Positions 1 through 55,676 of a stretch of 55,676 bases of DNA are shown piece after piece (position 1 is the stretch's first letter; each line of letters opens with the position of its first letter). Source of the stretch: an uncultured Erysipelotrichaceae bacterium (GTDB lineage Bacteria; Bacillota_I; Bacilli_A; RF39; UBA660); assembly GCA_902780585.1 (NCBI GenBank), contig CACZGA010000009.1:1-55676 (forward strand). Reading direction: 5' to 3'. The position numbers and the translations under genes are program-made. The notes beneath the pieces are model-generated. The model saw only the letters and a list, made by a program, of their open reading frames with translations, ran no database searches and was not told the origin of the DNA.

Positions 1-177
1 GAAATAAATGGAAGATGGTATCATATTGATTTAACTTGGGATGATCCTGTAGCAAGTGATGGAAGAAATTATTTAGATCATAGTTATTTCTTAATAAACA
101 CTCAACAATTACTAGCAATAGAAGGTACGCAACATAATTTTATGGTTGATCATTATTTAGAATTAAAAGGAGCTTAG
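1..177 (+). CDS. Transglutaminase-like protein, C-terminal end (partial)
   Basis: Frame 1 is open from the left edge to a TAG at 175-177 and encodes 58 residues. The segment starts with a Trp-Tyr-His-Ile-Asp-Leu-Thr-Trp-Asp-Asp-Pro run, which matches the catalytic His/Asp region of bacterial transglutaminase-like domains (His and Asp of the Cys-His-Asp triad). The usual 'NHxY/F' tail of such proteins is echoed by His-Ser-Tyr-Phe-Leu. The Cys-bearing N-terminal part lies outside the window, so the full architecture is unknown. The last codons overlap the miaA stop by four bases and sit in a shared terminator hairpin. Confidence 0.6.
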   Translation, partial: EINGRWYHIDLTWDDPVASDGRNYLDHSYFLINTQQLLAIEGTQHNFMVDHYLELKGA

Positions 178-192
178 TTAAGCTCCTTTATT
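161..192. terminator. Bidirectional intrinsic terminator overlapping two stop codons
   Basis: An 8-bp perfect stem (169-176 pairing with 179-186, sequence GGAGCTTA) has A4 on its left and T3ATT on its right, so it can act on both strands. It contains the stop codons of both the + strand transglutaminase-like gene and the - strand miaA gene, so the last codons of each protein are part of the hairpin. Confidence 0.75.
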
Positions 193-1052
193 GTGTCTTC
201 TACTTCTTTTATTGTTTTTGAAAAGTCATTAAAATCTACTTCTATCCATTTAGTATTAAATTGATGATTAAAGAAAGTATATTGTCTTTTAGCAAAATGT
301 CTAGAGTCAATTTTTATTTCTGATATTACTTCTTCTAATGATTTATTATTAAATAAATAATCTCTAAACTCTTTATAACCAATACCGGTATTTAATATTC
401 TAGAATCATTATATTTATCTTTAAGAGATGTTACTTCTTCTAACAAACCATTTTCTAGCATTTTATCTACCCTATTATTAATTCTTTGATATAGTATTTC
501 TCTTGGAGCAGTTAAACCAATTACTATAATAGGATACAAGCATTCATCTTTTAGATTAGTTATTTTTTCATCATTTTCTACTTTATTTAGTAGTCTTACT
601 AATCTTTTTCTATTTTGAACTTCAGGTAATATACCAGAATAATTCTTTTTTATTTTTTCTAAGATATCTTCATTTGATAAATCATTATATTCATTGTAAG
701 TAGTACCTTCAGTAAATTGGTAATTGTAAAGAGCGGCTTTTATATATAGACCTGTTCCCCCTACTATTATTACTCTTTTACCGCGAGAAGTTATTTCTTC
801 TATTTTAGCACGACAGTCTTTCTGGTATTCAAATACAGTATATGATTCTTCTACATCTTTAATGTCTAATAGATGGTGAGGTATTCCTTCTTGTTCTTCT
901 ATAGAAGGCTTGGCACTACCAATATCTAATCCTTTATAGATAGCAACACTATCACCATTAATTATTTCAGCATTTAGTTTTTTAGCCAATTCAATACTAA
1001 GTTTAGTTTTCCCAACACCAGTAGGTCCTACTATGACAATAATATCTTGCAT
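174..1052 (-). CDS. miaA: tRNA dimethylallyltransferase MiaA
   Basis: Transfers dimethylallyl to N6 of A37 in tRNAs that read codons starting with U. Visible motifs are the P-loop GPTGVGKT near residues 9-16, the substrate-binding stretch Asn-Gly-Asp-Ser followed by Tyr-Lys-Gly-Leu-Asp-Ile-Gly-Ser-Ala-Lys-Pro (about 32-50), His-His-Leu (about 59-61) and GGTGLYIKAAL near 98-108. The length of 292 residues is normal for the family. It lies 9 bases downstream of mutL in the same direction, a mutL-miaA pairing common in bacteria, and probably shares its transcript. The 3' end is built into the bidirectional terminator at 169-186. Confidence 0.96.
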   Translation of the reverse strand: MQDIIVIVGPTGVGKTKLSIELAKKLNAEIINGDSVAIYKGLDIGSAKPSIEEQEGIPHHLLDIKDVEESYTVFEYQKDCRAKIEEITSRGKRVIIVGGTGLYIKAALYNYQFTEGTTYNEYNDLSNEDILEKIKKNYSGILPEVQNRKRLVRLLNKVENDEKITNLKDECLYPIIVIGLTAPREILYQRINNRVDKMLENGLLEEVTSLKDKYNDSRILNTGIGYKEFRDYLFNNKSLEEVISEIKIDSRHFAKRQYTFFNHQFNTKWIEVDFNDFSKTIKEVEDTIKELN

Positions 1053-1061
1053 ATTATCCTC

Positions 1062-2840
1062 CTAATCTAATTGTCTTTTAAATAATTTTTCTAATTCGTA
1101 CTTAGTATAAGTAATAATAGTTGGTCTACCATGAGGACAAGTAAATGGATTATCACAATAACGAATATTTTCTAGTATCCATTCTTCTTCCTCAGGAGAA
1201 ATATACGTATTAGCCATTACACTCATTCTACATGCCGTAGTTGCGGCCATACGCCAGATAAATTGATCAAAATCAAATGAGCCTTTTTCAATAACTAAAT
1301 CAATTATCTTACGAATAATATCTTCACTTCTATCAGTAGGAATCCAAGATGGGAAAGTTCTAATAATAATAGTATTTTCACCAAAGTCTTCTATTTCGAA
1401 GCCATAATCTTCTAAATACTTTAATCTATCTTCAGCTAAGATATATTCATCTTTTCTTAGTTCTATTTTTATAGGTACTAATAGATCTACAGGGATTGGT
1501 TTTTCTTTCATTTGTTTTAATATTTTTTCATAATTAATTCTTTCAGCTGCGGCATGTTGATCTATTAAGTACATACCATCTTCATTTTCCGCAACAATAT
1601 AAGTTAATAAGACAACTCCTCGAGGAATCATTTTCTTAATTCTCGCAACTTTTTTATCTTCTTCTACTTCAAATGGTAATTCTTCTATTAATTTTTGTTC
1701 TTCTTCTTTTTTCTCTTCTTGGACTTCAAAGTCTAATTTTATTTCTTCGTATTTTTTTTCTTGCTCTACTGGTTTTTTTTCTTTTTTATCAGTAGTTATT
1801 TGTCTTCTTACTTCACTTACTGAATAGCTATCTCTGACACTTACTTCAGGAATTAGTGTTAGTTCTTCTAATTTTTCTGTAAAACTTTTTATTATTAAGT
1901 CTTTTAAAGTATCCATCTTAGAAAACTTAATATCCATTTTAGTAGGATGGATATTAATATCTACTAAGATAGGGTCTACATCAATATTTAAAATAATTAC
2001 AGGATAACGATCTTTATGAATATAAGTGTGGTAACAATCTACAATACATTTATTTAATTCATTATTTTTTATTACTCTACCATTTACTAAAGTAGTAATA
2101 GAGTTTCTATTACCTTTAGTTACTTCAGGATATGATATATAACCATGAATATAGTAATCATCATTTTCTGCCTCGACTGGAATCATTTTCTTAGTAATAT
2201 CTACTCCATATATTTCATAGATTACTTTTAATAAATCTCCATTACCGTCTGTTTGTAGTAGGACTTTATCATTATTAATTAGAGTAAATTTAATATTTGG
2301 ATAAGATAAAGCCATTTTATTAATATACTCTACAATATGAGCTAATTCTACATATAAATTTTTTAAATATTTTAAACGTACTGGAGTATTATAAAATAAA
2401 TCTTGTACTGTAATTGTTGTACCTTTTTGAAGATCTGATCTTTCTACTTTTAAATCATGACCACCTGAAATAGTTATTAAAGTACCGGTATCACCATTAC
2501 TTGTTTTTAAAGTAACATTAGATACACTGGCAATTGAAGGAAGAGCTTCTCCACGGAATCCTAATGATTCTATATAGAATAAATCATCTAATTTAGTTAA
2601 TTTAGAAGTAGCGTGTCTTTGAAAAGCCATAACAGCATCTTCTTCATCCATACCAATACCGTTATCAGTTACTTTTATTTCTTTTACACCGGAGTCAATT
2701 AATTCTATTTTTATTTCTGTACTTTCTGCATCAATTGAATTCTCAACTAACTCTTTAACAACATTCATAGTCTTTTCAACAACTTCACCAGCAGCAATTT
2801 TATTAGCTAAGACTTCATCCATTACTTTTATTTTGCTCAT
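1062..2840 (-). CDS. mutL: DNA mismatch repair protein MutL (endonuclease type)
   Basis: GHKL ATPase and nicking component of mismatch repair. The N-terminal ATPase motifs are clear: Glu-Leu-Val-Glu-Asn-Ser-Ile-Asp-Ala, Asp-Asn-Gly-Ile-Gly-Met and Gly-Phe-Arg-Gly-Glu-Ala-Leu. A Lys/Glu-rich linker (about residues 345-390) leads to the C-terminal dimerisation domain, which carries DQHAAAERINYE, a complete match to the metal-dependent endonuclease motif DQHA(X)2E(X)4E. It also has Ala-Cys-Arg and Cys-Pro-His-Gly-Arg-Pro, the usual metal-site partners. So this MutL nicks DNA itself and needs no MutH. I start it at the ATG at 2840, just before Ser-Lys-Ile-Lys-Val-Met-Asp, because the conserved family N-terminus begins there. 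A longer frame to 2882 adds 14 unconserved residues. miaA follows after 9 bases. Confidence 0.96.
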   Translation of the reverse strand: MSKIKVMDEVLANKIAAGEVVEKTMNVVKELVENSIDAESTEIKIELIDSGVKEIKVTDNGIGMDEEDAVMAFQRHATSKLTKLDDLFYIESLGFRGEALPSIASVSNVTLKTSNGDTGTLITISGGHDLKVERSDLQKGTTITVQDLFYNTPVRLKYLKNLYVELAHIVEYINKMALSYPNIKFTLINNDKVLLQTDGNGDLLKVIYEIYGVDITKKMIPVEAENDDYYIHGYISYPEVTKGNRNSITTLVNGRVIKNNELNKCIVDCYHTYIHKDRYPVIILNIDVDPILVDINIHPTKMDIKFSKMDTLKDLIIKSFTEKLEELTLIPEVSVRDSYSVSEVRRQITTDKKEKKPVEQEKKYEEIKLDFEVQEEKKEEEQKLIEELPFEVEEDKKVARIKKMIPRGVVLLTYIVAENEDGMYLIDQHAAAERINYEKILKQMKEKPIPVDLLVPIKIELRKDEYILAEDRLKYLEDYGFEIEDFGENTIIIRTFPSWIPTDRSEDIIRKIIDLVIEKGSFDFDQFIWRMAATTACRMSVMANTYISPEEEEWILENIRYCDNPFTCPHGRPTIITYTKYELEKLFKRQLD

Positions 2841-2905
2841 TACATCACCCACTTCTAACATTAATAATATAACATAAAACAAAAAGAAATGAAATGAATC
2901 ATTTC

Positions 2906-3415
2906 TTAATATTTAGCGGCATAATTTGCTTCTGCGAAAGGAATAATAATATTGCTAGTTTTATGTACAATGTAAAACGATAGCAAGCCAACAAGTAATA
3001 TGATTATCATACCTATTTTTATATTTCTAATCTTTTTAATACTCGCAACTATATAGGTTACTATGGGTATAATATAAATACTTAGAATAGTTCTAGCCAT
3101 AAACCTAGGAAATATAAAATAATCGATAGGACAATCATAAGTTTCATTAATAATATTTACACAGTCTTTTAGTTTATATGCAATAACAAAGGAGATAATC
3201 ATAAGTGTTCCATAAATTAATAGTATTGTTAATAAATTGAATTTTTGGTTCATTGCTTGAATAGTAGCATAAAGCGTATATAACACTACACCAATTACAA
3301 CAAATAAAGGTCCTAATACTGTAATAGGAATAAATGCTATGATTGGGCCTAATATTGTTAAAGCTAATATCCATATATCTTTTGCTTCTATTTTTTTATC
3401 TTTTTCCTTTGCCAT
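2906..3415 (-). CDS. Small multi-pass membrane protein, unknown
   Basis: Not recognised. The 169 residues are very hydrophobic, with about four or five predicted membrane segments (roughly 14-34, 36-52, 58-80, 108-126, 134-150), a charged Lys/Glu/Asp-rich N-terminus and a Tyr/Ala-rich tail. A GGAGTGATAAT ribosome site precedes the ATG. The gene is 4 bases downstream of the 287-frame membrane gene and 65 bases upstream of the MutL start used here, so these genes look like one operon ending in miaA. No motif suggests a link to mismatch repair. Confidence 0.7.
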   Translation of the reverse strand: MAKEKDKKIEAKDIWILALTILGPIIAFIPITVLGPLFVVIGVVLYTLYATIQAMNQKFNLLTILLIYGTLMIISFVIAYKLKDCVNIINETYDCPIDYFIFPRFMARTILSIYIIPIVTYIVASIKKIRNIKIGMIIILLVGLLSFYIVHKTSNIIIPFAEANYAAKY

Positions 3416-3419
3416 ATTA

Positions 3420-4274
3420 TCACTCCTTTATCTCTGTTCCACCCCATTCTACTATTGTATAGCCTTCTCTACTTACTGGGGTTAGATTTTGTTCTTTTAT
3501 TTTTAATTTTTTAGTTAATGGTTTATATTCCATCATTACTCTTATTAAGGTATCTGGTTTTGGATTAATAATTAATTCCATATTAGAATCAATTTCTTCT
3601 TTGGTCATAAATCTAATGTAATTGTATTTATTCTTCTCTAATTTAGGTAACCAATACATTATAAATTCGTTAGATTCTTTATAATTTAGACCTAATAATT
3701 CTAGTTTTTCTTCTAAGAAGTTAGCAGTATCTTCTCCTTTTACTATAAAGCCATCTTCTTTTATTTTGTTATCTTTTCCTTGACCTTCCCAGTATAGAGC
3801 ATAATATTTCTTATTATTTTGATCTATTAATGTTCCATCGGTTAGAGCTTTTACTTGCCAACCATTATTATATTTAGGGTAAGATACTGTTAGTTTTGCA
3901 GGATCAGATACCTTTATTTCTACATTTATGTCTTCTTTTGGATAGATATAAATAATTGGTTTGTCCCATGATATCCGTTCTGATTCCTTTTTTTCATAAA
4001 TTGCAACTCCTGTCATCATTAATAATTCATGGGCTATGGCAATATAGATAAGTATCATACTTTTTTTATCTTTAGCAAAATAAAGTAAAATATATGGCAA
4101 AAGTGTTAGAGTAATTAAAACGCATCCTATAATTATGGATGTAATGTCACGTTCTAATAAGGCAAATGAAATACTATTCATACACATCATTATAGCAAAT
4201 GGTGTATATAGGGCAGTAATAGTTATTACTAGGTATTTAATTATACTCTTCTTTTTTGATTGATTATTATTCAT
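3420..4274 (-). CDS. Membrane protein with extracytoplasmic KPIIYIYP domain, unknown
   Basis: The protein has a short Lys-rich start, three hydrophobic segments (about 13-35, 45-65, 70-90) and then a ~190-residue soluble domain. The soluble part begins Lys-Pro-Ile-Ile-Tyr-Ile-Tyr-Pro and contains Ser-Tyr-Pro-Lys-Tyr-Asn-Asn-Gly-Trp and Tyr-Trp-Glu-Gly. I recall this motif set from uncharacterised proteins of anaerobic Bacillota but know no function. I use the ATG at 4274; an upstream in-frame TTG lies almost inside the GGAG ribosome site and is unlikely. It is first in the putative operon with the 169-residue protein, mutL and miaA. Confidence 0.7.
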   Translation of the reverse strand: MNNNQSKKKSIIKYLVITITALYTPFAIMMCMNSISFALLERDITSIIIGCVLITLTLLPYILLYFAKDKKSMILIYIAIAHELLMMTGVAIYEKKESERISWDKPIIYIYPKEDINVEIKVSDPAKLTVSYPKYNNGWQVKALTDGTLIDQNNKKYYALYWEGQGKDNKIKEDGFIVKGEDTANFLEEKLELLGLNYKESNEFIMYWLPKLEKNKYNYIRFMTKEEIDSNMELIINPKPDTLIRVMMEYKPLTKKLKIKEQNLTPVSREGYTIVEWGGTEIKE

Positions 4275-4347
4275 TTTTTTCAATCTCCAATCTTTTAATT
4301 AATACTTATCATTTATTTTATATTATCATAAAAAGAAGTTAAGCAAA

Positions 4348-4370
4348 TAAAAAAATCCAAATTAATTGGA
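4348..4370 (-). terminator. Intrinsic terminator of uvrC
   Basis: On the - strand a short TCCAA/TTGGA stem (4356-4360 with 4366-4370) is followed by a run of T (A-run 4349-4355 on +). It lies directly after the uvrC stop. The stem is short, so strength is uncertain. Confidence 0.55.
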
Positions 4371-4373
4371 CCT

Positions 4374-6134
4374 TTACACTTCTTTTAAATACTCTTTTAA
4401 CTTAGTTGCGACATCATTTCCTACTATTTCACTTAAGTCTTCTAAAGAAGCTTCTTTTATTTTCTTTAGAGAACCATATTTTTTTAATAGTTCTTTTTTT
4501 CTTACTTCCCCTATTCCTGGTATTAATTCTAGGGTACTTGATAGAGCTCCTTTAGCTTTAATGTTTCTATGATAAGAAATGGCATATCTATGTACTTCTT
4601 CTTGAATTCTAGTTAAGAATAAAAATAATTTTGAATCTTTACTTACATTTAATAATTCATAATTTTCATTCATAATATGACTTGTTTTATGATGATTATC
4701 TTTGACTAAACCTATTACTGGGATTTTTAGGTTTAAGGATTCCAATATTTCTTTGCAAGCATTTATTTGAGTTTTGCCACCATCCATTACAATTAAATCC
4801 GGGGTATATGATTCTTCCATAATAGTTTTAAAATATCTTCTATATATTACTTCTTTCATGGCAGATATATCATCTTTTACTTCACTAGATATTTTATATT
4901 TACGATATAGGTCTTTATTAGGTAAAAAGTCATCAAAAACTACCATTCCACCTACATAGAAAGTACCAAATAAGTGAGAGTTATCAAATGATTCCATTCT
5001 ACTTAGTTTTTTTAAACCTAATAGTTTTTTTAATTCTTCTAAGGCTTTTGTTCTTTCTTCATCATCATGCTTTAGAGTCTCTTCTTGTAATTCTAATTGT
5101 TCTTTAGCATTTTCTAAAGCTAAATCTAATAGACTTTTTAATTTACCTTTTTGTGGTGTTGTTACTTTAACATTAAAATAATCTTGAAGTAATTCTTTAT
5201 TCATTTCATTTGGTACTAATAATTCATGGGGTGGAAGAGTTTTTTCATAAAACTTTATTAAGTACTCTTCTACTTCACTAGTGATATCTCCTAAAGAAGG
5301 AATTATCTCATTATGTCTACCAAATAGTAAACCATCTCTTATAAAGAATAATTCAATACTGGTAAAATTATTATTAGTATAATAGTTTACTAAATCAAAA
5401 TTATAATTCTTATTTAAATCTATTTTTTGTTTTCTTAGAGTAGTTTCTATATCTTCTAACATAGTTTTTAATTCTAGGGCTTTTTCATAATTCATATTAA
5501 GAGATGCTTTAGTCATTTCAGTAGTTATTTTTTCAGTAATAATAGTAGAATCTCCCTTTAAGAATGAAATAATTTCTTTTTTCATTTCTTCTATTTTGTC
5601 TTCTGAAATATTCTTCTCACAATAACCTAAACATTCATGAATATGATAGTATAAACATAATTCTTTTTTTAATTTGTCACATTTTCTTAAAGGATATATC
5701 CTGTTAATCATGTTAACTGTTTTTCTGGCGGCATATACATTTGGATATGGACCATATAAATGATTTTTATTCTTTTTTCTTTTGACATTTCTAACTACTT
5801 TTACCATAGGATATTTATCATTGGTTAGTTCTATATAGGGATAGGATTTATCATCTCTTAATAAAATATTATACTTTGGATCATACTTTTTTATTAAAGT
5901 AATTTCTAGGATTAGGCTTTCTAACTCTGATGAAGTTACAATATATTCAAAATCGTCTATTTCATCTACTAATAGTTTTGTTTTACCAGTTAAGGTTCTA
6001 GTAAAATAACTTCTTAATCTTCTTTGAAGGTTTTTAGCTTTACCTACATAGATGATAATACCATCTTTATTTTTCATTTGATAACTACCAGGTTTAGTAG
6101 GCACTAAACTAAGCTTTTCTTTAAAGTCTTTCAT
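4374..6134 (-). CDS. uvrC: Excinuclease ABC subunit UvrC
   Basis: Makes the 3' and 5' incisions in nucleotide excision repair after UvrA/UvrB load. The N-terminal GIY-YIG nuclease is seen as Pro-Gly-Ser-Tyr then Ile-Ile-Tyr-Val-Gly-Lys-Ala-Lys-Asn-Leu (about 15-40). A UVR (UvrB-binding) helical segment follows at about 200-235. The C-terminal RNase H-like nuclease shows Ser-Phe-Asp-Asn-Ser-His and Val-Met-Asp-Gly-Gly-Lys, and the end has helix-hairpin-helix Ile-Pro-Gly-Ile-Gly. Length 586 is normal. The AGAAGGTGATAGG site supports the ATG at 6134. It has its own terminator and is separate from the mutL operon. Confidence 0.96.
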   Translation of the reverse strand: MKDFKEKLSLVPTKPGSYQMKNKDGIIIYVGKAKNLQRRLRSYFTRTLTGKTKLLVDEIDDFEYIVTSSELESLILEITLIKKYDPKYNILLRDDKSYPYIELTNDKYPMVKVVRNVKRKKNKNHLYGPYPNVYAARKTVNMINRIYPLRKCDKLKKELCLYYHIHECLGYCEKNISEDKIEEMKKEIISFLKGDSTIITEKITTEMTKASLNMNYEKALELKTMLEDIETTLRKQKIDLNKNYNFDLVNYYTNNNFTSIELFFIRDGLLFGRHNEIIPSLGDITSEVEEYLIKFYEKTLPPHELLVPNEMNKELLQDYFNVKVTTPQKGKLKSLLDLALENAKEQLELQEETLKHDDEERTKALEELKKLLGLKKLSRMESFDNSHLFGTFYVGGMVVFDDFLPNKDLYRKYKISSEVKDDISAMKEVIYRRYFKTIMEESYTPDLIVMDGGKTQINACKEILESLNLKIPVIGLVKDNHHKTSHIMNENYELLNVSKDSKLFLFLTRIQEEVHRYAISYHRNIKAKGALSSTLELIPGIGEVRKKELLKKYGSLKKIKEASLEDLSEIVGNDVATKLKEYLKEV

Positions 6135-6181
6135 CCTATCACCTTCTTTAGTATAACATAATTTAATAAAATTTATTAATT

Positions 6182-6841
6182 TTACCTATACCATATTAGA
6201 GCTTTAGATAATTTTTTTACTTGTGTTTTAGTTGCGGGATCTCTTCGTTCACCAATAGTACATAATTCTAATTCTTTAAAGGTTTGATATTTATTATTTT
6301 TTTTATATAAATTTTCTAGCATTCTCTGATATGGATACCATAAAAATAGTATTTCTGGTGCTGAAAAACCACTTCCATTTTTACATGAGAACAATAACGC
6401 TGATGATGGCCTAAGTTCAGGAGGCAACATACAGCCCTTTTCTTCATCTAATAGTACACATCTTGGATCATCCAGTTGTTTTTGAATGTTATTATGACCA
6501 ACTATTCTATTCTTCTCATCACGTCTACTTGGGCGTATACTGTATAAACCTTCGATATTTGTAATCGCAACGGCACCACTGTCCAATATAGCTTGTAGGT
6601 ACATTGGATTATTCAAGTTCAAAAAATCCCAAGGCATAAAACCACATGGGCTGTCTTTACAACAGGGCACCTTACGATCACAATGTGAACATCCAGATAC
6701 TAAAAAGTCATCATACGAAGTTACGTTACCCATATTTGGAAGTCCTGCGGCTGCTCTTTGAGCATTATAATACTGCAAGTATTTAAATTTACGTTCGGCA
6801 TAAATCTGAAATAAGCTTTCATATTTAAGATCTTTTGACAT
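6182..6841 (-). CDS. Cysteine-rich protein, possible metal or Fe-S binding (YkgJ-like)
   Basis: Function not known. The 219-residue soluble protein has Cys-Ser-His-Cys, then Cys-Cys-Lys-Asp-Ser-Pro-Cys near residues 51-68, and later Gly-Cys-Met-Leu-Pro-Pro and Phe-Ser-Cys near 136-155. Clustered CxxC...CCxxxxC followed by one or two distant Cys resembles the YkgJ/FliB-type 'zinc- or iron-chelating' proteins, but the overall match is only suggestive. An Arg-rich 'Arg-Pro-Ser-Arg-Arg-Asp' lies in the middle. A GAGGGGAAATACA ribosome site precedes the ATG. It is divergent from the XRE-CYTH gene. Confidence 0.65.
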   Translation of the reverse strand: MSKDLKYESLFQIYAERKFKYLQYYNAQRAAAGLPNMGNVTSYDDFLVSGCSHCDRKVPCCKDSPCGFMPWDFLNLNNPMYLQAILDSGAVAITNIEGLYSIRPSRRDEKNRIVGHNNIQKQLDDPRCVLLDEEKGCMLPPELRPSSALLFSCKNGSGFSAPEILFLWYPYQRMLENLYKKNNKYQTFKELELCTIGERRDPATKTQVKKLSKALIWYR

Positions 6842-6872
6842 TGTATTTCCCCTCTTTCATAAATCGTGGTAT

Positions 6873-6901
6873 ATTATAACACAATTTTATTATATAGTAA
6901 A
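6873..6901 (-). promoter_or_regulatory. Promoter of the Cys-rich gene
   Basis: On the - strand TTTACT (6901-6896), a 17-base spacer and TATAAT (6878-6873) stand about 32 bases upstream of the start codon. The same -35 version (TTTACT) with a 17-base spacer recurs before the second acyltransferase gene. Confidence 0.55.
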
Positions 6902-6917
6902 GGAATATTTATGCCTG

Positions 6918-6985
6918 TGTTATAATATAGATATTTCTACAAAGTGTAGAGATAATACTTGTGTTTTGTGTGCTACACTTTTTTT
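6918..6985 (+). promoter_or_regulatory. Extended -10 promoter and 5' leader hairpin/operator of the XRE-CYTH gene
   Basis: TGTTATAAT at 6918-6926 is an extended -10 box, which predicts transcription from about 6933. Directly after that lies a dyad CTACA-AAG-TGTAG (6937-6949), operator-like in size. AAAGTGTAG (6941-6949) also pairs perfectly with CTACACTTT (6973-6981), which runs into T7, so the 5' UTR can form a terminator-like hairpin just before the GAGGTGATTAG ribosome site. Autorepression, attenuation or both are possible. Confidence 0.5.
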
Positions 6986-6996
6986 GAGGTGATTAG

Positions 6997-7758
6997 ATGA
7001 ATATTGGGAAAAGAATTTGTAAATTAAGAAAGGATAAGAAAATGACCCAACAAGAATTGGCTGATAGATTGTTTGTTACTGATAAGACTATATCTAGTTG
7101 GGAGTCTGGGCGTACTGAACCTAGTTTAGATTTAATTATTAAACTATCTGAAATATTAGATTGTGATGTTGGTTACTTGGTATATGGTAATAATCCTAAG
7201 AGTGATGTTGAAACAGAAATTAAATTTAAATTAGATGAGGCTGAATATAAACGAATAATTCGTTTTATGACTAAAAATGCTTCTTTTATAAATGAAAGTA
7301 GACAAGTAGATACTTATTATCAACCTACTCATCGATCTTTCTTAGAAGGAGAAGTTATTAATGAATGGATTAGGATTGGGGAAAGAGGGCAGAAGAAGAT
7401 TCTTAACTATAAGAATTGGCATGATAATATGTATTGTGATGAATGGGAAGTAGAGATTGATAATAGTGAAAATTTAGATAAAATATTTAAAGTACTTGGC
7501 TTAGAGATTATTGCGGTTGTTGATAAAGTAAGAAAAAAATATATGTATTTAGATAAATATGAAATATCTTTAGATTTTGTTAAAGAATTAGGTTATTTTA
7601 TAGAGATTGAAGTAAAAAAATATGATAAAGATCCTATTGGAGAATATGGAGATTTAATAAAACTGGCTAAAGAGTTAAATTTAAATCTAAATAATATTGA
7701 TAAAAGAGGTTATCCTTATCATTTGATTTTTAATAATAAAAATCCACACTCTTGTTAG
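6997..7758 (+). CDS. XRE-family HTH fused to a CYTH domain
   Basis: Residues 4-58 form a Cro/C1-type HTH (Met-Thr-Gln-Gln-Glu-Leu-Ala ... Thr-Ile-Ser-Ser-Trp-Glu-Ser-Gly). Residues 70-245 look like a CYTH domain of the CyaB/class IV adenylate cyclase type. They have the signature ExExK at Glu72-Glu74-Lys76, an Asp-Thr-Tyr at 105-107, Arg126/Arg130, Lys133-134, Glu149-Glu151-Glu153, Lys177/Arg179 and Glu203-Glu205. These acidic and basic residues line the tunnel that binds triphosphates and metal in the family (adenylate cyclases, thiamine and inorganic triphosphatases). The intact signature suggests catalysis or nucleotide/polyphosphate sensing, but which is unknown. Inference: a transcription factor whose DNA binding may respond to a triphosphate ligand. 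Confidence 0.8.
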   Translation: MNIGKRICKLRKDKKMTQQELADRLFVTDKTISSWESGRTEPSLDLIIKLSEILDCDVGYLVYGNNPKSDVETEIKFKLDEAEYKRIIRFMTKNASFINESRQVDTYYQPTHRSFLEGEVINEWIRIGERGQKKILNYKNWHDNMYCDEWEVEIDNSENLDKIFKVLGLEIIAVVDKVRKKYMYLDKYEISLDFVKELGYFIEIEVKKYDKDPIGEYGDLIKLAKELNLNLNNIDKRGYPYHLIFNNKNPHSC

Positions 7759-7770
7759 TGTGGATCTTAT
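7735..7770. terminator. Bidirectional terminator between convergent genes
   Basis: A 9-bp stem ATCCACACT/AGTGTGGAT (7742-7750 with 7757-7765) has A5 on its left, giving a T-tract on the - strand for the membrane gene that follows. The loop and 3' arm contain the stop codon of the XRE-CYTH gene (7756-7758). Confidence 0.7.
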
Positions 7771-7782
7771 TTATATTTTTTA

Positions 7783-8262
7783 TTATTCATTTTTTGTTAA
7801 ATTTATATCTATTATTTTATTGTTTTTGTGAAGAGTAACTAAAAGGTTATCTACATAGATTAATATTGCTCCTAAAATAGCTTCAATAACAATTAGAATT
7901 ATAAAAGTTTTTATTGAATCAGTTTTATCTTTGATTAAAGTTACAAATAGGCCTACTACGGTTATAAAGACAAAGGAATAGATTAAATGACCAATATTGC
8001 CAATCGTAATCACTATTTTATTTTCTGTTTTGATATCGGTGATTTGCTCTTTTATTCTTTTAAATGTAGATATTGTTTTTAAGAGAGTTATTGCTACACC
8101 TATTAAGCAAAACAAACATATTGTAAAACTATCTGGACTATTTGATAAAATAACTTTGATACTTGCCCAGGTAAAGAAAACAAATAATAAGCCTTGAACA
8201 ATAAAAGCTAATATTTCATTAATTAAATTATTTCCTCTTAAAGTATTCATTTCATTATTCAT
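7783..8262 (-). CDS. Small membrane protein, unknown
   Basis: About 159 residues with four predicted membrane segments (about 14-34, 40-60, 86-106, 115-135) separated by a charged loop rich in Lys/Glu and a hydrophilic tail. No family recognised. I place the start at 8262, where AGGTGAG precedes the ATG. The longer frame to 8310 begins with a Lys/Asn-rich stretch that contains this ribosome site. Convergent with the XRE-CYTH gene. Confidence 0.6.
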   Translation of the reverse strand: MNNEMNTLRGNNLINEILAFIVQGLLFVFFTWASIKVILSNSPDSFTICLFCLIGVAITLLKTISTFKRIKEQITDIKTENKIVITIGNIGHLIYSFVFITVVGLFVTLIKDKTDSIKTFIILIVIEAILGAILIYVDNLLVTLHKNNKIIDINLTKNE

Positions 8263-8330
8263 AATCTCACCTACTATAATTATTCTATTATATTTTATCT
8301 TTTTATTCAATTAGTGATCATATAAATTAA

Positions 8331-8360
8331 AAAAAGAAATATCTATTGGTATTTCTTTTT
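8331..8360. terminator. Intrinsic terminator after the PP-loop gene
   Basis: A 9-bp stem AAAGAAATA/TATTTCTTT (8333-8341 with 8350-8358) is flanked by A and T runs. Its core is nearly the same as the terminator at 9645-9672 on the other side of the PP-loop gene. Confidence 0.7.
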
Positions 8361-8361
8361 A

Positions 8362-9624
8362 TTATTTCTGTAAAGTATAGTATCGTACATCTACTGATTG
8401 TAGGAATACGGGTTTTATGGCACGTTCAAATACTTCTAATATTAGGTCCTTCATAAATTTGCTTTTTTCCATGGCAGCTCTACCTAATTTACATTTGGCC
8501 TCTCCCGGTTTACCTGATAGGCCAGCTGCTAATAATTCATTAATAATTTTTTGGTCATCTGTCTCTTTTATAACTGGTAATAACAGTTCAATTCCTTGAA
8601 GTTTCATTAATTTCTTATATTCAGTAAGTATTTCTTCCTGTTCTACCATAAATAATTGGCTTTCTCGAGCACCTTCAGCAATATATTTATAGCCATATGT
8701 TCTGGCTAATTTTATAGTTTCTATATACATGGCAGTGCGACAGCATAAACATCTTAATTCCGAAAATAATGTACCATGTTCTAAATATTCATCTGGGGCA
8801 AAACCACATGCATCACACAGTTTTTTAAAAGTATCTTTTATGTCAACACATTGAAAAATAATTGGGAATCCATACTCTTCGGCCTTACTATTATCGGGAA
8901 ATATTTTTTTGATAATTATATCATCCAAATTACCATTAGGGTATATTTTGCGTTCATACTCTCTATTAAAGTTATGTGAACCGTAAATGAATGGCCAATC
9001 TGCATCAATCATTTCTCCATTATCAAAATGTATAAAGCAAACGTTGTAACCTTCATTATGTAGGCGCACAGCGGATAACATACTATCCCTACCGCCAGAA
9101 TATAAAAGTAATACAGTTTCTTTTGGTTTCGTACAGTATTTTTCTACTACCTCACTAGTTAATAAAGAATGAGTATCTCTATATATAATTGGAGAATTAT
9201 CTGATAATTGGTGAACTAGTAAATTTTGATTAGAAAGTCTATTTTGTAATTCATAATAATCACAACACATTAAATCTCCTGGGCTTCTATTAACACTTGC
9301 TTGAAACTCTTTTTTAGAGACTAGATCCATAGCATTCAAAGGCGCAAACAAATCATAAAAATATGTATTATCTTCTATTTTAATTAATGGTTGTTTTTTT
9401 AAAAAAGTTAAAAATGCATCTCTCTTTTTAGAATCAACCGGTAATATAGCATTGTTATGTTTATCCAAATTCCCATTACATAATAGCATTAGGAATAAAT
9501 AAATACTCTCCTCATTACTACTACAGTAATTGTAATTTGGAATAGTAATATAATCTATTTTAGCTCCGTAATCTTGGACAACATAAAAATTGCCTAATTT
9601 TAAAAGCAACTTTGCATTCGCCAT
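8362..9624 (-). CDS. PP-loop ATPase with unknown N-terminal domain
   Basis: Residues 170-330 form a HUP/PP-loop nucleotide-binding domain: LLLYSGGRDS at 172-181 (the SGGxDS pyrophosphate loop), Asp201-Asn-Gly, and Ala-Glu-Gly-Ala-Arg near 316-320. Cys-rich sites occur at Cys270-Asp-Ala-Cys273, Cys292-Leu-Cys-Cys295 and Cys378, which could bind metal or an Fe-S cluster or carry sulfur, as in tRNA thiolases of the TtcA/TtuA group. The first ~165 residues match nothing I know. PP-loop enzymes adenylate a carbonyl oxygen or amide in tRNA modification, thiolation or amidation. The exact substrate cannot be told. It is a single gene bounded by two similar terminators, with a GGGGGAATTCTAA ribosome site. 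Confidence 0.7.
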   Translation of the reverse strand: MANAKLLLKLGNFYVVQDYGAKIDYITIPNYNYCSSNEESIYLFLMLLCNGNLDKHNNAILPVDSKKRDAFLTFLKKQPLIKIEDNTYFYDLFAPLNAMDLVSKKEFQASVNRSPGDLMCCDYYELQNRLSNQNLLVHQLSDNSPIIYRDTHSLLTSEVVEKYCTKPKETVLLLYSGGRDSMLSAVRLHNEGYNVCFIHFDNGEMIDADWPFIYGSHNFNREYERKIYPNGNLDDIIIKKIFPDNSKAEEYGFPIIFQCVDIKDTFKKLCDACGFAPDEYLEHGTLFSELRCLCCRTAMYIETIKLARTYGYKYIAEGARESQLFMVEQEEILTEYKKLMKLQGIELLLPVIKETDDQKIINELLAAGLSGKPGEAKCKLGRAAMEKSKFMKDLILEVFERAIKPVFLQSVDVRYYTLQK

Positions 9625-9644
9625 TTAGAATTCCCCCTGATTTT

Positions 9645-9672
9645 TAAAAAAGAAATATCTATTGATATTTCT
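9645..9672 (-). terminator. Intrinsic terminator of yneF
   Basis: A 9-bp stem AGAAATATC/GATATTTCT (9651-9659 with 9664-9672, TATT loop) is followed on the - strand by T6. Its 3' arm contains the last codons and stop of yneF. Confidence 0.7.
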
Positions 9673-9868
9673 CCATGGCTTTCATCATTTGATTTATTTG
9701 TTTTTGATTAGGTTTTCTACCCATTTGCATCATTAATGCTTTAATCATATCTTCATTAATTGGTGGATTTTGCTTTAGATATTTTTTCATGAAATAACGA
9801 GCTAGGAAGAAACCTATAGCAGCACCAATTAAAATACCTACTACTAATAATAATATATCATGTAACAT
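9659..9868 (-). CDS. yneF: YneF family (UPF0154) small membrane protein
   Basis: A 69-residue protein with one N-terminal membrane helix (about 5-27, Gly-rich [11 protein letters not shown]), then Met-Lys-Lys-Tyr-Leu-Lys-x-Asn-Pro-Pro-Ile and a Met/Gln/Lys-rich tail with Met-Gly-Arg-Lys-Pro. This matches YneF of Bacillota in length and sequence pattern. Function unknown. An AAGGAGATGAGTTT ribosome site precedes the ATG. Confidence 0.88.
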
Positions 9869-9975
9869 AAACTCATCTCCTTGTATTTATTTTAACGAAT
9901 TATAGTAAAATGTGCAAGGAGTTTTCTAAAAAGAAGAAATCCGTTTAATAAATACTTTTTTTATTTATAATATGT

Positions 9976-10848
9976 TTAATTTATATATAAATTTATTTTA
10001 TTATCTTTATAAGAATTATATATCTTGTTCCATATTTCACTTTCTACATATCTAGCTTTTTTGGGATGCATTAGGTATCGTACAGTTAATTCTATATAGT
10101 TATCTACAATTCTAGTATAGATTATGGGATCTAATTTATTATAATAAATTCTATTTGTTGAGTTTATATAATTAATTTGATTTTCCATTTTATGAGGAAT
10201 ATTCTTAATTATTTCATTATTATTAATTATCTTATAGATTTCATTTTTATTTTTTTGTAAATCACTTTGTAAATCAATTTTTATAACTATTTCATCCCAT
10301 ATATATTTAAAACCTTTGTTAATGTTTTTTATAGGTTTTGTTAGTACGATTGATGAAGGAAAGGTTACAATAATCCCAGTTGATTGACCATGTGTTTCAT
10401 TTGTTGATACTTCTACTACTTCAAATGATAATGCAAAAATATTGGTAACATCCCCTTTTATACCATCTATTTCTATTCTATCTTCTACTTTAAATGGTTT
10501 CTTTATATTAATATAAATACCACAAAAAAAGTTTAAAATTAATTCTCTTAATGAAATAGTTATTGCTGCTGAAATAACACTTATTAAAGTCATTAAATTT
10601 TTTATAAAATTATTCCATATTATTATAAAAGATAAACATTCTAAAATATTTAATAATATTTGTAATGTATGATTTATTATATATTCCTTTCTTCCTTCCA
10701 TTTTTTTATATACTATATGATGTATTGCTTTCTTTAATAAATAATAAACTATAAATATAATTGCAGATTCAATTAAGATTGATAATAAATTATAATTTGT
10801 TGTATTAATAATACTTATTTTTTGTAAAATTTCATTCATTTTTTGCAT
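9976..10848 (-). CDS. MscS-family mechanosensitive ion channel
   Basis: A membrane channel that opens on turgor increase. Three N-terminal hydrophobic segments (about 20-42, 62-82, 88-112) are followed by the MscS beta-domain, seen as Lys-Pro-Phe-Lys-Val-Glu-Asp-Arg-Ile-Glu-Ile-Asp-Gly-Ile-Lys-Gly-Asp-Val (about 137-155) and Thr-Phe-Pro-Ser-Ser-Ile-Val. The C-terminal cage is short. Pore-helix glycine/alanine spacing (Ala-Ala-Ile-Thr-Ile-Ser-Leu-Arg-Glu) is less regular than in E. coli MscS. A single gene, 290 residues. Confidence 0.82.
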   Translation of the reverse strand: MQKMNEILQKISIINTTNYNLLSILIESAIIFIVYYLLKKAIHHIVYKKMEGRKEYIINHTLQILLNILECLSFIIIWNNFIKNLMTLISVISAAITISLRELILNFFCGIYINIKKPFKVEDRIEIDGIKGDVTNIFALSFEVVEVSTNETHGQSTGIIVTFPSSIVLTKPIKNINKGFKYIWDEIVIKIDLQSDLQKNKNEIYKIINNNEIIKNIPHKMENQINYINSTNRIYYNKLDPIIYTRIVDNYIELTVRYLMHPKKARYVESEIWNKIYNSYKDNKINLYIN

Positions 10849-10948
10849 ATATTTTCACCCCGCGAAAGATGATTATATCATATATTATTCTTTTTGATTA
10901 ATAATTAATTCTTGATTTACACATTTTTACACTTTAATCAAAACAAAA

Positions 10949-10973
10949 AACAGTATAGAACTTCTATACTGTT
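10949..10973 (-). terminator. Intrinsic terminator downstream of tkt
   Basis: A long stem AACAGTATAG/CTATACTGTT (10949-10958 with 10964-10973) is followed on the - strand by T6GT4. It lies about 70 bases past the transketolase stop, and the bases between it and the stop hold nothing else that I can see. Confidence 0.75.
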
Positions 10974-11040
10974 TATCTTCTTTTCTTTTTCTTATATTTT
11001 TTTGTATATCATCATAATTTATATAGTTTTCTGTTTCTTT

Positions 11041-13020
11041 CTATTTTAGTAATTGTTCTATTCTTTCTTCTAATGAGTCTACATCAAAACCATATTTTTT
11101 ATAGACATCTTCTTTTTTACCACTAGCACCAAATTCATCTAGGGTAATTAGGTATTTACTGTTATATATTAATTTATTCCATGAGAATGAGGATGAAGCT
11201 TCTACAACTATCTTTCTTACTTCTACTGGTAATAAATCTTCTATATATTCATCACTTTGATTTAGAAATCTTCCTAAGTTTGGAACAGATACTACTCTGG
11301 TTTCTATACCTTTAGTTTTTAATCTTTTAGCAACTTCTAATACTTGGTGTAGTTCTTCACCAGAAGACATAATGATACCCATTGGTTTTTTCATAGTATC
11401 TAGGGCAATATAAGCACCTTTTTCTACTTCATTAGCTTTTGTTTCTTCCAGTATTGGAACACTATTTCTACCAAGTACTATAGCACTAGGTCCACTACTT
11501 TTTTCAAATATAGCTTTATATGAACCTATTACTTCATTAGCATCAGCTGGACGGAATACATCTAGATTAGGTAGTGAACGAAGTGATAATAATTGTTCTA
11601 CCGGCTGATGGGTTGGTCCATCTTCTCCGACACTTATTGAATCATGTGAGAAGATAAATATATTTGGTAAATTCATTAAAGATGTTAATCTCATAGCAGG
11701 TTTTAAATAATCACTAAATACTAAGAATGTAGAAGCATATGGTCTAAAACCACAAAGCGCTAAACCATTAGTGATTGCGCCCATAGCGTGTTCTCTTACA
11801 CCATAGAAAATATTTTTACCTAAATAATTATCTGCTTGAAAATCTCCACCTTCTTTTATATATGTTCTGTTTGCGGAGAACAAATCGGCTGCGCCTCCTA
11901 ATAAATATGGAGAATCTTTTACTACAGCATTTAATATTTTAGAAGAAGTATCTCTAGTAGACTCTATTTTATTTTCAGGAGCATCATAGTATAAATCTTT
12001 TATTTCTATTTTTTTATCTGATCCTCTAAAGTATGAAATTTCTTTTTTTACTTCTTCAGATTCATTTAGTAGTTTTGTTTCCCATTCATTATTTAAGTTT
12101 TCACATCTTTGATTTATTAGATATTGGAATTCGTCCATTAAATTTTGACTAATGGCGAAGGGGATGTTTCTGATACCCATTTTTTCTTTCATTTGAGTTA
12201 CATCTTCTTCTGTTGGGACAGAGCCATGTATTTTATTAGTTCCTTCAAGAAGAGAATATTTTCCGATTACGGTTTGGACTTCAATTATAGTTGGTTTATC
12301 AGTAAATGTTTTAGCTTCTTCAATTGCTTTATTAATTAACTCATAATTATTACCATCATCTACTCTCATTACGTTCCAACCCGCAGATAAAAATCTCATT
12401 GAAATATTATCATTGAAGGTTTGACTAGTACTACCATCTAAACAAATATTATTAGAATCATATAATACTATTAATTTATTTAATTTTAATGTACCAGCAA
12501 GAGAGGCTGCTTCATAAGAAATACCTTCCATTAAGTCGCCATCTCCACATAATACATAAGTATTAAAATCTATTAAATTAGGATATTTTGTTCTTAATCT
12601 AGCCTCAGCCATAGCAATACCAACGGCAGTTGCGAAACCTTGGCCTAAAGGGCCTGTTGAACATTCAACACCTGGGGTTACACCATATTCTGGATGTCCA
12701 GGAGTCTTTGAATCAATCTGTCTAAATTGTTTTAAATCATCTAGTGACAAATCATAGCCCGCTAAATATAATGTTGAATACAACAAAGCAGAGCCGTGCC
12801 CTCCAGACATAATAAATCTATCTCTATTAAAATAGTTTGGATTTTTAGGATCTATTCTTAAATGATGAGCATATAATGTATAAATAATTGGAGCGGCACC
12901 CAAGACGATTCCAGGATGTCCACTTTGAGCTTCATATATCATATCAATTCCTAAACTACGAATTTGATTTATAATTTTTTCTTGGTTAATTTCGGATATA
13001 TCTGTTATTTGATTTATCAT
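11041..13020 (-). CDS. tkt: Transketolase
   Basis: A thiamine-diphosphate enzyme of the pentose phosphate pathway, moving two-carbon units between ketose and aldose phosphates. Motifs: Ser-Gly-His-Pro-Gly near residue 33, Ser-Gly-Gly-His-Gly-Ser-Ala near 71-77, the ThDP/Mg site Gly-Asp-Gly-Asp-Leu-Met-Glu-Gly then Asn-Asn, and Gly-Val-Arg-Glu-His-Ala-Met in the pyrimidine-binding domain, with Asp-Gly-Pro-Thr-His-Gln-Pro further on. I begin at the ATG at 13020, which has GGGAGG seven bases upstream. The ATG at 13035 overlaps that site. The ATPase gene is 33 bases upstream in the same direction. About 660 residues is the normal length. Confidence 0.95.
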   Translation of the reverse strand: MINQITDISEINQEKIINQIRSLGIDMIYEAQSGHPGIVLGAAPIIYTLYAHHLRIDPKNPNYFNRDRFIMSGGHGSALLYSTLYLAGYDLSLDDLKQFRQIDSKTPGHPEYGVTPGVECSTGPLGQGFATAVGIAMAEARLRTKYPNLIDFNTYVLCGDGDLMEGISYEAASLAGTLKLNKLIVLYDSNNICLDGSTSQTFNDNISMRFLSAGWNVMRVDDGNNYELINKAIEEAKTFTDKPTIIEVQTVIGKYSLLEGTNKIHGSVPTEEDVTQMKEKMGIRNIPFAISQNLMDEFQYLINQRCENLNNEWETKLLNESEEVKKEISYFRGSDKKIEIKDLYYDAPENKIESTRDTSSKILNAVVKDSPYLLGGAADLFSANRTYIKEGGDFQADNYLGKNIFYGVREHAMGAITNGLALCGFRPYASTFLVFSDYLKPAMRLTSLMNLPNIFIFSHDSISVGEDGPTHQPVEQLLSLRSLPNLDVFRPADANEVIGSYKAIFEKSSGPSAIVLGRNSVPILEETKANEVEKGAYIALDTMKKPMGIIMSSGEELHQVLEVAKRLKTKGIETRVVSVPNLGRFLNQSDEYIEDLLPVEVRKIVVEASSSFSWNKLIYNSKYLITLDEFGASGKKEDVYKKYGFDVDSLEERIEQLLK

Positions 13021-13053
13021 ATCCATTCCTCCCATCAGTTTTATTATAGCATA

Positions 13054-15684
13054 CTAATCTTTGCCACGATATTTAATTTTTTTATAGCATTCCATAATCA
13101 TAATAATTATACAACCCATTGCAATTTCAGCTAGTAAAGCCGGAAGTGGAATGTGTTGAGTCTTTAATAAAGTACTTAAATTAGGTATTTCTATAACTGC
13201 AATTCCCAATAAAACTGAGCCTATTATACTTAATAAGAAAATATAATTTGATTTAAGAGAAGTACTTGTAATGCTTTTCTTCTCACTACGACAATTAAAG
13301 GCATGTAAATTCTGAATTATAATCATTAAGGCCATTATATAACCTCTAGCTAGAGTTAATTCCATATTTAATATATTTACTAAGAAATACCATAATAAGA
13401 ATACTAATATACCTATGCTTATACCAGCAATTAGTATCTCCTCAATTAATGTTCTATTAAACAAGCTTTCTTCGGGATCTCTAGGTGGTTCTTTCATAAT
13501 ATCATCTTCGGTCTTTTCAAAAGAAAGCGCTATATCTTGTAAGCCATCTGTTACAACATTTAGCCATAGTAACTGAATAGCAACTAATGGCATTGGCATA
13601 TTAGCTAATACTGATAATGTAAAGAATAAAACTTCTGCTAAACCGCATGATAATAAGAAATATGTTATCTTTCTAATATTAGCATATGCTACTCTACCTT
13701 CTTGGATGCCACTGACAATTGATTTAAAATTATCATCTAGAACTACCATTTTAGAAGCTTCTTTAGCTATATCTGTTCCACTACCCATTGCAATTCCAAT
13801 ATTAGCAGTTTTTAAAGCTGGGGCATCATTTACACCATCCCCTGTAACGGCTACAAATTCTTTTTGTCTTTTTAGAGATTCAACAATTCTTAATTTTTGA
13901 AGAGGTGTAACTCTAGAAAATACTTTTTTAGTTTTAACAAATCTATCAAAAGCATCTGCACCTTTTTTGTAATATTCCTCTACCTCATCACCTGTTGTTG
14001 TTTCAGTAAAATGATTTGCTAGTTGTAAATCCTTAGATATTTTATAGGCTGTTAGAGGGTGATCTCCTGTAATCATAATTACTTTAATACCGGCAGCAGT
14101 ACATTTTTTAATTGATGCAATAGCTTCTTTACGGATAGGATCAATAAAGCCTACTAATCCCATAAAGGTCAAATCTTTTATACTCTTTTCATTATAATTA
14201 TCTTGTTTATTTATTTTACCAGTTGCTACAGCAATTACTCGGTAACCATCTTTTGATAATTCCTCGTTTTGTAATTCTATTCTTTTAGGATCAAATGATT
14301 TAGATAAATTCATTTTATTACAATATTTTAAGACTACTTCTAGGGAGCCTTTCATAGTACAGTACATTTCATCACCTTGTTTATAGAAGGCTGCAGAATA
14401 TTTATTAATTGATTCATAAGGAATAGTTTCTACTATTTCAATATCATCTATTTTTGTCTTTAGCTTTTCACCTAATACTAAGAAAGCTATATCAATGGAG
14501 TCCCCAATTCGCTCCTTTTTAGATATTTTAGCTTCATTATTAATTACGCCTAGTTTTATTATATCTTTTACATTTTCTAGATTTGTTCCTATAACTTCCC
14601 CTTCAGGTGAGTAACCTGTTCCTGTTATCATATATTCTGAATTGTTTGGTAAAACAATTTTTTTTGCAGTTTGTTCGTTAACAGTTAATGTTCCTGTTTT
14701 ATCACTAGCAATTATTGTACAACTACCAAGAGATTCTACAGAATTAAGTTTCTTGGTAATAACTTTCTTTTTTGCCATCTTATTAGAGGCTATTGTTAAG
14801 GCCATTGTCATAGCAAGTGGTAATCCTTCTGGCATAGCTGATACAGTTAAAGCAATAACTGATACTAATACTTCAGGGGCTTCAACACCTTTTATAAATA
14901 ATAGACCAGCAAGGACAATTCCAAAGGCAATGATTGCTAAAGATATTTGTTTTGAGAAACGATCTATTCTAATTGTTAAAGGGGACTTTTCATCTTTAGT
15001 ATTATGCATTGTTGTGGCTATTTTACCTACTTCAGTTTCAGTTCCAACGCGAATTACTACAGCTTCGGCTCTGCCGGTTGCAACTGTTGTTCCTGCAAAA
15101 AGAATATTACTTTGAGAAGTTATAGCACATTCTTTATTAGGTAATGCTTTTTTGTTTTTTTCTACAGGAAGACTTTCACCAGTTAAAATTGATTCATCTA
15201 CAGTAAAGTTATGAGAATCTATGATACGTAAATCAGCAGGTATTTTATCTCCTGATTCTAGGAATATATAATCTCCTACTGTTATTTCCCTTGAATCAAT
15301 TATTATTTCTTCGTTTTCACGATTAACTTTGGTTTTTTCAGCAATTAATTTTTCTAAAGCTTCCATAGTAGAATTGGCTTTATTTTCTTCATATGTTCCA
15401 ATTATTAAATCAATTAAAACAATTAGTATTATTACTATTGCATCTACTATTTCACCAATAAATAAAGAGGCAACAACAGCAACTAGTAGTAATAAAACTA
15501 TGGGGTCTAGTAACTCTTCATACATTATTTTTAAGATACTAGGTTTTTCTTTTTTAGGGAGTTCGTTTTTACCATATTTTTCTTGTCTTTTTAAAACTTC
15601 TCTTTTAGATAAACCTTCTTGAGAGGTTTGAAATCTATGGAATATTTCTTCTATAGCCATGGCATAATATCTATCATTTTTCAT
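13054..15684 (-). CDS. P-type cation ATPase, Ca2+-type (P2)
   Basis: A membrane ion pump of 876 residues. The actuator motif TGES is at 168-171, PEGLP at 285-289 in M4, the phosphorylation site D328-KTGT, and the hinge Thr-Gly-Asp-Gly-Val-Asn-Asp-Ala-Pro near 600. M6 has Asn-Val-Val-Thr-Asp-Gly and M5 carries a Glu (Cys-Gly-Leu-Ala-Glu). An N-terminal cation-ATPase domain and ten membrane segments are evident, matching SERCA/PMCA-like bacterial Ca2+ pumps. Specificity for Ca2+ is inferred from PEGLP and the M6 residues, not proven. It precedes tkt by 33 bases and may be co-transcribed, though no functional link is evident. Confidence 0.92.
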   Translation of the reverse strand: MKNDRYYAMAIEEIFHRFQTSQEGLSKREVLKRQEKYGKNELPKKEKPSILKIMYEELLDPIVLLLLVAVVASLFIGEIVDAIVIILIVLIDLIIGTYEENKANSTMEALEKLIAEKTKVNRENEEIIIDSREITVGDYIFLESGDKIPADLRIIDSHNFTVDESILTGESLPVEKNKKALPNKECAITSQSNILFAGTTVATGRAEAVVIRVGTETEVGKIATTMHNTKDEKSPLTIRIDRFSKQISLAIIAFGIVLAGLLFIKGVEAPEVLVSVIALTVSAMPEGLPLAMTMALTIASNKMAKKKVITKKLNSVESLGSCTIIASDKTGTLTVNEQTAKKIVLPNNSEYMITGTGYSPEGEVIGTNLENVKDIIKLGVINNEAKISKKERIGDSIDIAFLVLGEKLKTKIDDIEIVETIPYESINKYSAAFYKQGDEMYCTMKGSLEVVLKYCNKMNLSKSFDPKRIELQNEELSKDGYRVIAVATGKINKQDNYNEKSIKDLTFMGLVGFIDPIRKEAIASIKKCTAAGIKVIMITGDHPLTAYKISKDLQLANHFTETTTGDEVEEYYKKGADAFDRFVKTKKVFSRVTPLQKLRIVESLKRQKEFVAVTGDGVNDAPALKTANIGIAMGSGTDIAKEASKMVVLDDNFKSIVSGIQEGRVAYANIRKITYFLLSCGLAEVLFFTLSVLANMPMPLVAIQLLWLNVVTDGLQDIALSFEKTEDDIMKEPPRDPEESLFNRTLIEEILIAGISIGILVFLLWYFLVNILNMELTLARGYIMALMIIIQNLHAFNCRSEKKSITSTSLKSNYIFLLSIIGSVLLGIAVIEIPNLSTLLKTQHIPLPALLAEIAMGCIIIMIMECYKKIKYRGKD

Positions 15685-15725
15685 ATTTTCCCCTACCTTT
15701 ACTCTATTTAATTATAGCATATATT

Positions 15726-15760
15726 AAAAAAAACTTAAAAAGAATGTTTTCTTTTTAAGT
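15726..15760 (-). terminator. Intrinsic terminator of the beta-helix surface gene
   Basis: A 10-bp stem ACTTAAAAAG/CTTTTTAAGT (15733-15742 with 15751-15760) is followed by T7 on the - strand. It lies directly after the stop at 15766. Confidence 0.75.
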
Positions 15761-15765
15761 CATTT

Positions 15766-17985
15766 TTAACTATTAAAATTAGTTTGGTATGTTTTATTAT
15801 CTACTACTATGGTACCGGCTGAAATAGTTGTTTGTTGATCGGTTATTGTTCCAGAAATAGCACTTGTTTTTCCGGCAATTGTACCATCATAGAAGTTAAA
15901 TGTACCAGTTGTTATAACACCATATTTTTCTCCTCTTATCATAGGAGTTTGGTTATTTACATTGCCATCTTTTGTACCAATTGTTAAAATTCCTTCATTT
16001 GATATAGCATGTTGTTTAGTTCCTATAATCGTGCCACCTAAAATATTTACTACACCATTTGGTAATATTTGGACTGTTCCTCTTTCCATTGTTGTATCAC
16101 CATTTGTTGGAGCACCATCAGTTTTAGAGCTTAGATAAGCACCATCTAATATTTGGGCCGTACCACCCAAAACATAAAGGGTTTGTTTGTTTCCCGTTGA
16201 AATAACATTTGCACTTATGGAAATATTCCCAGCATTATTATTGATAGTTGCTGATTCACCACTAGAAGACAAAGTTCCATTGGATATTGATATATTACCA
16301 CTATTTTCAATAATAGCTTTTTTGCCGTCGTAGTTAATAGTTTTTCCATTTAAGTCTAAAATTATATCTTTGTTTTCGTCTATAACTATATTGTCATAGT
16401 GGTCTTTTTCCACTACTATTGTCGTTTGAATATTATCAGGGCAATGCGCTATAGCTGCGCTAACTGTATCGTAATATGTAGTTCCAATTCTTACAACATT
16501 GGTAATCTTAGTCCAATGAGCGTAGAAAGTAACATCACTATTTATAATAGTATTTTCATTTACTTGCTGCCCACCATTCTTTTCAGTAAACCAGCCAGCA
16601 AAAGTGTAATTATGTCTATTTGGTATTGGTAACTCTCCAGCTGGACTACCTGCTACTAATGATCTTCTTGGCTCACTAACTGTTCCGCCATTAGCATCAA
16701 AATTTATATTTGCTCCAGGAACTAGTTGAGCTACACTATAGTTTTGATTATCTATTACTTCGGTTGTTAATTGTACAGCATAGTTAGATTCCGTATCTAT
16801 AACTTTTGTATTATCGTTGATTCCTCTTGTTTTACCTTTAGCTTTGCCATCATAAAAACTATAATTTGATGTACTCTCTATACCATATTTATTTCCTGTA
16901 AGTATTGGACTATTGTTATTATATGTACCATCTTTTGTACCTACAATTAAATTTCCAGCGTTTATGCAAGCTGAACTACCTTCTGACTCTATTGTTCCAC
17001 TAAGTACTGTTACAGTTCCTCCGCTAAGGTTTTGTAAAGCTGCCCTTTGCGTTGTTGTAGTATGTAGATAACTATTACCAGATATAGTTGTTTTACCTTT
17101 ATTATTATATACAGCTTGTCTGCCACCGGTTACATTAACTGTTACTGAATTTAGATATAAAATTCCAGTAGATTCAACGTTGATAGCTCCATTGGTTTCA
17201 GCATCACTTTGAACACTTCCGTTATTTAGAGTAAGCTTTCCATAATTTTTGATTACGTTATCATTGCCATTATTACTTATTGTATTATTATTCATATTTA
17301 AAACGATATTTTGATGATTTGTTATTGTTAGTACTTCGGTAGTATTATTTAATAATTCTATTGTGGTTTCAGTATCATTAGTTGGTACATCATTAATAGC
17401 AGCACTTAATGTATCATAATAAGTAGAGCCGATTCTAGCAACTTTTGGTTCTAAGTTAAATTCAAAATTAATATATGAATTTAGTGTAGTATTCGTAATA
17501 GTTGATAAATTATCTTTATATTTAAAAGTAATTGTAAATTCTTTTTCTTCTTGAGGATTTAAAGTATCTCCTGTTGTTATTCCATTAACAATAAATTCAA
17601 TATCTTGATTATCATAACCTAATTCTGTTGAATAAACTTCTTCATTATAAATAGCTGATATAGTACTAAGATTTTTTACTTTTATTTTATAAGTAATAGT
17701 TGATGCTAAATCATTTCCTAATACAATACTACTATTCATTAAAGTAAGATATGAATCATGAATTGTAGAATCATTAGGATCAGCTAGATTACTTGATAAA
17801 TAAGTTATTTCTGTAATTATAACTTTATCTTCGGGTGTTGCTGTTGCATCACCACTTAAAGCTAGATTAATATCTGTTGTTTGAGAATAGCCTATTCCTA
17901 AAATCATTGTCATAAAAAGAAGTGTAATGATATATAAATATTTATTTTTAATTGTTTTTAATTTACTAAAAATATTCTTTTTCAT
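15766..17985 (-). CDS. Surface protein with repeated beta-helix halves and an InlB B-repeat
   Basis: Starts with Lys-rich residues and a membrane helix ending Leu-Gly-Ile-Gly-Tyr-Ser (about 15-33), the same anchor style as the tandem proteins at 48.6-55.4 kb. Then come a ~110-residue domain and two related parallel-beta-helix-like halves (about 180-400 and 490-735). Both halves open with Val-x-Arg-Ile-Gly-(Ser/Thr)-Thr-Tyr-Tyr-Asp-Thr and contain Gly-Thr-Lys-Asp-Gly and a Phe-Tyr-Asp-Gly motif. Between them sits one InlB B-type repeat (Phe-Asp-Ala-Asn-Gly-Gly-Thr ... Ala-Gly-Trp-Phe ... Tyr-Ala-His-Trp, about 420-486). No sortase signal is seen at the C-terminus. Likely adhesive, function unknown. 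GGAGGAG ribosome site. Confidence 0.8.
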   Translation of the reverse strand: MKKNIFSKLKTIKNKYLYIITLLFMTMILGIGYSQTTDINLALSGDATATPEDKVIITEITYLSSNLADPNDSTIHDSYLTLMNSSIVLGNDLASTITYKIKVKNLSTISAIYNEEVYSTELGYDNQDIEFIVNGITTGDTLNPQEEKEFTITFKYKDNLSTITNTTLNSYINFEFNLEPKVARIGSTYYDTLSAAINDVPTNDTETTIELLNNTTEVLTITNHQNIVLNMNNNTISNNGNDNVIKNYGKLTLNNGSVQSDAETNGAINVESTGILYLNSVTVNVTGGRQAVYNNKGKTTISGNSYLHTTTTQRAALQNLSGGTVTVLSGTIESEGSSACINAGNLIVGTKDGTYNNNSPILTGNKYGIESTSNYSFYDGKAKGKTRGINDNTKVIDTESNYAVQLTTEVIDNQNYSVAQLVPGANINFDANGGTVSEPRRSLVAGSPAGELPIPNRHNYTFAGWFTEKNGGQQVNENTIINSDVTFYAHWTKITNVVRIGTTYYDTVSAAIAHCPDNIQTTIVVEKDHYDNIVIDENKDIILDLNGKTINYDGKKAIIENSGNISISNGTLSSSGESATINNNAGNISISANVISTGNKQTLYVLGGTAQILDGAYLSSKTDGAPTNGDTTMERGTVQILPNGVVNILGGTIIGTKQHAISNEGILTIGTKDGNVNNQTPMIRGEKYGVITTGTFNFYDGTIAGKTSAISGTITDQQTTISAGTIVVDNKTYQTNFNS

Positions 17986-18154
17986 TTACACTCCTCCTTC
18001 GATCCTTATTCTATATATAATTTTATCATATTTTTATTGTTTTTTCATATTACCATTTTAATTATTGAGTAAAATTTTATGTACGTTATTGTCTATTTTA
18101 ATTAAATCTTGTTTGATTTTTATAATCAATTTTTTATTATCTAATAAAAAAAAA

Positions 18155-18190
18155 TAAAAAGTCTTTGAACGTGAAGTTCAAGACTTTTTT
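18155..18190. terminator. Bidirectional terminator of the SDR gene
   Basis: A stem GTCTTTGAAC/GTTCAAGAC with one bulged T (18161-18170 with 18176-18184) lies between A-rich and T-rich tracts. It ends the SDR transcript on the - strand. Confidence 0.7.
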
Positions 18191-18202
18191 TCTCTTCTTT
18201 GA

Positions 18203-18961
18203 TTATACTGCTGTATAACCACCATCTACTGGTAGTATTACTCCTGTTACATAACTTGCTTCAGGGCTAGCTAAGAAGATAGCAGCAGCATTTAGTTCAC
18301 CTTCTTTGCCATATCTTTTCATTGGAACATGGCTATTAGCAAAGGCTTGGAATTGTTCTGTATCTAATACTGCAGTTGTTAATTCTGTATAGAAATATCC
18401 TGGACAAATACAGTTTACTGTTATTCCTAATGGTGCTAATTCTGCAGCGGCTGCACGTGTAAAGTTTACAACTGCTCCTTTAGATGAATGGTAAGCGATA
18501 GTAGGAATTTCAGAGTTACCTACCATACCATACATAGATGCTATATTAATAACTCTTCCATAGTTATTCTTTTTCATAATATTTCCAAATGCTCTAGTCA
18601 TTTTGAAAACGCTTGTTTCATCTGTAGCAATGGTAAAATCCCATTCCTCATCATTCATGTCTAGTACACCTTTATCTTTAGATGAACCGGCACAGTTTAC
18701 TAAGATATCTACTTTACCAAATACTTCTTCAGCTTTTTTAGCGGCTGCGTCAATATCTTCTGTACTTGTTACATCACATTTTACTGGTAAAACTCTTACT
18801 CCTTCTGCTTCTAATTCTTTTTTTAATTCTTCTAGACGTTCTACTCTTCTAGCTAGAATTACTAAATCAGCTCCTTGTTTAGCAAAGCCTCTGGCCATTT
18901 GCATTCCTAAGCCAGATGATGCTCCTGTTATTACAGCTACTTGATTTTTTAAATTAAACAT
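18203..18961 (-). CDS. Short-chain dehydrogenase/reductase
   Basis: An NAD(P)-dependent oxidoreductase of the classical SDR family, 252 residues. Cofactor motif Thr-Gly-Ala-Ser-Ser-Gly-Leu-Gly at 13-20, Asn-Cys-Ala-Gly near 89-92, and the catalytic Ser (Ile-Ala-Ser-Met) followed by Tyr-His-Ser-Ser-Lys near 157-161. Ala-Arg-Arg after beta2 favours NADP(H). The closing Gly-Val-Ile-Leu-Pro-Val-Asp-Gly-Gly-Tyr is typical of gluconate 5-dehydrogenase and FabG-like members. The substrate cannot be deduced; a sugar acid or polyol is plausible. It is monocistronic, with an AGGAGG ribosome site. Confidence 0.88.
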   Translation of the reverse strand: MFNLKNQVAVITGASSGLGMQMARGFAKQGADLVILARRVERLEELKKELEAEGVRVLPVKCDVTSTEDIDAAAKKAEEVFGKVDILVNCAGSSKDKGVLDMNDEEWDFTIATDETSVFKMTRAFGNIMKKNNYGRVINIASMYGMVGNSEIPTIAYHSSKGAVVNFTRAAAAELAPLGITVNCICPGYFYTELTTAVLDTEQFQAFANSHVPMKRYGKEGELNAAAIFLASPEASYVTGVILPVDGGYTAV

Positions 18962-19093
18962 ATACCCTCCTAATCATGACTCTATCATGTTATATATATT
19001 GTACCATATATTTAATTATTTTTACTTTTTAAATTAAAATTAGACTAAATTAGACAATTTTGTAAAATAACAAGCTATCGTAATGCCTTCTCA

Positions 19094-19122
19094 TTGATAT
19101 TTTCCGCTATCTGTTGTATAAT
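19094..19122 (+). promoter_or_regulatory. Promoter of the five-repeat protein gene
   Basis: TTGATA (19094-19099), a 17-base spacer and TATAAT (19117-19122) give a near-consensus sigma-A promoter about 35 bases upstream of the start codon. It predicts a short leader from about 19129. Confidence 0.7.
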
Positions 19123-19157
19123 ATACATGATTTTAGTGTATTTAAGAGGGTGTTTTT

Positions 19158-21272
19158 ATGAAGAGAGGGCAAGGAATAATACCTTATGGTGATCCAAGTT
19201 ATTCTATACAACAAAAGGCAATGGTTGGGGATTGCTTAGAAGCACAAGAATTATTCGATGACATTATGGGATATACGCATTGGAAAGAAGTACTTGACTT
19301 TTTGGATGATCATGGCATAAGAGGAGAAAAACTAGTTAGATTTTATAGGGATTTTTGTGAAAGTGACAAAAATAAGTTTTTGTTAACTTTGAAAACGCTT
19401 AGCGCATGTACTTTGTCTTATGATGTTATTTATACAGAGTCCGAATTAGAATGTAATTGGGGATTAAGTAAGCCCACACCATTTTTGGGTGAAAATGTCG
19501 GGTTAGATGAGATAAAACAAGCCAGCTTTTACGATATTGATATGAGTAGTATATATTATAAAAGTCATAATGGATTTATGGAATCATTAAAGCAAGCTGT
19601 AATGGAACAATATTCTAGTTCTATTAAGTATAGGCATCCAGACATTTCTATTGAAGAAATGATAAGTACTACTAATCTTGTGGTAAATGTAAGTGAAGGT
19701 GTCCCAGAGAGTGTTGAAGCTGTACTTGGAATACTAGATTATGATGGAGAAAAACAAGCAGTCTTAAAATTTGATCATTTAGGTATTACGGGAGATGTGC
19801 TACGTAAGTTTTATGTTGATGGTTGTGGCGAAGACAAACAATCATTACTAAGAGTTATGTGTATGATAAATCAAGATTTAATATCCTATGATGATATTCT
19901 TAAAAATTTATCTTTAGAACATCCACTTCCTTTTTTAGACAAAGATATTGTTTTTAATTATAAGTGGAATTTATTTTTTTCAGAGCAAAATGAGTTCTTA
20001 CGCAATAATGCAGAGGCTTTTTTGAAAAAGATTCAAAATGTTCCAAAAGATTCTTTTGGAAAGATGGTTAAAAGAAGTAGTCCTTCTATTCTTGATTCAA
20101 TTATTAACCGATTAAGTAATGGTAATCAGCAAGTAAGAGATATACTTTATAGTTTTAGTTCTGAATACAATTTTCTTAATGGTGCTATATTTTTCGAGAA
20201 AAATGATATTATAGGTGAAGATATATTAAAACTATTTAATTGTCATAATGAAGATCCTGATATGTTTTATTGGACTGTTAAGTTGTTTTTAGATGGTTTT
20301 TTCCCAGTAGAAGCGATTAAGAAAAATTTAGCACTTACAAATCCGCTGCCATTTATTAACATGGATATTGTTCAACCTAGCGATAGATGTAAATTTACAT
20401 TTGATAAAGATTATGAAGAATATAAAAAGAGAATGCAAGATAATGTTAAAAACTTTTTGTGGTGTCTAAAGCAAAGAAGCGCATTGCAACAGACATCTTA
20501 TGATTCAACCCCAGAGGTAAATAAAATGACACCTCAAAGTCAGTTTGATCTAATTACGGCGTTAAGTGCAGGAAATAAGGCCACTGCTTTATTAATTGCT
20601 AAATTGATTACTAAAGAAGCAAAGCCAGCATTTAATTATTGCTATGAATTAGGAATTAAGGGAGAAAAATTCTCTAAATTTTACAATAATGGTTGTTGTA
20701 GTGATATGAGTAAATTTTATTTAATTTTAGAAATGTTTAAACGAGGCGTTTATTCAAATGATATTATTCAAATGAATCTTGCTTTGCCAACCCCTGCTCC
20801 ATTTATAAGAGAGTCTTCTGAGATATTGAGCCCTCCTAGACCTTTTGGTGAAAAACCATATGCTTATGCTCATCCTTTTTGGGAAGTCCAATTTAAAAAT
20901 TGGAAAGATGATTTCCTAGAAGACTTTGGTGGAAGATTAATGCTTGATGTGAGTGAAAATCTTCGTGATGCAGCCCAAATAGCGACTTCGATTTTAAGAA
21001 AAAAAACCAGAGATGGTGTACAAGATCTTATGTTCTGTAAAACAAACAATATAACAGGTAATAGGATTGTAAAATTATACAAGTCATGGGGTTGTGAAAA
21101 CGAAGAATTATTAGCAGCTACTTTAGATCATCTCGAAACTGGTGCTGTCCCAGCAACAATAATTACAAATAATTTAGATTTAGAACAACCTATTCCATTT
21201 TTAAATGATAATTTTTTAGAAGAGTATCGTGCTGCTAGAGGTGATTCTAATAATTCAGGATATCATAATTAA
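19158..21272 (+). CDS. 704-residue protein of five ~150-residue repeats, unknown
   Basis: Not recognised. The protein consists of five related units whose conserved cores lie at about 52-110, 207-260, 349-400, 498-549 and 630-682. Each core has Gly-Ile-x-Gly-Glu-x-Leu-x-Lys-(Phe/Leu)-Tyr/Phe, then an acidic Cys-x-x-Asp patch. It ends in Asn-Leu-x-Leu-x-x-Pro-x-Pro-Phe-(Leu/Ile). The spacer between cores is helical and more variable, often with a Gly-Asn/Asp-x-x-x-Ala start. The result resembles an alpha-solenoid scaffold. No signal peptide, membrane helix or catalytic motif is visible, so it is likely cytosolic. It is monocistronic, with its own promoter and terminator. Inference: a protein- or RNA-binding repeat scaffold. 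Confidence 0.75.
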   Translation: MKRGQGIIPYGDPSYSIQQKAMVGDCLEAQELFDDIMGYTHWKEVLDFLDDHGIRGEKLVRFYRDFCESDKNKFLLTLKTLSACTLSYDVIYTESELECNWGLSKPTPFLGENVGLDEIKQASFYDIDMSSIYYKSHNGFMESLKQAVMEQYSSSIKYRHPDISIEEMISTTNLVVNVSEGVPESVEAVLGILDYDGEKQAVLKFDHLGITGDVLRKFYVDGCGEDKQSLLRVMCMINQDLISYDDILKNLSLEHPLPFLDKDIVFNYKWNLFFSEQNEFLRNNAEAFLKKIQNVPKDSFGKMVKRSSPSILDSIINRLSNGNQQVRDILYSFSSEYNFLNGAIFFEKNDIIGEDILKLFNCHNEDPDMFYWTVKLFLDGFFPVEAIKKNLALTNPLPFINMDIVQPSDRCKFTFDKDYEEYKKRMQDNVKNFLWCLKQRSALQQTSYDSTPEVNKMTPQSQFDLITALSAGNKATALLIAKLITKEAKPAFNYCYELGIKGEKFSKFYNNGCCSDMSKFYLILEMFKRGVYSNDIIQMNLALPTPAPFIRESSEILSPPRPFGEKPYAYAHPFWEVQFKNWKDDFLEDFGGRLMLDVSENLRDAAQIATSILRKKTRDGVQDLMFCKTNNITGNRIVKLYKSWGCENEELLAATLDHLETGAVPATIITNNLDLEQPIPFLNDNFLEEYRAARGDSNNSGYHN

Positions 21273-21279
21273 AAAATAA

Positions 21280-21308
21280 ACATCTCAAAAATGAGATGTT
21301 TTAATTTT
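21280..21308 (+). terminator. Intrinsic terminator of the five-repeat gene
   Basis: ACATCTCA/TGAGATGT (21280-21287 with 21292-21299, AAAA loop) is followed by TTTAATTTTTT. The following 200 bases to 21512 are AT-rich, with no gene or clear structure that I can see apart from the GGGAGG ribosome site of the next gene. Confidence 0.8.
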
Positions 21309-21512
21309 TTCTATTTATAAATGTAGGTAATTATAATTCAATTAAATGGTGCCTGTGAAGAAGAAGTCGAATAACTTTTCTTACAAACATTTAATAGGTA
21401 GTAATAACTTACTAACTAATACAGGTATACTACATTTTAGACAAAATGAAGAAATAATATATAAATAATTTAAATAATATGATAAAATAAATAACTCGAG
21501 GGAGGAATTGGA

Positions 21513-22217
21513 ATGTTTTTATATGATAAAAAAGATAAATATTTAGATGTTTATGATTTTACTGCTAGTAGAAGTGATTTAGCAAATTATAGAATGACGA
21601 AAATGAAAAAATTACCGGAAGATGAGAAAGTTTTTATTGCTGAAACTCGTGTTGATCCTTATGGTGATATACCACTTTTTGAAAAATATACTGGTGAAAT
21701 TTTTAATGATGAAGTTCTTACTGCAAGTTATGCAGATAATGACTCTGAAGAAAGAAAAACAAGTAATGCTTATAGACGTTATCACGTTTTAAAGGCTGAT
21801 AGAAGAAGTAAGGAAAATAATGATAATTTATTAGCTTGCTATGGATATGGTCATTTATCTAATAAACCTGTAGTTCAAATTCAATATGCTGAAATGATAA
21901 AATATTATCTTTTAAAAAGAGAAAATTATGATTTTGTAGAATTTGATGAATATGGAAAAAAATACAGAATGGAAGAAATCATTCAATTACCTGAAACTTT
22001 ATATTTATTACAATTAATAGAACAAGGAAGATTTGATTTATTAGATGGCAAAAATGTTGCTGAGCAACTAGCCTTATATTCATTATCTAAAATAAACGAG
22101 ATAAGTTTTGAAGAATTACAAAAAATGGATGCTTGTGGAGTAACTGAAAATATATATACAGAAGTTATTAATAAAGCTGATAATGATGCTCATGTTTTAA
22201 AATTAATAAAGAAATAA
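21513..22217 (+). CDS. Unknown soluble protein, 234 residues
   Basis: Not recognised. The protein is rich in Asp, Glu, Lys and Tyr, lacks signal or membrane segments and has two parts. An N-terminal ~110 residues is mixed alpha/beta (Val-Asp-Pro-Tyr-Gly-Asp-Ile-Pro-Leu-Phe). A C-terminal helical part (about 120-234) contains Leu-Leu-Gln-Leu-Ile-Glu-Gln-Gly-Arg-Phe. Start supported by GGGAGGAATTGGA. It is followed directly by the candidate small RNA region, so a shared or read-through transcript is possible. Confidence 0.65.
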   Translation: MFLYDKKDKYLDVYDFTASRSDLANYRMTKMKKLPEDEKVFIAETRVDPYGDIPLFEKYTGEIFNDEVLTASYADNDSEERKTSNAYRRYHVLKADRRSKENNDNLLACYGYGHLSNKPVVQIQYAEMIKYYLLKRENYDFVEFDEYGKKYRMEEIIQLPETLYLLQLIEQGRFDLLDGKNVAEQLALYSLSKINEISFEELQKMDACGVTENIYTEVINKADNDAHVLKLIKK

Positions 22218-22238
22218 AAAGTCGTGGCACGTTTCTGT

Positions 22239-22266
22239 TTGCAATTAATTTGCAATTTATTACAAT
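22239..22266 (+). promoter_or_regulatory. Putative promoter of the structured RNA
   Basis: TTGCAA (22239-22244), a 16-base spacer and TACAAT (22261-22266) would start transcription near 22273, exactly at the foot of the first long hairpin. A second TTGCAA at 22250-22255 is too close to serve as a -35 box. Confidence 0.4.
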
Positions 22267-22272
22267 TCAAAA

Positions 22273-22435
22273 AAACATAATTTTGTTTGAACGATAAGTT
22301 CTTGTTTAATTATGCTTTAGGGTTTCAAAAGGGAAATTTTCCTTTGCACACACACTTTTGACTCTGTCAAATGGGAATTGTGTTACTCTATTGGAAATAG
22401 AGTCTTATACGACAAGCAAACTGCTTGTCTTTTAT
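22273..22435 (+). ncRNA. Candidate structured small RNA (unassigned)
   Basis: A ~160-base stretch with no reading frame holds a chain of hairpins. First, CATAATT/AATTATG (22276-22282 with 22308-22314) encloses a symmetric internal loop TTGTTT/TTGTTT and GAAC/GTTC. Then come TTTGAC-TCT-GTCAAA (22357-22371), ACTCTATT-GGA-AATAGAGT (22385-22403) and an intrinsic terminator (22411-22433). A promoter-like sequence ends just before it. I compared it by eye with 6S, SRP, tmRNA and RNase P and cannot match any. Alternatives: a long structured 3' UTR of the upstream gene. Confidence 0.45.
22411..22435 (+). terminator. Intrinsic terminator of the small RNA region
   Basis: GACAAGCA-AAC-TGCTTGTC (22411-22429) is followed by TTTTATTAT. 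The stem is strong for this genome. The ~60 bases downstream, up to the opposing tRNA terminator, show nothing else. Confidence 0.85.
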
Positions 22436-22493
22436 TATGATTTATTTTATTAATTTTCTTTGTGTACAATATGGTACAACTTCATTTTTTAAA

Positions 22494-22520
22494 TAACAAA
22501 AAAACTAACATTTTTGTTAG
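22494..22520 (-). terminator. Intrinsic terminator of tRNA-Thr
   Basis: On the - strand CTAACA/TGTTAG (22505-22510 with 22515-22520) is followed by T7. Another imperfect stem around 22533-22555 lies between it and the tRNA. Confidence 0.75.
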
Positions 22521-22566
22521 TAATTTATTTCTCTCGAAACTTTAAAATTCGAGTTTCCTATCAATC

Positions 22567-22642
<76 letters not shown>

Positions 22643-22732
22643 GTTTTGTCTTTTTCATTATAGCACATAATAAATATAGAGAGAAGTGTTTTTAATTGAT
22701 TTTTGTAGTATAATAATATCAAGGAGGCTTCT

Positions 22733-23425
22733 ATGAAAATACGTAATAATAGGATTGCTCATAGAGGGGCATTTAATAATATAGATATTCCAGAGAACTC
22801 TTTGTTAGCTTTTAAAAAAGCCATAGATATGAAATGGGATATTGAATTAGATGTACAATTAACAAAAGATAATGTATTAGTAGTATTCCACGATGAAGAT
22901 TTAAAAAGAATGACTGGTATTTCAAAAAAAATATGTGATGTAGATTATTCAGAATTACAGAATTATCATCTTTTAGATACTAAGGAGTCAATTCCTACTT
23001 TTTCGGAAGTATTAAAATTAATAAAGGGAAAAGTATTAATAGATATAGAGGTTAAAAATACTAAGAGAATACAAGAAACTTGTCAAATATTAATGGATTT
23101 ATTAAAAGACTACCCCTACCCTTATCTTTTAAAGTCTTTTAATCCTAAAATAGTTAGAGTATTAAAAGATATGTCTAACGTAGAAGTTGGTTATTTAATA
23201 CATTCTAAGTATCGTTCTAGACTAATTAAAATATTATTGCAAAGTAAATTTGTTATTCGTTATAGTAAAGCAGACTTCTTAGCAATCAATAGAAATCTTT
23301 TAAAAACTCGTAAGTTTAAGAAACTATCTTCTAATTATCCTATTATGGTATGGACTATTAATAATAAAGAAGATATTCCAGAAGAGCCTTTTATTGCGGT
23401 TTGTAATAATATTATGAAATTATAA
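22733..23425 (+). CDS. Glycerophosphodiester phosphodiesterase (GDPD family)
   Basis: Hydrolyses glycerophosphodiesters to glycerol-3-phosphate and alcohol. Catalytic signatures are at His-Arg-Gly (about 9-11), Glu-Asn-Ser-Leu-x-Ala-Phe (about 21-27), Ile-Glu-Leu-Asp-Val-Gln-Leu-Thr-Lys-Asp (about 37-46), and Val-Phe-His-Asp near 51-54, all metal or acid-base residues of the family. Ile-Asp-Ile-Glu-Val-Lys follows near 105-110. The protein is 230 residues without a signal peptide, so cytosolic. AAGGAGG ribosome site. The membrane-anchored unknown gene follows after 13 bases. Confidence 0.92.
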   Translation: MKIRNNRIAHRGAFNNIDIPENSLLAFKKAIDMKWDIELDVQLTKDNVLVVFHDEDLKRMTGISKKICDVDYSELQNYHLLDTKESIPTFSEVLKLIKGKVLIDIEVKNTKRIQETCQILMDLLKDYPYPYLLKSFNPKIVRVLKDMSNVEVGYLIHSKYRSRLIKILLQSKFVIRYSKADFLAINRNLLKTRKFKKLSSNYPIMVWTINNKEDIPEEPFIAVCNNIMKL

Positions 23426-23438
23426 AATGGAGGTATAT

Positions 23439-23939
23439 ATGAAAAAGAGTATAATAATTATTTTTATAATTATAATTGCGATTGGGATAGCTATTTTATA
23501 TACTACAGGTATATTTAATAAAGAATCTAATATAGAAAATAATACTAATAAAGAGGAAGAAAAGATAGAAAAAGATACTATAGATTATAGTTCTTTTATA
23601 GGTACTTGGAATAATGATGTTACCCAAAATGAGATTGTTATTAAGAGTATAGAGAATAATAAATTAACATTTACTTGGGTCTTATATAGAATAACTGGTT
23701 TAGATGATATAACTATTTCTTTTGAAAATGGTATGGGTAGTTTCTATTTTGAAGGAATAGATGATTTAGATGACAATCAAAAAGTTTATAGAAAAGCTAC
23801 TGTTGTATTTACAGATAATGGTGTTGATGTATTAGTAGAAGATGTTGATAAAATAGATAATAAGTATAAATCACTTGGTGATATAGATGGTGGTAATTAT
23901 ATTAAACCAGGTACATATAGTCATAATAATAAAGTATAA
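23439..23939 (+). CDS. Membrane-anchored unknown protein
   Basis: A 166-residue protein with an N-terminal Ile-rich membrane helix (about 2-22), an Asn/Glu/Lys-rich linker and an extracytoplasmic domain with Ile-Gly-Thr-Trp-Asn-Asn near 51-56, probably a small beta-barrel. I use the ATG at 23439. The in-frame ATG at 23427 begins inside the ATGGAGG ribosome site. Likely co-transcribed with the GDPD gene. Confidence 0.6.
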   Translation: MKKSIIIIFIIIIAIGIAILYTTGIFNKESNIENNTNKEEEKIEKDTIDYSSFIGTWNNDVTQNEIVIKSIENNKLTFTWVLYRITGLDDITISFENGMGSFYFEGIDDLDDNQKVYRKATVVFTDNGVDVLVEDVDKIDNKYKSLGDIDGGNYIKPGTYSHNNKV

Positions 23940-23957
23940 CGAGCAATGCTCGTTTTT
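23939..23957 (+). terminator. Intrinsic terminator of the GDPD operon
   Basis: ACGAGC-AAT-GCTCGT (23939-23953) with a following T run overlaps the stop codon of the membrane-anchored protein. Confidence 0.75.
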
Positions 23958-23962
23958 ATATT

Positions 23963-23985
23963 AAAAAAACAACCCCTTAGGATTG
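23963..23985 (-). terminator. Intrinsic terminator of tRNA-Arg
   Basis: On the - strand CAATCC pairs with GGGTTG (one G-U) across a short loop and is followed by T7 (23969-23963). Confidence 0.65.
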
Positions 23986-23993
23986 TCTATTTA

Positions 23994-24068
23994 TGGTGTT
24001 CAGAAAGGGAATCGAACCCTTATCATTTCCGTCGGAGGGAAATATTTTATCCATTAAACTATCCGAAC
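23994..24068 (-). tRNA. tRNA-Arg (anticodon CCG)
   Basis: The - strand folds with acceptor GTTCGGA/TCTGAAC (one G-U), D-stem GTTT/AAAT, anticodon stem TTTCC/GGAAA with loop CTCCGAC giving CCG (reads CGG), perfect T-stem AAGGG/CCCTT, discriminator A and an encoded CCA. It starts only 10 bases after the lipoprotein stop, so it may be processed from a joint mRNA-tRNA transcript. Confidence 0.93.
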
Positions 24069-24078
24069 AAATAGAGGA

Positions 24079-24597
24079 TTACTCCTCTACTTTAGTACAT
24101 TTTGTACCAAACTTTTTAGCTAATTCTAACCATTTATCTACTTTAGGTATGCCATTTTCTACTACATTGTGTTCTGATCCTTCAATATCTAATAACTGTT
24201 GAATATCTATTTTATCATAGTTAATGGTAATTACACTTGTTACGGCAGTTTCTCCTCTGATTACTTCAGTATCATAATACTCTAAGTCAGTATAGTGAGA
24301 ATGTATACCTCTATAAGCTTCTTCATATTTATCTAATATTTCCTCGTTAGGAGATATTACTTTTTCTTCTGATTTTACTAAGTTTAATACTTCACCAGTA
24401 TAATATATTTCATACTGCAAAGATACTTCTCCACCTTCTAGAGTGCCTTGTCTTTCACAATGTTTATGTTCCATCTTAGCAGTGTTTACTTTTTCACCAT
24501 TACTTATTACTTCTGTTTTTTTAGTTTCTTCATTATCTTCACAACCTGTTAAGATAAATAAAGATACTACTATTAATACTATTAGTAGTTTTTTCAT
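24079..24597 (-). CDS. Lipoprotein, possibly DUF1307/YehR-like
   Basis: A signal peptide with the lipobox Leu-Thr-Gly-Cys (Cys19) marks a membrane-attached lipoprotein. The 153-residue mature part is rich in Glu/Lys, with Tyr-Glu-Ile-Tyr-Tyr-Thr-Gly-Glu-Val and an acidic helical segment. The pattern resembles YehR/DUF1307 lipoproteins of Bacillota, which lack a known role; the assignment is weak. The gene is followed within 10 bases by tRNA-Arg with no terminator between. Confidence 0.8.
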   Translation of the reverse strand: MKKLLIVLIVVSLFILTGCEDNEETKKTEVISNGEKVNTAKMEHKHCERQGTLEGGEVSLQYEIYYTGEVLNLVKSEEKVISPNEEILDKYEEAYRGIHSHYTDLEYYDTEVIRGETAVTSVITINYDKIDIQQLLDIEGSEHNVVENGIPKVDKWLELAKKFGTKCTKVEE

Positions 24598-24627
24598 TTT
24601 ATCACCTCATTTATATAGTATAGCATA

Positions 24628-25461
24628 TTATTGCAAAAAAGTATTTAATTCAGTATATACCTCTTCTGATAGTTCTTTATCCATTTGTTTTAAAAAACCA
24701 TGAGATGAAAATGGTAATTCAATGTACTTGTTATTTTCACCTTTTAACTTGTCATAATACTCTTTAGCTTCATCTTTAATACAATCTACTTTACCTACCA
24801 TTACTAGAGTATTTGGTTTATTAGTTAGAGATTGATTTATAGGATTTAGCATTAAATCTTGGTAATCTTCTTCTTTTAATAAACTTTCATAATACTCTTC
24901 TAAGCTTTGTATTAAATGCATATTAAAATCTTTATTTTCTTCAATAGATGGGAATCTTTCTTTTTTAAAATCTAGAGAAGTTATAGGATAGAACAATATT
25001 TCTTTTTCTACTTCTACATCTTCTATACCTAATATTAGTGTTGCTCCTGTTGAATCTCCAGCTAAAACTATATTTTCTTTTTCTATACCATCTAATACTA
25101 ATCTTTTACATAAGTATTCTATAGTGTTTTTTATTTCTTTTACCATTTTCTTATATTGTTTTTTATATTCTTGGTACTCTATAGCGATTATTAGATGATT
25201 GGTTTTAATACTCATGTTTTTACAAATATTACTATATTCACCAGTACAATCTGTTATCTTATCATTACCATGGATGTATATCATTACTTTATGCATTTCA
25301 GTTACTTTTTTAGGATAAAATACTCTTACTGGCAGTATATCTTCATCCATTATTATTATATAATTACTGATATTTTTCTTAGAAATAGCAGGATGAAGTA
25401 TTTCCTTTACACTACGGAATAATCTATATTTAGTTTCATTATCAAATTCATTGTGTTTCAT
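24628..25461 (-). CDS. Alpha/beta hydrolase (esterase-like)
   Basis: A serine hydrolase of the HSL type. The oxyanion region is Tyr-Ile-His-Gly-Asn (about 66-70) rather than the usual His-Gly-Gly-Gly. The nucleophile elbow is Gly-Asp-Ser-Thr-Gly-Ala (about 137-142), with Asp in Val-Gly-Lys-Val-Asp and His in Ser-His-Gly-Phe, giving a plausible Ser-Asp-His triad. A soluble 277-residue protein. Substrate unknown; small acyl esters are likely. AATGGTGATTAT ribosome site. Independent of the lipoprotein gene. Confidence 0.8.
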   Translation of the reverse strand: MKHNEFDNETKYRLFRSVKEILHPAISKKNISNYIIIMDEDILPVRVFYPKKVTEMHKVMIYIHGNDKITDCTGEYSNICKNMSIKTNHLIIAIEYQEYKKQYKKMVKEIKNTIEYLCKRLVLDGIEKENIVLAGDSTGATLILGIEDVEVEKEILFYPITSLDFKKERFPSIEENKDFNMHLIQSLEEYYESLLKEEDYQDLMLNPINQSLTNKPNTLVMVGKVDCIKDEAKEYYDKLKGENNKYIELPFSSHGFLKQMDKELSEEVYTELNTFLQ

Positions 25462-25491
25462 ATAATCACCATTTACATTTTATCATAAAAT

Positions 25492-25521
25492 AAAGAACCT
25501 TCTTTGGGAAAGGTTCTTTTG
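25492..25521 (-). terminator. Intrinsic terminator of the acyltransferase pair
   Basis: AAAGAACCTT/AAGGTTCTTT (25492-25501 with 25510-25519) has A/T-rich flanks. It lies just after the stop at 25532 of the first acyltransferase. Confidence 0.75.
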
Positions 25522-25531
25522 TTTACACTAT

Positions 25532-26371
25532 TTACCATTTATTTTGTTCATTATCTTTAATTAAATTCTTAATTTCTTGGTCTAGTTTTTGATTGGCTTT
25601 AGCTAAATCAGTATCTGCATAAAATGGTTCTCCTATACGAATAGTTAAATTCTTACCTCTAAATTTATAATCTCCAGTAATGGCGTATGGTACTATTTTA
25701 GCATTTGTTTTATGAGCCATTGATACGGCACCGAACTTTAATGGTAACAATATATGATCATAATATTCTTCTCTTGTTATTCTATGGGACTTTACTAATT
25801 CTTGTAAGAAATAATCGGCATCTACTACATTATCTAAGAATTCTTCTTTAGTTATTTTTTTATTGTCTTTTAATTCTTCTAAGTAATCTATAAATGAAGT
25901 TCTATTGTTTTTTACTTTAGCATAGAAAGTTTTAAAGTCCATGTTCTCTTCTAGAAAATATTTTTCATATAGTTCGTTTGCTCTTGACTCTTTTAAATGA
26001 TTTCTAGTTCCTTCAGGGAATAGTCCTAGTATTTCATTATTATTTAAGACATCTAAAGCTTCTTTAGTAGCTTCTTCATCTTTTTTACTTCTATCTACTG
26101 GTATACAACCTGTTCCTCTAAAGAACCATGGAAATTTACCCTCCTTATACTTTGGGTCAAAATACTCTTTTTTTGCCATATAGCGAATACATCTTTTAGT
26201 AGAAATAATAATATTACATTGATCCATAATATGAATATGATTACCTACAATTATGGTTGCGCCTTCCTTGGGAATATTTTCTTTACCTATGATAGTTGGT
26301 CTATACCAAAACTTATAGATTGGTCCTAATATTGGTTTAGCAATTTTATATAGAATCATTTTTTCTGACAT
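25532..26371 (-). CDS. PlsC-like acyltransferase with a ~90-residue insertion
   Basis: A 1-acyl-glycerol-3-phosphate acyltransferase-type domain. Motif I His-Ile-His-Ile-Met-Asp (HX4D) is preceded by Gly-Asn, near residues 44-50, and motif III Phe-Pro-Glu-Gly-Thr-Arg near 117-122. Right after motif III a charged helical insertion of ~90 residues (about 123-212) intervenes before the Pro-Leu-Lys-Phe-Gly-Ala motif. It is unusual for this family. The start at 26371 has AGAAGG 8 bases upstream and overlaps the end of the next acyltransferase gene by 26 bases, so the two are translationally coupled. It probably acts in phospholipid synthesis at the membrane. Confidence 0.8.
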   Translation of the reverse strand: MSEKMILYKIAKPILGPIYKFWYRPTIIGKENIPKEGATIIVGNHIHIMDQCNIIISTKRCIRYMAKKEYFDPKYKEGKFPWFFRGTGCIPVDRSKKDEEATKEALDVLNNNEILGLFPEGTRNHLKESRANELYEKYFLEENMDFKTFYAKVKNNRTSFIDYLEELKDNKKITKEEFLDNVVDADYFLQELVKSHRITREEYYDHILLPLKFGAVSMAHKTNAKIVPYAITGDYKFRGKNLTIRIGEPFYADTDLAKANQKLDQEIKNLIKDNEQNKW

Positions 26372-26957
26372 TTTTAAGGCCTTCTTTCTTTAAATTATTT
26401 TTTATACAATTCATTAACTTTTCATTTTCTTTATCTAAATCTTTACCTACTTTTATAGGTTTTAAGAATTCTAGTTTAGGTCCTTTTTTAAATAGTTTGT
26501 ATTCTCCTGTTATAGTAAATGGTACAATAACAGAATTTGTTTCGGAAGCTGCCTTTACAGCCCCTATTTTAAAAGGCATTATAATATCATCTGTACGATT
26601 AATTGTACCTTCAGGGAATATTCCTACACATAAATCTTTTTCTAAAGCATTTATAGCGCCTTTTAAAGCATTTTTATCATGTATTCTTCTATTTACTGGT
26701 ATACAACCAACATTCTTAATAATCCATTTTACTTTACCATGAAACAATTCATCTTTTGCGAGGAAGTGTATTACTCTTTTTTGCATACCCATTAATAAAA
26801 TAGGATCTAATTGTTTAGTATGATTACCTGCTAAAATTACTCTACCTGTTTTGGGAATATTTTCTAAACCTATAACTTTGGGAGGATACCCTACTCTAAT
26901 AAGAATATAAGCAATTGGTTTTAGTATTTTATATAACAATGTGTCTTTTATCTCCAT
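26346..26957 (-). CDS. plsC: 1-acyl-sn-glycerol-3-phosphate acyltransferase (PlsC)
   Basis: Motif I His-Thr-Lys-Gln-Leu-Asp (HX4D), motif III Phe-Pro-Glu-Gly-Thr-Ile, then Pro-Phe-Lys-Ile-Gly-Ala, as in PlsC, which makes phosphatidic acid from lysophosphatidate. Length of about 203 residues is typical. I start at the ATG at 26957, preceded by GGTGAATAAA. The upstream in-frame ATG at 26975 lies inside the TATAAT box. The stop overlaps the next acyltransferase gene by 26 bases. Confidence 0.88.
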   Translation of the reverse strand: MEIKDTLLYKILKPIAYILIRVGYPPKVIGLENIPKTGRVILAGNHTKQLDPILLMGMQKRVIHFLAKDELFHGKVKWIIKNVGCIPVNRRIHDKNALKGAINALEKDLCVGIFPEGTINRTDDIIMPFKIGAVKAASETNSVIVPFTITGEYKLFKKGPKLEFLKPIKVGKDLDKENEKLMNCIKNNLKKEGLKNVRKNDSI

Positions 26958-26973
26958 TTTATTCACCATACTC

Positions 26974-27002
26974 ATTATAAACTATTTTTATTTATTAGTA
27001 AA
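26974..27002 (-). promoter_or_regulatory. Promoter of the acyltransferase pair
   Basis: TTTACT (27002-26997), a 17-base spacer and TATAAT (26979-26974) lie at the expected distance from the start at 26957. The -10 box overlaps the more distant in-frame ATG, which argues for the downstream start. Confidence 0.55.
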
Positions 27003-27033
27003 ATAAAAGAAGTATTATACTACTAATACTTCT
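27001..27033 (-). terminator. Terminator of the NAD salvage operon
   Basis: AGAAGTATT/AATACTTCT (27008-27016 with 27025-27033) is followed on the - strand by TTTTATTT. The stem overlaps the stop codon of the MurI-like gene and closes the operon that starts near 32354. Confidence 0.7.
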
Positions 27034-27524
27034 CCTTCCTCTATTATTTGGATATTATTTTTATTTATAACTGAAGATATTTCTTCTATTAATAAATCTA
27101 TATTACTTATGATTGGATTAGGATATAATTCTTGTATTATAGACTTTATCATTAATAATTCTATATCATTTATGACTATAGTTTTATCTTGAGGTATTTT
27201 TAATGAATTTAAAACATTTATAATTTCTTTTTCATTACCTTCATAAATATAAGATATTAATTCTTTTTTATTTAATAAATAAGAGTTATCTACTTTTACA
27301 TCTTTTTCTTTTACAAAGATTAGATTAGGATACTTATTTATATAGTCATTTATATTATAATTACTTGGTATAATTATTATTTTACAAGTACTTTGTAGTT
27401 TATTAATACACTCTTCTATATCTTCTTTTAAATAACTTATCCTTATATTTATTTTGGGATATTTATTTTTTAAGTTTTCCAAAATACAAAAAGCTTTTAA
27501 TTCTGTTTCAATTATTCCAATCAT
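27015..27524 (-). CDS. Degenerate glutamate-racemase-like protein (both Cys sites lost)
   Basis: The 169 residues align along their whole length with glutamate racemase (MurI) in outline. The start Met-Ile-Gly-Ile and Cys-Ile-Leu-Glu-Asn-Leu-Lys-Asn-Lys-Tyr-Pro resemble its first beta-strand and helix. Cys-Lys-Ile-Ile-Ile-Ile-Pro-Ser-Asn stands where Ala-Cys-Asn-Thr-Ala should be, and Thr-Ile-Val-Ile-Asn-Asp-Ile-Glu-Leu-Leu where Gly-Cys-Thr-His-Tyr-Pro should be, so both catalytic Cys are gone. It is also ~90 residues shorter than MurI. The similarity is by eye and weak. It is last in the NAD operon, 11 bases after nadK. A binding or regulatory role is possible, but unknown. Confidence 0.45.
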   Translation of the reverse strand: MIGIIETELKAFCILENLKNKYPKINIRISYLKEDIEECINKLQSTCKIIIIPSNYNINDYINKYPNLIFVKEKDVKVDNSYLLNKKELISYIYEGNEKEIINVLNSLKIPQDKTIVINDIELLMIKSIIQELYPNPIISNIDLLIEEISSVINKNNIQIIEEGEVLVV

Positions 27525-27535
27525 ATAGGGCCTTT

Positions 27536-28330
27536 CTATTTTAAAAATTTATCATTTATTTTTGTAATAAAGTTATAATCTTTCTTTCTTATTAATTTTA
27601 TTTTTTTATCTCTAATTGAGATTACTAAGTTTTCTATATTATCATAGTAATAATTATCTCCATCGATAGTAATCATCATTTTATCTGGTTTAGGTTTTAT
27701 TTCAATATTCTTTTTACCAGGCATTACTACTGAGTTTATTAAATTTCTGTAACTTCTATTGTTTAGGGGTGCAATAGGTGTTAATTGAAGAGTATGGAAT
27801 GTATTATAAACAATACTTCCTCCGAAACTTAAGTTATAAGCTGTTGAACCAAAAGAAGTTGATACTAATAAGCCATCTCCTACATATTCTTCTAGTAAAA
27901 CTCCATCTACGTAAACATCTAATTTAGTAGTGTTTAATTCAGAATCTCTTATTATTAATTCATTTAAATAATATAAATGATCTTTTAATTCCGGAGTATT
28001 AATAGTAGCTTCTGCAATACCTATTTCTTCATAGGTATAATCTCCTTTTTCAAGAGACTCTATAAAACTAAGAATTTCTTGTTCTTCTATGTCTTGAGCA
28101 AAGCCTAATGTTCCAGCATTTACTCCTACGTATAATACATCCGAATTGAAGTTTGTTTCTTTAACCATTCTAAGGAAAGCTCCATCTCCACCAATAGATA
28201 TTGCAACTGAATAGTCTTCTTCTACTATTTCAAAGTTTTTAGCTAATAAAGTGCTTTTTACTTTTTCAGCTATACGTAGTGATTTTTCATTATTATTAAT
28301 TATTAATTTTACTCTTTTATTTTTACTCAT
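27536..28330 (-). CDS. nadK: NAD kinase
   Basis: Phosphorylates NAD to NADP. Key motif Ile-Gly-Gly-Asp-Gly-Ala-Phe-Leu (about 47-54), the conserved Leu-Asn-Glu loop near 115-117, and Val-Ser-Thr-x-x-Gly-Ser-Thr-Ala-Tyr (about 149-158) are all present. Length 264 matches Bacillota NadK. It follows nadD after a 49-base gap which contains a possible internal promoter (TGTTATAAT). AGGTGAAAT ribosome site. Confidence 0.95.
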   Translation of the reverse strand: MSKNKRVKLIINNNEKSLRIAEKVKSTLLAKNFEIVEEDYSVAISIGGDGAFLRMVKETNFNSDVLYVGVNAGTLGFAQDIEEQEILSFIESLEKGDYTYEEIGIAEATINTPELKDHLYYLNELIIRDSELNTTKLDVYVDGVLLEEYVGDGLLVSTSFGSTAYNLSFGGSIVYNTFHTLQLTPIAPLNNRSYRNLINSVVMPGKKNIEIKPKPDKMMITIDGDNYYYDNIENLVISIRDKKIKLIRKKDYNFITKINDKFLK

Positions 28331-28362
28331 ATTTCACCTTTTTTTGTGAACTTCTATTTCAC

Positions 28363-28371
28363 ATTATAACA
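28363..28371 (-). promoter_or_regulatory. Possible internal promoter before nadK
   Basis: On the - strand TGTTATAAT (28371-28363) is an extended -10 box in the 49-base gap between nadD and nadK, followed by a short inverted repeat (GTGAA/TTCAC). It could uncouple nadK from the operon. Confidence 0.4.
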
Positions 28372-28379
28372 TTTTTTTA

Positions 28380-28970
28380 TTAATTTTGATATAAATGATT
28401 TTTAACTATATAGTCTAATACATCTTTATCTACATATTTTTCTAATAAAGTCATATCTTTTTCTTTTATGGCTTTTCTTACTATTGTTGAAGATATATTG
28501 CTTGTTTCTATTTCGGCAATAATAATTCTATCATTATACGCAGCATACTCTTTTTTTATTTCTTTAACATCTTGGCCATTTCTAGGAATTACTAGTATTT
28601 TGCAACATTCTAATACTTTTTCCCATTGCTCCCACTTTTTTAAATCTGTTAAATTGTCTGAGCCACATATAAAGAATAATTCATCATTTGGGTATTTATC
28701 TTTATAATAAGCCATTGTTTCATAAGTAAATACTTCTTTTTCTTGGAATTCATAAGTACTAATTTTAATATTTTGTTTATCTTTTGTCATTTGTTCTAAA
28801 AGTTTATAACGTATTTCATTACCTAATAAATTATTCTTATAATGATATTTTACACCTGTTGGGACTATTATAATTTTATCTACATATTCTTTTTTTATTA
28901 ACTCTTCAACAATTGATTTATGCATAATATGTGGGGGATTAAAACTTCCTCCATAGATTCCAATTTTCAT
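28380..28970 (-). CDS. nadD: Nicotinate-nucleotide adenylyltransferase
   Basis: Converts nicotinate mononucleotide and ATP to deamido-NAD. The nucleotidyltransferase motif Gly-Gly-Ser-Phe-Asn-Pro-Pro-His is at residues 7-14, and the C-terminal Ile-Ser-Ser-Thr-Ile-Val-Arg near 160-166 is the ISSTxxR motif. Phe-Phe-Ile-Cys-Gly-Ser-Asp-Asn is the middle motif. A 196-residue protein of normal size. Fourteen bases downstream of prs in the same operon. Confidence 0.95.
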   Translation of the reverse strand: MKIGIYGGSFNPPHIMHKSIVEELIKKEYVDKIIIVPTGVKYHYKNNLLGNEIRYKLLEQMTKDKQNIKISTYEFQEKEVFTYETMAYYKDKYPNDELFFICGSDNLTDLKKWEQWEKVLECCKILVIPRNGQDVKEIKKEYAAYNDRIIIAEIETSNISSTIVRKAIKEKDMTLLEKYVDKDVLDYIVKNHLYQN

Positions 28971-28984
28971 AATTTACCTCTCTT

Positions 28985-30094
28985 CTAGATTTCTAATTGT
29001 AATTGTTTTTCCTCTTCTTCTTTTTTCTTTTGTATTTTATGGAGCATTTTCTTTTGACCATTTAATAGTGGAGCAGGATCTTCATTATGATAATATGTAT
29101 TTATAATATTTGCTAAGTATTTGGAACAATCAACATCTTGATACCAAGGTTTTTGTTTTACTTCTTCTGGTATATATGTTAAGTTTGTTGAATATAATTT
29201 TTGAAATATACCTTTTTCATAAGCTTCTTGAAAACGAGAAGTTCCTTCTGTAAATAAAGAGAATGTAACAATTAAAAATATTTTTTCTACTCCTTTTAGT
29301 TTTAATTGTTCGGCTACTTCTAAGATTGAACCACCACTTGCTATCATGTCATCTACTATAATAATATCTTTTCCTTTTGGGTTAGCTCCCATATACATAT
29401 GCTCTACTATTGGGTTTTTGCCGTTTATAACTTTTGATAAATCTCTTCTTTTATAGAAGACTCCAGCATCTACACCTAACATTTCGGCATAATAACGAGC
29501 TCTTTCCATGGCACCCATATCAGGAGCAATTACTAATAAGTCTTTAATTTCTTCTCTATTGATTAATTCTTCTAAAATACGATGGGTTGGATAATAGTTT
29601 TCAAAAGGAAGTCTTGGGATGGCGTTACATACACTGGCATTGTGGGCATCAAAAGTAATAATGTTTTTTACGCCGATATTTTCTAGTTCTTGTAGGGCTA
29701 TTGCGCAATCTAGAGATTCGTTTCCTTTTCTTTTGTCTTGCCTTGATTGATAAAGAAGTGGCATAATTACAGTAATTTTGGCTGCGTGACCACTAGTCGC
29801 CGCAATACTTCTTTTAATATCTTGAAAGTGTTCATCAGGTGACATTTCATGGTCTTTTCCATGATACTTATATGTTATTCCATAATTTCCAATATCACTA
29901 AGAATGTATAGATCTGCATTGTTAATATTATCATGGATTCTTACCTTTCCCTCGCCATTACTAAAGCGGTCTGGTGTATAATCTAATATTATTTTTTCTT
30001 CTTGTGTGTTTAACCTTTTTAATTCTTTGGCAATTTTTTCACCTAATTCTTGGCAATTAGGCATTACTAATAATTTTAATTTTCTATTATCCAT
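28985..30094 (-). CDS. prs: Divergent ribose-phosphate pyrophosphokinase (PRPP synthetase)
   Basis: Makes PRPP from ribose 5-phosphate and ATP. Recognised from the PRPP-binding loop Val-Asp-Asp-Met-Ile-Ala-Ser-Gly-Gly-Ser (about 245-254), Arg-Gln-Asp-Lys-Arg at about 114-118, and Thr-Phe-Asp-Ala-His-Asn near 147-152, which stands where the usual Asp-Leu-His is. At 369 residues it is ~50 longer than usual, with a Lys/Glu/Gln-rich C-terminal tail after residue 340. The location between nadE and nadD suggests it supplies PRPP for the nicotinate phosphoribosyltransferase encoded upstream. The sequence is divergent, so a second, housekeeping prs elsewhere is likely. Confidence 0.85.
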   Translation of the reverse strand: MDNRKLKLLVMPNCQELGEKIAKELKRLNTQEEKIILDYTPDRFSNGEGKVRIHDNINNADLYILSDIGNYGITYKYHGKDHEMSPDEHFQDIKRSIAATSGHAAKITVIMPLLYQSRQDKRKGNESLDCAIALQELENIGVKNIITFDAHNASVCNAIPRLPFENYYPTHRILEELINREEIKDLLVIAPDMGAMERARYYAEMLGVDAGVFYKRRDLSKVINGKNPIVEHMYMGANPKGKDIIIVDDMIASGGSILEVAEQLKLKGVEKIFLIVTFSLFTEGTSRFQEAYEKGIFQKLYSTNLTYIPEEVKQKPWYQDVDCSKYLANIINTYYHNEDPAPLLNGQKKMLHKIQKKKEEEEKQLQLEI

Positions 30095-30108
30095 ATACTT
30101 CTCCTTTT

Positions 30109-30849
30109 TTATTGGTAATATGTGGGTGTTATAAACTTATGAGTATTATTTTGATGCATTTTATCTATTTTATTCTTAACATCTTCAGATACTTCTTCTT
30201 TATTAATTACTTTAGCAATATCTTTATATGTTACACCTAATTTTTCTTCATCACTTTTACCACTTAAACCATCACTTGGGGTTTTATATAAAATATTATG
30301 TGGAACATTTAATTCTTCACCTAGTTGATATACTTCTTCAACAGTAAAGTCTGATAATACTTTAATATCACAAACTGAATCTCCACCCTTAGTAAAGTAG
30401 CCTACATACTCTTCACATTTATTACTAGTGCCAGCTACGATATATCTTTTATTATCTTTTACTGATAACATTTGAGCTATATAGTAAAGAGTAGACATTC
30501 TAAGTCTAGGTTTTAAGTTTATTTCACTATCTTCAGAAATAACAAATTCATTTAGTTTCATAGCTTCTTTAGTAAAAGTATCAAATGTCTCGGTTAGATC
30601 CATGTTTAATAGTCTTATTCCATAGTGGGTTGCTAAGGATATGGCATCTATTCTATCTTGTTCATTAGAGTGGCATGGCATTGTTACTCCTACAACATTG
30701 TCTTTACCTAAAGCATTTACCATTAGAGCTAAGACAACAGCTGAGTCTTTGCCACCACTTATACCTAAGACTACACCACCTAGATTATGTTTACTAAAAT
30801 AATCATTAATAAAACTTTTTATTCTTTCAACTTGATCTCTGGCATTCAT
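30109..30849 (-). CDS. nadE: NH3-dependent NAD synthetase
   Basis: Amidates deamido-NAD with ammonia. The PP-loop is Ser-Gly-Gly-Lys-Asp-Ser at 31-36, followed by a typical Ala-Gly-Thr-Ser-Asn and Thr-Lys-Gly-Gly-Asp for adenylate and metal binding. The 246 residues lack a glutaminase domain, hence ammonia-dependent. The start ATG overlaps the pncB stop (ATGA) by four bases, so translation is coupled; prs starts 14 bases after it. Confidence 0.95.
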   Translation of the reverse strand: MNARDQVERIKSFINDYFSKHNLGGVVLGISGGKDSAVVLALMVNALGKDNVVGVTMPCHSNEQDRIDAISLATHYGIRLLNMDLTETFDTFTKEAMKLNEFVISEDSEINLKPRLRMSTLYYIAQMLSVKDNKRYIVAGTSNKCEEYVGYFTKGGDSVCDIKVLSDFTVEEVYQLGEELNVPHNILYKTPSDGLSGKSDEEKLGVTYKDIAKVINKEEVSEDVKNKIDKMHQNNTHKFITPTYYQ

Positions 30850-32236
30850 ATTATTTCTTCCCCCTTAAATTCTAGTATCATATTATGTTTTAAATTTCTT
30901 AGTTTATCACTTAAATCTACATAGTATTCATGGGGATTTAATAGTCTTGTTATTTCAGGATAAAAAGATTCATATTCTTTTTGACAATAGTCCTGACTAT
31001 CTTTTAAAGATGGGATGTTATAAACTCTTTGGCCATCTTTAAAGATCGGTACTTGTAATTCTTTTATAGTATAGTTTGTTAGAGTAGTCTTTTTCCATGT
31101 TTCAGTTGAATGAGTTAAAGTATAACTATCTAGGTTAATTGCTTCATCATTTAAAGCAATTAAGTCTCCTCTAGCAAAACCTGTTTCTTTATCATAAAAA
31201 CGTATTACTTTCTTAAAGCCTGGGGTAGTTGTTTTTATAGGATTATCGCTTACTTTCATACGAGGTGAAATCGTGTTATTTTCTTCTTTAGCAACTAATT
31301 TATATACGCCACCTACTCTTTCACAAGAGGCCGCAATATTATCTCCTACACCTAATGAATTAAAGCAGGCTCCTTGGCTTATTAAATCTTTAATAGTATA
31401 TTCATCTAGACCATTACTTAGGCAAATAGTTGTATCTTTATAGCCAGCTTCATCTAGTATTTTTCTAGATTCTTTAGAGAGATAAGCTAAATCTCCAGAG
31501 TCAATTCTTATACCTTTAAAAGGTAAATTATTTGGTTTTAAGTAGTTGTCTGCTACCTTAATAGCATTTAACAAACCACTACGTAGGGTATCATATGTAT
31601 CTACTAAAAAAACACAATTATTTGGATTAGCTTTGGCATAACCTAAGAAAGCTTCATATTCGTCTTTTTCTTCTGTTACCAAAGAATGAGCCATAGTACC
31701 TAAAACTGGTATATTATATTTTTTTCCGGCATAAGTATTACTTGTACCAATGCAACCACCAATAAAGGCATATTTACTAGCTTCAATAGAAGAATCTATA
31801 CCTCTGGCACGTCTAGCACCAAATTCCATAACAGGAATATTTTGAGCAGAACTTGTTATCCTTTTAGAAGCAGTCGTTACTAGAGAGGCATGGTTAAAAC
31901 AAGCTAATAGAGATGTTTCTAATAATTGAGCTGTTATAGCGTCTGCTCTTACTGTAATAATTGGTTCATTGGGAAAAACAATGGTATTAAATAATCTAAA
32001 AAAGTATCTTGAAATAGATTTAGACTTTTTAAATACGCAATATCATCTTCAGCAAAGTGGAAGTTTTCAACATATTCAATAATTTCTTCTAGTCCCCCAC
32101 TAATTGTATATCCTCCTTTAAAAGGATTTTTTCTAAAGAATATATCAAAATATAGTATTTCATCTTTTTTTCCTTCTAAAAAGTAAGTTTGAGCCATAGT
32201 TAATTCATATAAGTCTGTTACTAGTGTTTTATTCAT
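30846..32236 (-). pseudogene. pncB: Nicotinate phosphoribosyltransferase, disrupted by an internal out-of-frame deletion
   Basis: Two frames together form one NaPRT. The N-terminal part (to 32236) has Leu-Val-Thr-Asp-Leu-Tyr-Glu-Leu-Thr-Met-Ala-Gln and then Phe-Leu-Asp-Tyr-Leu. The C-terminal part, open from about 31985 down to 30846, begins Thr-Ile-Val-Phe-Pro-Asn-Glu-Pro and holds Glu-Phe-Gly-Ala-Arg-Arg. At the junction (about 31983-31991) roughly 15 residues that normally contain Phe-x-Gly-Asp-Ile-Tyr and the Pro-Glu-Gly preceding Thr are missing, with a frame change (about 43 bases lost, estimated from family pattern). No slippery sequence explains this as programmed frameshifting. Upstream it has an AGGAG site and a leader RNA. 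Either a recent pseudogene or an assembly error in an otherwise intact NAD operon. Confidence 0.85.
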
Positions 32237-32259
32237 AGTATTCTCCTTTTATAATGAAA

Positions 32260-32354
32260 CAAAAAAGGAACGGTTGTATTATTTCCGTTCAATTATTTAC
32301 ATTGTAGGTAAGTATAACGAATAAATATTTTTCATTATCATTACCTACCCTTCT
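32260..32354 (-). promoter_or_regulatory. Leader RNA of the NAD operon: long hairpin plus intrinsic terminator (attenuator candidate)
   Basis: On the - strand the predicted 5' UTR begins near 32354 and first forms an elongated hairpin. GTAGGTAA pairs with TTACCTAC (32348-32341 with 32311-32304), continued by ATAA/TTAT and GAA/TTC stems across small symmetric mismatches. A second hairpin GAACGG/CCGTTC (32290-32285 with 32273-32268) then runs into C-T6, a classic intrinsic terminator, placed 25 bases before the AGGAG ribosome site of pncB. This is the layout of a transcription attenuator or riboswitch. I cannot match it to T-box or known NAD riboswitches. The ligand, if any, is inferred only from the operon content. 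Confidence 0.6.
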
Positions 32355-32360
32355 ATATCC

Positions 32361-32389
32361 ATTATACTCTTATTACTTTTTTCACTCAA
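32361..32389 (-). promoter_or_regulatory. Promoter of the NAD operon
   Basis: TTGAGT (32389-32384), a 17-base spacer and TATAAT (32366-32361) point to a start near 32354, which puts the long hairpin at the very 5' end of the transcript. The 100 bases further upstream (32390-32490) hold no clear feature. Confidence 0.6.
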
Positions 32390-32489
32390 GGGAAATAGTC
32401 AATTTTGACAAAATGATATAATTATCTTTAAATAATAGTATAAACAATACAAATGTATTGGTTATAATTTTACCTTGTTTTACTGCTAA

Positions 32490-32538
32490 TAAAAAAGAGG
32501 AGCATTCCATTCTGAATGTGAATGTTTCCTCTTTTTTT
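32490..32538. terminator. Bidirectional terminator of the 544-frame gene
   Basis: GAGGA plus CATTC pairs with GAATG plus TCCTC (32497-32507 with 32520-32531) between A6 and T7 tracts. It ends the - strand gene whose stop is at 32541. Confidence 0.7.
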
Positions 32539-32540
32539 AA

Positions 32541-34169
32541 TTATTTATGATATACAGTCTTCAAATCTGGACTTTCTTCTAGCAACATAGGGCTTGGAAT
32601 AAAATCAGTGATTACGGGTTTAAAGGGTGGATTATTAATTGTATATGTAACATTAGAAACATCATACTTTGGTTTTCCATCTAGCAAATCTACTAAACTA
32701 GCTGGATCTTCAAAATCAATTCCAGGAGGTATTGTTATAGTGCCAAATTCAATTGGGAATTGTTCTTCAGAATTATCTTTTGAGACAAACACGCAATGAA
32801 AAGTAACATTTTTTGGTTCTGTATCTTTATTTTCCCATTGGTCCATAATACCTAAAACTATTTCATAAAGAGTTTTGTCTACAAGAATATTGAGGCGGGA
32901 GATTTTTGGTAGTCGTGATTCTTTTTCGCATTTTCTGAGCATAAGATAAATTAAGTCATAAGCATCTTTCCATGATTCTTCACAATTACCTATAAGGTAA
33001 TAGCCTTCATAATTGGCTGGTATTAATACATAGTCTTCATCGTGGGTCTTATAAAATGTTTTATCTTTTTCCACGTTATAATAACCATTTTGTTTATAAC
33101 TATGCTCATTTGGAATAATACCTTGGGAAGTTTTTAAGAACACCAAATCGCCAATTGTGATGACTTTTTCTATTCCTTTAGCGGCATCTTTTCGAGAAAT
33201 ACTAGGTATTTCAGTCATAGCATATAATTGTTTTTCTGTTAAATTTGGGTTGTTTAAATATAAACGGTCACCAAATTCTTGGTATAAGTAATCATGAAGT
33301 ATTTTTCTAGCTGAGTCATCTAAACCAACGACACTTCTAATACATTTTATGATATATTCAGGATCTTTGCCCTGTCTCATAAGTTGATCAAAATGAGCCT
33401 TTTCCCTGTTTAATTGGTCATATGATTCCAAAGATAGATTGTTGCTTTCTAGATACTTAACTAAAGAAATATCTCCTCTTAACCATTCCATATTATTTTG
33501 GTACCAATTACAAACAGCTTCAGTAAAATTTGAAGGACAATCTATGTATGAAGATTCATCGAAGATAAAACCTAAGTCTACAGTTTTTTCCTCTTCTTTG
33601 CATCTTCCTCTAGAAACAGTGATTGTTGAAGGAAGGGCTTCCACTAATTCCCATTTGTCTATATATATGTATTTTTTTCCATCCAAAAATAAAACTGGAA
33701 CCATTTTTTGTTTATATTCACTGCTACCATTTTTTGGTGGCCTAACAAAGGGTACTTCTTTCCAAGTATATCCAGCAAGATGGGACATACATTTTGGCAT
33801 CCATCCATCATGATATTTCTTACTATCTGCAAGTGGGATGTAACTTTTAGGATTTCTAACTCTATTTATCGTTTCTATACGTTCTGCTAAATCGTTTGTA
33901 TTTCCCATCATGCTTTTGGCATTTTTAAAAGTAGTTTCTGGCTTTTCATCAGTTACTAAAAGTCCTGTCGAATATGGATATTCATTAGACTTTCTGATGG
34001 GCACTTCTAATACTTCATTACCTGTCTTATCTGTTATAGTAAAACATTTCCCATCTTCTATATAGTATGGTATATATATAATTGTCTCGTGAGCACCAAA
34101 ACTTATGACGCTGTTATTCATATCAGTATAGAATTTGCCTATATACCATGTATGTTTATTATTACTCAT
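32541..34169 (-). CDS. Unknown protein, paralogue of the 34.3 kb gene
   Basis: Not recognised. About 542 soluble residues with no signal peptide. The first ~90 residues share a pattern with the 529-residue neighbour: Trp-Tyr-x-Gly-x-Phe-Tyr-x-Asp, then Gly-x-Cys-(Phe/Tyr)-Thr near 37-43, Pro-x-Arg and Tyr-Pro-Tyr-Ser-Thr-Gly-Leu. Both then have a central helical part (here Ala-Arg-Lys-Ile-Leu-His-Asp-Tyr-Leu, there Ala-Arg-Ile-Ile-Leu-Glu-Gln-Tyr-Leu) and a Pro-rich end (Ile-Thr-Asp-Phe-Ile-Pro-Ser-Pro here). I start at the ATG at 34169, preceded by AGAGGAG; an in-frame TTG six bases upstream is less likely. Confidence 0.7.
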   Translation of the reverse strand: MSNNKHTWYIGKFYTDMNNSVISFGAHETIIYIPYYIEDGKCFTITDKTGNEVLEVPIRKSNEYPYSTGLLVTDEKPETTFKNAKSMMGNTNDLAERIETINRVRNPKSYIPLADSKKYHDGWMPKCMSHLAGYTWKEVPFVRPPKNGSSEYKQKMVPVLFLDGKKYIYIDKWELVEALPSTITVSRGRCKEEEKTVDLGFIFDESSYIDCPSNFTEAVCNWYQNNMEWLRGDISLVKYLESNNLSLESYDQLNREKAHFDQLMRQGKDPEYIIKCIRSVVGLDDSARKILHDYLYQEFGDRLYLNNPNLTEKQLYAMTEIPSISRKDAAKGIEKVITIGDLVFLKTSQGIIPNEHSYKQNGYYNVEKDKTFYKTHDEDYVLIPANYEGYYLIGNCEESWKDAYDLIYLMLRKCEKESRLPKISRLNILVDKTLYEIVLGIMDQWENKDTEPKNVTFHCVFVSKDNSEEQFPIEFGTITIPPGIDFEDPASLVDLLDGKPKYDVSNVTYTINNPPFKPVITDFIPSPMLLEESPDLKTVYHK

Positions 34170-34226
34170 ATTCAATCTCCTCTTAATAACTTTCTATTCT
34201 ATTAGTTATTGGTTTATATGTCAACG

Positions 34227-34252
34227 AAAAAGGAGCTTATTTTGCTCCTTTA
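34227..34252 (-). terminator. Hairpin terminator, copy of the one at 35.95 kb
   Basis: AAGGAGC-TTATTTT-GCTCCTT (34230-34250) followed on the - strand by TTTT ends the 529-residue gene (stop at 34300). The same ~24-base sequence recurs at 35950-35970. Confidence 0.65.
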
Positions 34253-34299
34253 ATTAAATTAATTAAATTGGATAAAGCAATTATAATTTTCAATTGATA

Positions 34300-35889
34300 T
34301 TAGTTGCCTTGTTTTTTAAATAATTCATTTCCTGCTAATGACTTGTACTTTGCTAACCAGCTTGAATCAGGCATATAATCTGTTGCTAGTGCAGGTTGTA
34401 ATTCATCAGCATACCAACTCCATTCAATAAGTCCATTATACACTGTTTTAACCTTAAACTCCCCTCTATGTGCAAAAGCTTTATTATAGTTAGGAAGATG
34501 AGCAGAAGCAATAATAAATTCAATATTAATTTCACCACCATTGTATAATGCTTCAGCTATATCAATGAGTCTTTTATCGAATATTACTTTTGTAGACCAA
34601 TCTCTTGCAAAATCTAAGTTCCACACATCTCCAGCGGGTATTATTTCCAGTCCATTTTTATCAAACATATCTTTTATCATGTTTTTAACTATGTTTGCCG
34701 TAATTAATAAGTTTTGATTTTGATATGCTTCGTTATCGCCAAGCTTTGCTAGTCTTTTTCTATCTTCAGAACTAGCTGCGGAATAAAACCTTGGATCATT
34801 TATTGAAACAAAATTTCCTTTTGGTCTAAATTCATATTGTTTTTGTTTTAAATCACTATAGGGGGTGAAAAAAATGTGTAATGCCCCGAAATCACCTGCA
34901 TATGTAACAATCTCTTTTAATCCACCTATTTCTATTTCTGGAGTGATTCTAGGAATTAATAACATAGCATCTCTTTCTTCAGTTCTTAAATATTGTTCAA
35001 GAATTATTCTAGCATTCTCATCACTAATCTTTAGGCTTCTTATAAATGTTTTGATTTTTTCAGAGCGAATTCCACCTCCTTTTAATGCACGAACCATTTC
35101 TAGAATTTTATTATGTTGTATAAATCCTTCAACTGTTAAGTCGTTTTCCTTTATAAATTTTATTTTTCTAAAGTATTCAGTATATTGGACCATATTTTTT
35201 TCATACATTTCTCTGGCTTGTTCACTTGAAATTGGTTCAATTGCAGCCCCTTCTTTAGGAACTCCCAGTGTCGTACATTTACCATTATTCCCATCATAGT
35301 CACAAATGATAGGAATTTCATATGTAGGAGCTTCTCTTAAATCCCAGCCATCTATATACATATGGATTCGTGGTCTAAACGGGCTGTCTACACTACCCCT
35401 TTTGTTTGGATAATACACAGGTATCAAAATAGATTTATAGTTACCAATATCATCATGCTCTGGTACTACAAATAAGCATTGATACCATTCTTCACTGTCA
35501 AGAGTGGAGGGAATAGAGTTTTGGTGGGCATTCCCATACTCTCCATTACTTATTCTTGGTTTTTTACGCCTTTCTTCAATTAATTTTATATTGTTTATAG
35601 TAAATTTAGTATAAAGTATAGAGAAAATTTGAGAAAGCCTTTTCTCAGCTTTCTGCCAATCAACTTTGGTTGAATCATTAGGCACAAGACCTGTTGAATA
35701 TGGATAATTACGTATCTGTCCACTCTTATAAGTTTCTCTCATAGGTAATAATACTATTTCACCATTATACGTGGTATAACAATTACCTTCATTATCTTTT
35801 TTATATGGAAAATCATGAATAACAGAAGTAATCCAATCACCTTCACTCAAGTCAGGATAAAAATCTCCAAAATACCAATTTTTACTCAT
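34300..35889 (-). CDS. Unknown protein, paralogue of the 32.5 kb gene
   Basis: Not recognised. 529 soluble residues. It shares the N-terminal pattern (Trp-Tyr-Phe-Gly-Asp-Phe-Tyr-Pro-Asp; Gly-Asn-Cys-Tyr-Thr; Tyr-Pro-Tyr-Ser-Thr-Gly-Leu) and the central helical stretch with its neighbour, but otherwise differs. Met-Tyr-Ile-Asp-Gly-Trp near 176-181 matches Ile-Tyr-Ile-Asp-Lys-Trp of the paralogue. Each gene has its own ribosome site and terminator, so they look like a tandem duplication with divergence. GGGAGTGAGTATTA before the ATG. Confidence 0.7.
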   Translation of the reverse strand: MSKNWYFGDFYPDLSEGDWITSVIHDFPYKKDNEGNCYTTYNGEIVLLPMRETYKSGQIRNYPYSTGLVPNDSTKVDWQKAEKRLSQIFSILYTKFTINNIKLIEERRKKPRISNGEYGNAHQNSIPSTLDSEEWYQCLFVVPEHDDIGNYKSILIPVYYPNKRGSVDSPFRPRIHMYIDGWDLREAPTYEIPIICDYDGNNGKCTTLGVPKEGAAIEPISSEQAREMYEKNMVQYTEYFRKIKFIKENDLTVEGFIQHNKILEMVRALKGGGIRSEKIKTFIRSLKISDENARIILEQYLRTEERDAMLLIPRITPEIEIGGLKEIVTYAGDFGALHIFFTPYSDLKQKQYEFRPKGNFVSINDPRFYSAASSEDRKRLAKLGDNEAYQNQNLLITANIVKNMIKDMFDKNGLEIIPAGDVWNLDFARDWSTKVIFDKRLIDIAEALYNGGEINIEFIIASAHLPNYNKAFAHRGEFKVKTVYNGLIEWSWYADELQPALATDYMPDSSWLAKYKSLAGNELFKKQGN

Positions 35890-35944
35890 TAATACTCACT
35901 CCCTAATATTTTTTTATTCTAATGATATATTATCATTATGTCAA

Positions 35945-35975
35945 TAAAAAAGGAGCTTATTTTGCTCCTTTTCTT
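35945..35975 (-). terminator. Intrinsic terminator of the two-component operon
   Basis: AAGGAGC-TTATTTT-GCTCCTT (35950-35970) is followed by T5 on the - strand. The loop carries the histidine kinase stop codon (35957-35959). Confidence 0.7.
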
Positions 35976-37237
35976 CTCGACATAATGAAGGAAACTCCTT
36001 TCTTTTCATTTCTTACTATAATATCGTAATCCATAAGATTAAGTGTCTTTTTAACAATAGATAAGCCTAGGCCAAACTCGCCTTTAATACCTTTACGGAA
36101 AGGGGTAAATATTACTTCTAAGAAGTCTTTATCAATTTGTTCACCGTCATTATACAGATATAATTTATTTTGTTTAGCAGTTATTTTTATTGTTTTATCG
36201 GCATATCTCATGAAATTACTTAACAAATTATCTAGAATAGTTTCCCAGTTTTCTTTTGATCCATAGAATTTACTCTTATCATCGTAGCTTACTTCAAAAT
36301 TTAATTCTTTACGGTGGAATTTGAATTTTTCTACTTCTTCATTTATAAGAGATTTCATATCTATAGGATCGTTTTTAACCACTTCCTTATCTTTTAGATA
36401 ATCCAACTTATTTAAGTATAAGAGAGAGTGTACTTTTTGTTCTAATTTTTCTGTTTGTTCTTTAATAATTGGGAAGGCAGAGTCTTTATCCTCTACTCCA
36501 TCTTCCACCGCTTCCAAATATGATTTTATTACTGTGAGAGGAGTTTTAAAATCATGGGAAATATTTTGATACATCTGATTTCGAATTTTTTCTTGACTAA
36601 TGAGAGTTATTCTCATATCTTCCAAAGCGAGAGCGAGAGAGCGGATTTCGTCATCAATTTCAAAATCAATTTTATGATTATAGTTTGGATTATCTATATT
36701 ATCAATCTTGTTCTTTAATTTTTCTATTTTTTTAACAATGATGGTGGACCAAAATACTAACATTAGTCCAATAAATAAGCAAGTACCTAATACTAGAGGG
36801 AAAATAATTGTTAGAATAGCAGTCTTAGCTCTATTGATATAAGCATCATTTGAAATAGCTATTTTTGTTATATCATCATTTTTTAGAGTATAGTAATAAT
36901 ATGTCTTATGGTTGTGTTTTATTTTGCCATAGGGTTCATTCATAAGATCTAGGATTTTATTTATTTCTTGATATTCAATTACTTTATCAATATTTGGAGA
37001 AGTTGCCTTACCTTCATCCGTTACATATATATAGGCTATTTCAGTATCTAATAGAGCTGTATCTACATCTCTATCATACATTTTTAATGGTTCACTTAGA
37101 TAATGATATATATTTTTTTCAGCTACGGGGATTAGTAGTCTGGGAAGAACAATTCCTAATGAAATGAATAATAAACAGAAAGCTATACCAACTACAAATA
37201 GTAATTGTTTACTTAGACGATTACGAAGTGGATTCAT
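35957..37237 (-). CDS. Sensor histidine kinase
   Basis: Membrane sensor of a two-component system. Two membrane helices (about 10-32 and 134-158) flank a ~100-residue extracytoplasmic loop. A HAMP-like segment (about 160-210) follows, then the dimerisation helix with Ile-Ser-His-Asp-Phe-Lys-Thr-Pro-Leu-Thr (about 225-234, phospho-His in Ser-His-Asp). The ATP-binding domain has Asp-Asn-Leu-Leu-Ser-Asn (N box) and Gly-Leu-Gly-Leu-Ser (G2 box). Partner of the regulator immediately upstream, overlapping it by 4 bases (ATGA). The signal sensed is unknown. Confidence 0.93.
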   Translation of the reverse strand: MNPLRNRLSKQLLFVVGIAFCLLFISLGIVLPRLLIPVAEKNIYHYLSEPLKMYDRDVDTALLDTEIAYIYVTDEGKATSPNIDKVIEYQEINKILDLMNEPYGKIKHNHKTYYYYTLKNDDITKIAISNDAYINRAKTAILTIIFPLVLGTCLFIGLMLVFWSTIIVKKIEKLKNKIDNIDNPNYNHKIDFEIDDEIRSLALALEDMRITLISQEKIRNQMYQNISHDFKTPLTVIKSYLEAVEDGVEDKDSAFPIIKEQTEKLEQKVHSLLYLNKLDYLKDKEVVKNDPIDMKSLINEEVEKFKFHRKELNFEVSYDDKSKFYGSKENWETILDNLLSNFMRYADKTIKITAKQNKLYLYNDGEQIDKDFLEVIFTPFRKGIKGEFGLGLSIVKKTLNLMDYDIIVRNEKKGVSFIMSRRKGAK

Positions 37238-37893
37238 GATAATCTATACCCATACCCGTAGATAGCATCTATTTTTAATTTTGGTAATTTCTTTCTAAGT
37301 CTTCTTATTAAATCATCTACTGCTCTATCATTTCCAAAATAATCTGATCCCCATACACTATTTAATATTTCTTCTCTAGAAAAACATTTATCTTTATTTT
37401 TTATAAATAAAATTAATAAATCAAATTCTAGAGTTGTTAGTTTAATTGGTTTAGAATTTTGTTCTACTGTTCTTTTATCTAAATCAATTGAATAATCTTC
37501 ATAATTAATATTACTATCAGATTTATCTTTATATACTCTTTTAATTATATTATTTACTCTTAATACTAATTCTTTACTGGAATATGGTTTTGTCATATAA
37601 TCATCGGATCCTAATTCTAAGCCAAAGATTTTATCAATTTCTTGATCTCTTGCAGATGTAAAGATTACTGGTACATTTTCATCTTTTTCCCGAATGGCTT
37701 TTATGACATCATATCCACTAATATCATCTCCTAACATAATATCTAATATCCATAAATCTACTTTATTACCTATATAAGATATGGCATCTTTTCCTTTTGT
37801 AAAGCAAATTGTTTCATAACCAGCTCTATCTAAATACAATTTAACAACATTAGATAAAGCTTCTTCATCTTCTACTAAGACTACTCTATACAT
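37234..37893 (-). CDS. OmpR-family response regulator
   Basis: Receiver domain with Glu-Asp-Glu (about 8-10), phospho-acceptor Asp in Leu-Trp-Ile-Leu-Asp-Ile-Met near residue 51, Thr-Ser-Ala near 79-81, and Lys in Met-Thr-Lys-Pro-Tyr near 101. A winged-helix DNA-binding domain at about 125-219 ends in Tyr-Gly-Tyr-Gly-Tyr-Arg. I start at the ATG at 37893, with AGGTGATTAAT upstream. The in-frame GTG at 37902 lies within that site. Transcribed with the kinase, which overlaps it by 4 bases. Target genes not visible. Confidence 0.92.
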   Translation of the reverse strand: MYRVVLVEDEEALSNVVKLYLDRAGYETICFTKGKDAISYIGNKVDLWILDIMLGDDISGYDVIKAIREKDENVPVIFTSARDQEIDKIFGLELGSDDYMTKPYSSKELVLRVNNIIKRVYKDKSDSNINYEDYSIDLDKRTVEQNSKPIKLTTLEFDLLILFIKNKDKCFSREEILNSVWGSDYFGNDRAVDDLIRRLRKKLPKLKIDAIYGYGYRLS

Positions 37894-38153
37894 ATTAATC
37901 ACCTAAATCTAGTATATCATTTTTTTATTAAGGTTTATCACTCCCTTTATTCATTTTTCTCTATTTAAATTTTTATTATTATACTTTTTCTTTTTATAAA
38001 CTTATTCCACATTTCTCCTTTCTTGATTCCAGTGTACTAGATAATTGTGGAAGAAATATCTCAAAATTATGGGAAATTATGGGATTATTTATCTGTTTTA
38101 CTATTAATTTGATATAAAATGTGGTATTATACAGCCATTAGGAGGATAATAAG

Positions 38154-38930
38154 ATGAATGAATTAACGATTATTAATAATTATTTTACAGAAGATTGTAT
38201 TAGTCAAATGCCAGAAGAAGAAAGAAGAAGATTTCAAGAAACATGTAATTCTATTGAAGAAAATGCTACGAAAAAATATATAACTGAGTTAGGTGATTTA
38301 GTATCTTTATCAGGATTTATTGCTAGACAAAAAGAAGAAGATTTTAAATCTAAGATACCTGAGTTCTTAAATGTAATAGTCTTAGTGAGAAACGAGTTAA
38401 TGTATGGGGAAGATTATTCAACTGATGTATTTCAAAATTTAATTAGTTCTTGTGACGCTGTTTGTAATTATCTTGGTGTATTTGCTGAAAGTGATACTAT
38501 TGCACCTGATCTTGATACTTCTAAATATAAAGATTTATATAATAAGGCAAATAAGATAAAATCACAATTGAATGATGATGTTCAATTTGCGGCTGGCTTT
38601 TTAAAAATGCGTAGAGCTGCTAGAGATGATTATCATGAAGCTAGAGATAGATTCGATAGATTAGATCCATGTGCTGCATTTTTTCAAATAGCAGCTCGAT
38701 CAATTGAATTTTTTATTAGATTCATTGTTGAAGGGATATCCTTTGGAACTATACCATCTAATATGGATGATTCTATAGATAAATTAAATGCATTAAGAGA
38801 ACCTGCTCCTGCTGATGATGTGGGATTTGTTAATGCTATTGCATACAATGATTATATTAAAAAGCAAAGAGAGTTACTTGCTAAACAACAAGAATCAGGT
38901 AAATCTGAGAGTGGAGGTTATTCTGTTTAA
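38154..38930 (+). CDS. Unknown helical protein, 258 residues
   Basis: Not recognised. Mostly helical and acidic, with many charged residues (Glu-Glu-Glu-Arg-Arg-Arg), and one hydrophobic stretch Phe-Phe-Ile-Arg-Phe-Ile-Val-Glu-Gly-Ile near 195-205. No signal peptide, and a Lys/Gln/Ser/Gly-rich tail. AGGAGGATAATAAG precedes the ATG. The stop TAA shares its last A with the ATG of the 83-residue gene, so translation is coupled. The 250 bases upstream contain two copies of AAATTATGGGA (about 38064-38084). Confidence 0.6.
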   Translation: MNELTIINNYFTEDCISQMPEEERRRFQETCNSIEENATKKYITELGDLVSLSGFIARQKEEDFKSKIPEFLNVIVLVRNELMYGEDYSTDVFQNLISSCDAVCNYLGVFAESDTIAPDLDTSKYKDLYNKANKIKSQLNDDVQFAAGFLKMRRAARDDYHEARDRFDRLDPCAAFFQIAARSIEFFIRFIVEGISFGTIPSNMDDSIDKLNALREPAPADDVGFVNAIAYNDYIKKQRELLAKQQESGKSESGGYSV

Positions 38931-39181
38931 TGGATACAAACATTTCAAATGCCTATGAAGAATTAAGACAGGCATTTAAAAATCTTACAATAGATGATAA
39001 ACGAGCAGTAATAGTTACAATGCTATTTAAGATTACAGATGTTCTAAACAAAGTAAAACCAAGTAGTAGTCTTGATATAAAAAGACCTAGTAATTTATCA
39101 GAAGACGAGTATTTATGTTATTTACATGATATTATAAATGACTTAGAGCACAAACTAGGGTATTTACTTAAATCAGAATGA
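38930..39181 (+). CDS. Unknown small protein, 83 residues
   Basis: An acidic, helix-rich protein with no recognisable family. It contains Leu-Lys-Asn-Leu-Thr-Ile-Asp-Asp-Lys and a Leu-Ser-Glu-Asp-Glu-Tyr-Leu stretch. Start overlaps the stop of the 258-residue gene by one base (TAATG), so the two form a pair and may act together. Confidence 0.55.
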   Translation: MDTNISNAYEELRQAFKNLTIDDKRAVIVTMLFKITDVLNKVKPSSSLDIKRPSNLSEDEYLCYLHDIINDLEHKLGYLLKSE

Positions 39182-39215
39182 AAAAACAGTCTAGTTTTAT
39201 TCTAGACTGTTTTTA
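39181..39215. terminator. Bidirectional terminator
   Basis: AACAGTCTAG/CTAGACTGTT (39185-39194 with 39202-39211) between A-run and T-run serves both the + strand pair and the - strand operon whose last stop is at 39213. Confidence 0.8.
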
Positions 39216-40034
39216 TTTGTACATATTATGTAAATCTGTTGTTGTTTCTTCTTTTGCTTGTTCTTCTTGAGCAATTACTTCTTCAGTTTTTTCTCTTATT
39301 ACTTCAGGTGGTTTTGGGGGATGTAGTTTATTTTCTTTTTCTCTTTCTCTTTTTAATTCATCATTGTATTCATTATAACCTTGTCTTACATCTTGGCCAT
39401 CTACATTAGAATAATATGTTGTGAAGACAAAACGATATAAGAATAATAGTAATAATAAGCCACCTATTCCTAGTATAATGTAGAAAAACATTTTACTATC
39501 ATCATCAATGCTAGTATTCTTAATCATACCTATTTCTTCTACTGTTTGGCCAACATATTCATCACTTCCACCATAGTGGCAATTAATATTGTCAGATATT
39601 ACAGCAATGTATTTAATATCTCTTACTGTAGTACCCTTTTTTAAATAAGATTCATCTACTGGTATTTTAAAAGCTATTTCTTCTTTACTGGCAAGATTTT
39701 TAGCTTCAGTATTTTTCTTGTCAACACTAGAACAATAGTTAATTGTACCTATATTCTTTTTATTTTTGTCAAATAGACCAATACTAATTGTAATTGGTTT
39801 TTCTTCATCTTGTAAGTTCTTAATACCTTCAAATACAATAGCATTATTATGAAGAGTATCACCACTTTCATGGTTATCATCATACATAAATCTTTTATAA
39901 CTAAAATGGTTAGTTACAATAGTTGTTTTAATATTTACAGGTATTAATTCTTTCATTTGGTAATTAGCAGCATGTACATTTATAGCAGTTAAAATTATTC
40001 CTACTATGATTAGTAATAAACTAGTTTTTTTCAT
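39213..40034 (-). CDS. Membrane protein with extracytoplasmic domain, unknown
   Basis: An N-terminal signal-type helix (about 4-22, ending Ala-Asn), a ~160-residue extracellular domain with two Cys (Tyr-Cys-Ser and Asn-Cys-His), a membrane helix (about 183-203: Phe-Phe-Tyr-Ile-Ile-Leu-Gly-Ile-Gly-Gly-Leu) and a cytosolic Lys/Glu/Pro-rich tail of ~65 residues. No family recognised. Last gene of the PDZ-protease/NT5C operon, one base after NT5C. Confidence 0.65.
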   Translation of the reverse strand: MKKTSLLLIIVGIILTAINVHAANYQMKELIPVNIKTTIVTNHFSYKRFMYDDNHESGDTLHNNAIVFEGIKNLQDEEKPITISIGLFDKNKKNIGTINYCSSVDKKNTEAKNLASKEEIAFKIPVDESYLKKGTTVRDIKYIAVISDNINCHYGGSDEYVGQTVEEIGMIKNTSIDDDSKMFFYIILGIGGLLLLLFLYRFVFTTYYSNVDGQDVRQGYNEYNDELKREREKENKLHPPKPPEVIREKTEEVIAQEEQAKEETTTDLHNMYK

Positions 40035-40035
40035 A

Positions 40036-40563
40036 TTAATGGTTCCTTTCTATATAATCTTCTATATCTTTCCAAGTTGTATAATAATCTTGTTTTAAAT
40101 CATATTTTCCTCTATCATCATACAATATACAATGTATTCCAGCTTCTTTTATTTTTTTATAGTTATATGGATTATCTTCTATCATCAAATCTATGTGTTT
40201 TTCTTGACAAGTTTTAGCTTTATCTTCTCCATAAACAGAGAATATCATTTCTTCTACTTCTAGCCCTTCTTTTTCAAACCAAGCTCTTGTTATAGATTCA
40301 TATTCTTTTTTTCTTGAAGTTATAATAAAAATTTTATTACCTTTATTATTTAACCTTCTAAAAATATCTTTTACTTCTTTTTTTATAATGACATTTTTAA
40401 ATATTTCTGCACTATTATTATCATAAAATTCATCTCTTAAAAAGTCATCATTCATTATATCTAGGGGATTTAAATTCAATTTGGAAGCATATTTTTCTAT
40501 TACTTCATGAACCATTTCTGTTGTTTGACAGATGGTATCATCTATATCAAGTCCTATTCTCAT
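40036..40563 (-). CDS. HAD-type 5'(3')-deoxyribonucleotidase (NT5C-like)
   Basis: A 175-residue HAD hydrolase. Motif I Leu-Asp-Ile-Asp-Asp-Thr (Asp nucleophile and Asp +2, about 4-8), motif II Ile-Ile-Thr-Ser-Arg (about 80-84), Lys in motif III near 116 and motif IV Ile-Asp-Leu-Met-Ile-Glu-Asp-Asn (Glu/Asp metal site). The cap and size fit the 5'-nucleotidase NT5C/YorS group, which dephosphorylates dNMPs. Overlaps the protease gene by 4 bases (ATGA), so translation is coupled. Confidence 0.82.
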   Translation of the reverse strand: MRIGLDIDDTICQTTEMVHEVIEKYASKLNLNPLDIMNDDFLRDEFYDNNSAEIFKNVIIKKEVKDIFRRLNNKGNKIFIITSRKKEYESITRAWFEKEGLEVEEMIFSVYGEDKAKTCQEKHIDLMIEDNPYNYKKIKEAGIHCILYDDRGKYDLKQDYYTTWKDIEDYIERNH

Positions 40564-41573
40564 TTTAAATCCTCCAATGTTTTTATAACCTCTTCAATAG
40601 ATTTAGCTTCTATTACTTTTATCTTTAGTTTTTTCTCTTTCTTATATTTAAGAGCATCTTCATAGTTTTTACCAGAAGGAGCAAGAAAGATATCAGCTTT
40701 AGCAGAGGCAGCACCTAATAGTTTGTGTTCAATTCCCCCAATAGTACCAATGGTGCCATCTTTCTCTATGGTACCAGTACCGGCTATTTTTAAACCTTTT
40801 GTTGTATCTTTTTTTGTTAGCTGATTATATATTTCTAGAGTTGTTATTAAGCCTCCTGAAGGGCCAGATTCTTCTTCATTAAATTTGATGTTTACTTTAG
40901 GGTCTGTTTCATATTCACTTAAATATTGTAGGACTACACCAATTACTTTAGTATCATCTATTAATTGTACTTTTACTTTTTCTTCTCTTTCTTTACCTTT
41001 TCTGTTTACTTTTACAGTTATTTCTTCACCTACTTCTTTTTGGTTAATATAATTTCTATATTCTTCGATAGAATTATAAGTATTATTATCCATACTTTCT
41101 ATTATATCTCCGACTTTTAATGATGAAGAAATTTCTTCTGTTCTAGCGATTACATATAAATCTTTTTTTGTTTCTTTTAATTCTTTATTTGCTAGAGTAT
41201 AAGCCCAATATATGGCAGTTGAATTTGCTGTTTTTAAATCTAATTCACTACGAAATTGAATATCACTAGGTGTTTCTATCGTTGTATATTTATAATCATT
41301 CATACTATCTCTTTCCCAAGTTGGGATGAGATAACTTAATAAATAGGTTGTTACTGTACCTTCTAATTCTGTTACATAGCTTATATTATAACTACCTTTA
41401 CTTTTGTAACCATTTTCTACTTGTATTCTAGAGGAAACATCACTGATTCCTCCACCTACCACAATGAAGTAATTCACAGGATAAGTAAGAACGATAAATA
41501 GAATTAACATTACAAGTAAAAATTTATATTCTTCTTTGATGAATTCTTTCATAGCTGTTATTATATCTTTCAT
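40560..41573 (-). CDS. PDZ-Lon-like membrane protease (SepM/YlbL type)
   Basis: A membrane helix (about 17-37), an extracytoplasmic region, a PDZ-type domain (about 130-215, with Val-Gly-Asp-Ile-Ile-Glu-Ser) and a Lon-type proteolytic domain. The Lon catalytic Ser is in Gly-Pro-Ser-Gly-Gly (about 242-246), and the Lys is in Gly-Ile-Glu-His-Lys near 289. This arrangement is the SepM/YlbL protease family of Bacillota, which cleaves secreted or membrane-associated peptides. I start at the ATG at 41573, with AGGTGG upstream; the open frame extends to 41639 but those residues lack any conserved start. Coupled to NT5C. Confidence 0.85.
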   Translation of the reverse strand: MKDIITAMKEFIKEEYKFLLVMLILFIVLTYPVNYFIVVGGGISDVSSRIQVENGYKSKGSYNISYVTELEGTVTTYLLSYLIPTWERDSMNDYKYTTIETPSDIQFRSELDLKTANSTAIYWAYTLANKELKETKKDLYVIARTEEISSSLKVGDIIESMDNNTYNSIEEYRNYINQKEVGEEITVKVNRKGKEREEKVKVQLIDDTKVIGVVLQYLSEYETDPKVNIKFNEEESGPSGGLITTLEIYNQLTKKDTTKGLKIAGTGTIEKDGTIGTIGGIEHKLLGAASAKADIFLAPSGKNYEDALKYKKEKKLKIKVIEAKSIEEVIKTLEDLK

Positions 41574-41651
41574 CTTACCACCTATTATCATTATAACAGA
41601 TAAATTATGCTTTATGAAATAAATATAAGGATTTGTCACATCTATTAGACA

Positions 41652-41677
41652 AAAAAAGAATCATAAGATTCTTTTTT
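41652..41677 (-). terminator. Intrinsic terminator of the pseudopilin operon
   Basis: AAAAAAGAATC-ATAA-GATTCTTTTTT (41652-41677) is an 11-bp stem with a T-rich 3' side on the - strand, directly at the stop of the 475-residue prepilin. Confidence 0.7.
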
Positions 41678-43103
41678 AGCAACCTTGACCAGCTGTACAT
41701 ATTCCAGTTGAGCCAAAAGTGAAGGGTTTAAAACTGTCTGTTACAGACGGATATTGAATTTGAAATGTTCCGTTTGTTACGAGTTCTCCGGCAAAGTAAT
41801 CATAACTAGGAAATCTATCATCTTTATAATAATACCACTTTCCGTCTCCCTTTTTAAACCAGCCCATGGCACACACATATTTCTTGTAGTGGTTTGCTTT
41901 ATTTTGATAATACATCCAGTTTTCGTTACCTGTGAAGAAATAGTACGTTCCAAAATGTCCTACTGGATCAACAGAATTGTTATACCAATATACACTATGT
42001 TCTCCAGTTAGTTTTTCGCCTTTTTGCCAATAATACCAATTGTAACTATTTTCATATATTAAGTTAGCAGCATTTGGAGGTTGTCCTATACGTTCCACTC
42101 TTTGCCAACCATTACCAATATAGCCATCATACTCTGCTGTTTTTGTATTATTTTCTCCATCCACAATTGTTGCTGTACAATGAGTATGAATTACATCTAT
42201 ATCCGTTAATTCTAGATTAGAAGTTATTGTCATTTTTTTTACTATGTCTCCTTCTTTTACTTCTACTACTTTAACTTTACTATCTGATATAGGTGAACCA
42301 TCTCCTTTTTCATAAGTACAAACAATACCTGTATCTGAGATAATACCTACTGTTCCTTCGGAAGTAAATTCTTCTAAAGTAAGAGTTCCAACAACTCCTT
42401 CTCTGGTTTTTCCGTAACCATTTTCTTTTGATTGAATTGACCCATTTGCACTACTTTCTGCATTTAATCTAATTGCAGAGCCAGCAAAATCATTACTACT
42501 ATTAGATACACTATTACTACTAAAGTTTATAGGTGATACTATATCAATTGCATATTTTGTAGTTAATTCTGGGTGATAAAAACCAATATAAATAGATAAA
42601 ATATTGTCATCTGTTATATCAATTAAGACGTTATTAATACTTAGATCTAGGACTTTTTTACCTGTTTCTTTGTTTTTAAATGAGCCTATATCTGGTAGAG
42701 GATACTCTATCATATCTTCTGGAGTTCCATACTTTATCATGTAGAAATCTTCTGCATCTGCACTTCCTACTGGGTGAAATGATGATTCTGTAAAACTTTG
42801 ATATATTTCTAATCTTCTTTCAGTTCCATCTTTTAAAGTACAATTTACTACATATTTAACAGTATTATCTTCTACTTCTCTAGAGTAATCTGCTGCGACT
42901 AAACCTATTTTTATAAAATCATCTTGTATATCTTTTGTTAATACTTCTTTATAATTAAGAATGACTGCTTTGTTTTCTTCAGTTCTTACTTTAGTACTAT
43001 AAGATGATATAGTAGTATACATTGATATTGTTATAAGTACTACTAATACAAAACATATTATTACTTCTACAGTAGTCATTCCTTTATTATTTAATCTCTT
43101 CAT
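41676..43103 (-). CDS. Prepilin-like protein with aromatic cell-wall-binding-type repeats
   Basis: N-terminus Asn-Asn-Lys-Gly|Met-Thr-Thr-Val-Glu then a ~20-residue hydrophobic helix: a class III prepilin signal with Glu at +5, so processing by a prepilin peptidase and export to a type IV filament are expected. The 475-residue protein is far longer than a major pilin. Residues ~330-440 contain Trp/Tyr/Gly-rich repeats (Gly-Trp-Phe-Lys-Lys-Gly-Asp-Gly-Lys-Trp-Tyr-Tyr-Tyr) resembling CW_binding/choline-binding repeats. It ends in Cys-Thr-Ala-Gly-Gln-Gly-Cys. Likely a minor pilin or adhesin tip. Fifteen bases downstream of the second prepilin gene. Confidence 0.75.
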   Translation of the reverse strand: MKRLNNKGMTTVEVIICFVLVVLITISMYTTISSYSTKVRTEENKAVILNYKEVLTKDIQDDFIKIGLVAADYSREVEDNTVKYVVNCTLKDGTERRLEIYQSFTESSFHPVGSADAEDFYMIKYGTPEDMIEYPLPDIGSFKNKETGKKVLDLSINNVLIDITDDNILSIYIGFYHPELTTKYAIDIVSPINFSSNSVSNSSNDFAGSAIRLNAESSANGSIQSKENGYGKTREGVVGTLTLEEFTSEGTVGIISDTGIVCTYEKGDGSPISDSKVKVVEVKEGDIVKKMTITSNLELTDIDVIHTHCTATIVDGENNTKTAEYDGYIGNGWQRVERIGQPPNAANLIYENSYNWYYWQKGEKLTGEHSVYWYNNSVDPVGHFGTYYFFTGNENWMYYQNKANHYKKYVCAMGWFKKGDGKWYYYKDDRFPSYDYFAGELVTNGTFQIQYPSVTDSFKPFTFGSTGICTAGQGC

Positions 43104-43118
43104 ATGTATCTCCTTTAC

Positions 43119-43829
43119 TTATCGATTTATTTCAATAGTAGCATAGGAATAGTAGTTATTATTATCTTTGGTATTATGGAATTCTATAATTACACGATAA
43201 TTAGCTCCATTAAGAGATGCTACTGCATAATCTGGCAATGAATCAACATAGTCTCTAAAACTAGTTCTAAATAGTTTTTTATCTGCTTCTTTACTACATT
43301 CTTCTTCGGATTCTTCAAGACTACAATTTGATATATAAGATGCTCGACAAGTATCTGATGTACAGCCATCTTCATATTTCTTCATATTGTTTTTTACAAC
43401 AGTTTTAAAAGTAGATGCACTTTCTTCTTGTCTTCCTATACGATAATTAGTGATATATATTTCACAATTATTACCTTTTTTATCACAACCTGATACTTGT
43501 AATTCTTTTACTAAGTTGATACAGGTAGTTCTTTTTTCATCAAAATCATCTACATCGCTACATTCAAAACGGACATAATGTCTTCTTTCAAAATTAGTTT
43601 TACTATCTATATCTAAAAGAAACCTATAAGAATTATCTTCTATAATTCTTTTTATCCAAAAGGCAGCGTATTTTCCATCTACGGTATCATAGTTTTCTCT
43701 TTTTTCATATTCACCTATTAAAGGGTAAAAGTTACTGTAAAGCATAGAAAATAAAATCATTAAGAAAACCGTTACTATTAGTGTCTCTGCTAGGATAAAG
43801 CCACTATTATTTAACTTGTATTTTTTCAT
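43119..43829 (-). CDS. Prepilin-like (pseudopilin) protein
   Basis: Starts with Asn-Asn-Ser-Gly|Phe-Ile-Leu-Ala-Glu and a hydrophobic helix: prepilin cleavage motif with Glu at +5. The remaining ~200 residues contain eight or more Cys (for example Cys-Thr-Ser-Asp-Thr-Cys and Asn-Cys-Ser-Leu), suggesting disulfide-stabilised extracellular structure. 236 residues. First gene after the divergent promoter region and pilB; probably filament-associated. Confidence 0.72.
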   Translation of the reverse strand: MKKYKLNNSGFILAETLIVTVFLMILFSMLYSNFYPLIGEYEKRENYDTVDGKYAAFWIKRIIEDNSYRFLLDIDSKTNFERRHYVRFECSDVDDFDEKRTTCINLVKELQVSGCDKKGNNCEIYITNYRIGRQEESASTFKTVVKNNMKKYEDGCTSDTCRASYISNCSLEESEEECSKEADKKLFRTSFRDYVDSLPDYAVASLNGANYRVIIEFHNTKDNNNYYSYATIEINR

Positions 43830-43847
43830 TTTTACATATCACTATCC

Positions 43848-43876
43848 TTGCTATTCTTATAAATTTATTATATAAT
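43848..43876. promoter_or_regulatory. Overlapping divergent promoters of pilB and the prepilin genes
   Basis: The palindrome TTATTATATAATAA (43865-43878) supplies TATAAT on both strands: + at 43871-43876, - at 43872-43867. On +, TTGCTA (43848-43853) is 17 bases upstream. On - the -35 is weak (TGGTAT, 43895-43890). The two directions could be transcribed from a shared, symmetric element. Confidence 0.5.
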
Positions 43877-43919
43877 AAATTGTAGTAAAATACCATAGAA
43901 AGTAGACAAAGGGGTTGAA

Positions 43920-46085
43920 ATGATGGTTCAGTTTGATGTCAAGCGTGTCCAAAAAGGAACCGAAAGTTTCATGGTGTCTTTTGATTATGCTAAGACGCCA
44001 ATAACTCAAATTGCAGACTATATTATTATTTCTGCATCTAAACATAATGCATCCGATATTCATTTCGATCCTAGAGAAGACGGAATGATGGTACGATTCC
44101 GTATCGATGGAGATTGTCAAGATTATACGTTCGTTCCTAAAGCTTATGAAAGAAATTTGACAACGCGTTTAAAATTATTAGCTAATATGAATATTACCGA
44201 ATCTCGTTTACCACAAGATGGTGCGATTAAAGGTACTTTTGGAGATACATACTTAGATATGCGTGTATCTTCTTTGCCGCTTAATGAAGGTGAAAAAATA
44301 GTTATTCGTATCTTGGACTATACACGTAGTTTGCAAGGTATTGATTCTTTAGGATTCCATCCTAAAAACTTAGAGAAAGTAAAAAGAATGATGGGTATTC
44401 CAAATGGAATTATCTTAACTACTGGAGCTACTGGTTCTGGTAAATCTACAACTACTTATTCTATTTTACAAGGATTAAATAAACCTGAAACAAACGTTAT
44501 TACAGTTGAGGACCCAATAGAAATGAATATTGAGGGAATTAATCAGGTTCAAGTTAATGCTGAAATTGGAATGACTTTCGCCGCAGCCCTTCGTTCTATT
44601 TTGCGTCAGGACCCTAACGTTATTCTTATTGGAGAGATTCGTGACTCTGAAACTGCCCAAATAGCAGTTCGTGCTTCTATTACTGGACACTTAGTTTTGT
44701 CTACAATCCACACCAACAATGCTTTAGCAACAGTTGAACGTTTACTAGATATGGATGTTGAAAGATATTTGTTATCTACTGCCCTATCTGGTATTATTTC
44801 ACAGAGGCTTGCCAAAATGCTTTGTCAAGATTGTAAATATCAAAGAGAAACTACTAAATACGAGAAAAAAGTATTTAAAAAATATATGAATATGGATGTT
44901 TCACATGTATGGGATGCTAATCCAAAAGGTTGTGACAATTGTCGTAGAGGTTACCATGGACGTATTGCGGTACATGAAGTATTAGAGCTTACAGATGATA
45001 TAAGAGCAGCTATTAGTAATGAAAAGTTAGAAAAAAAAGATTTAGCTAAAATGGTTTATGATGGTGGAACCATTACTATGCTACAAGATGCTTTGATTAA
45101 ATGTTTAGAAGGTAAAACATCTTTTGAAGAAGTATATCGTACTATTGAAATTGAAAATGAAGATGATGATAACTACGAAAATGAAATGGCTAGTGAGATT
45201 AAGGAGTCTGTACCAGTTGAAGAAGAAGTAGTTACAGAATCTGATGGATTATTAGATGTTTCAAAAAAGAAAGATGACGAAAACGATGTTAGTAAATTAG
45301 TAAATGCTCCGGCTTTCACTGCTGCTGACTTTGCGGATGCTCCTCCGGCTGCAGAAGAAAATGCTGAAGGTGACGAGGCTGGGGAGAAAAAAGATGAAGC
45401 TCATATCGAAGAAAAGAAAGATGAAGAAAAGAAAGAGCCTGAGGTAAAAGAAGAGAAAACTGAAGAGAAAGAAGAAGTTAAACCACAAAATAATGAGAAT
45501 ACGGAAGAACAACAACCTACTATAGAACCTATTTTGGTTGAACAACCAAAAATAGAACCGGTTCCAACACCGGCGCCTGTTACTCCTGCTACACCACCAC
45601 TTCAAACAATTCCTGCTTTAGCAACTGATGTACCTAACACTACACCGGCTGTTACCCCTACTCCTAATCCTGCTCCTCAACAACAGACTATACAAAATGT
45701 TGCTAGACCAATGCCTACAATTGCTCCGGTTGCAAGAGTTGACCAACCTATGATTCCACAAATTGTAGCTAATAACGTGCCTCTTCAACAACCTGCAGTT
45801 ACGGCAGCACCTTCACTCGCTAATATTATTGCTAATCCTTCACCGGTCGGACAAAAGGTTGAACAAGTACAGACTTTTAAATCAGTTGTTAATCAACCAA
45901 TTCCAGAAATAGTATCTGATGTTGTGCAAAAGGTTGAACCAATAAAGCCACTTGACGATGATACATTATCGTTAGTAACACCAATTCCAGCAGAGACAGT
46001 TAATGCTATTCCGCCGACAAATGTCAGTGATGTTCCAAAGATTGAAATGGAAAAGGATTTAGTACCTTTGGTACCAGAAGTATAA
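43920..46085 (+). CDS. pilB: Type IV pilus assembly ATPase (PilB/GspE-like) with long disordered tail
   Basis: A secretion/assembly ATPase powering pilin polymerisation. Motifs: Walker A Gly-Ala-Thr-Gly-Ser-Gly-Lys-Ser-Thr at 169-177, Walker B Ile-Leu-Ile-Gly-Glu-Ile-Arg-Asp at 235-242, His box Ser-Thr-Ile-His-Thr near 261-265, and two CxxC pairs at 302-305 and 338-341 that bind zinc. The usual N-terminal MshEN/N1 domain is absent: the core begins near residue 25. Residues ~411-721 form a 310-residue tail, first acidic (Glu/Lys), then Pro/Thr/Ala/Gln-rich, with no predicted fold. That is unusual. The start at 43920 has AAAGGGG; an adjacent second ATG at 43923 is possible. Divergent from the prepilin genes; no pilC, pilT, pilM or pilD in the window. 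Confidence 0.92.
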   Translation: MMVQFDVKRVQKGTESFMVSFDYAKTPITQIADYIIISASKHNASDIHFDPREDGMMVRFRIDGDCQDYTFVPKAYERNLTTRLKLLANMNITESRLPQDGAIKGTFGDTYLDMRVSSLPLNEGEKIVIRILDYTRSLQGIDSLGFHPKNLEKVKRMMGIPNGIILTTGATGSGKSTTTYSILQGLNKPETNVITVEDPIEMNIEGINQVQVNAEIGMTFAAALRSILRQDPNVILIGEIRDSETAQIAVRASITGHLVLSTIHTNNALATVERLLDMDVERYLLSTALSGIISQRLAKMLCQDCKYQRETTKYEKKVFKKYMNMDVSHVWDANPKGCDNCRRGYHGRIAVHEVLELTDDIRAAISNEKLEKKDLAKMVYDGGTITMLQDALIKCLEGKTSFEEVYRTIEIENEDDDNYENEMASEIKESVPVEEEVVTESDGLLDVSKKKDDENDVSKLVNAPAFTAADFADAPPAAEENAEGDEAGEKKDEAHIEEKKDEEKKEPEVKEEKTEEKEEVKPQNNENTEEQQPTIEPILVEQPKIEPVPTPAPVTPATPPLQTIPALATDVPNTTPAVTPTPNPAPQQQTIQNVARPMPTIAPVARVDQPMIPQIVANNVPLQQPAVTAAPSLANIIANPSPVGQKVEQVQTFKSVVNQPIPEIVSDVVQKVEPIKPLDDDTLSLVTPIPAETVNAIPPTNVSDVPKIEMEKDLVPLVPEV

Positions 46086-46088
46086 AAC

Positions 46089-46118
46089 AAAAGAACCTTT
46101 ATTTAGGTTCTTTTCTTT
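46089..46118. terminator. Bidirectional terminator
   Basis: AAGAACCT/AGGTTCTT (46091-46098 with 46105-46112) with flanking A and T runs ends pilB on + and overlaps the end of the 371-residue gene (stop at 46103) on -. Confidence 0.7.
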
Positions 46119-47218
46119 TGTTTTTCTATATCTTGTCTAATTCCTAATACTCTAGCACAGTTTTTATCAAGAAATTGAGTTAATATTCTTTTTGCTAATT
46201 CATCGTCTTGTTCAAATATAAAGAATGGAATTGAACTTAATATTTCTCCATAAATAATTTTTGCTAATAGAGATTTTGGTATGTTGTCATAGTCTATATC
46301 TATTGGAAGATGTGAACTTTGGCCGTTATTATTTATGGTAATCATACCTTCTTGATTATAACTAATACTTCTAGTTTTTGTTTTATTTTTATACTTCTCA
46401 GTAACACAAATACTTTTAATTGGAGAACTGCAATCACAGCGTATTGAAATATTTCTTACGTCATCTTCACTATATACTTTTAATAAACTAATATCTTCTG
46501 TTGCTGTATCACTAGAGGCCATATAGCGTAAATATAAATCTCTAAAGTTTATTTGAGAATGTCTAAGGTTATTTTTTGGAGAATCTTCTTGAACGATAAT
46601 TCTTTGGTTATAATCTGTTAAATCTATTCTAATCAATCTACCGTCTTTGCTTCTTATTTCTTTGTATATTGGTTCTAGTGGTTTAGGAGTACTTTGTTCT
46701 TTAAATAATATTACTTGTTCACTAATAAATTGAGAGATAATACTTTCTGCTAAGTCTTTATCATTAAATAAAGAAAGGTCTATAGTTAATAGTTTTTGTT
46801 CAATAACTTGAGATGTTTCTTCCTCTGTTATTAAGGCTATTGGTTTTTTATTTCCTTTATCTTCACTAAAATAAATAACTCCTTCTTTATTTCCAAATAA
46901 TATATCTTTTTCAGCATCTGGGCTTAATAAAGTAAGTGAAATCTGTTGCTTAAAACTTGCTGGTTCTATGTCATTACTACGTTCTATTACTATCAACGTA
47001 TTATTCTCTGTATCAACTAACACCATACCTTCTTGGTATAATAATTCTCTATCAATGTCTATGTGTGAATAATAACTGAGTCCTAATGAATTACTACCCT
47101 CAATTTCAGTATATTTACCATTTATAGATGAATCAGCTATAATGGTCTGATTATTACTTGTTAGAGTAATACTTTCTGGTCTCCAATTTTGTCCTTTTTT
47201 TGTGTACGCTTCTCCCAT
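46103..47218 (-). CDS. Unknown protein, 371 residues
   Basis: Not recognised. A soluble protein without a signal sequence, with much Ser, Ile, Glu and Asp. Two Cys in Arg-Cys-Asp-Cys-Ser-Ser near 261-265 and an acidic, Leu/Ile-rich C-terminal region. The start at 47218 is supported by AAGGGGGATTATAAG. Convergent with pilB and sharing its terminator; no visible functional link. Confidence 0.55.
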   Translation of the reverse strand: MGEAYTKKGQNWRPESITLTSNNQTIIADSSINGKYTEIEGSNSLGLSYYSHIDIDRELLYQEGMVLVDTENNTLIVIERSNDIEPASFKQQISLTLLSPDAEKDILFGNKEGVIYFSEDKGNKKPIALITEEETSQVIEQKLLTIDLSLFNDKDLAESIISQFISEQVILFKEQSTPKPLEPIYKEIRSKDGRLIRIDLTDYNQRIIVQEDSPKNNLRHSQINFRDLYLRYMASSDTATEDISLLKVYSEDDVRNISIRCDCSSPIKSICVTEKYKNKTKTRSISYNQEGMITINNNGQSSHLPIDIDYDNIPKSLLAKIIYGEILSSIPFFIFEQDDELAKRILTQFLDKNCARVLGIRQDIEKQKKRT

Positions 47219-47280
47219 CTTATAATCCCCCTTAATTTTTTATTATATTTAAAATGATTGTTTATGTAAAGATTTTTTAA

Positions 47281-47307
47281 AAAAAGAAAAGAACTATGAT
47301 AGTTCTT
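47281..47307 (-). terminator. Intrinsic terminator of tmk
   Basis: AAGAACTA-TGA-TAGTTCTT (47289-47307) is followed on the - strand by TTCTTTTTTT and overlaps the tmk stop. Confidence 0.75.
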
Positions 47308-47956
47308 CTACTTTTTTAATTATTTCTTGTTGGATTTCATCAATACTTTTTAATACACCATTATTAACACATTCTATTTTATCCCAGTTATATAATTCTG
47401 TTAATTCTATATAAGCTTCTTCAGCTCTTTTCAATGATTCTTCACTTGTTTCTTTACCTTCTTTATTTGTTCTAATATTTAAAGCTGTTTCTGAAGGTAC
47501 ATGTAAGAATATTGTTTTATCTGGTTTTGGTAATTGAAGTAACCAGTATTCTAATTTATCAATCCATTGATACATATTAAATCTTTCGTCTTTATCTTGA
47601 ATCTTACTACCTTGATGAGCTAAGTTTGATGTTGTATAACGATCTAATATTACATAATAATCTTTATTTATATATTCTTCTATTTTAGATAAGTTATATT
47701 TTCTATCGGCTGCATAATATAGACATACTACATATGGATCTACATTTTGGACTCCTTCTTTGAAAAGAGATTCTCCCATTTCTTTTTTCCCTAAGTAATC
47801 TCTGCCAACTATTTTACCTGTTGGTGTATCATACATAGGGAATTCAAAACGAATGCATTTTTTCCCTTTTTTCTGCAGGTTTTTTTCTAATAATTTACTT
47901 TGTGTTTCTTTACCAGAACTTTCAGTTCCTTCTAATACTATTATTTTTCCTGCCAT
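47294..47956 (-). CDS. tmk: Thymidylate kinase
   Basis: Phosphorylates dTMP to dTDP. The P-loop is Glu-Gly-Thr-Glu-Ser-Ser-Gly-Lys-Glu-Thr-Gln (about 9-19), with Ser-Ser in place of the usual Asp-Gly-Ser-Gly-Lys form. Other motifs are Phe-Pro-Met-Tyr-Asp-Thr-Pro-Thr-Gly (about 39-47), the DRY motif Asp-Arg-Tyr near 105, and Ala-His-Gln-Gly. 220 residues. Start preceded by a G-run GGGGGGGATATT. The membrane-anchored unknown gene lies 11 bases upstream. Confidence 0.9.
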   Translation of the reverse strand: MAGKIIVLEGTESSGKETQSKLLEKNLQKKGKKCIRFEFPMYDTPTGKIVGRDYLGKKEMGESLFKEGVQNVDPYVVCLYYAADRKYNLSKIEEYINKDYYVILDRYTTSNLAHQGSKIQDKDERFNMYQWIDKLEYWLLQLPKPDKTIFLHVPSETALNIRTNKEGKETSEESLKRAEEAYIELTELYNWDKIECVNNGVLKSIDEIQQEIIKKVEELS

Positions 47957-47967
47957 AATATCCCCCC

Positions 47968-48504
47968 CTATTTAGTTTTTATTTTTATTTCATATGAATT
48001 ATCATTTGTTTTTCCTTTATATTTATTTGATATCCACATATTAATAGATGTTTTATTATTATCTATTTTTCCTTGATATAGTATTTTGCCTCCATCTGAG
48101 TTATTTTCTAATTCAGATATTTTTTTTACTGTTTTTGTTTTTTTATTATGTACATATACTTCTACATATTCTGATATTTTATCTTCATGTAATGGATATA
48201 ATACTATTTCATATTCTTGGTTCTTATTTCCTTTTACGGGAATTGTTAGTCTACTTTTATTCCAGTTGCTTTTACCAAGATTGTTTGATAATACTTTTAA
48301 ATTCTTTATAGTAAGATGGTCTGTTGTATTACTATTATTAAATGATATATAACTAGTTGTTTTTTCATTTAGTTGAGTATTTAATAGTACTTTATTTAAT
48401 ATGATGTATGATAATAATACTATTGTAAAAATAAGAAAAAGGCATATTATACTTAGTTGTCTTAATTTTATTTTTTGTTGTTGCTTCTTTTTCTTTTTAC
48501 TCAT
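47968..48504 (-). CDS. Single-pass membrane protein, unknown
   Basis: 178 residues: a Lys/Gln-rich N-terminus, one membrane helix (about 16-38), then an extracytoplasmic Asn/Lys/Ser/Thr-rich domain, so a type II topology. No family recognised. GTGAGGTAGAT ribosome site. Eleven bases upstream of tmk, so possibly co-transcribed. Confidence 0.6.
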   Translation of the reverse strand: MSKKKKKQQQKIKLRQLSIICLFLIFTIVLLSYIILNKVLLNTQLNEKTTSYISFNNSNTTDHLTIKNLKVLSNNLGKSNWNKSRLTIPVKGNKNQEYEIVLYPLHEDKISEYVEVYVHNKKTKTVKKISELENNSDGGKILYQGKIDNNKTSINMWISNKYKGKTNDNSYEIKIKTK

Positions 48505-48567
48505 ACATCTACCTCACTTTAATATTATCAATTAGTTTTAAAAATCTCAATATTTTAAATAATATAG

Positions 48568-50606
48568 TTAGTGTTCTGCAATTGTCACTTCTAATGCTAT
48601 ATACGGATTTTCTTTACTACCATCTCCTGAAATGTACGCTATTCCTGGTTTTAAAGATATAGCTGGGCGCACGCCATTTTCTCGATCAACAATACTTTCA
48701 ACCGATAATCCATTCGTTTCCACTCTACGCACTAAAGCCGTGTAGTAATTGAAATAGTTGGGGGAAAGAAGCCAATAATTTTGTTCTGTTTTTCGAACTT
48801 TTTCATTATTTAAAATATTCATCTCTGGGCTTGACATCAAGCCTACTTTATAAGTTAATTGAGCATTAGTGTTTGTCGTGCTGAATTGGTCGGTTGTATT
48901 GGCACAACTTAAATCATTTGTAACACTATATTCTTTAAATTGGAGATAATCTCGTGTATTTCCACCATCTGGATTCCAGCCATTTATTGCTCGTATACTT
49001 CTATCATTACAGAATATCGTATCTTCTATATAGTCATCGTGGTCTTCTAATAAATAATGTTTATACCAGGCATCTATTCCACTTTTTATCGTTGAATTAA
49101 TAGCATTAACACCACTATCATGTAACATTTCATTTAGGGCTGTTTCTATATCTTTTCCCTCTGACAGATCAATAAAATATGGTATATCACCTGTTATATA
49201 ATAAATATAAGATATGGTTGTGCATTCACCTGAGGCGTTCCAACATGTATAATGAGCATTGTTGAGACTTGTTAAATTGGTACCATCACTTATATCCCAG
49301 AAACTTATTGACGTATCATTATCTAACACATATTTGCTTCCATCCCATGTGAATCCTTTTGCATATTTATAATTATTTGCAACTTTGATATAATTCAAAG
49401 AAGTATTTGAAGTTGAAGTTGTATACCATAATTCACTGCAAGTATCATTGACTGCATTCTTACATACATATTTTTTTGATCCTATATTACTATAACTTGT
49501 ATACCAGTTTTTTCTTTCTATTGTTGTTGGATTATTAATTGTATATGTACCATTTCCATTATCAGTATAACTATTTCCATAGGTGTATGTGTCATTATAG
49601 AAGCTAAGATTGTGAGTAGTACCTGATTCATCACCTAATTGTATATAATAATATTTAGAATTATTAACTGATACAATATATTGAACTTTGCTGTCTGTGT
49701 AATTTTGAGTAGCATTTTTAAAAGTATATTTCCCTACTAAATTAGGATAATCAGATGTAGAACTCACTTGATATGGATTATCTAAGTTATAGTTATTTGC
49801 GGTTGGACTACCCCAAGTTACTGAATCGGCGTACCAATATGTTGTTCCAAGAGACGAAGATGACAGTATTGTCTCTGTTTTTTGCATAATCATTGATCTA
49901 TATGGGTATCTAGTATTGTACATATATCCCACATTAGCTGGTGAGTTATAGCTATCGTTAAATTGTAGATTTCCAAATTGTGAATAATTGGAATTTGAAT
50001 TTAAAGGTATTACATAAGCACTTATTTCACTATAATATGATTCTATTAAGTATAAGGTAGAACAAGTTGCTGATTCAGTTGTTTTTCTACAGGTATATTT
50101 TCCTATGAGTCCGGGACCTGTTGTTTCATTCCATGTTGTTCTCTCGGTTGTACCACTAATTTTAAATGTTTTAGTTTCATTATCAAATGTATAATCTGTT
50201 CCATACCAATAACTGTAATTTAGACTTTGGGTAGTTTTCTCTGTATATCCTACATGTGTTCCACGAGTGTCAAGACACTTCCCATCTTCAGCTTCTCCAT
50301 TATATATCATCTTTACGCCACCAGTATCGGTAGTTCTAATCATTTGCCAACAATGGTCGGCAAAGATTACATTGTTTTTATCAAGTATTGCTGTTGCTTC
50401 TGCATCATTATTAGCATACCAATGATATATCTTTTTAGTTGATAAGGAAGGATCCATCGAATCCTGGTGTTCTCCAGTATATTAAATAGTTCAGTATTTA
50501 ATATTGAATAACCTAATCCTAGGAACAGAAAAACTACTAAAATACTATTTAGTAGGAATATTTTTCTAGTATATAGTTTTTTTCTTCTCTTTTTAAACTT
50601 TCTCAT
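48568..50606 (-). pseudogene. Surface protein paralogue disrupted near its N-terminus
   Basis: The - strand starts at 50606 with the same anchor as the next paralogue (Met-Arg-Lys-Phe-Lys-Lys-Arg-Arg ... Leu-Gly-Leu-Gly-Tyr-Ser-Ile-Leu). After Asn-Thr-Glu-Leu-Phe the frame changes. The frame that continues to 48568 resumes at Tyr-Thr-Gly-Glu-His-Gln-Asp-Ser, so by comparison with the paralogues ~91 bases (about 30 residues) are missing out of frame, near 50484. The remaining body has Cys-Trp-Gln-Met-Ile-Arg-Thr-Thr-Asp, many Tyr/Trp/Ser/Thr/Asn, and the end Gly-Val-Arg-Pro-Ala-Ile-Ser-Leu-Lys. An internal ATG at 50457 could yield a version without anchor. Pseudogene or assembly error. Confidence 0.8.
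50483..50606 (-). repeat. 124-base near-identical repeat (anchor-coding), copy 1
   Basis: Matches 52662-52785 with a single difference seen by eye (A at 50511 versus G at 52690). It encodes the membrane anchor of both paralogues. The third gene carries a shorter identical core of about 40 bases within 55355-55400. Confidence 0.85.
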
Positions 50607-50623
50607 ACGTCTACCCTAGTAAT

Positions 50624-50632
50624 ATTATAACA
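50624..50632 (-). promoter_or_regulatory. Extended -10 promoter of the disrupted surface gene
   Basis: On the - strand TGTTATAAT (50632-50624) lies 18 bases before the start codon. A clear -35 is absent. The other two surface genes have the same arrangement. Confidence 0.5.
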
Positions 50633-50649
50633 TATTTTTGTAATTGTGG

Positions 50650-52785
50650 TTAAGAATTTGTCTGTATTATGTATGGTTGTTCCATAGAACCATTTCCAGA
50701 TATATATTTAGTGCCAGGCTTTAGTGAAATAACAGGGCGCACACCAAAAGCTGAATCCGTACCAAAAAAAGATAAATCACCAGTCGAATCAACACTAATG
50801 TTACCAGCAACAGAAGTGGTAAATCCTTGAGGTGAAGAACTCCAATATATTTGTCCCGTTTTTCGAATATATTTATTATTCAAAATATACATCTCCGATT
50901 TTGTCACCAATCCTACTTTATAAGTTAGTTTTGCATTGTTATTACTCACACTAAATTGGTCTGTTGTATTTGTACAACTTAAACCACTTGTATTTTCATA
51001 TTCTTTATAATATAGTGGTTCAGTTATATTACCCCCATTTGGATTCCATCCATTGGTAGAAGCATTGCTTTGACTTCGATCATTACAGAATATTGTATCT
51101 TCTATATATTCATCATAATCTTCTAGTAAATATTGTTTGTACCATGCATCTACCCCACTTTTTATAGTTGAATTTTTCGTATTTACGTTATCATTATATA
51201 ACATTTCATTTAAAGCATCTTCTATATTTATCCCTTCTGTTAATTTAATATAAAAAATTTCATTTTCATTTGAATTTGGTAGAGTTGACATAGCATATAC
51301 ATAAAAAAGTGTCGTACATTCACCAGATGTATTCAAACATGTATAATGAGCATTATTTAAACTAGTTCTATTTATGTCATTTATTTCAAAAAAAGTAACA
51401 GAATCATTATTTAACGTATAAACACCAGAATTTTCATCATATGTATAGCCCTTAGCATACTTGTAATTGTTCTCCACCCTAGAATACTTCATGTCAGTTT
51501 TTGAAGTGGAGATTGCATACCATAAATTACTACATGTATTATCCACAGCTTTTCTACAAACATATTTATTATTAACATTATTATAGTTAGTATACCAATC
51601 ACTTCTATGGATTGTAATTGGATTATTGATTGTATATGTTCCGTCTCCATTGTCACGGTAACTATCACCATAAGTATAAGAATAATTATAATTACTTAAT
51701 TCAGGATTTATCCCAAATCCACCTTGTAGGTTAAAATAATAATAAGATGAGCCATCAACTGCAGCAATATACTGAACAGTTGTGTTTGTATAAGTTTGAG
51801 TGGCATTTCTAAATGTATACTCTCCCACTAAATTGGGATAAGCATTAGTTGAACTAACTCTATATGGACTATCTAAGTTGTATTTATCCGCAACAGGATC
51901 CCCCCAAGTTACAGAATGTGCATACCAATAATTTGTTCCAAGAGATGAAGTTGAAAGAAAGTTTTCCAATTTAGATAAAGTTATAAAACCACGAGGATAT
52001 CTTTTGTTGTACATATATCCGGCATCTGATAATGATTGATAACTTTCATTAAACTTTAATTTACCAAATTGAGAATAATGGGAATTTGAATTTAAAGGTA
52101 TTACATAAGCACTTGTTGTATTATAATATGATTCTACTAAATATAAGGTTGAACATGTTCCATCAACACTAGTGGATTTACAAGTATATTTTCCAATTAA
52201 TCCTGGTCCTGTTGTTTCATCCCATGTTGCTTGTTCTGTTGTACCACTAACTTTAAATGTTTTTTCCGTAGAGTCATAAGTATAATTAGTTCCATACCAA
52301 TACTGTGACGATAATTTTTGACTTGTTCTAGATGCATACCCTACATGTGTTCCACGTGTATTAAGGCATTTTTCACCCTCAGCCTCTCCATTGTATATCA
52401 TCTTTACCCCACCAGTGTCAGTTGTTCTAATCATTTGCCAACAGTGGTCGGCAAAGATTACATTATTTTTATTAAGTATTGCTGTTCCTTCGGTATCATT
52501 TTCAGCATACCAGTGATATATTTTTTTAATAGGTTCTTCTGTAAAGGAATCATGATGTTCTTCGGTATATTCTTTAGCTAGGCCTCCTGTAGTTGCTTCA
52601 AGTTTTAGTACGTTATAAAGAGTTGGTCCTAGTTGGGCTTTTACTTTTAAACTCCCCGTAATAAATAGTTCAGTATTTAATATTGAATAGCCTAATCCTA
52701 GGAACAGAAAAACTACTAAAATACTATTTAGTAGGAATATTTTTCTAGTATATAGTTTTTTTCTTCTCTTTTTAAACTTTCTCAT
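50650..52785 (-). CDS. Cys-containing surface protein (second of three tandem paralogues)
   Basis: 711 residues. A basic N-terminus and a membrane helix ending Leu-Gly-Leu-Gly-Tyr-Ser-Ile-Leu-Asn-Thr-Glu-Leu (about 14-42) anchor it. The extracellular part has the conserved Phe-Ala-Asp-His-Cys-Trp-Gln-Met-Ile-Arg-Thr-Thr-Asp block, repeated Tyr-Thr-Cys and Tyr/Trp-rich stretches, a domain with Trp-Asn-Pro-Asn-Gly-Gly and an end block Gly-Val-Arg-Pro-Val-Ile-Ser-Leu-Lys-Pro, which resembles DUF6273-type surface modules. Several conserved Cys pairs suggest disulfides. It has its own extended -10 promoter and AAGGTAGAG ribosome site. Function unknown; adhesion or host interaction is a guess. Confidence 0.75.
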   Translation of the reverse strand: MRKFKKRRKKLYTRKIFLLNSILVVFLFLGLGYSILNTELFITGSLKVKAQLGPTLYNVLKLEATTGGLAKEYTEEHHDSFTEEPIKKIYHWYAENDTEGTAILNKNNVIFADHCWQMIRTTDTGGVKMIYNGEAEGEKCLNTRGTHVGYASRTSQKLSSQYWYGTNYTYDSTEKTFKVSGTTEQATWDETTGPGLIGKYTCKSTSVDGTCSTLYLVESYYNTTSAYVIPLNSNSHYSQFGKLKFNESYQSLSDAGYMYNKRYPRGFITLSKLENFLSTSSLGTNYWYAHSVTWGDPVADKYNLDSPYRVSSTNAYPNLVGEYTFRNATQTYTNTTVQYIAAVDGSSYYYFNLQGGFGINPELSNYNYSYTYGDSYRDNGDGTYTINNPITIHRSDWYTNYNNVNNKYVCRKAVDNTCSNLWYAISTSKTDMKYSRVENNYKYAKGYTYDENSGVYTLNNDSVTFFEINDINRTSLNNAHYTCLNTSGECTTLFYVYAMSTLPNSNENEIFYIKLTEGINIEDALNEMLYNDNVNTKNSTIKSGVDAWYKQYLLEDYDEYIEDTIFCNDRSQSNASTNGWNPNGGNITEPLYYKEYENTSGLSCTNTTDQFSVSNNNAKLTYKVGLVTKSEMYILNNKYIRKTGQIYWSSSPQGFTTSVAGNISVDSTGDLSFFGTDSAFGVRPVISLKPGTKYISGNGSMEQPYIIQTNS
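52662..52785 (-). repeat. 124-base near-identical repeat (anchor-coding), copy 2
   Basis: Partner of 50483-50606. It contains an 8-bp inverted repeat CTACTAAA/TTTAGTAG (about 52712-52733), also present in the other two genes. Confidence 0.85.
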
Positions 52786-52806
52786 ATATCTCTACCTTAT
52801 GAATAA

Positions 52807-52815
52807 AGTATAACA
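52807..52815 (-). promoter_or_regulatory. Extended -10 promoter of the second surface gene
   Basis: TGTTATACT on the - strand (52815-52807), 22 bases before the start codon at 52785. Confidence 0.5.
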
Positions 52816-52860
52816 TAAAATATATACAAAAAAAGCAAAATATTTTAGTTATTTTGCTTT

Positions 52861-55431
52861 TTAATATGGTTTACAATAAAAAGTTCCATCTGGGAAATCT
52901 CTACAATACCATCTATCTATTTCAACACCTACTCTACCTGAGGCTCTTGCTGCGCCTATTTCATTTCCATCAGTGCATTCATAATATTTCTCTGGGGTTG
53001 TATATTCGGTACATTTATCTTCTCCAAAGGCATTTTTTAGAGTTTGTTTGTTTTCCTCATAATAAATACTATCATCATTATATTCTCCCGTTGAATCATT
53101 ATAAGTTGAACCTTCACCATATAAGGTATAGATAATACCATTTCTTTCAAAAGTTACTCCACTGGAAGCTACTCTATCATTTTCTATTCTATGGTTTAAA
53201 ACTACTCTTTTATTAAAGCCATTAAGGGCAGCTTGTGCTTCTCTATATGTAGAACCTAGTTCTGATACTAAAACTCCCTTAGTCTTTTCACCACTTGTTG
53301 AATATACGTAATGATAAGCTTCAGCATCTACAATATAAGGACTCTCCATAGAACCATTACCTGAAGTATATCTTGTTTCTGGTTTTAGAGAAATTACAGG
53401 GCGTACACCGTTACTACGACCAGGATTGTCTCCACTTGGGCTACCATCGGTATCTACGCAATGGACAGATGGATAAGTAATCTCTACTAGAGAGCCTAAC
53501 GAAATAAGCCAGTATTTTTGGCTAGTTTTTCGTTCACTACGATTTTTAAATAAGTTAATTTCCTCATTATAAGTCATTAATCCAACTTTATAAGTTAATT
53601 TAGCTTTATTATTGCTTACACTAAACTTGTCTGTATTATTTAGACAATTTAGATTATTTGTAGTGCTTGAGCCATCGTCAAAAACTAAAGGGACTCCAAC
53701 ATTACCTCCATTTGGGTTCCAGCCATTTGTTTCTTTATTATATTGATCTCGATTATTACAAAAAATAACGTCTTCTAAATAATTCGAATAATTTAACAAG
53801 TATTTTTTGTACCACGCTTCAATGCCAGTTTTTAGGGTTGAACTATTCGTATTTACATCATCATTATAAAGCATTTCGTTTACTGCATCATCTATATTTT
53901 TACCATCTGTAATATCTATGTAATATGGAATGGCTCTTCGTATAGAATATATATAAGATATTGTAGTACACTCACCTGTTGCATTCCAACAGGTGTAATG
54001 ATGGTTATTTATACTAGTACTGTTTGTACTATCCTCAAAATTCCAAAAACTAACACTATCATTGTTTAAAGTATACATTCCAGTATTTTCATTATAGGTA
54101 AATCCTTCTGAGTATTTATTTATTTCTACCTTTTTGTATTTTAGTGAAGTTTCACTAGTAGATGTTGTATACCAAAGATCACTGCAGGTATTGTTAATTG
54201 CATTTTTACATACATACTTTTTTGTTCCTATATCACTATAACTGTTGAGCCAATCACTCCTATAAATTGTCGTTGGGTTATTAATAGTAAATGTTCCATT
54301 TCCATTATCAGTGTAACTGTCTCCATATGTATATGTGTAATTAAAATCGGCTAATGTATGGCTTAATGAATCATTTAATTCAAAATAATACATTGTTGTA
54401 TTATTAACTCCAGCAATGTAGTTTACTCTTGTAGATGTGTAGTTTACCCTATTATGGAAAAATGTATATTCTCCAACTAAATTTTGATAATCTGTAGTTG
54501 TGCTAATTTGATATGGGCTATCTAAATTATATACATCTGAAACTGGGCTTCCCCATACTGCGTTGTGAGCGTACAAAATGGTTGTTGATATAGTTGTAGT
54601 TGAAAAAATTGTTTCTGTAAAATCCATTATTTTACTATTGTATTGATATCTGGTGTTATACATGTAGCCGCCATCTGCAATAGATGAACTTTTATTAGAA
54701 AATTGTAGTATACCAAATTGGGAATAATGAGAATTTGTGCTTATTCGTATTGCATAGGCATATGTGGTATTGTAATATGATTCTACTAAATATATATTTT
54801 CACATGTACCATCAACACTAGCATTTTTGCAGGTATATTTTCCAATTAAATTAGGGGCTGTTGTGTCATTCCATGATGCTTGTTCTGTAGTACCAGCTAC
54901 TTGAAATAATTGAGTGTCGGAATCATAGGTATAATCCGTTCCGTACCAATAATTACCTGCTAAAGACATATAAATAGATTTATTATATCCAACATGGTTT
55001 CCTCTAGTTGATAAACACTGACCGTTTTCTGCTTCACCGTTATAAATCATTTTTACTCCGCCAGTATCAGTAGTACGAAACATTTGCCAACAATGGCCTG
55101 CAAATAATACATTTTTTTTATCTTGGATTGTGGTGGCTTCTGTACTGTTATTTGAATACCAATAGTATATGCTTTTTGATGGTTCTTCTATAATTGAATC
55201 TTGATGTTCTCCAGTATATTCTTTAGCTAGCCCACCAGTTGTGGCTTCTTTTTTAAAGACATTATAAAGGGTTGGCTGTAGATACTCTTTTACAGTAACA
55301 TCCCCATCTATTGTTAATTCAGTACTAAGAAGAGAATAACCAATTCCTAAGAACAAAAAAACTACTAAAATACTATTTAGTAGGAATATTTTTCTAGTAT
55401 GTAATTTTTTTCTTCTTTTTCTTCGTTTCAT
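52861..55431 (-). CDS. Cys-containing surface protein with extra C-terminal domain (first of three paralogues)
   Basis: About 856 residues. Anchor Leu-Gly-Ile-Gly-Tyr-Ser-Leu-Leu-Ser-Thr-Glu-Leu near 30-42, conserved Phe-Ala-Gly-His-Cys-Trp-Gln-Met block, Tyr-Thr-Cys repeats and the Gly-Val-Arg-Pro-Val-Ile-Ser-Leu-Lys-Pro block as in the neighbours. It then continues for about 165 residues that the neighbours lack. This tail has Thr-Phe-Glu-Arg-Asn-Gly-Ile-Ile-Tyr, Phe-Gly-Glu-Asp-Lys-Cys, a Cys-containing Tyr-Tyr-Glu-Cys and a final Tyr-Cys-Lys-Pro-Tyr, a beta-rich, disulfide-containing fold possibly pilin-like. I start at the ATG at 55431, after AAGGTAGAAAAT; the open frame extends to 55485 but its first 18 residues are not shared with the paralogues. 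Confidence 0.75.
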   Translation of the reverse strand: MKRRKRRKKLHTRKIFLLNSILVVFLFLGIGYSLLSTELTIDGDVTVKEYLQPTLYNVFKKEATTGGLAKEYTGEHQDSIIEEPSKSIYYWYSNNSTEATTIQDKKNVLFAGHCWQMFRTTDTGGVKMIYNGEAENGQCLSTRGNHVGYNKSIYMSLAGNYWYGTDYTYDSDTQLFQVAGTTEQASWNDTTAPNLIGKYTCKNASVDGTCENIYLVESYYNTTYAYAIRISTNSHYSQFGILQFSNKSSSIADGGYMYNTRYQYNSKIMDFTETIFSTTTISTTILYAHNAVWGSPVSDVYNLDSPYQISTTTDYQNLVGEYTFFHNRVNYTSTRVNYIAGVNNTTMYYFELNDSLSHTLADFNYTYTYGDSYTDNGNGTFTINNPTTIYRSDWLNSYSDIGTKKYVCKNAINNTCSDLWYTTSTSETSLKYKKVEINKYSEGFTYNENTGMYTLNNDSVSFWNFEDSTNSTSINNHHYTCWNATGECTTISYIYSIRRAIPYYIDITDGKNIDDAVNEMLYNDDVNTNSSTLKTGIEAWYKKYLLNYSNYLEDVIFCNNRDQYNKETNGWNPNGGNVGVPLVFDDGSSTTNNLNCLNNTDKFSVSNNKAKLTYKVGLMTYNEEINLFKNRSERKTSQKYWLISLGSLVEITYPSVHCVDTDGSPSGDNPGRSNGVRPVISLKPETRYTSGNGSMESPYIVDAEAYHYVYSTSGEKTKGVLVSELGSTYREAQAALNGFNKRVVLNHRIENDRVASSGVTFERNGIIYTLYGEGSTYNDSTGEYNDDSIYYEENKQTLKNAFGEDKCTEYTTPEKYYECTDGNEIGAARASGRVGVEIDRWYCRDFPDGTFYCKPY

Positions 55432-55452
55432 ATTTTCTACCTTACTATTTAT

Positions 55453-55461
55453 ATTATAGCA
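55453..55461 (-). promoter_or_regulatory. Extended -10 promoter of the first surface gene
   Basis: TGCTATAAT on the - strand (55461-55453), 22 bases before the start codon, as in the other two paralogues. Confidence 0.5.
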
Positions 55462-55472
55462 TATTTTTTTAT

Positions 55473-55495
55473 AAAAAAAGAACAAAAATTTGTTC
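55473..55495 (-). terminator. Intrinsic terminator of the HD-domain gene
   Basis: GAACAAA-AA-TTTGTTC (55480-55495) is followed on the - strand by T7. It lies just after the stop at 55500. Confidence 0.75.
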
Positions 55496-55499
55496 CTTT

Positions 55500-55676
55500 T
55501 TAATCGATTATTTGATTATCAGTGTCAAATGGTACTAGGATACATTTCTTAGAGGCTAGAAAGTCACACATATGGACAAAATTTTGGTATTTAGTAGTTG
55601 GTTTTTCTAATACTTCTTCACCATTATAATCTGTTGTCCAAGGACCCATATGTGTTTTAATTACATCAGCCATAAA
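55500..55676 (-). CDS. HD-domain phosphohydrolase-like protein, C-terminal end (partial)
   Basis: The - strand is open from the right edge to a TAA at 55500-55502 (58 residues). Residues include Ala-Asp-Val-Ile-Lys-Thr-His-Met-Gly-Pro-Trp-Thr, then Thr-Lys-Tyr-Gln-Asn-Phe-Val-His-Met-Cys-Asp-Phe-Leu-Ala-Ser-Lys. His-Met-Gly-x-Trp followed by Val-His-x-x-Asp-x-x-Ala-Ser is the end pattern of HD-superfamily metal hydrolases. The active-site start lies outside the window. Assignment tentative. Confidence 0.55.
   Translation of the reverse strand, partial: FMADVIKTHMGPWTTDYNGEEVLEKPTTKYQNFVHMCDFLASKKCILVPFDTDNQIID

What the first reader, a model, noticed from the sequence alone, without database searches (positions are those of the whole stretch)
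32237..32389. Leader RNA with attenuator layout upstream of the NAD salvage operon
A promoter (TTGAGT-17-TATAAT, 32389-32361) is followed within a few bases by an elongated hairpin (32304-32348, 8-bp base plus two inner stems). An intrinsic terminator (32260-32290) comes next and ends 25 bases before the pncB ribosome site. This is the geometry of a riboswitch or protein-controlled attenuator. I see no T-box, NAD-I or NAD-II riboswitch signature. A new nicotinate/NAD-responsive RNA, or a sensor of PRPP, is possible.
Basis: partly seen in the sequence, partly recalled or inferred. Interest (0 to 1): 0.75.

Follow-up and report, generated by a model that had tools for sequence, protein, structure and literature searches.

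The report
Attenuator-like leader before NAD-salvage operon
A short RNA leader with a hairpin and a built-in stop signal sits in front of the NAD-recycling genes of an uncultured bacterium; it is real and shared with one sister species, but it was found nowhere else and looks like an ordinary, possibly translation-controlled, transcription brake rather than a new vitamin-sensing RNA.

Summary
On the minus strand a promoter (TTGAGT-17-TATAAT) is followed by a 5' hairpin (32304-32348, -15.8 kcal/mol, z -5), an intrinsic terminator (stem 32268-32290, T6 32261-32266) and pncB (ATG 32236). One sister species (G026, MAG RUG12568; PncB fragment 80% identical) keeps the promoter, the hairpin arms and a terminator at the same place; that terminator has unrelated sequence. 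The arms are 15/16 identical against 43/88 elsewhere in the leader (p = 0.0005). No such leader was found in the other 37 genus genomes or at about 105 pncB loci; most of those have pncB directly behind another gene. No Rfam family matches. No antiterminator pairing is shared by the two species, and the loop has diverged, so a nicotinate, NAD or PRPP riboswitch is not supported. Both leaders carry a short ORF inside the hairpin, preceded by a Shine-Dalgarno-like GAAGGG and ending just before the terminator. This resembles the vmlR layout of ribosome-mediated attenuation, but the ORF is only weakly above chance and the peptide is not conserved. Best reading: a lineage-specific transcription attenuator, perhaps translation-coupled. 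pncB itself carries a 43-bp frameshifting deletion in this assembly.

The parts
32361..32389 (-). Promoter TTGAGT-17-TATAAT
   Evidence: 24/30 identical with G026. Start site not measured; expected at about 32352-32355.
32348..32354 (-). Shine-Dalgarno-like AGAAGGG at the predicted 5' end of the RNA; GAAGGGUAGG is the best anti-SD match of the window leader (-10.9 kcal/mol)
   Evidence: block GAAGGGTAGGTAAT 14/14 identical in G026; AGAAGGG is the toeprint-proven uORF SD of B. subtilis vmlR (PMC9226507)
32304..32348 (-). 5' hairpin: outer 8-bp stem 32341-32348/32304-32311, inner 8-bp stem 32331-32338/32314-32321
   Evidence: outer stem kept in G026, with one C-to-U change giving G.U and one added G-C pair
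32297..32341 (-). Putative upstream ORF MIMKNIYSLYLPTM (ATG 32341 or 32335; stop TAA 32297-32299) overlapping the hairpin and ending 6 nt before the terminator stem
   Evidence: sequence; G026 counterpart MKIVDLKSYLPNNKQ; chance of such an ORF 8-21% per species, so weak
32261..32290 (-). Intrinsic terminator: stem GAACGG/CCGTTC, 11-nt loop, T6
   Evidence: G026 has AAAAAGGAAC-CTT-GTTCCTTTTT at the same place
32243..32249 (-). pncB Shine-Dalgarno AAAGGAG
   Evidence: sequence
30846..32236 (-). pncB (nicotinate phosphoribosyltransferase), split by a 43-bp frameshifting deletion near 31986 relative to G026
30109..30849 (-). nadE, NAD synthase
28985..30094 (-). prs-like, phosphoribosylpyrophosphate synthetase
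28380..28970 (-). nadD, nicotinate-nucleotide adenylyltransferase
27536..28330 (-). nadK, NAD kinase

Best explanation
The leader is a lineage-specific premature-termination (attenuator-type) 5' leader of the pncB-nadE-prs-nadD-nadK operon. RNA polymerase starts about 115-120 nt upstream of pncB and makes the 5' hairpin. It then meets an intrinsic terminator, so that only a fraction of transcripts reach pncB (inferred from sequence). Most likely the fraction depends on a ribosome translating the short ORF inside the hairpin. A ribosome sitting in the hairpin or at the stop codon, 6 nt or less from the terminator stem, would block the terminator or, in the window, free UUCGUU (32316-32321) to pair with AACGGA (32284-32289). 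Hairpin and terminator are supported by folding and by conservation in one sister species. Conditional control and translation of the ORF are inferred.
For: Hairpin z -5.0 and among the strongest 0.1% of 48-nt windows. Arms 15/16 identical between species against 43/88 in the rest of the leader, p = 0.0005. A terminator-like hairpin plus T tract lies at the same position in both species with different sequence, about 1% by shuffles in each. No minus-strand promoter-like match was listed between terminator and pncB. SD-like GAAGGGTAGG is conserved 5' of and into the hairpin, with an ATG 7-8 nt downstream in both and a stop just before the terminator in both. The layout matches vmlR: SD AGAAGGG, uORF within SL-1, terminator downstream (PMC9226507). 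Operon and neighbouring two-component genes are syntenic in G026.
Against: Only two sequences, so no real covariation test. The uORF is 8-21% likely by chance in each species; the peptides differ and are read in different registers against the hairpin arm. The possible antiterminator pairing in the window (-5.1 kcal/mol) has no counterpart in G026. The window's terminator is modest (-6.5 kcal/mol, 11-nt loop). No expression data.
Confidence: 0.4

Rival explanations
1. Constitutive tuning: the terminator passes a fixed fraction of polymerases and the 5'-terminal hairpin simply protects the mRNA end, as 5' stem-loops do in stable Bacillus leaders. There is no signal.
For: No mutually exclusive structure conserved in both species. 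Loop sequence not conserved (14/28). Hairpin begins a few nt from the predicted 5' end. Confined to two species.
Against: Retention of both hairpin and terminator while the terminator sequence was replaced suggests the combination matters; this does not require a signal.
Confidence: 0.3
2. The arms GGTAGGTAA/TTACCTACC are a DNA operator just downstream of the start site, bound by a repressor; the terminator is secondary.
For: Near-perfect inverted repeat next to the promoter. NAD operons of many bacteria are controlled by repressors such as NiaR and NrtR. G026 encodes a Nudix-winged-helix protein of NrtR type.
Against: Arms are separated by 26-29 bp, unusual for a dimer site. The one arm change in G026 keeps an RNA G.U pair but breaks DNA symmetry. 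No second copy of the repeat found in either genome. No NiaR (3H domain) found in either genome. Only a weak, interrupted NrtR remnant in G000.
Confidence: 0.12
3. A new nicotinate, NAD, NaMN or PRPP riboswitch or protein-bound RNA controls the terminator.
For: Position in front of NAD genes; hairpin plus terminator geometry; arms conserved.
Against: No Rfam match. Two species only. No conserved unpaired nucleotides apart from the 5' block, and the loop diverged. No conserved antiterminator. No LicT/BglG-type RNA-binding antiterminator domain found in either genome.
Confidence: 0.08
4. Fortuitous hairpin and terminator with no function, drifting in front of an operon (pncB is broken in this assembly).
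For: pncB carries a frameshifting 43-bp deletion; only two genomes share the leader.
Against: Arms conserved against a diverged loop (p = 0.0005); terminators in both species each about 1% by chance; pncB is intact in G026.
Confidence: 0.1

Closest known systems
vmlR leader of Bacillus subtilis (ribosome-mediated attenuation; PMC9226507)
   Same: SD AGAAGGG just 5' of the first stem-loop, short ORF inside the first stem-loop, intrinsic terminator downstream
   Different: Target gene is NAD salvage, not antibiotic resistance; uORF is 12-15 codons, not 3; leader is about half as long; no conserved antiterminator; no pause hairpin recognised; no experiment
NAD+-I (nadA motif) and NAD+-II (pnuC motif) riboswitches
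   Same: 5' leader of NAD-related genes
   Different: No match to any Rfam model; no conserved aptamer-like positions; NAD+-I is reported limited to Acidobacteria and NAD+-II is tied to pnuC (PMC7749635)
5'-terminal stabilising stem-loops of Bacillus mRNAs (aprE type; from own knowledge)
   Same: Stem-loop a few nt from the predicted 5' end
   Different: Here an intrinsic terminator lies between the stem-loop and the gene

Membership tests
Ribosome-mediated transcription attenuator (vmlR/bmrB type) | Intrinsic terminator between promoter and gene | tested here: met
   Predicted in window and G026; about 1% by shuffles in each
Ribosome-mediated transcription attenuator (vmlR/bmrB type) | Translated upstream ORF with SD, overlapping the first stem-loop | tested here: inconclusive
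   ORF and SD-like sequence present in both species, but 8-21% by chance per species; translation not shown
Ribosome-mediated transcription attenuator (vmlR/bmrB type) | Antiterminator formed by the 3' part of the first stem-loop with the terminator 5' arm | tested here: inconclusive
   6 bp, -5.1 kcal/mol in the window; no counterpart in G026
Ribosome-mediated transcription attenuator (vmlR/bmrB type) | Readthrough depends on ribosome stalling | not testable with these tools
   Needs reporter or Term-seq
NAD+-I / NAD+-II riboswitch | Match to the family covariance model | tested here: not met
   No hit at gathering threshold over the whole window; none among weak hits near the leader
New metabolite riboswitch class | Conserved structured aptamer across several species with covariation | tested here: not met
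   Two species only; one G-C to G.U change; loop 14/28 identical
NiaR- or NrtR-regulated promoter | Regulator encoded in the genome | tested here: inconclusive
   No 3H-domain NiaR found in either genome; NrtR-type protein in G026 over the cut-off, only a 23-bit remnant with a stop in G000
LicT/BglG antiterminator-controlled leader | CAT_RBD protein in the genome | tested here: not met
   None found in G000 or G026; controls ring

The most novel reading that the evidence does not exclude
A ribosome-sensing (uORF) attenuator that ties NAD salvage to the translation state of the cell, acquired when the pncB operon was separated from pncA and apparently replacing the promoter-proximal palindrome seen upstream of pncB in relatives.
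Probability: 0.15. Interest if true: 0.5.

Novelty: new member of a known kind. Interest (0 to 1): 0.27.

Why it matters
If translation-coupled, it would be an uncommon case of ribosome-mediated attenuation on a cofactor-salvage operon, in a poorly studied group of uncultured Bacilli. If not, it is one more lineage-specific terminator leader. It also warns against naming a riboswitch from geometry in a single genome.

Tried and rejected
Rfam at gathering and relaxed thresholds: nothing credible (preQ1-II 16 bits against cut-off 47, bglG-cis-reg in G026 22 against 80, both taken as chance). NiaR operator idea: no 3H-domain protein found. LicT/BglG antiterminator: no CAT_RBD found. Copies of the hairpin elsewhere in the genus: only the two pncB leaders stand out; the other pattern and model hits are weak. 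Conserved peptide in the uORF: a 'YLP' shared by both is read from the hairpin arm in different registers, so it is not taken as conservation. trp-type alternative pairing: possible in the window, absent in G026. More leaders through genome contigs: that scan gave the G026 locus again and leaderless relatives. A search of G000 for the PnuC of G026 found nothing, which without a positive control shows little.

Full report
WHAT IS THERE. All positions are on the minus strand. A promoter-like TTGAGT-17-TATAAT (32389-32361) is followed by a hairpin whose outer stem is GUAGGUAA/UUACCUAC (32341-32348 / 32304-32311) and whose single inner stem is 8 bp (32331-32338 / 32314-32321). It folds at -15.8 kcal/mol, z -5.0, with no shuffle as stable. 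Only 60 of 55,628 48-nt windows in the window fold as well. An intrinsic terminator follows: GAACGG, 11-nt loop, CCGUUC, then C and six T (32290-32261; -6.5 kcal/mol). About 0.8% of shuffles of this stretch give a comparable signal. The T tract ends 24 nt before the pncB ATG and about 11 nt before its Shine-Dalgarno. The downstream genes are pncB, nadE, a PRPP synthetase, nadD and nadK.

RELATIVES. The window lies in a 1.75-Mb draft genome (G000). Thirty-nine genomes of its genus, including G000, are held. DNA search finds the leader in only one other, G026 (73% over 181 nt, confirmed), which is MAG RUG12568 'uncultured Erysipelotrichaceae'. There the same response regulator - histidine kinase - leader - pncB-nadE-prs-nadD-nadK order holds. 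G026 lacks the two ORFs (32541-34175, 34300-35889) that separate kinase and leader in the window. In the pncB loci examined (105 distinct upstream sequences from genus, family and class, window and G026 included), pncB mostly follows another gene, often pncA, by less than 60 nt, and a few have a bare promoter. A covariance model of the hairpin finds no other pncB leader and only weak hits elsewhere in the genus.

TWO-SPECIES COMPARISON. Promoter 24/30 identical; GAAGGGTAGGTAAT 14/14; hairpin loop 14/28; 3' arm 7/8; the stretch from hairpin to ribosome site 26/54. The arms together (15/16) are conserved beyond the rest of the leader (43/88), p = 0.0005. The one change in the arm, C to U, keeps a G.U pair in RNA but breaks the DNA palindrome; G026 also gains one G-C pair at the base. 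The G026 terminator (AAAAAGGAAC-CUU-GUUCCUUUUU, -9.8 kcal/mol; -17 with its flanks) sits at the same place with different sequence. So hairpin and terminator are kept as features while their surroundings drift. With two sequences this is not a covariation test.

HOW IT MIGHT WORK. No pairing that excludes the terminator is shared by both species, so a classical riboswitch or trp-type switch is not supported. Both leaders contain a short ORF inside the hairpin: ATGATAATGAAA...TAA (MIMKNIYSLYLPTM) and ATGAAAATAGTT...TAG (MKIVDLKSYLPNNKQ). Each is preceded by GAAGGGTAGG, which pairs with the anti-Shine-Dalgarno at -10.9 kcal/mol, and each ends just before the terminator. In B. subtilis vmlR the toeprint-proven uORF Shine-Dalgarno is AGAAGGG, the uORF lies within the first stem-loop, and a terminator follows (PMC9226507). 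The window has AGAAGGG in the same place. However, an ORF meeting these limits arises in 8-21% of shuffles per species, the limits were set after seeing the sequences, and the two peptides are read from the arm in different registers. I therefore hold translation-coupled attenuation as the leading but unproven mechanism, with constitutive tuning close behind.

ALTERNATIVES TESTED. No NiaR (3H domain) and no LicT/BglG RNA-binding domain was found in G000 or G026, while control genomes ring. G026 encodes an NrtR-type protein at the end of a second NAD operon (pncA...pncB2...nadE...nadD...pnuC...NrtR-like). G000 shows only a weak remnant with a stop codon. An operator reading of the repeat remains possible but is disfavoured by the 26-29 bp between arms and the asymmetric change.

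pncB ITSELF. Compared with G026, the window's pncB lacks 43 bp near 31986, which shifts the frame and splits the gene into two ORFs. Only one pncB match was found in G000. This may be a real pseudogene or an assembly fault; the data here cannot tell.

VERDICT. The feature is real, lineage-specific and attenuator-like. It is ordinary in kind, with no support for a new metabolite-sensing RNA.

Noticed in passing
window 31986 (minus strand pncB): pncB carries a 43-bp frameshifting deletion relative to G026 and is the only pncB match in this genome; pseudogene or assembly fault.
   Followed up: partly
L034, L054, L057, L102, L136 and about 20 other loci, 30-39 nt upstream of pncB: A palindrome-like motif TTAAY-N5-RTTAA (e.g. 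TTAATAAAATGTTAA) recurs at a nearly fixed distance upstream of pncB across genera of the family: 28 of 105 upstream regions against 8.3 expected by shuffling. It is absent from the window and G026 leaders; similar sequence precedes the NrtR-linked NAD operon of G026. Possible operator or promoter element.
   Followed up: partly
L207 3431-11004 (G026 contig 26): G026 has a second NAD operon: pncA-like, a second pncB, Nudix, nadE, nadD-like, NMN adenylyltransferase-like, pnuC and an NrtR-type regulator.
   Followed up: partly
window 32541-34175 and 34300-35889, minus strand: Two large ORFs (544 and 529 aa) that look alike, have no Pfam match, each follow a TTGACA-17-TAGAAT promoter-like site, and interrupt the kinase-pncB synteny seen in G026.
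   Followed up: no
L147 6509-8716 (G026 contig 4): A 735-aa protein with about ten near-identical 'LTLPQNVGGxLDLxSLESAEG' repeats just upstream of the two-component genes.
   Followed up: no
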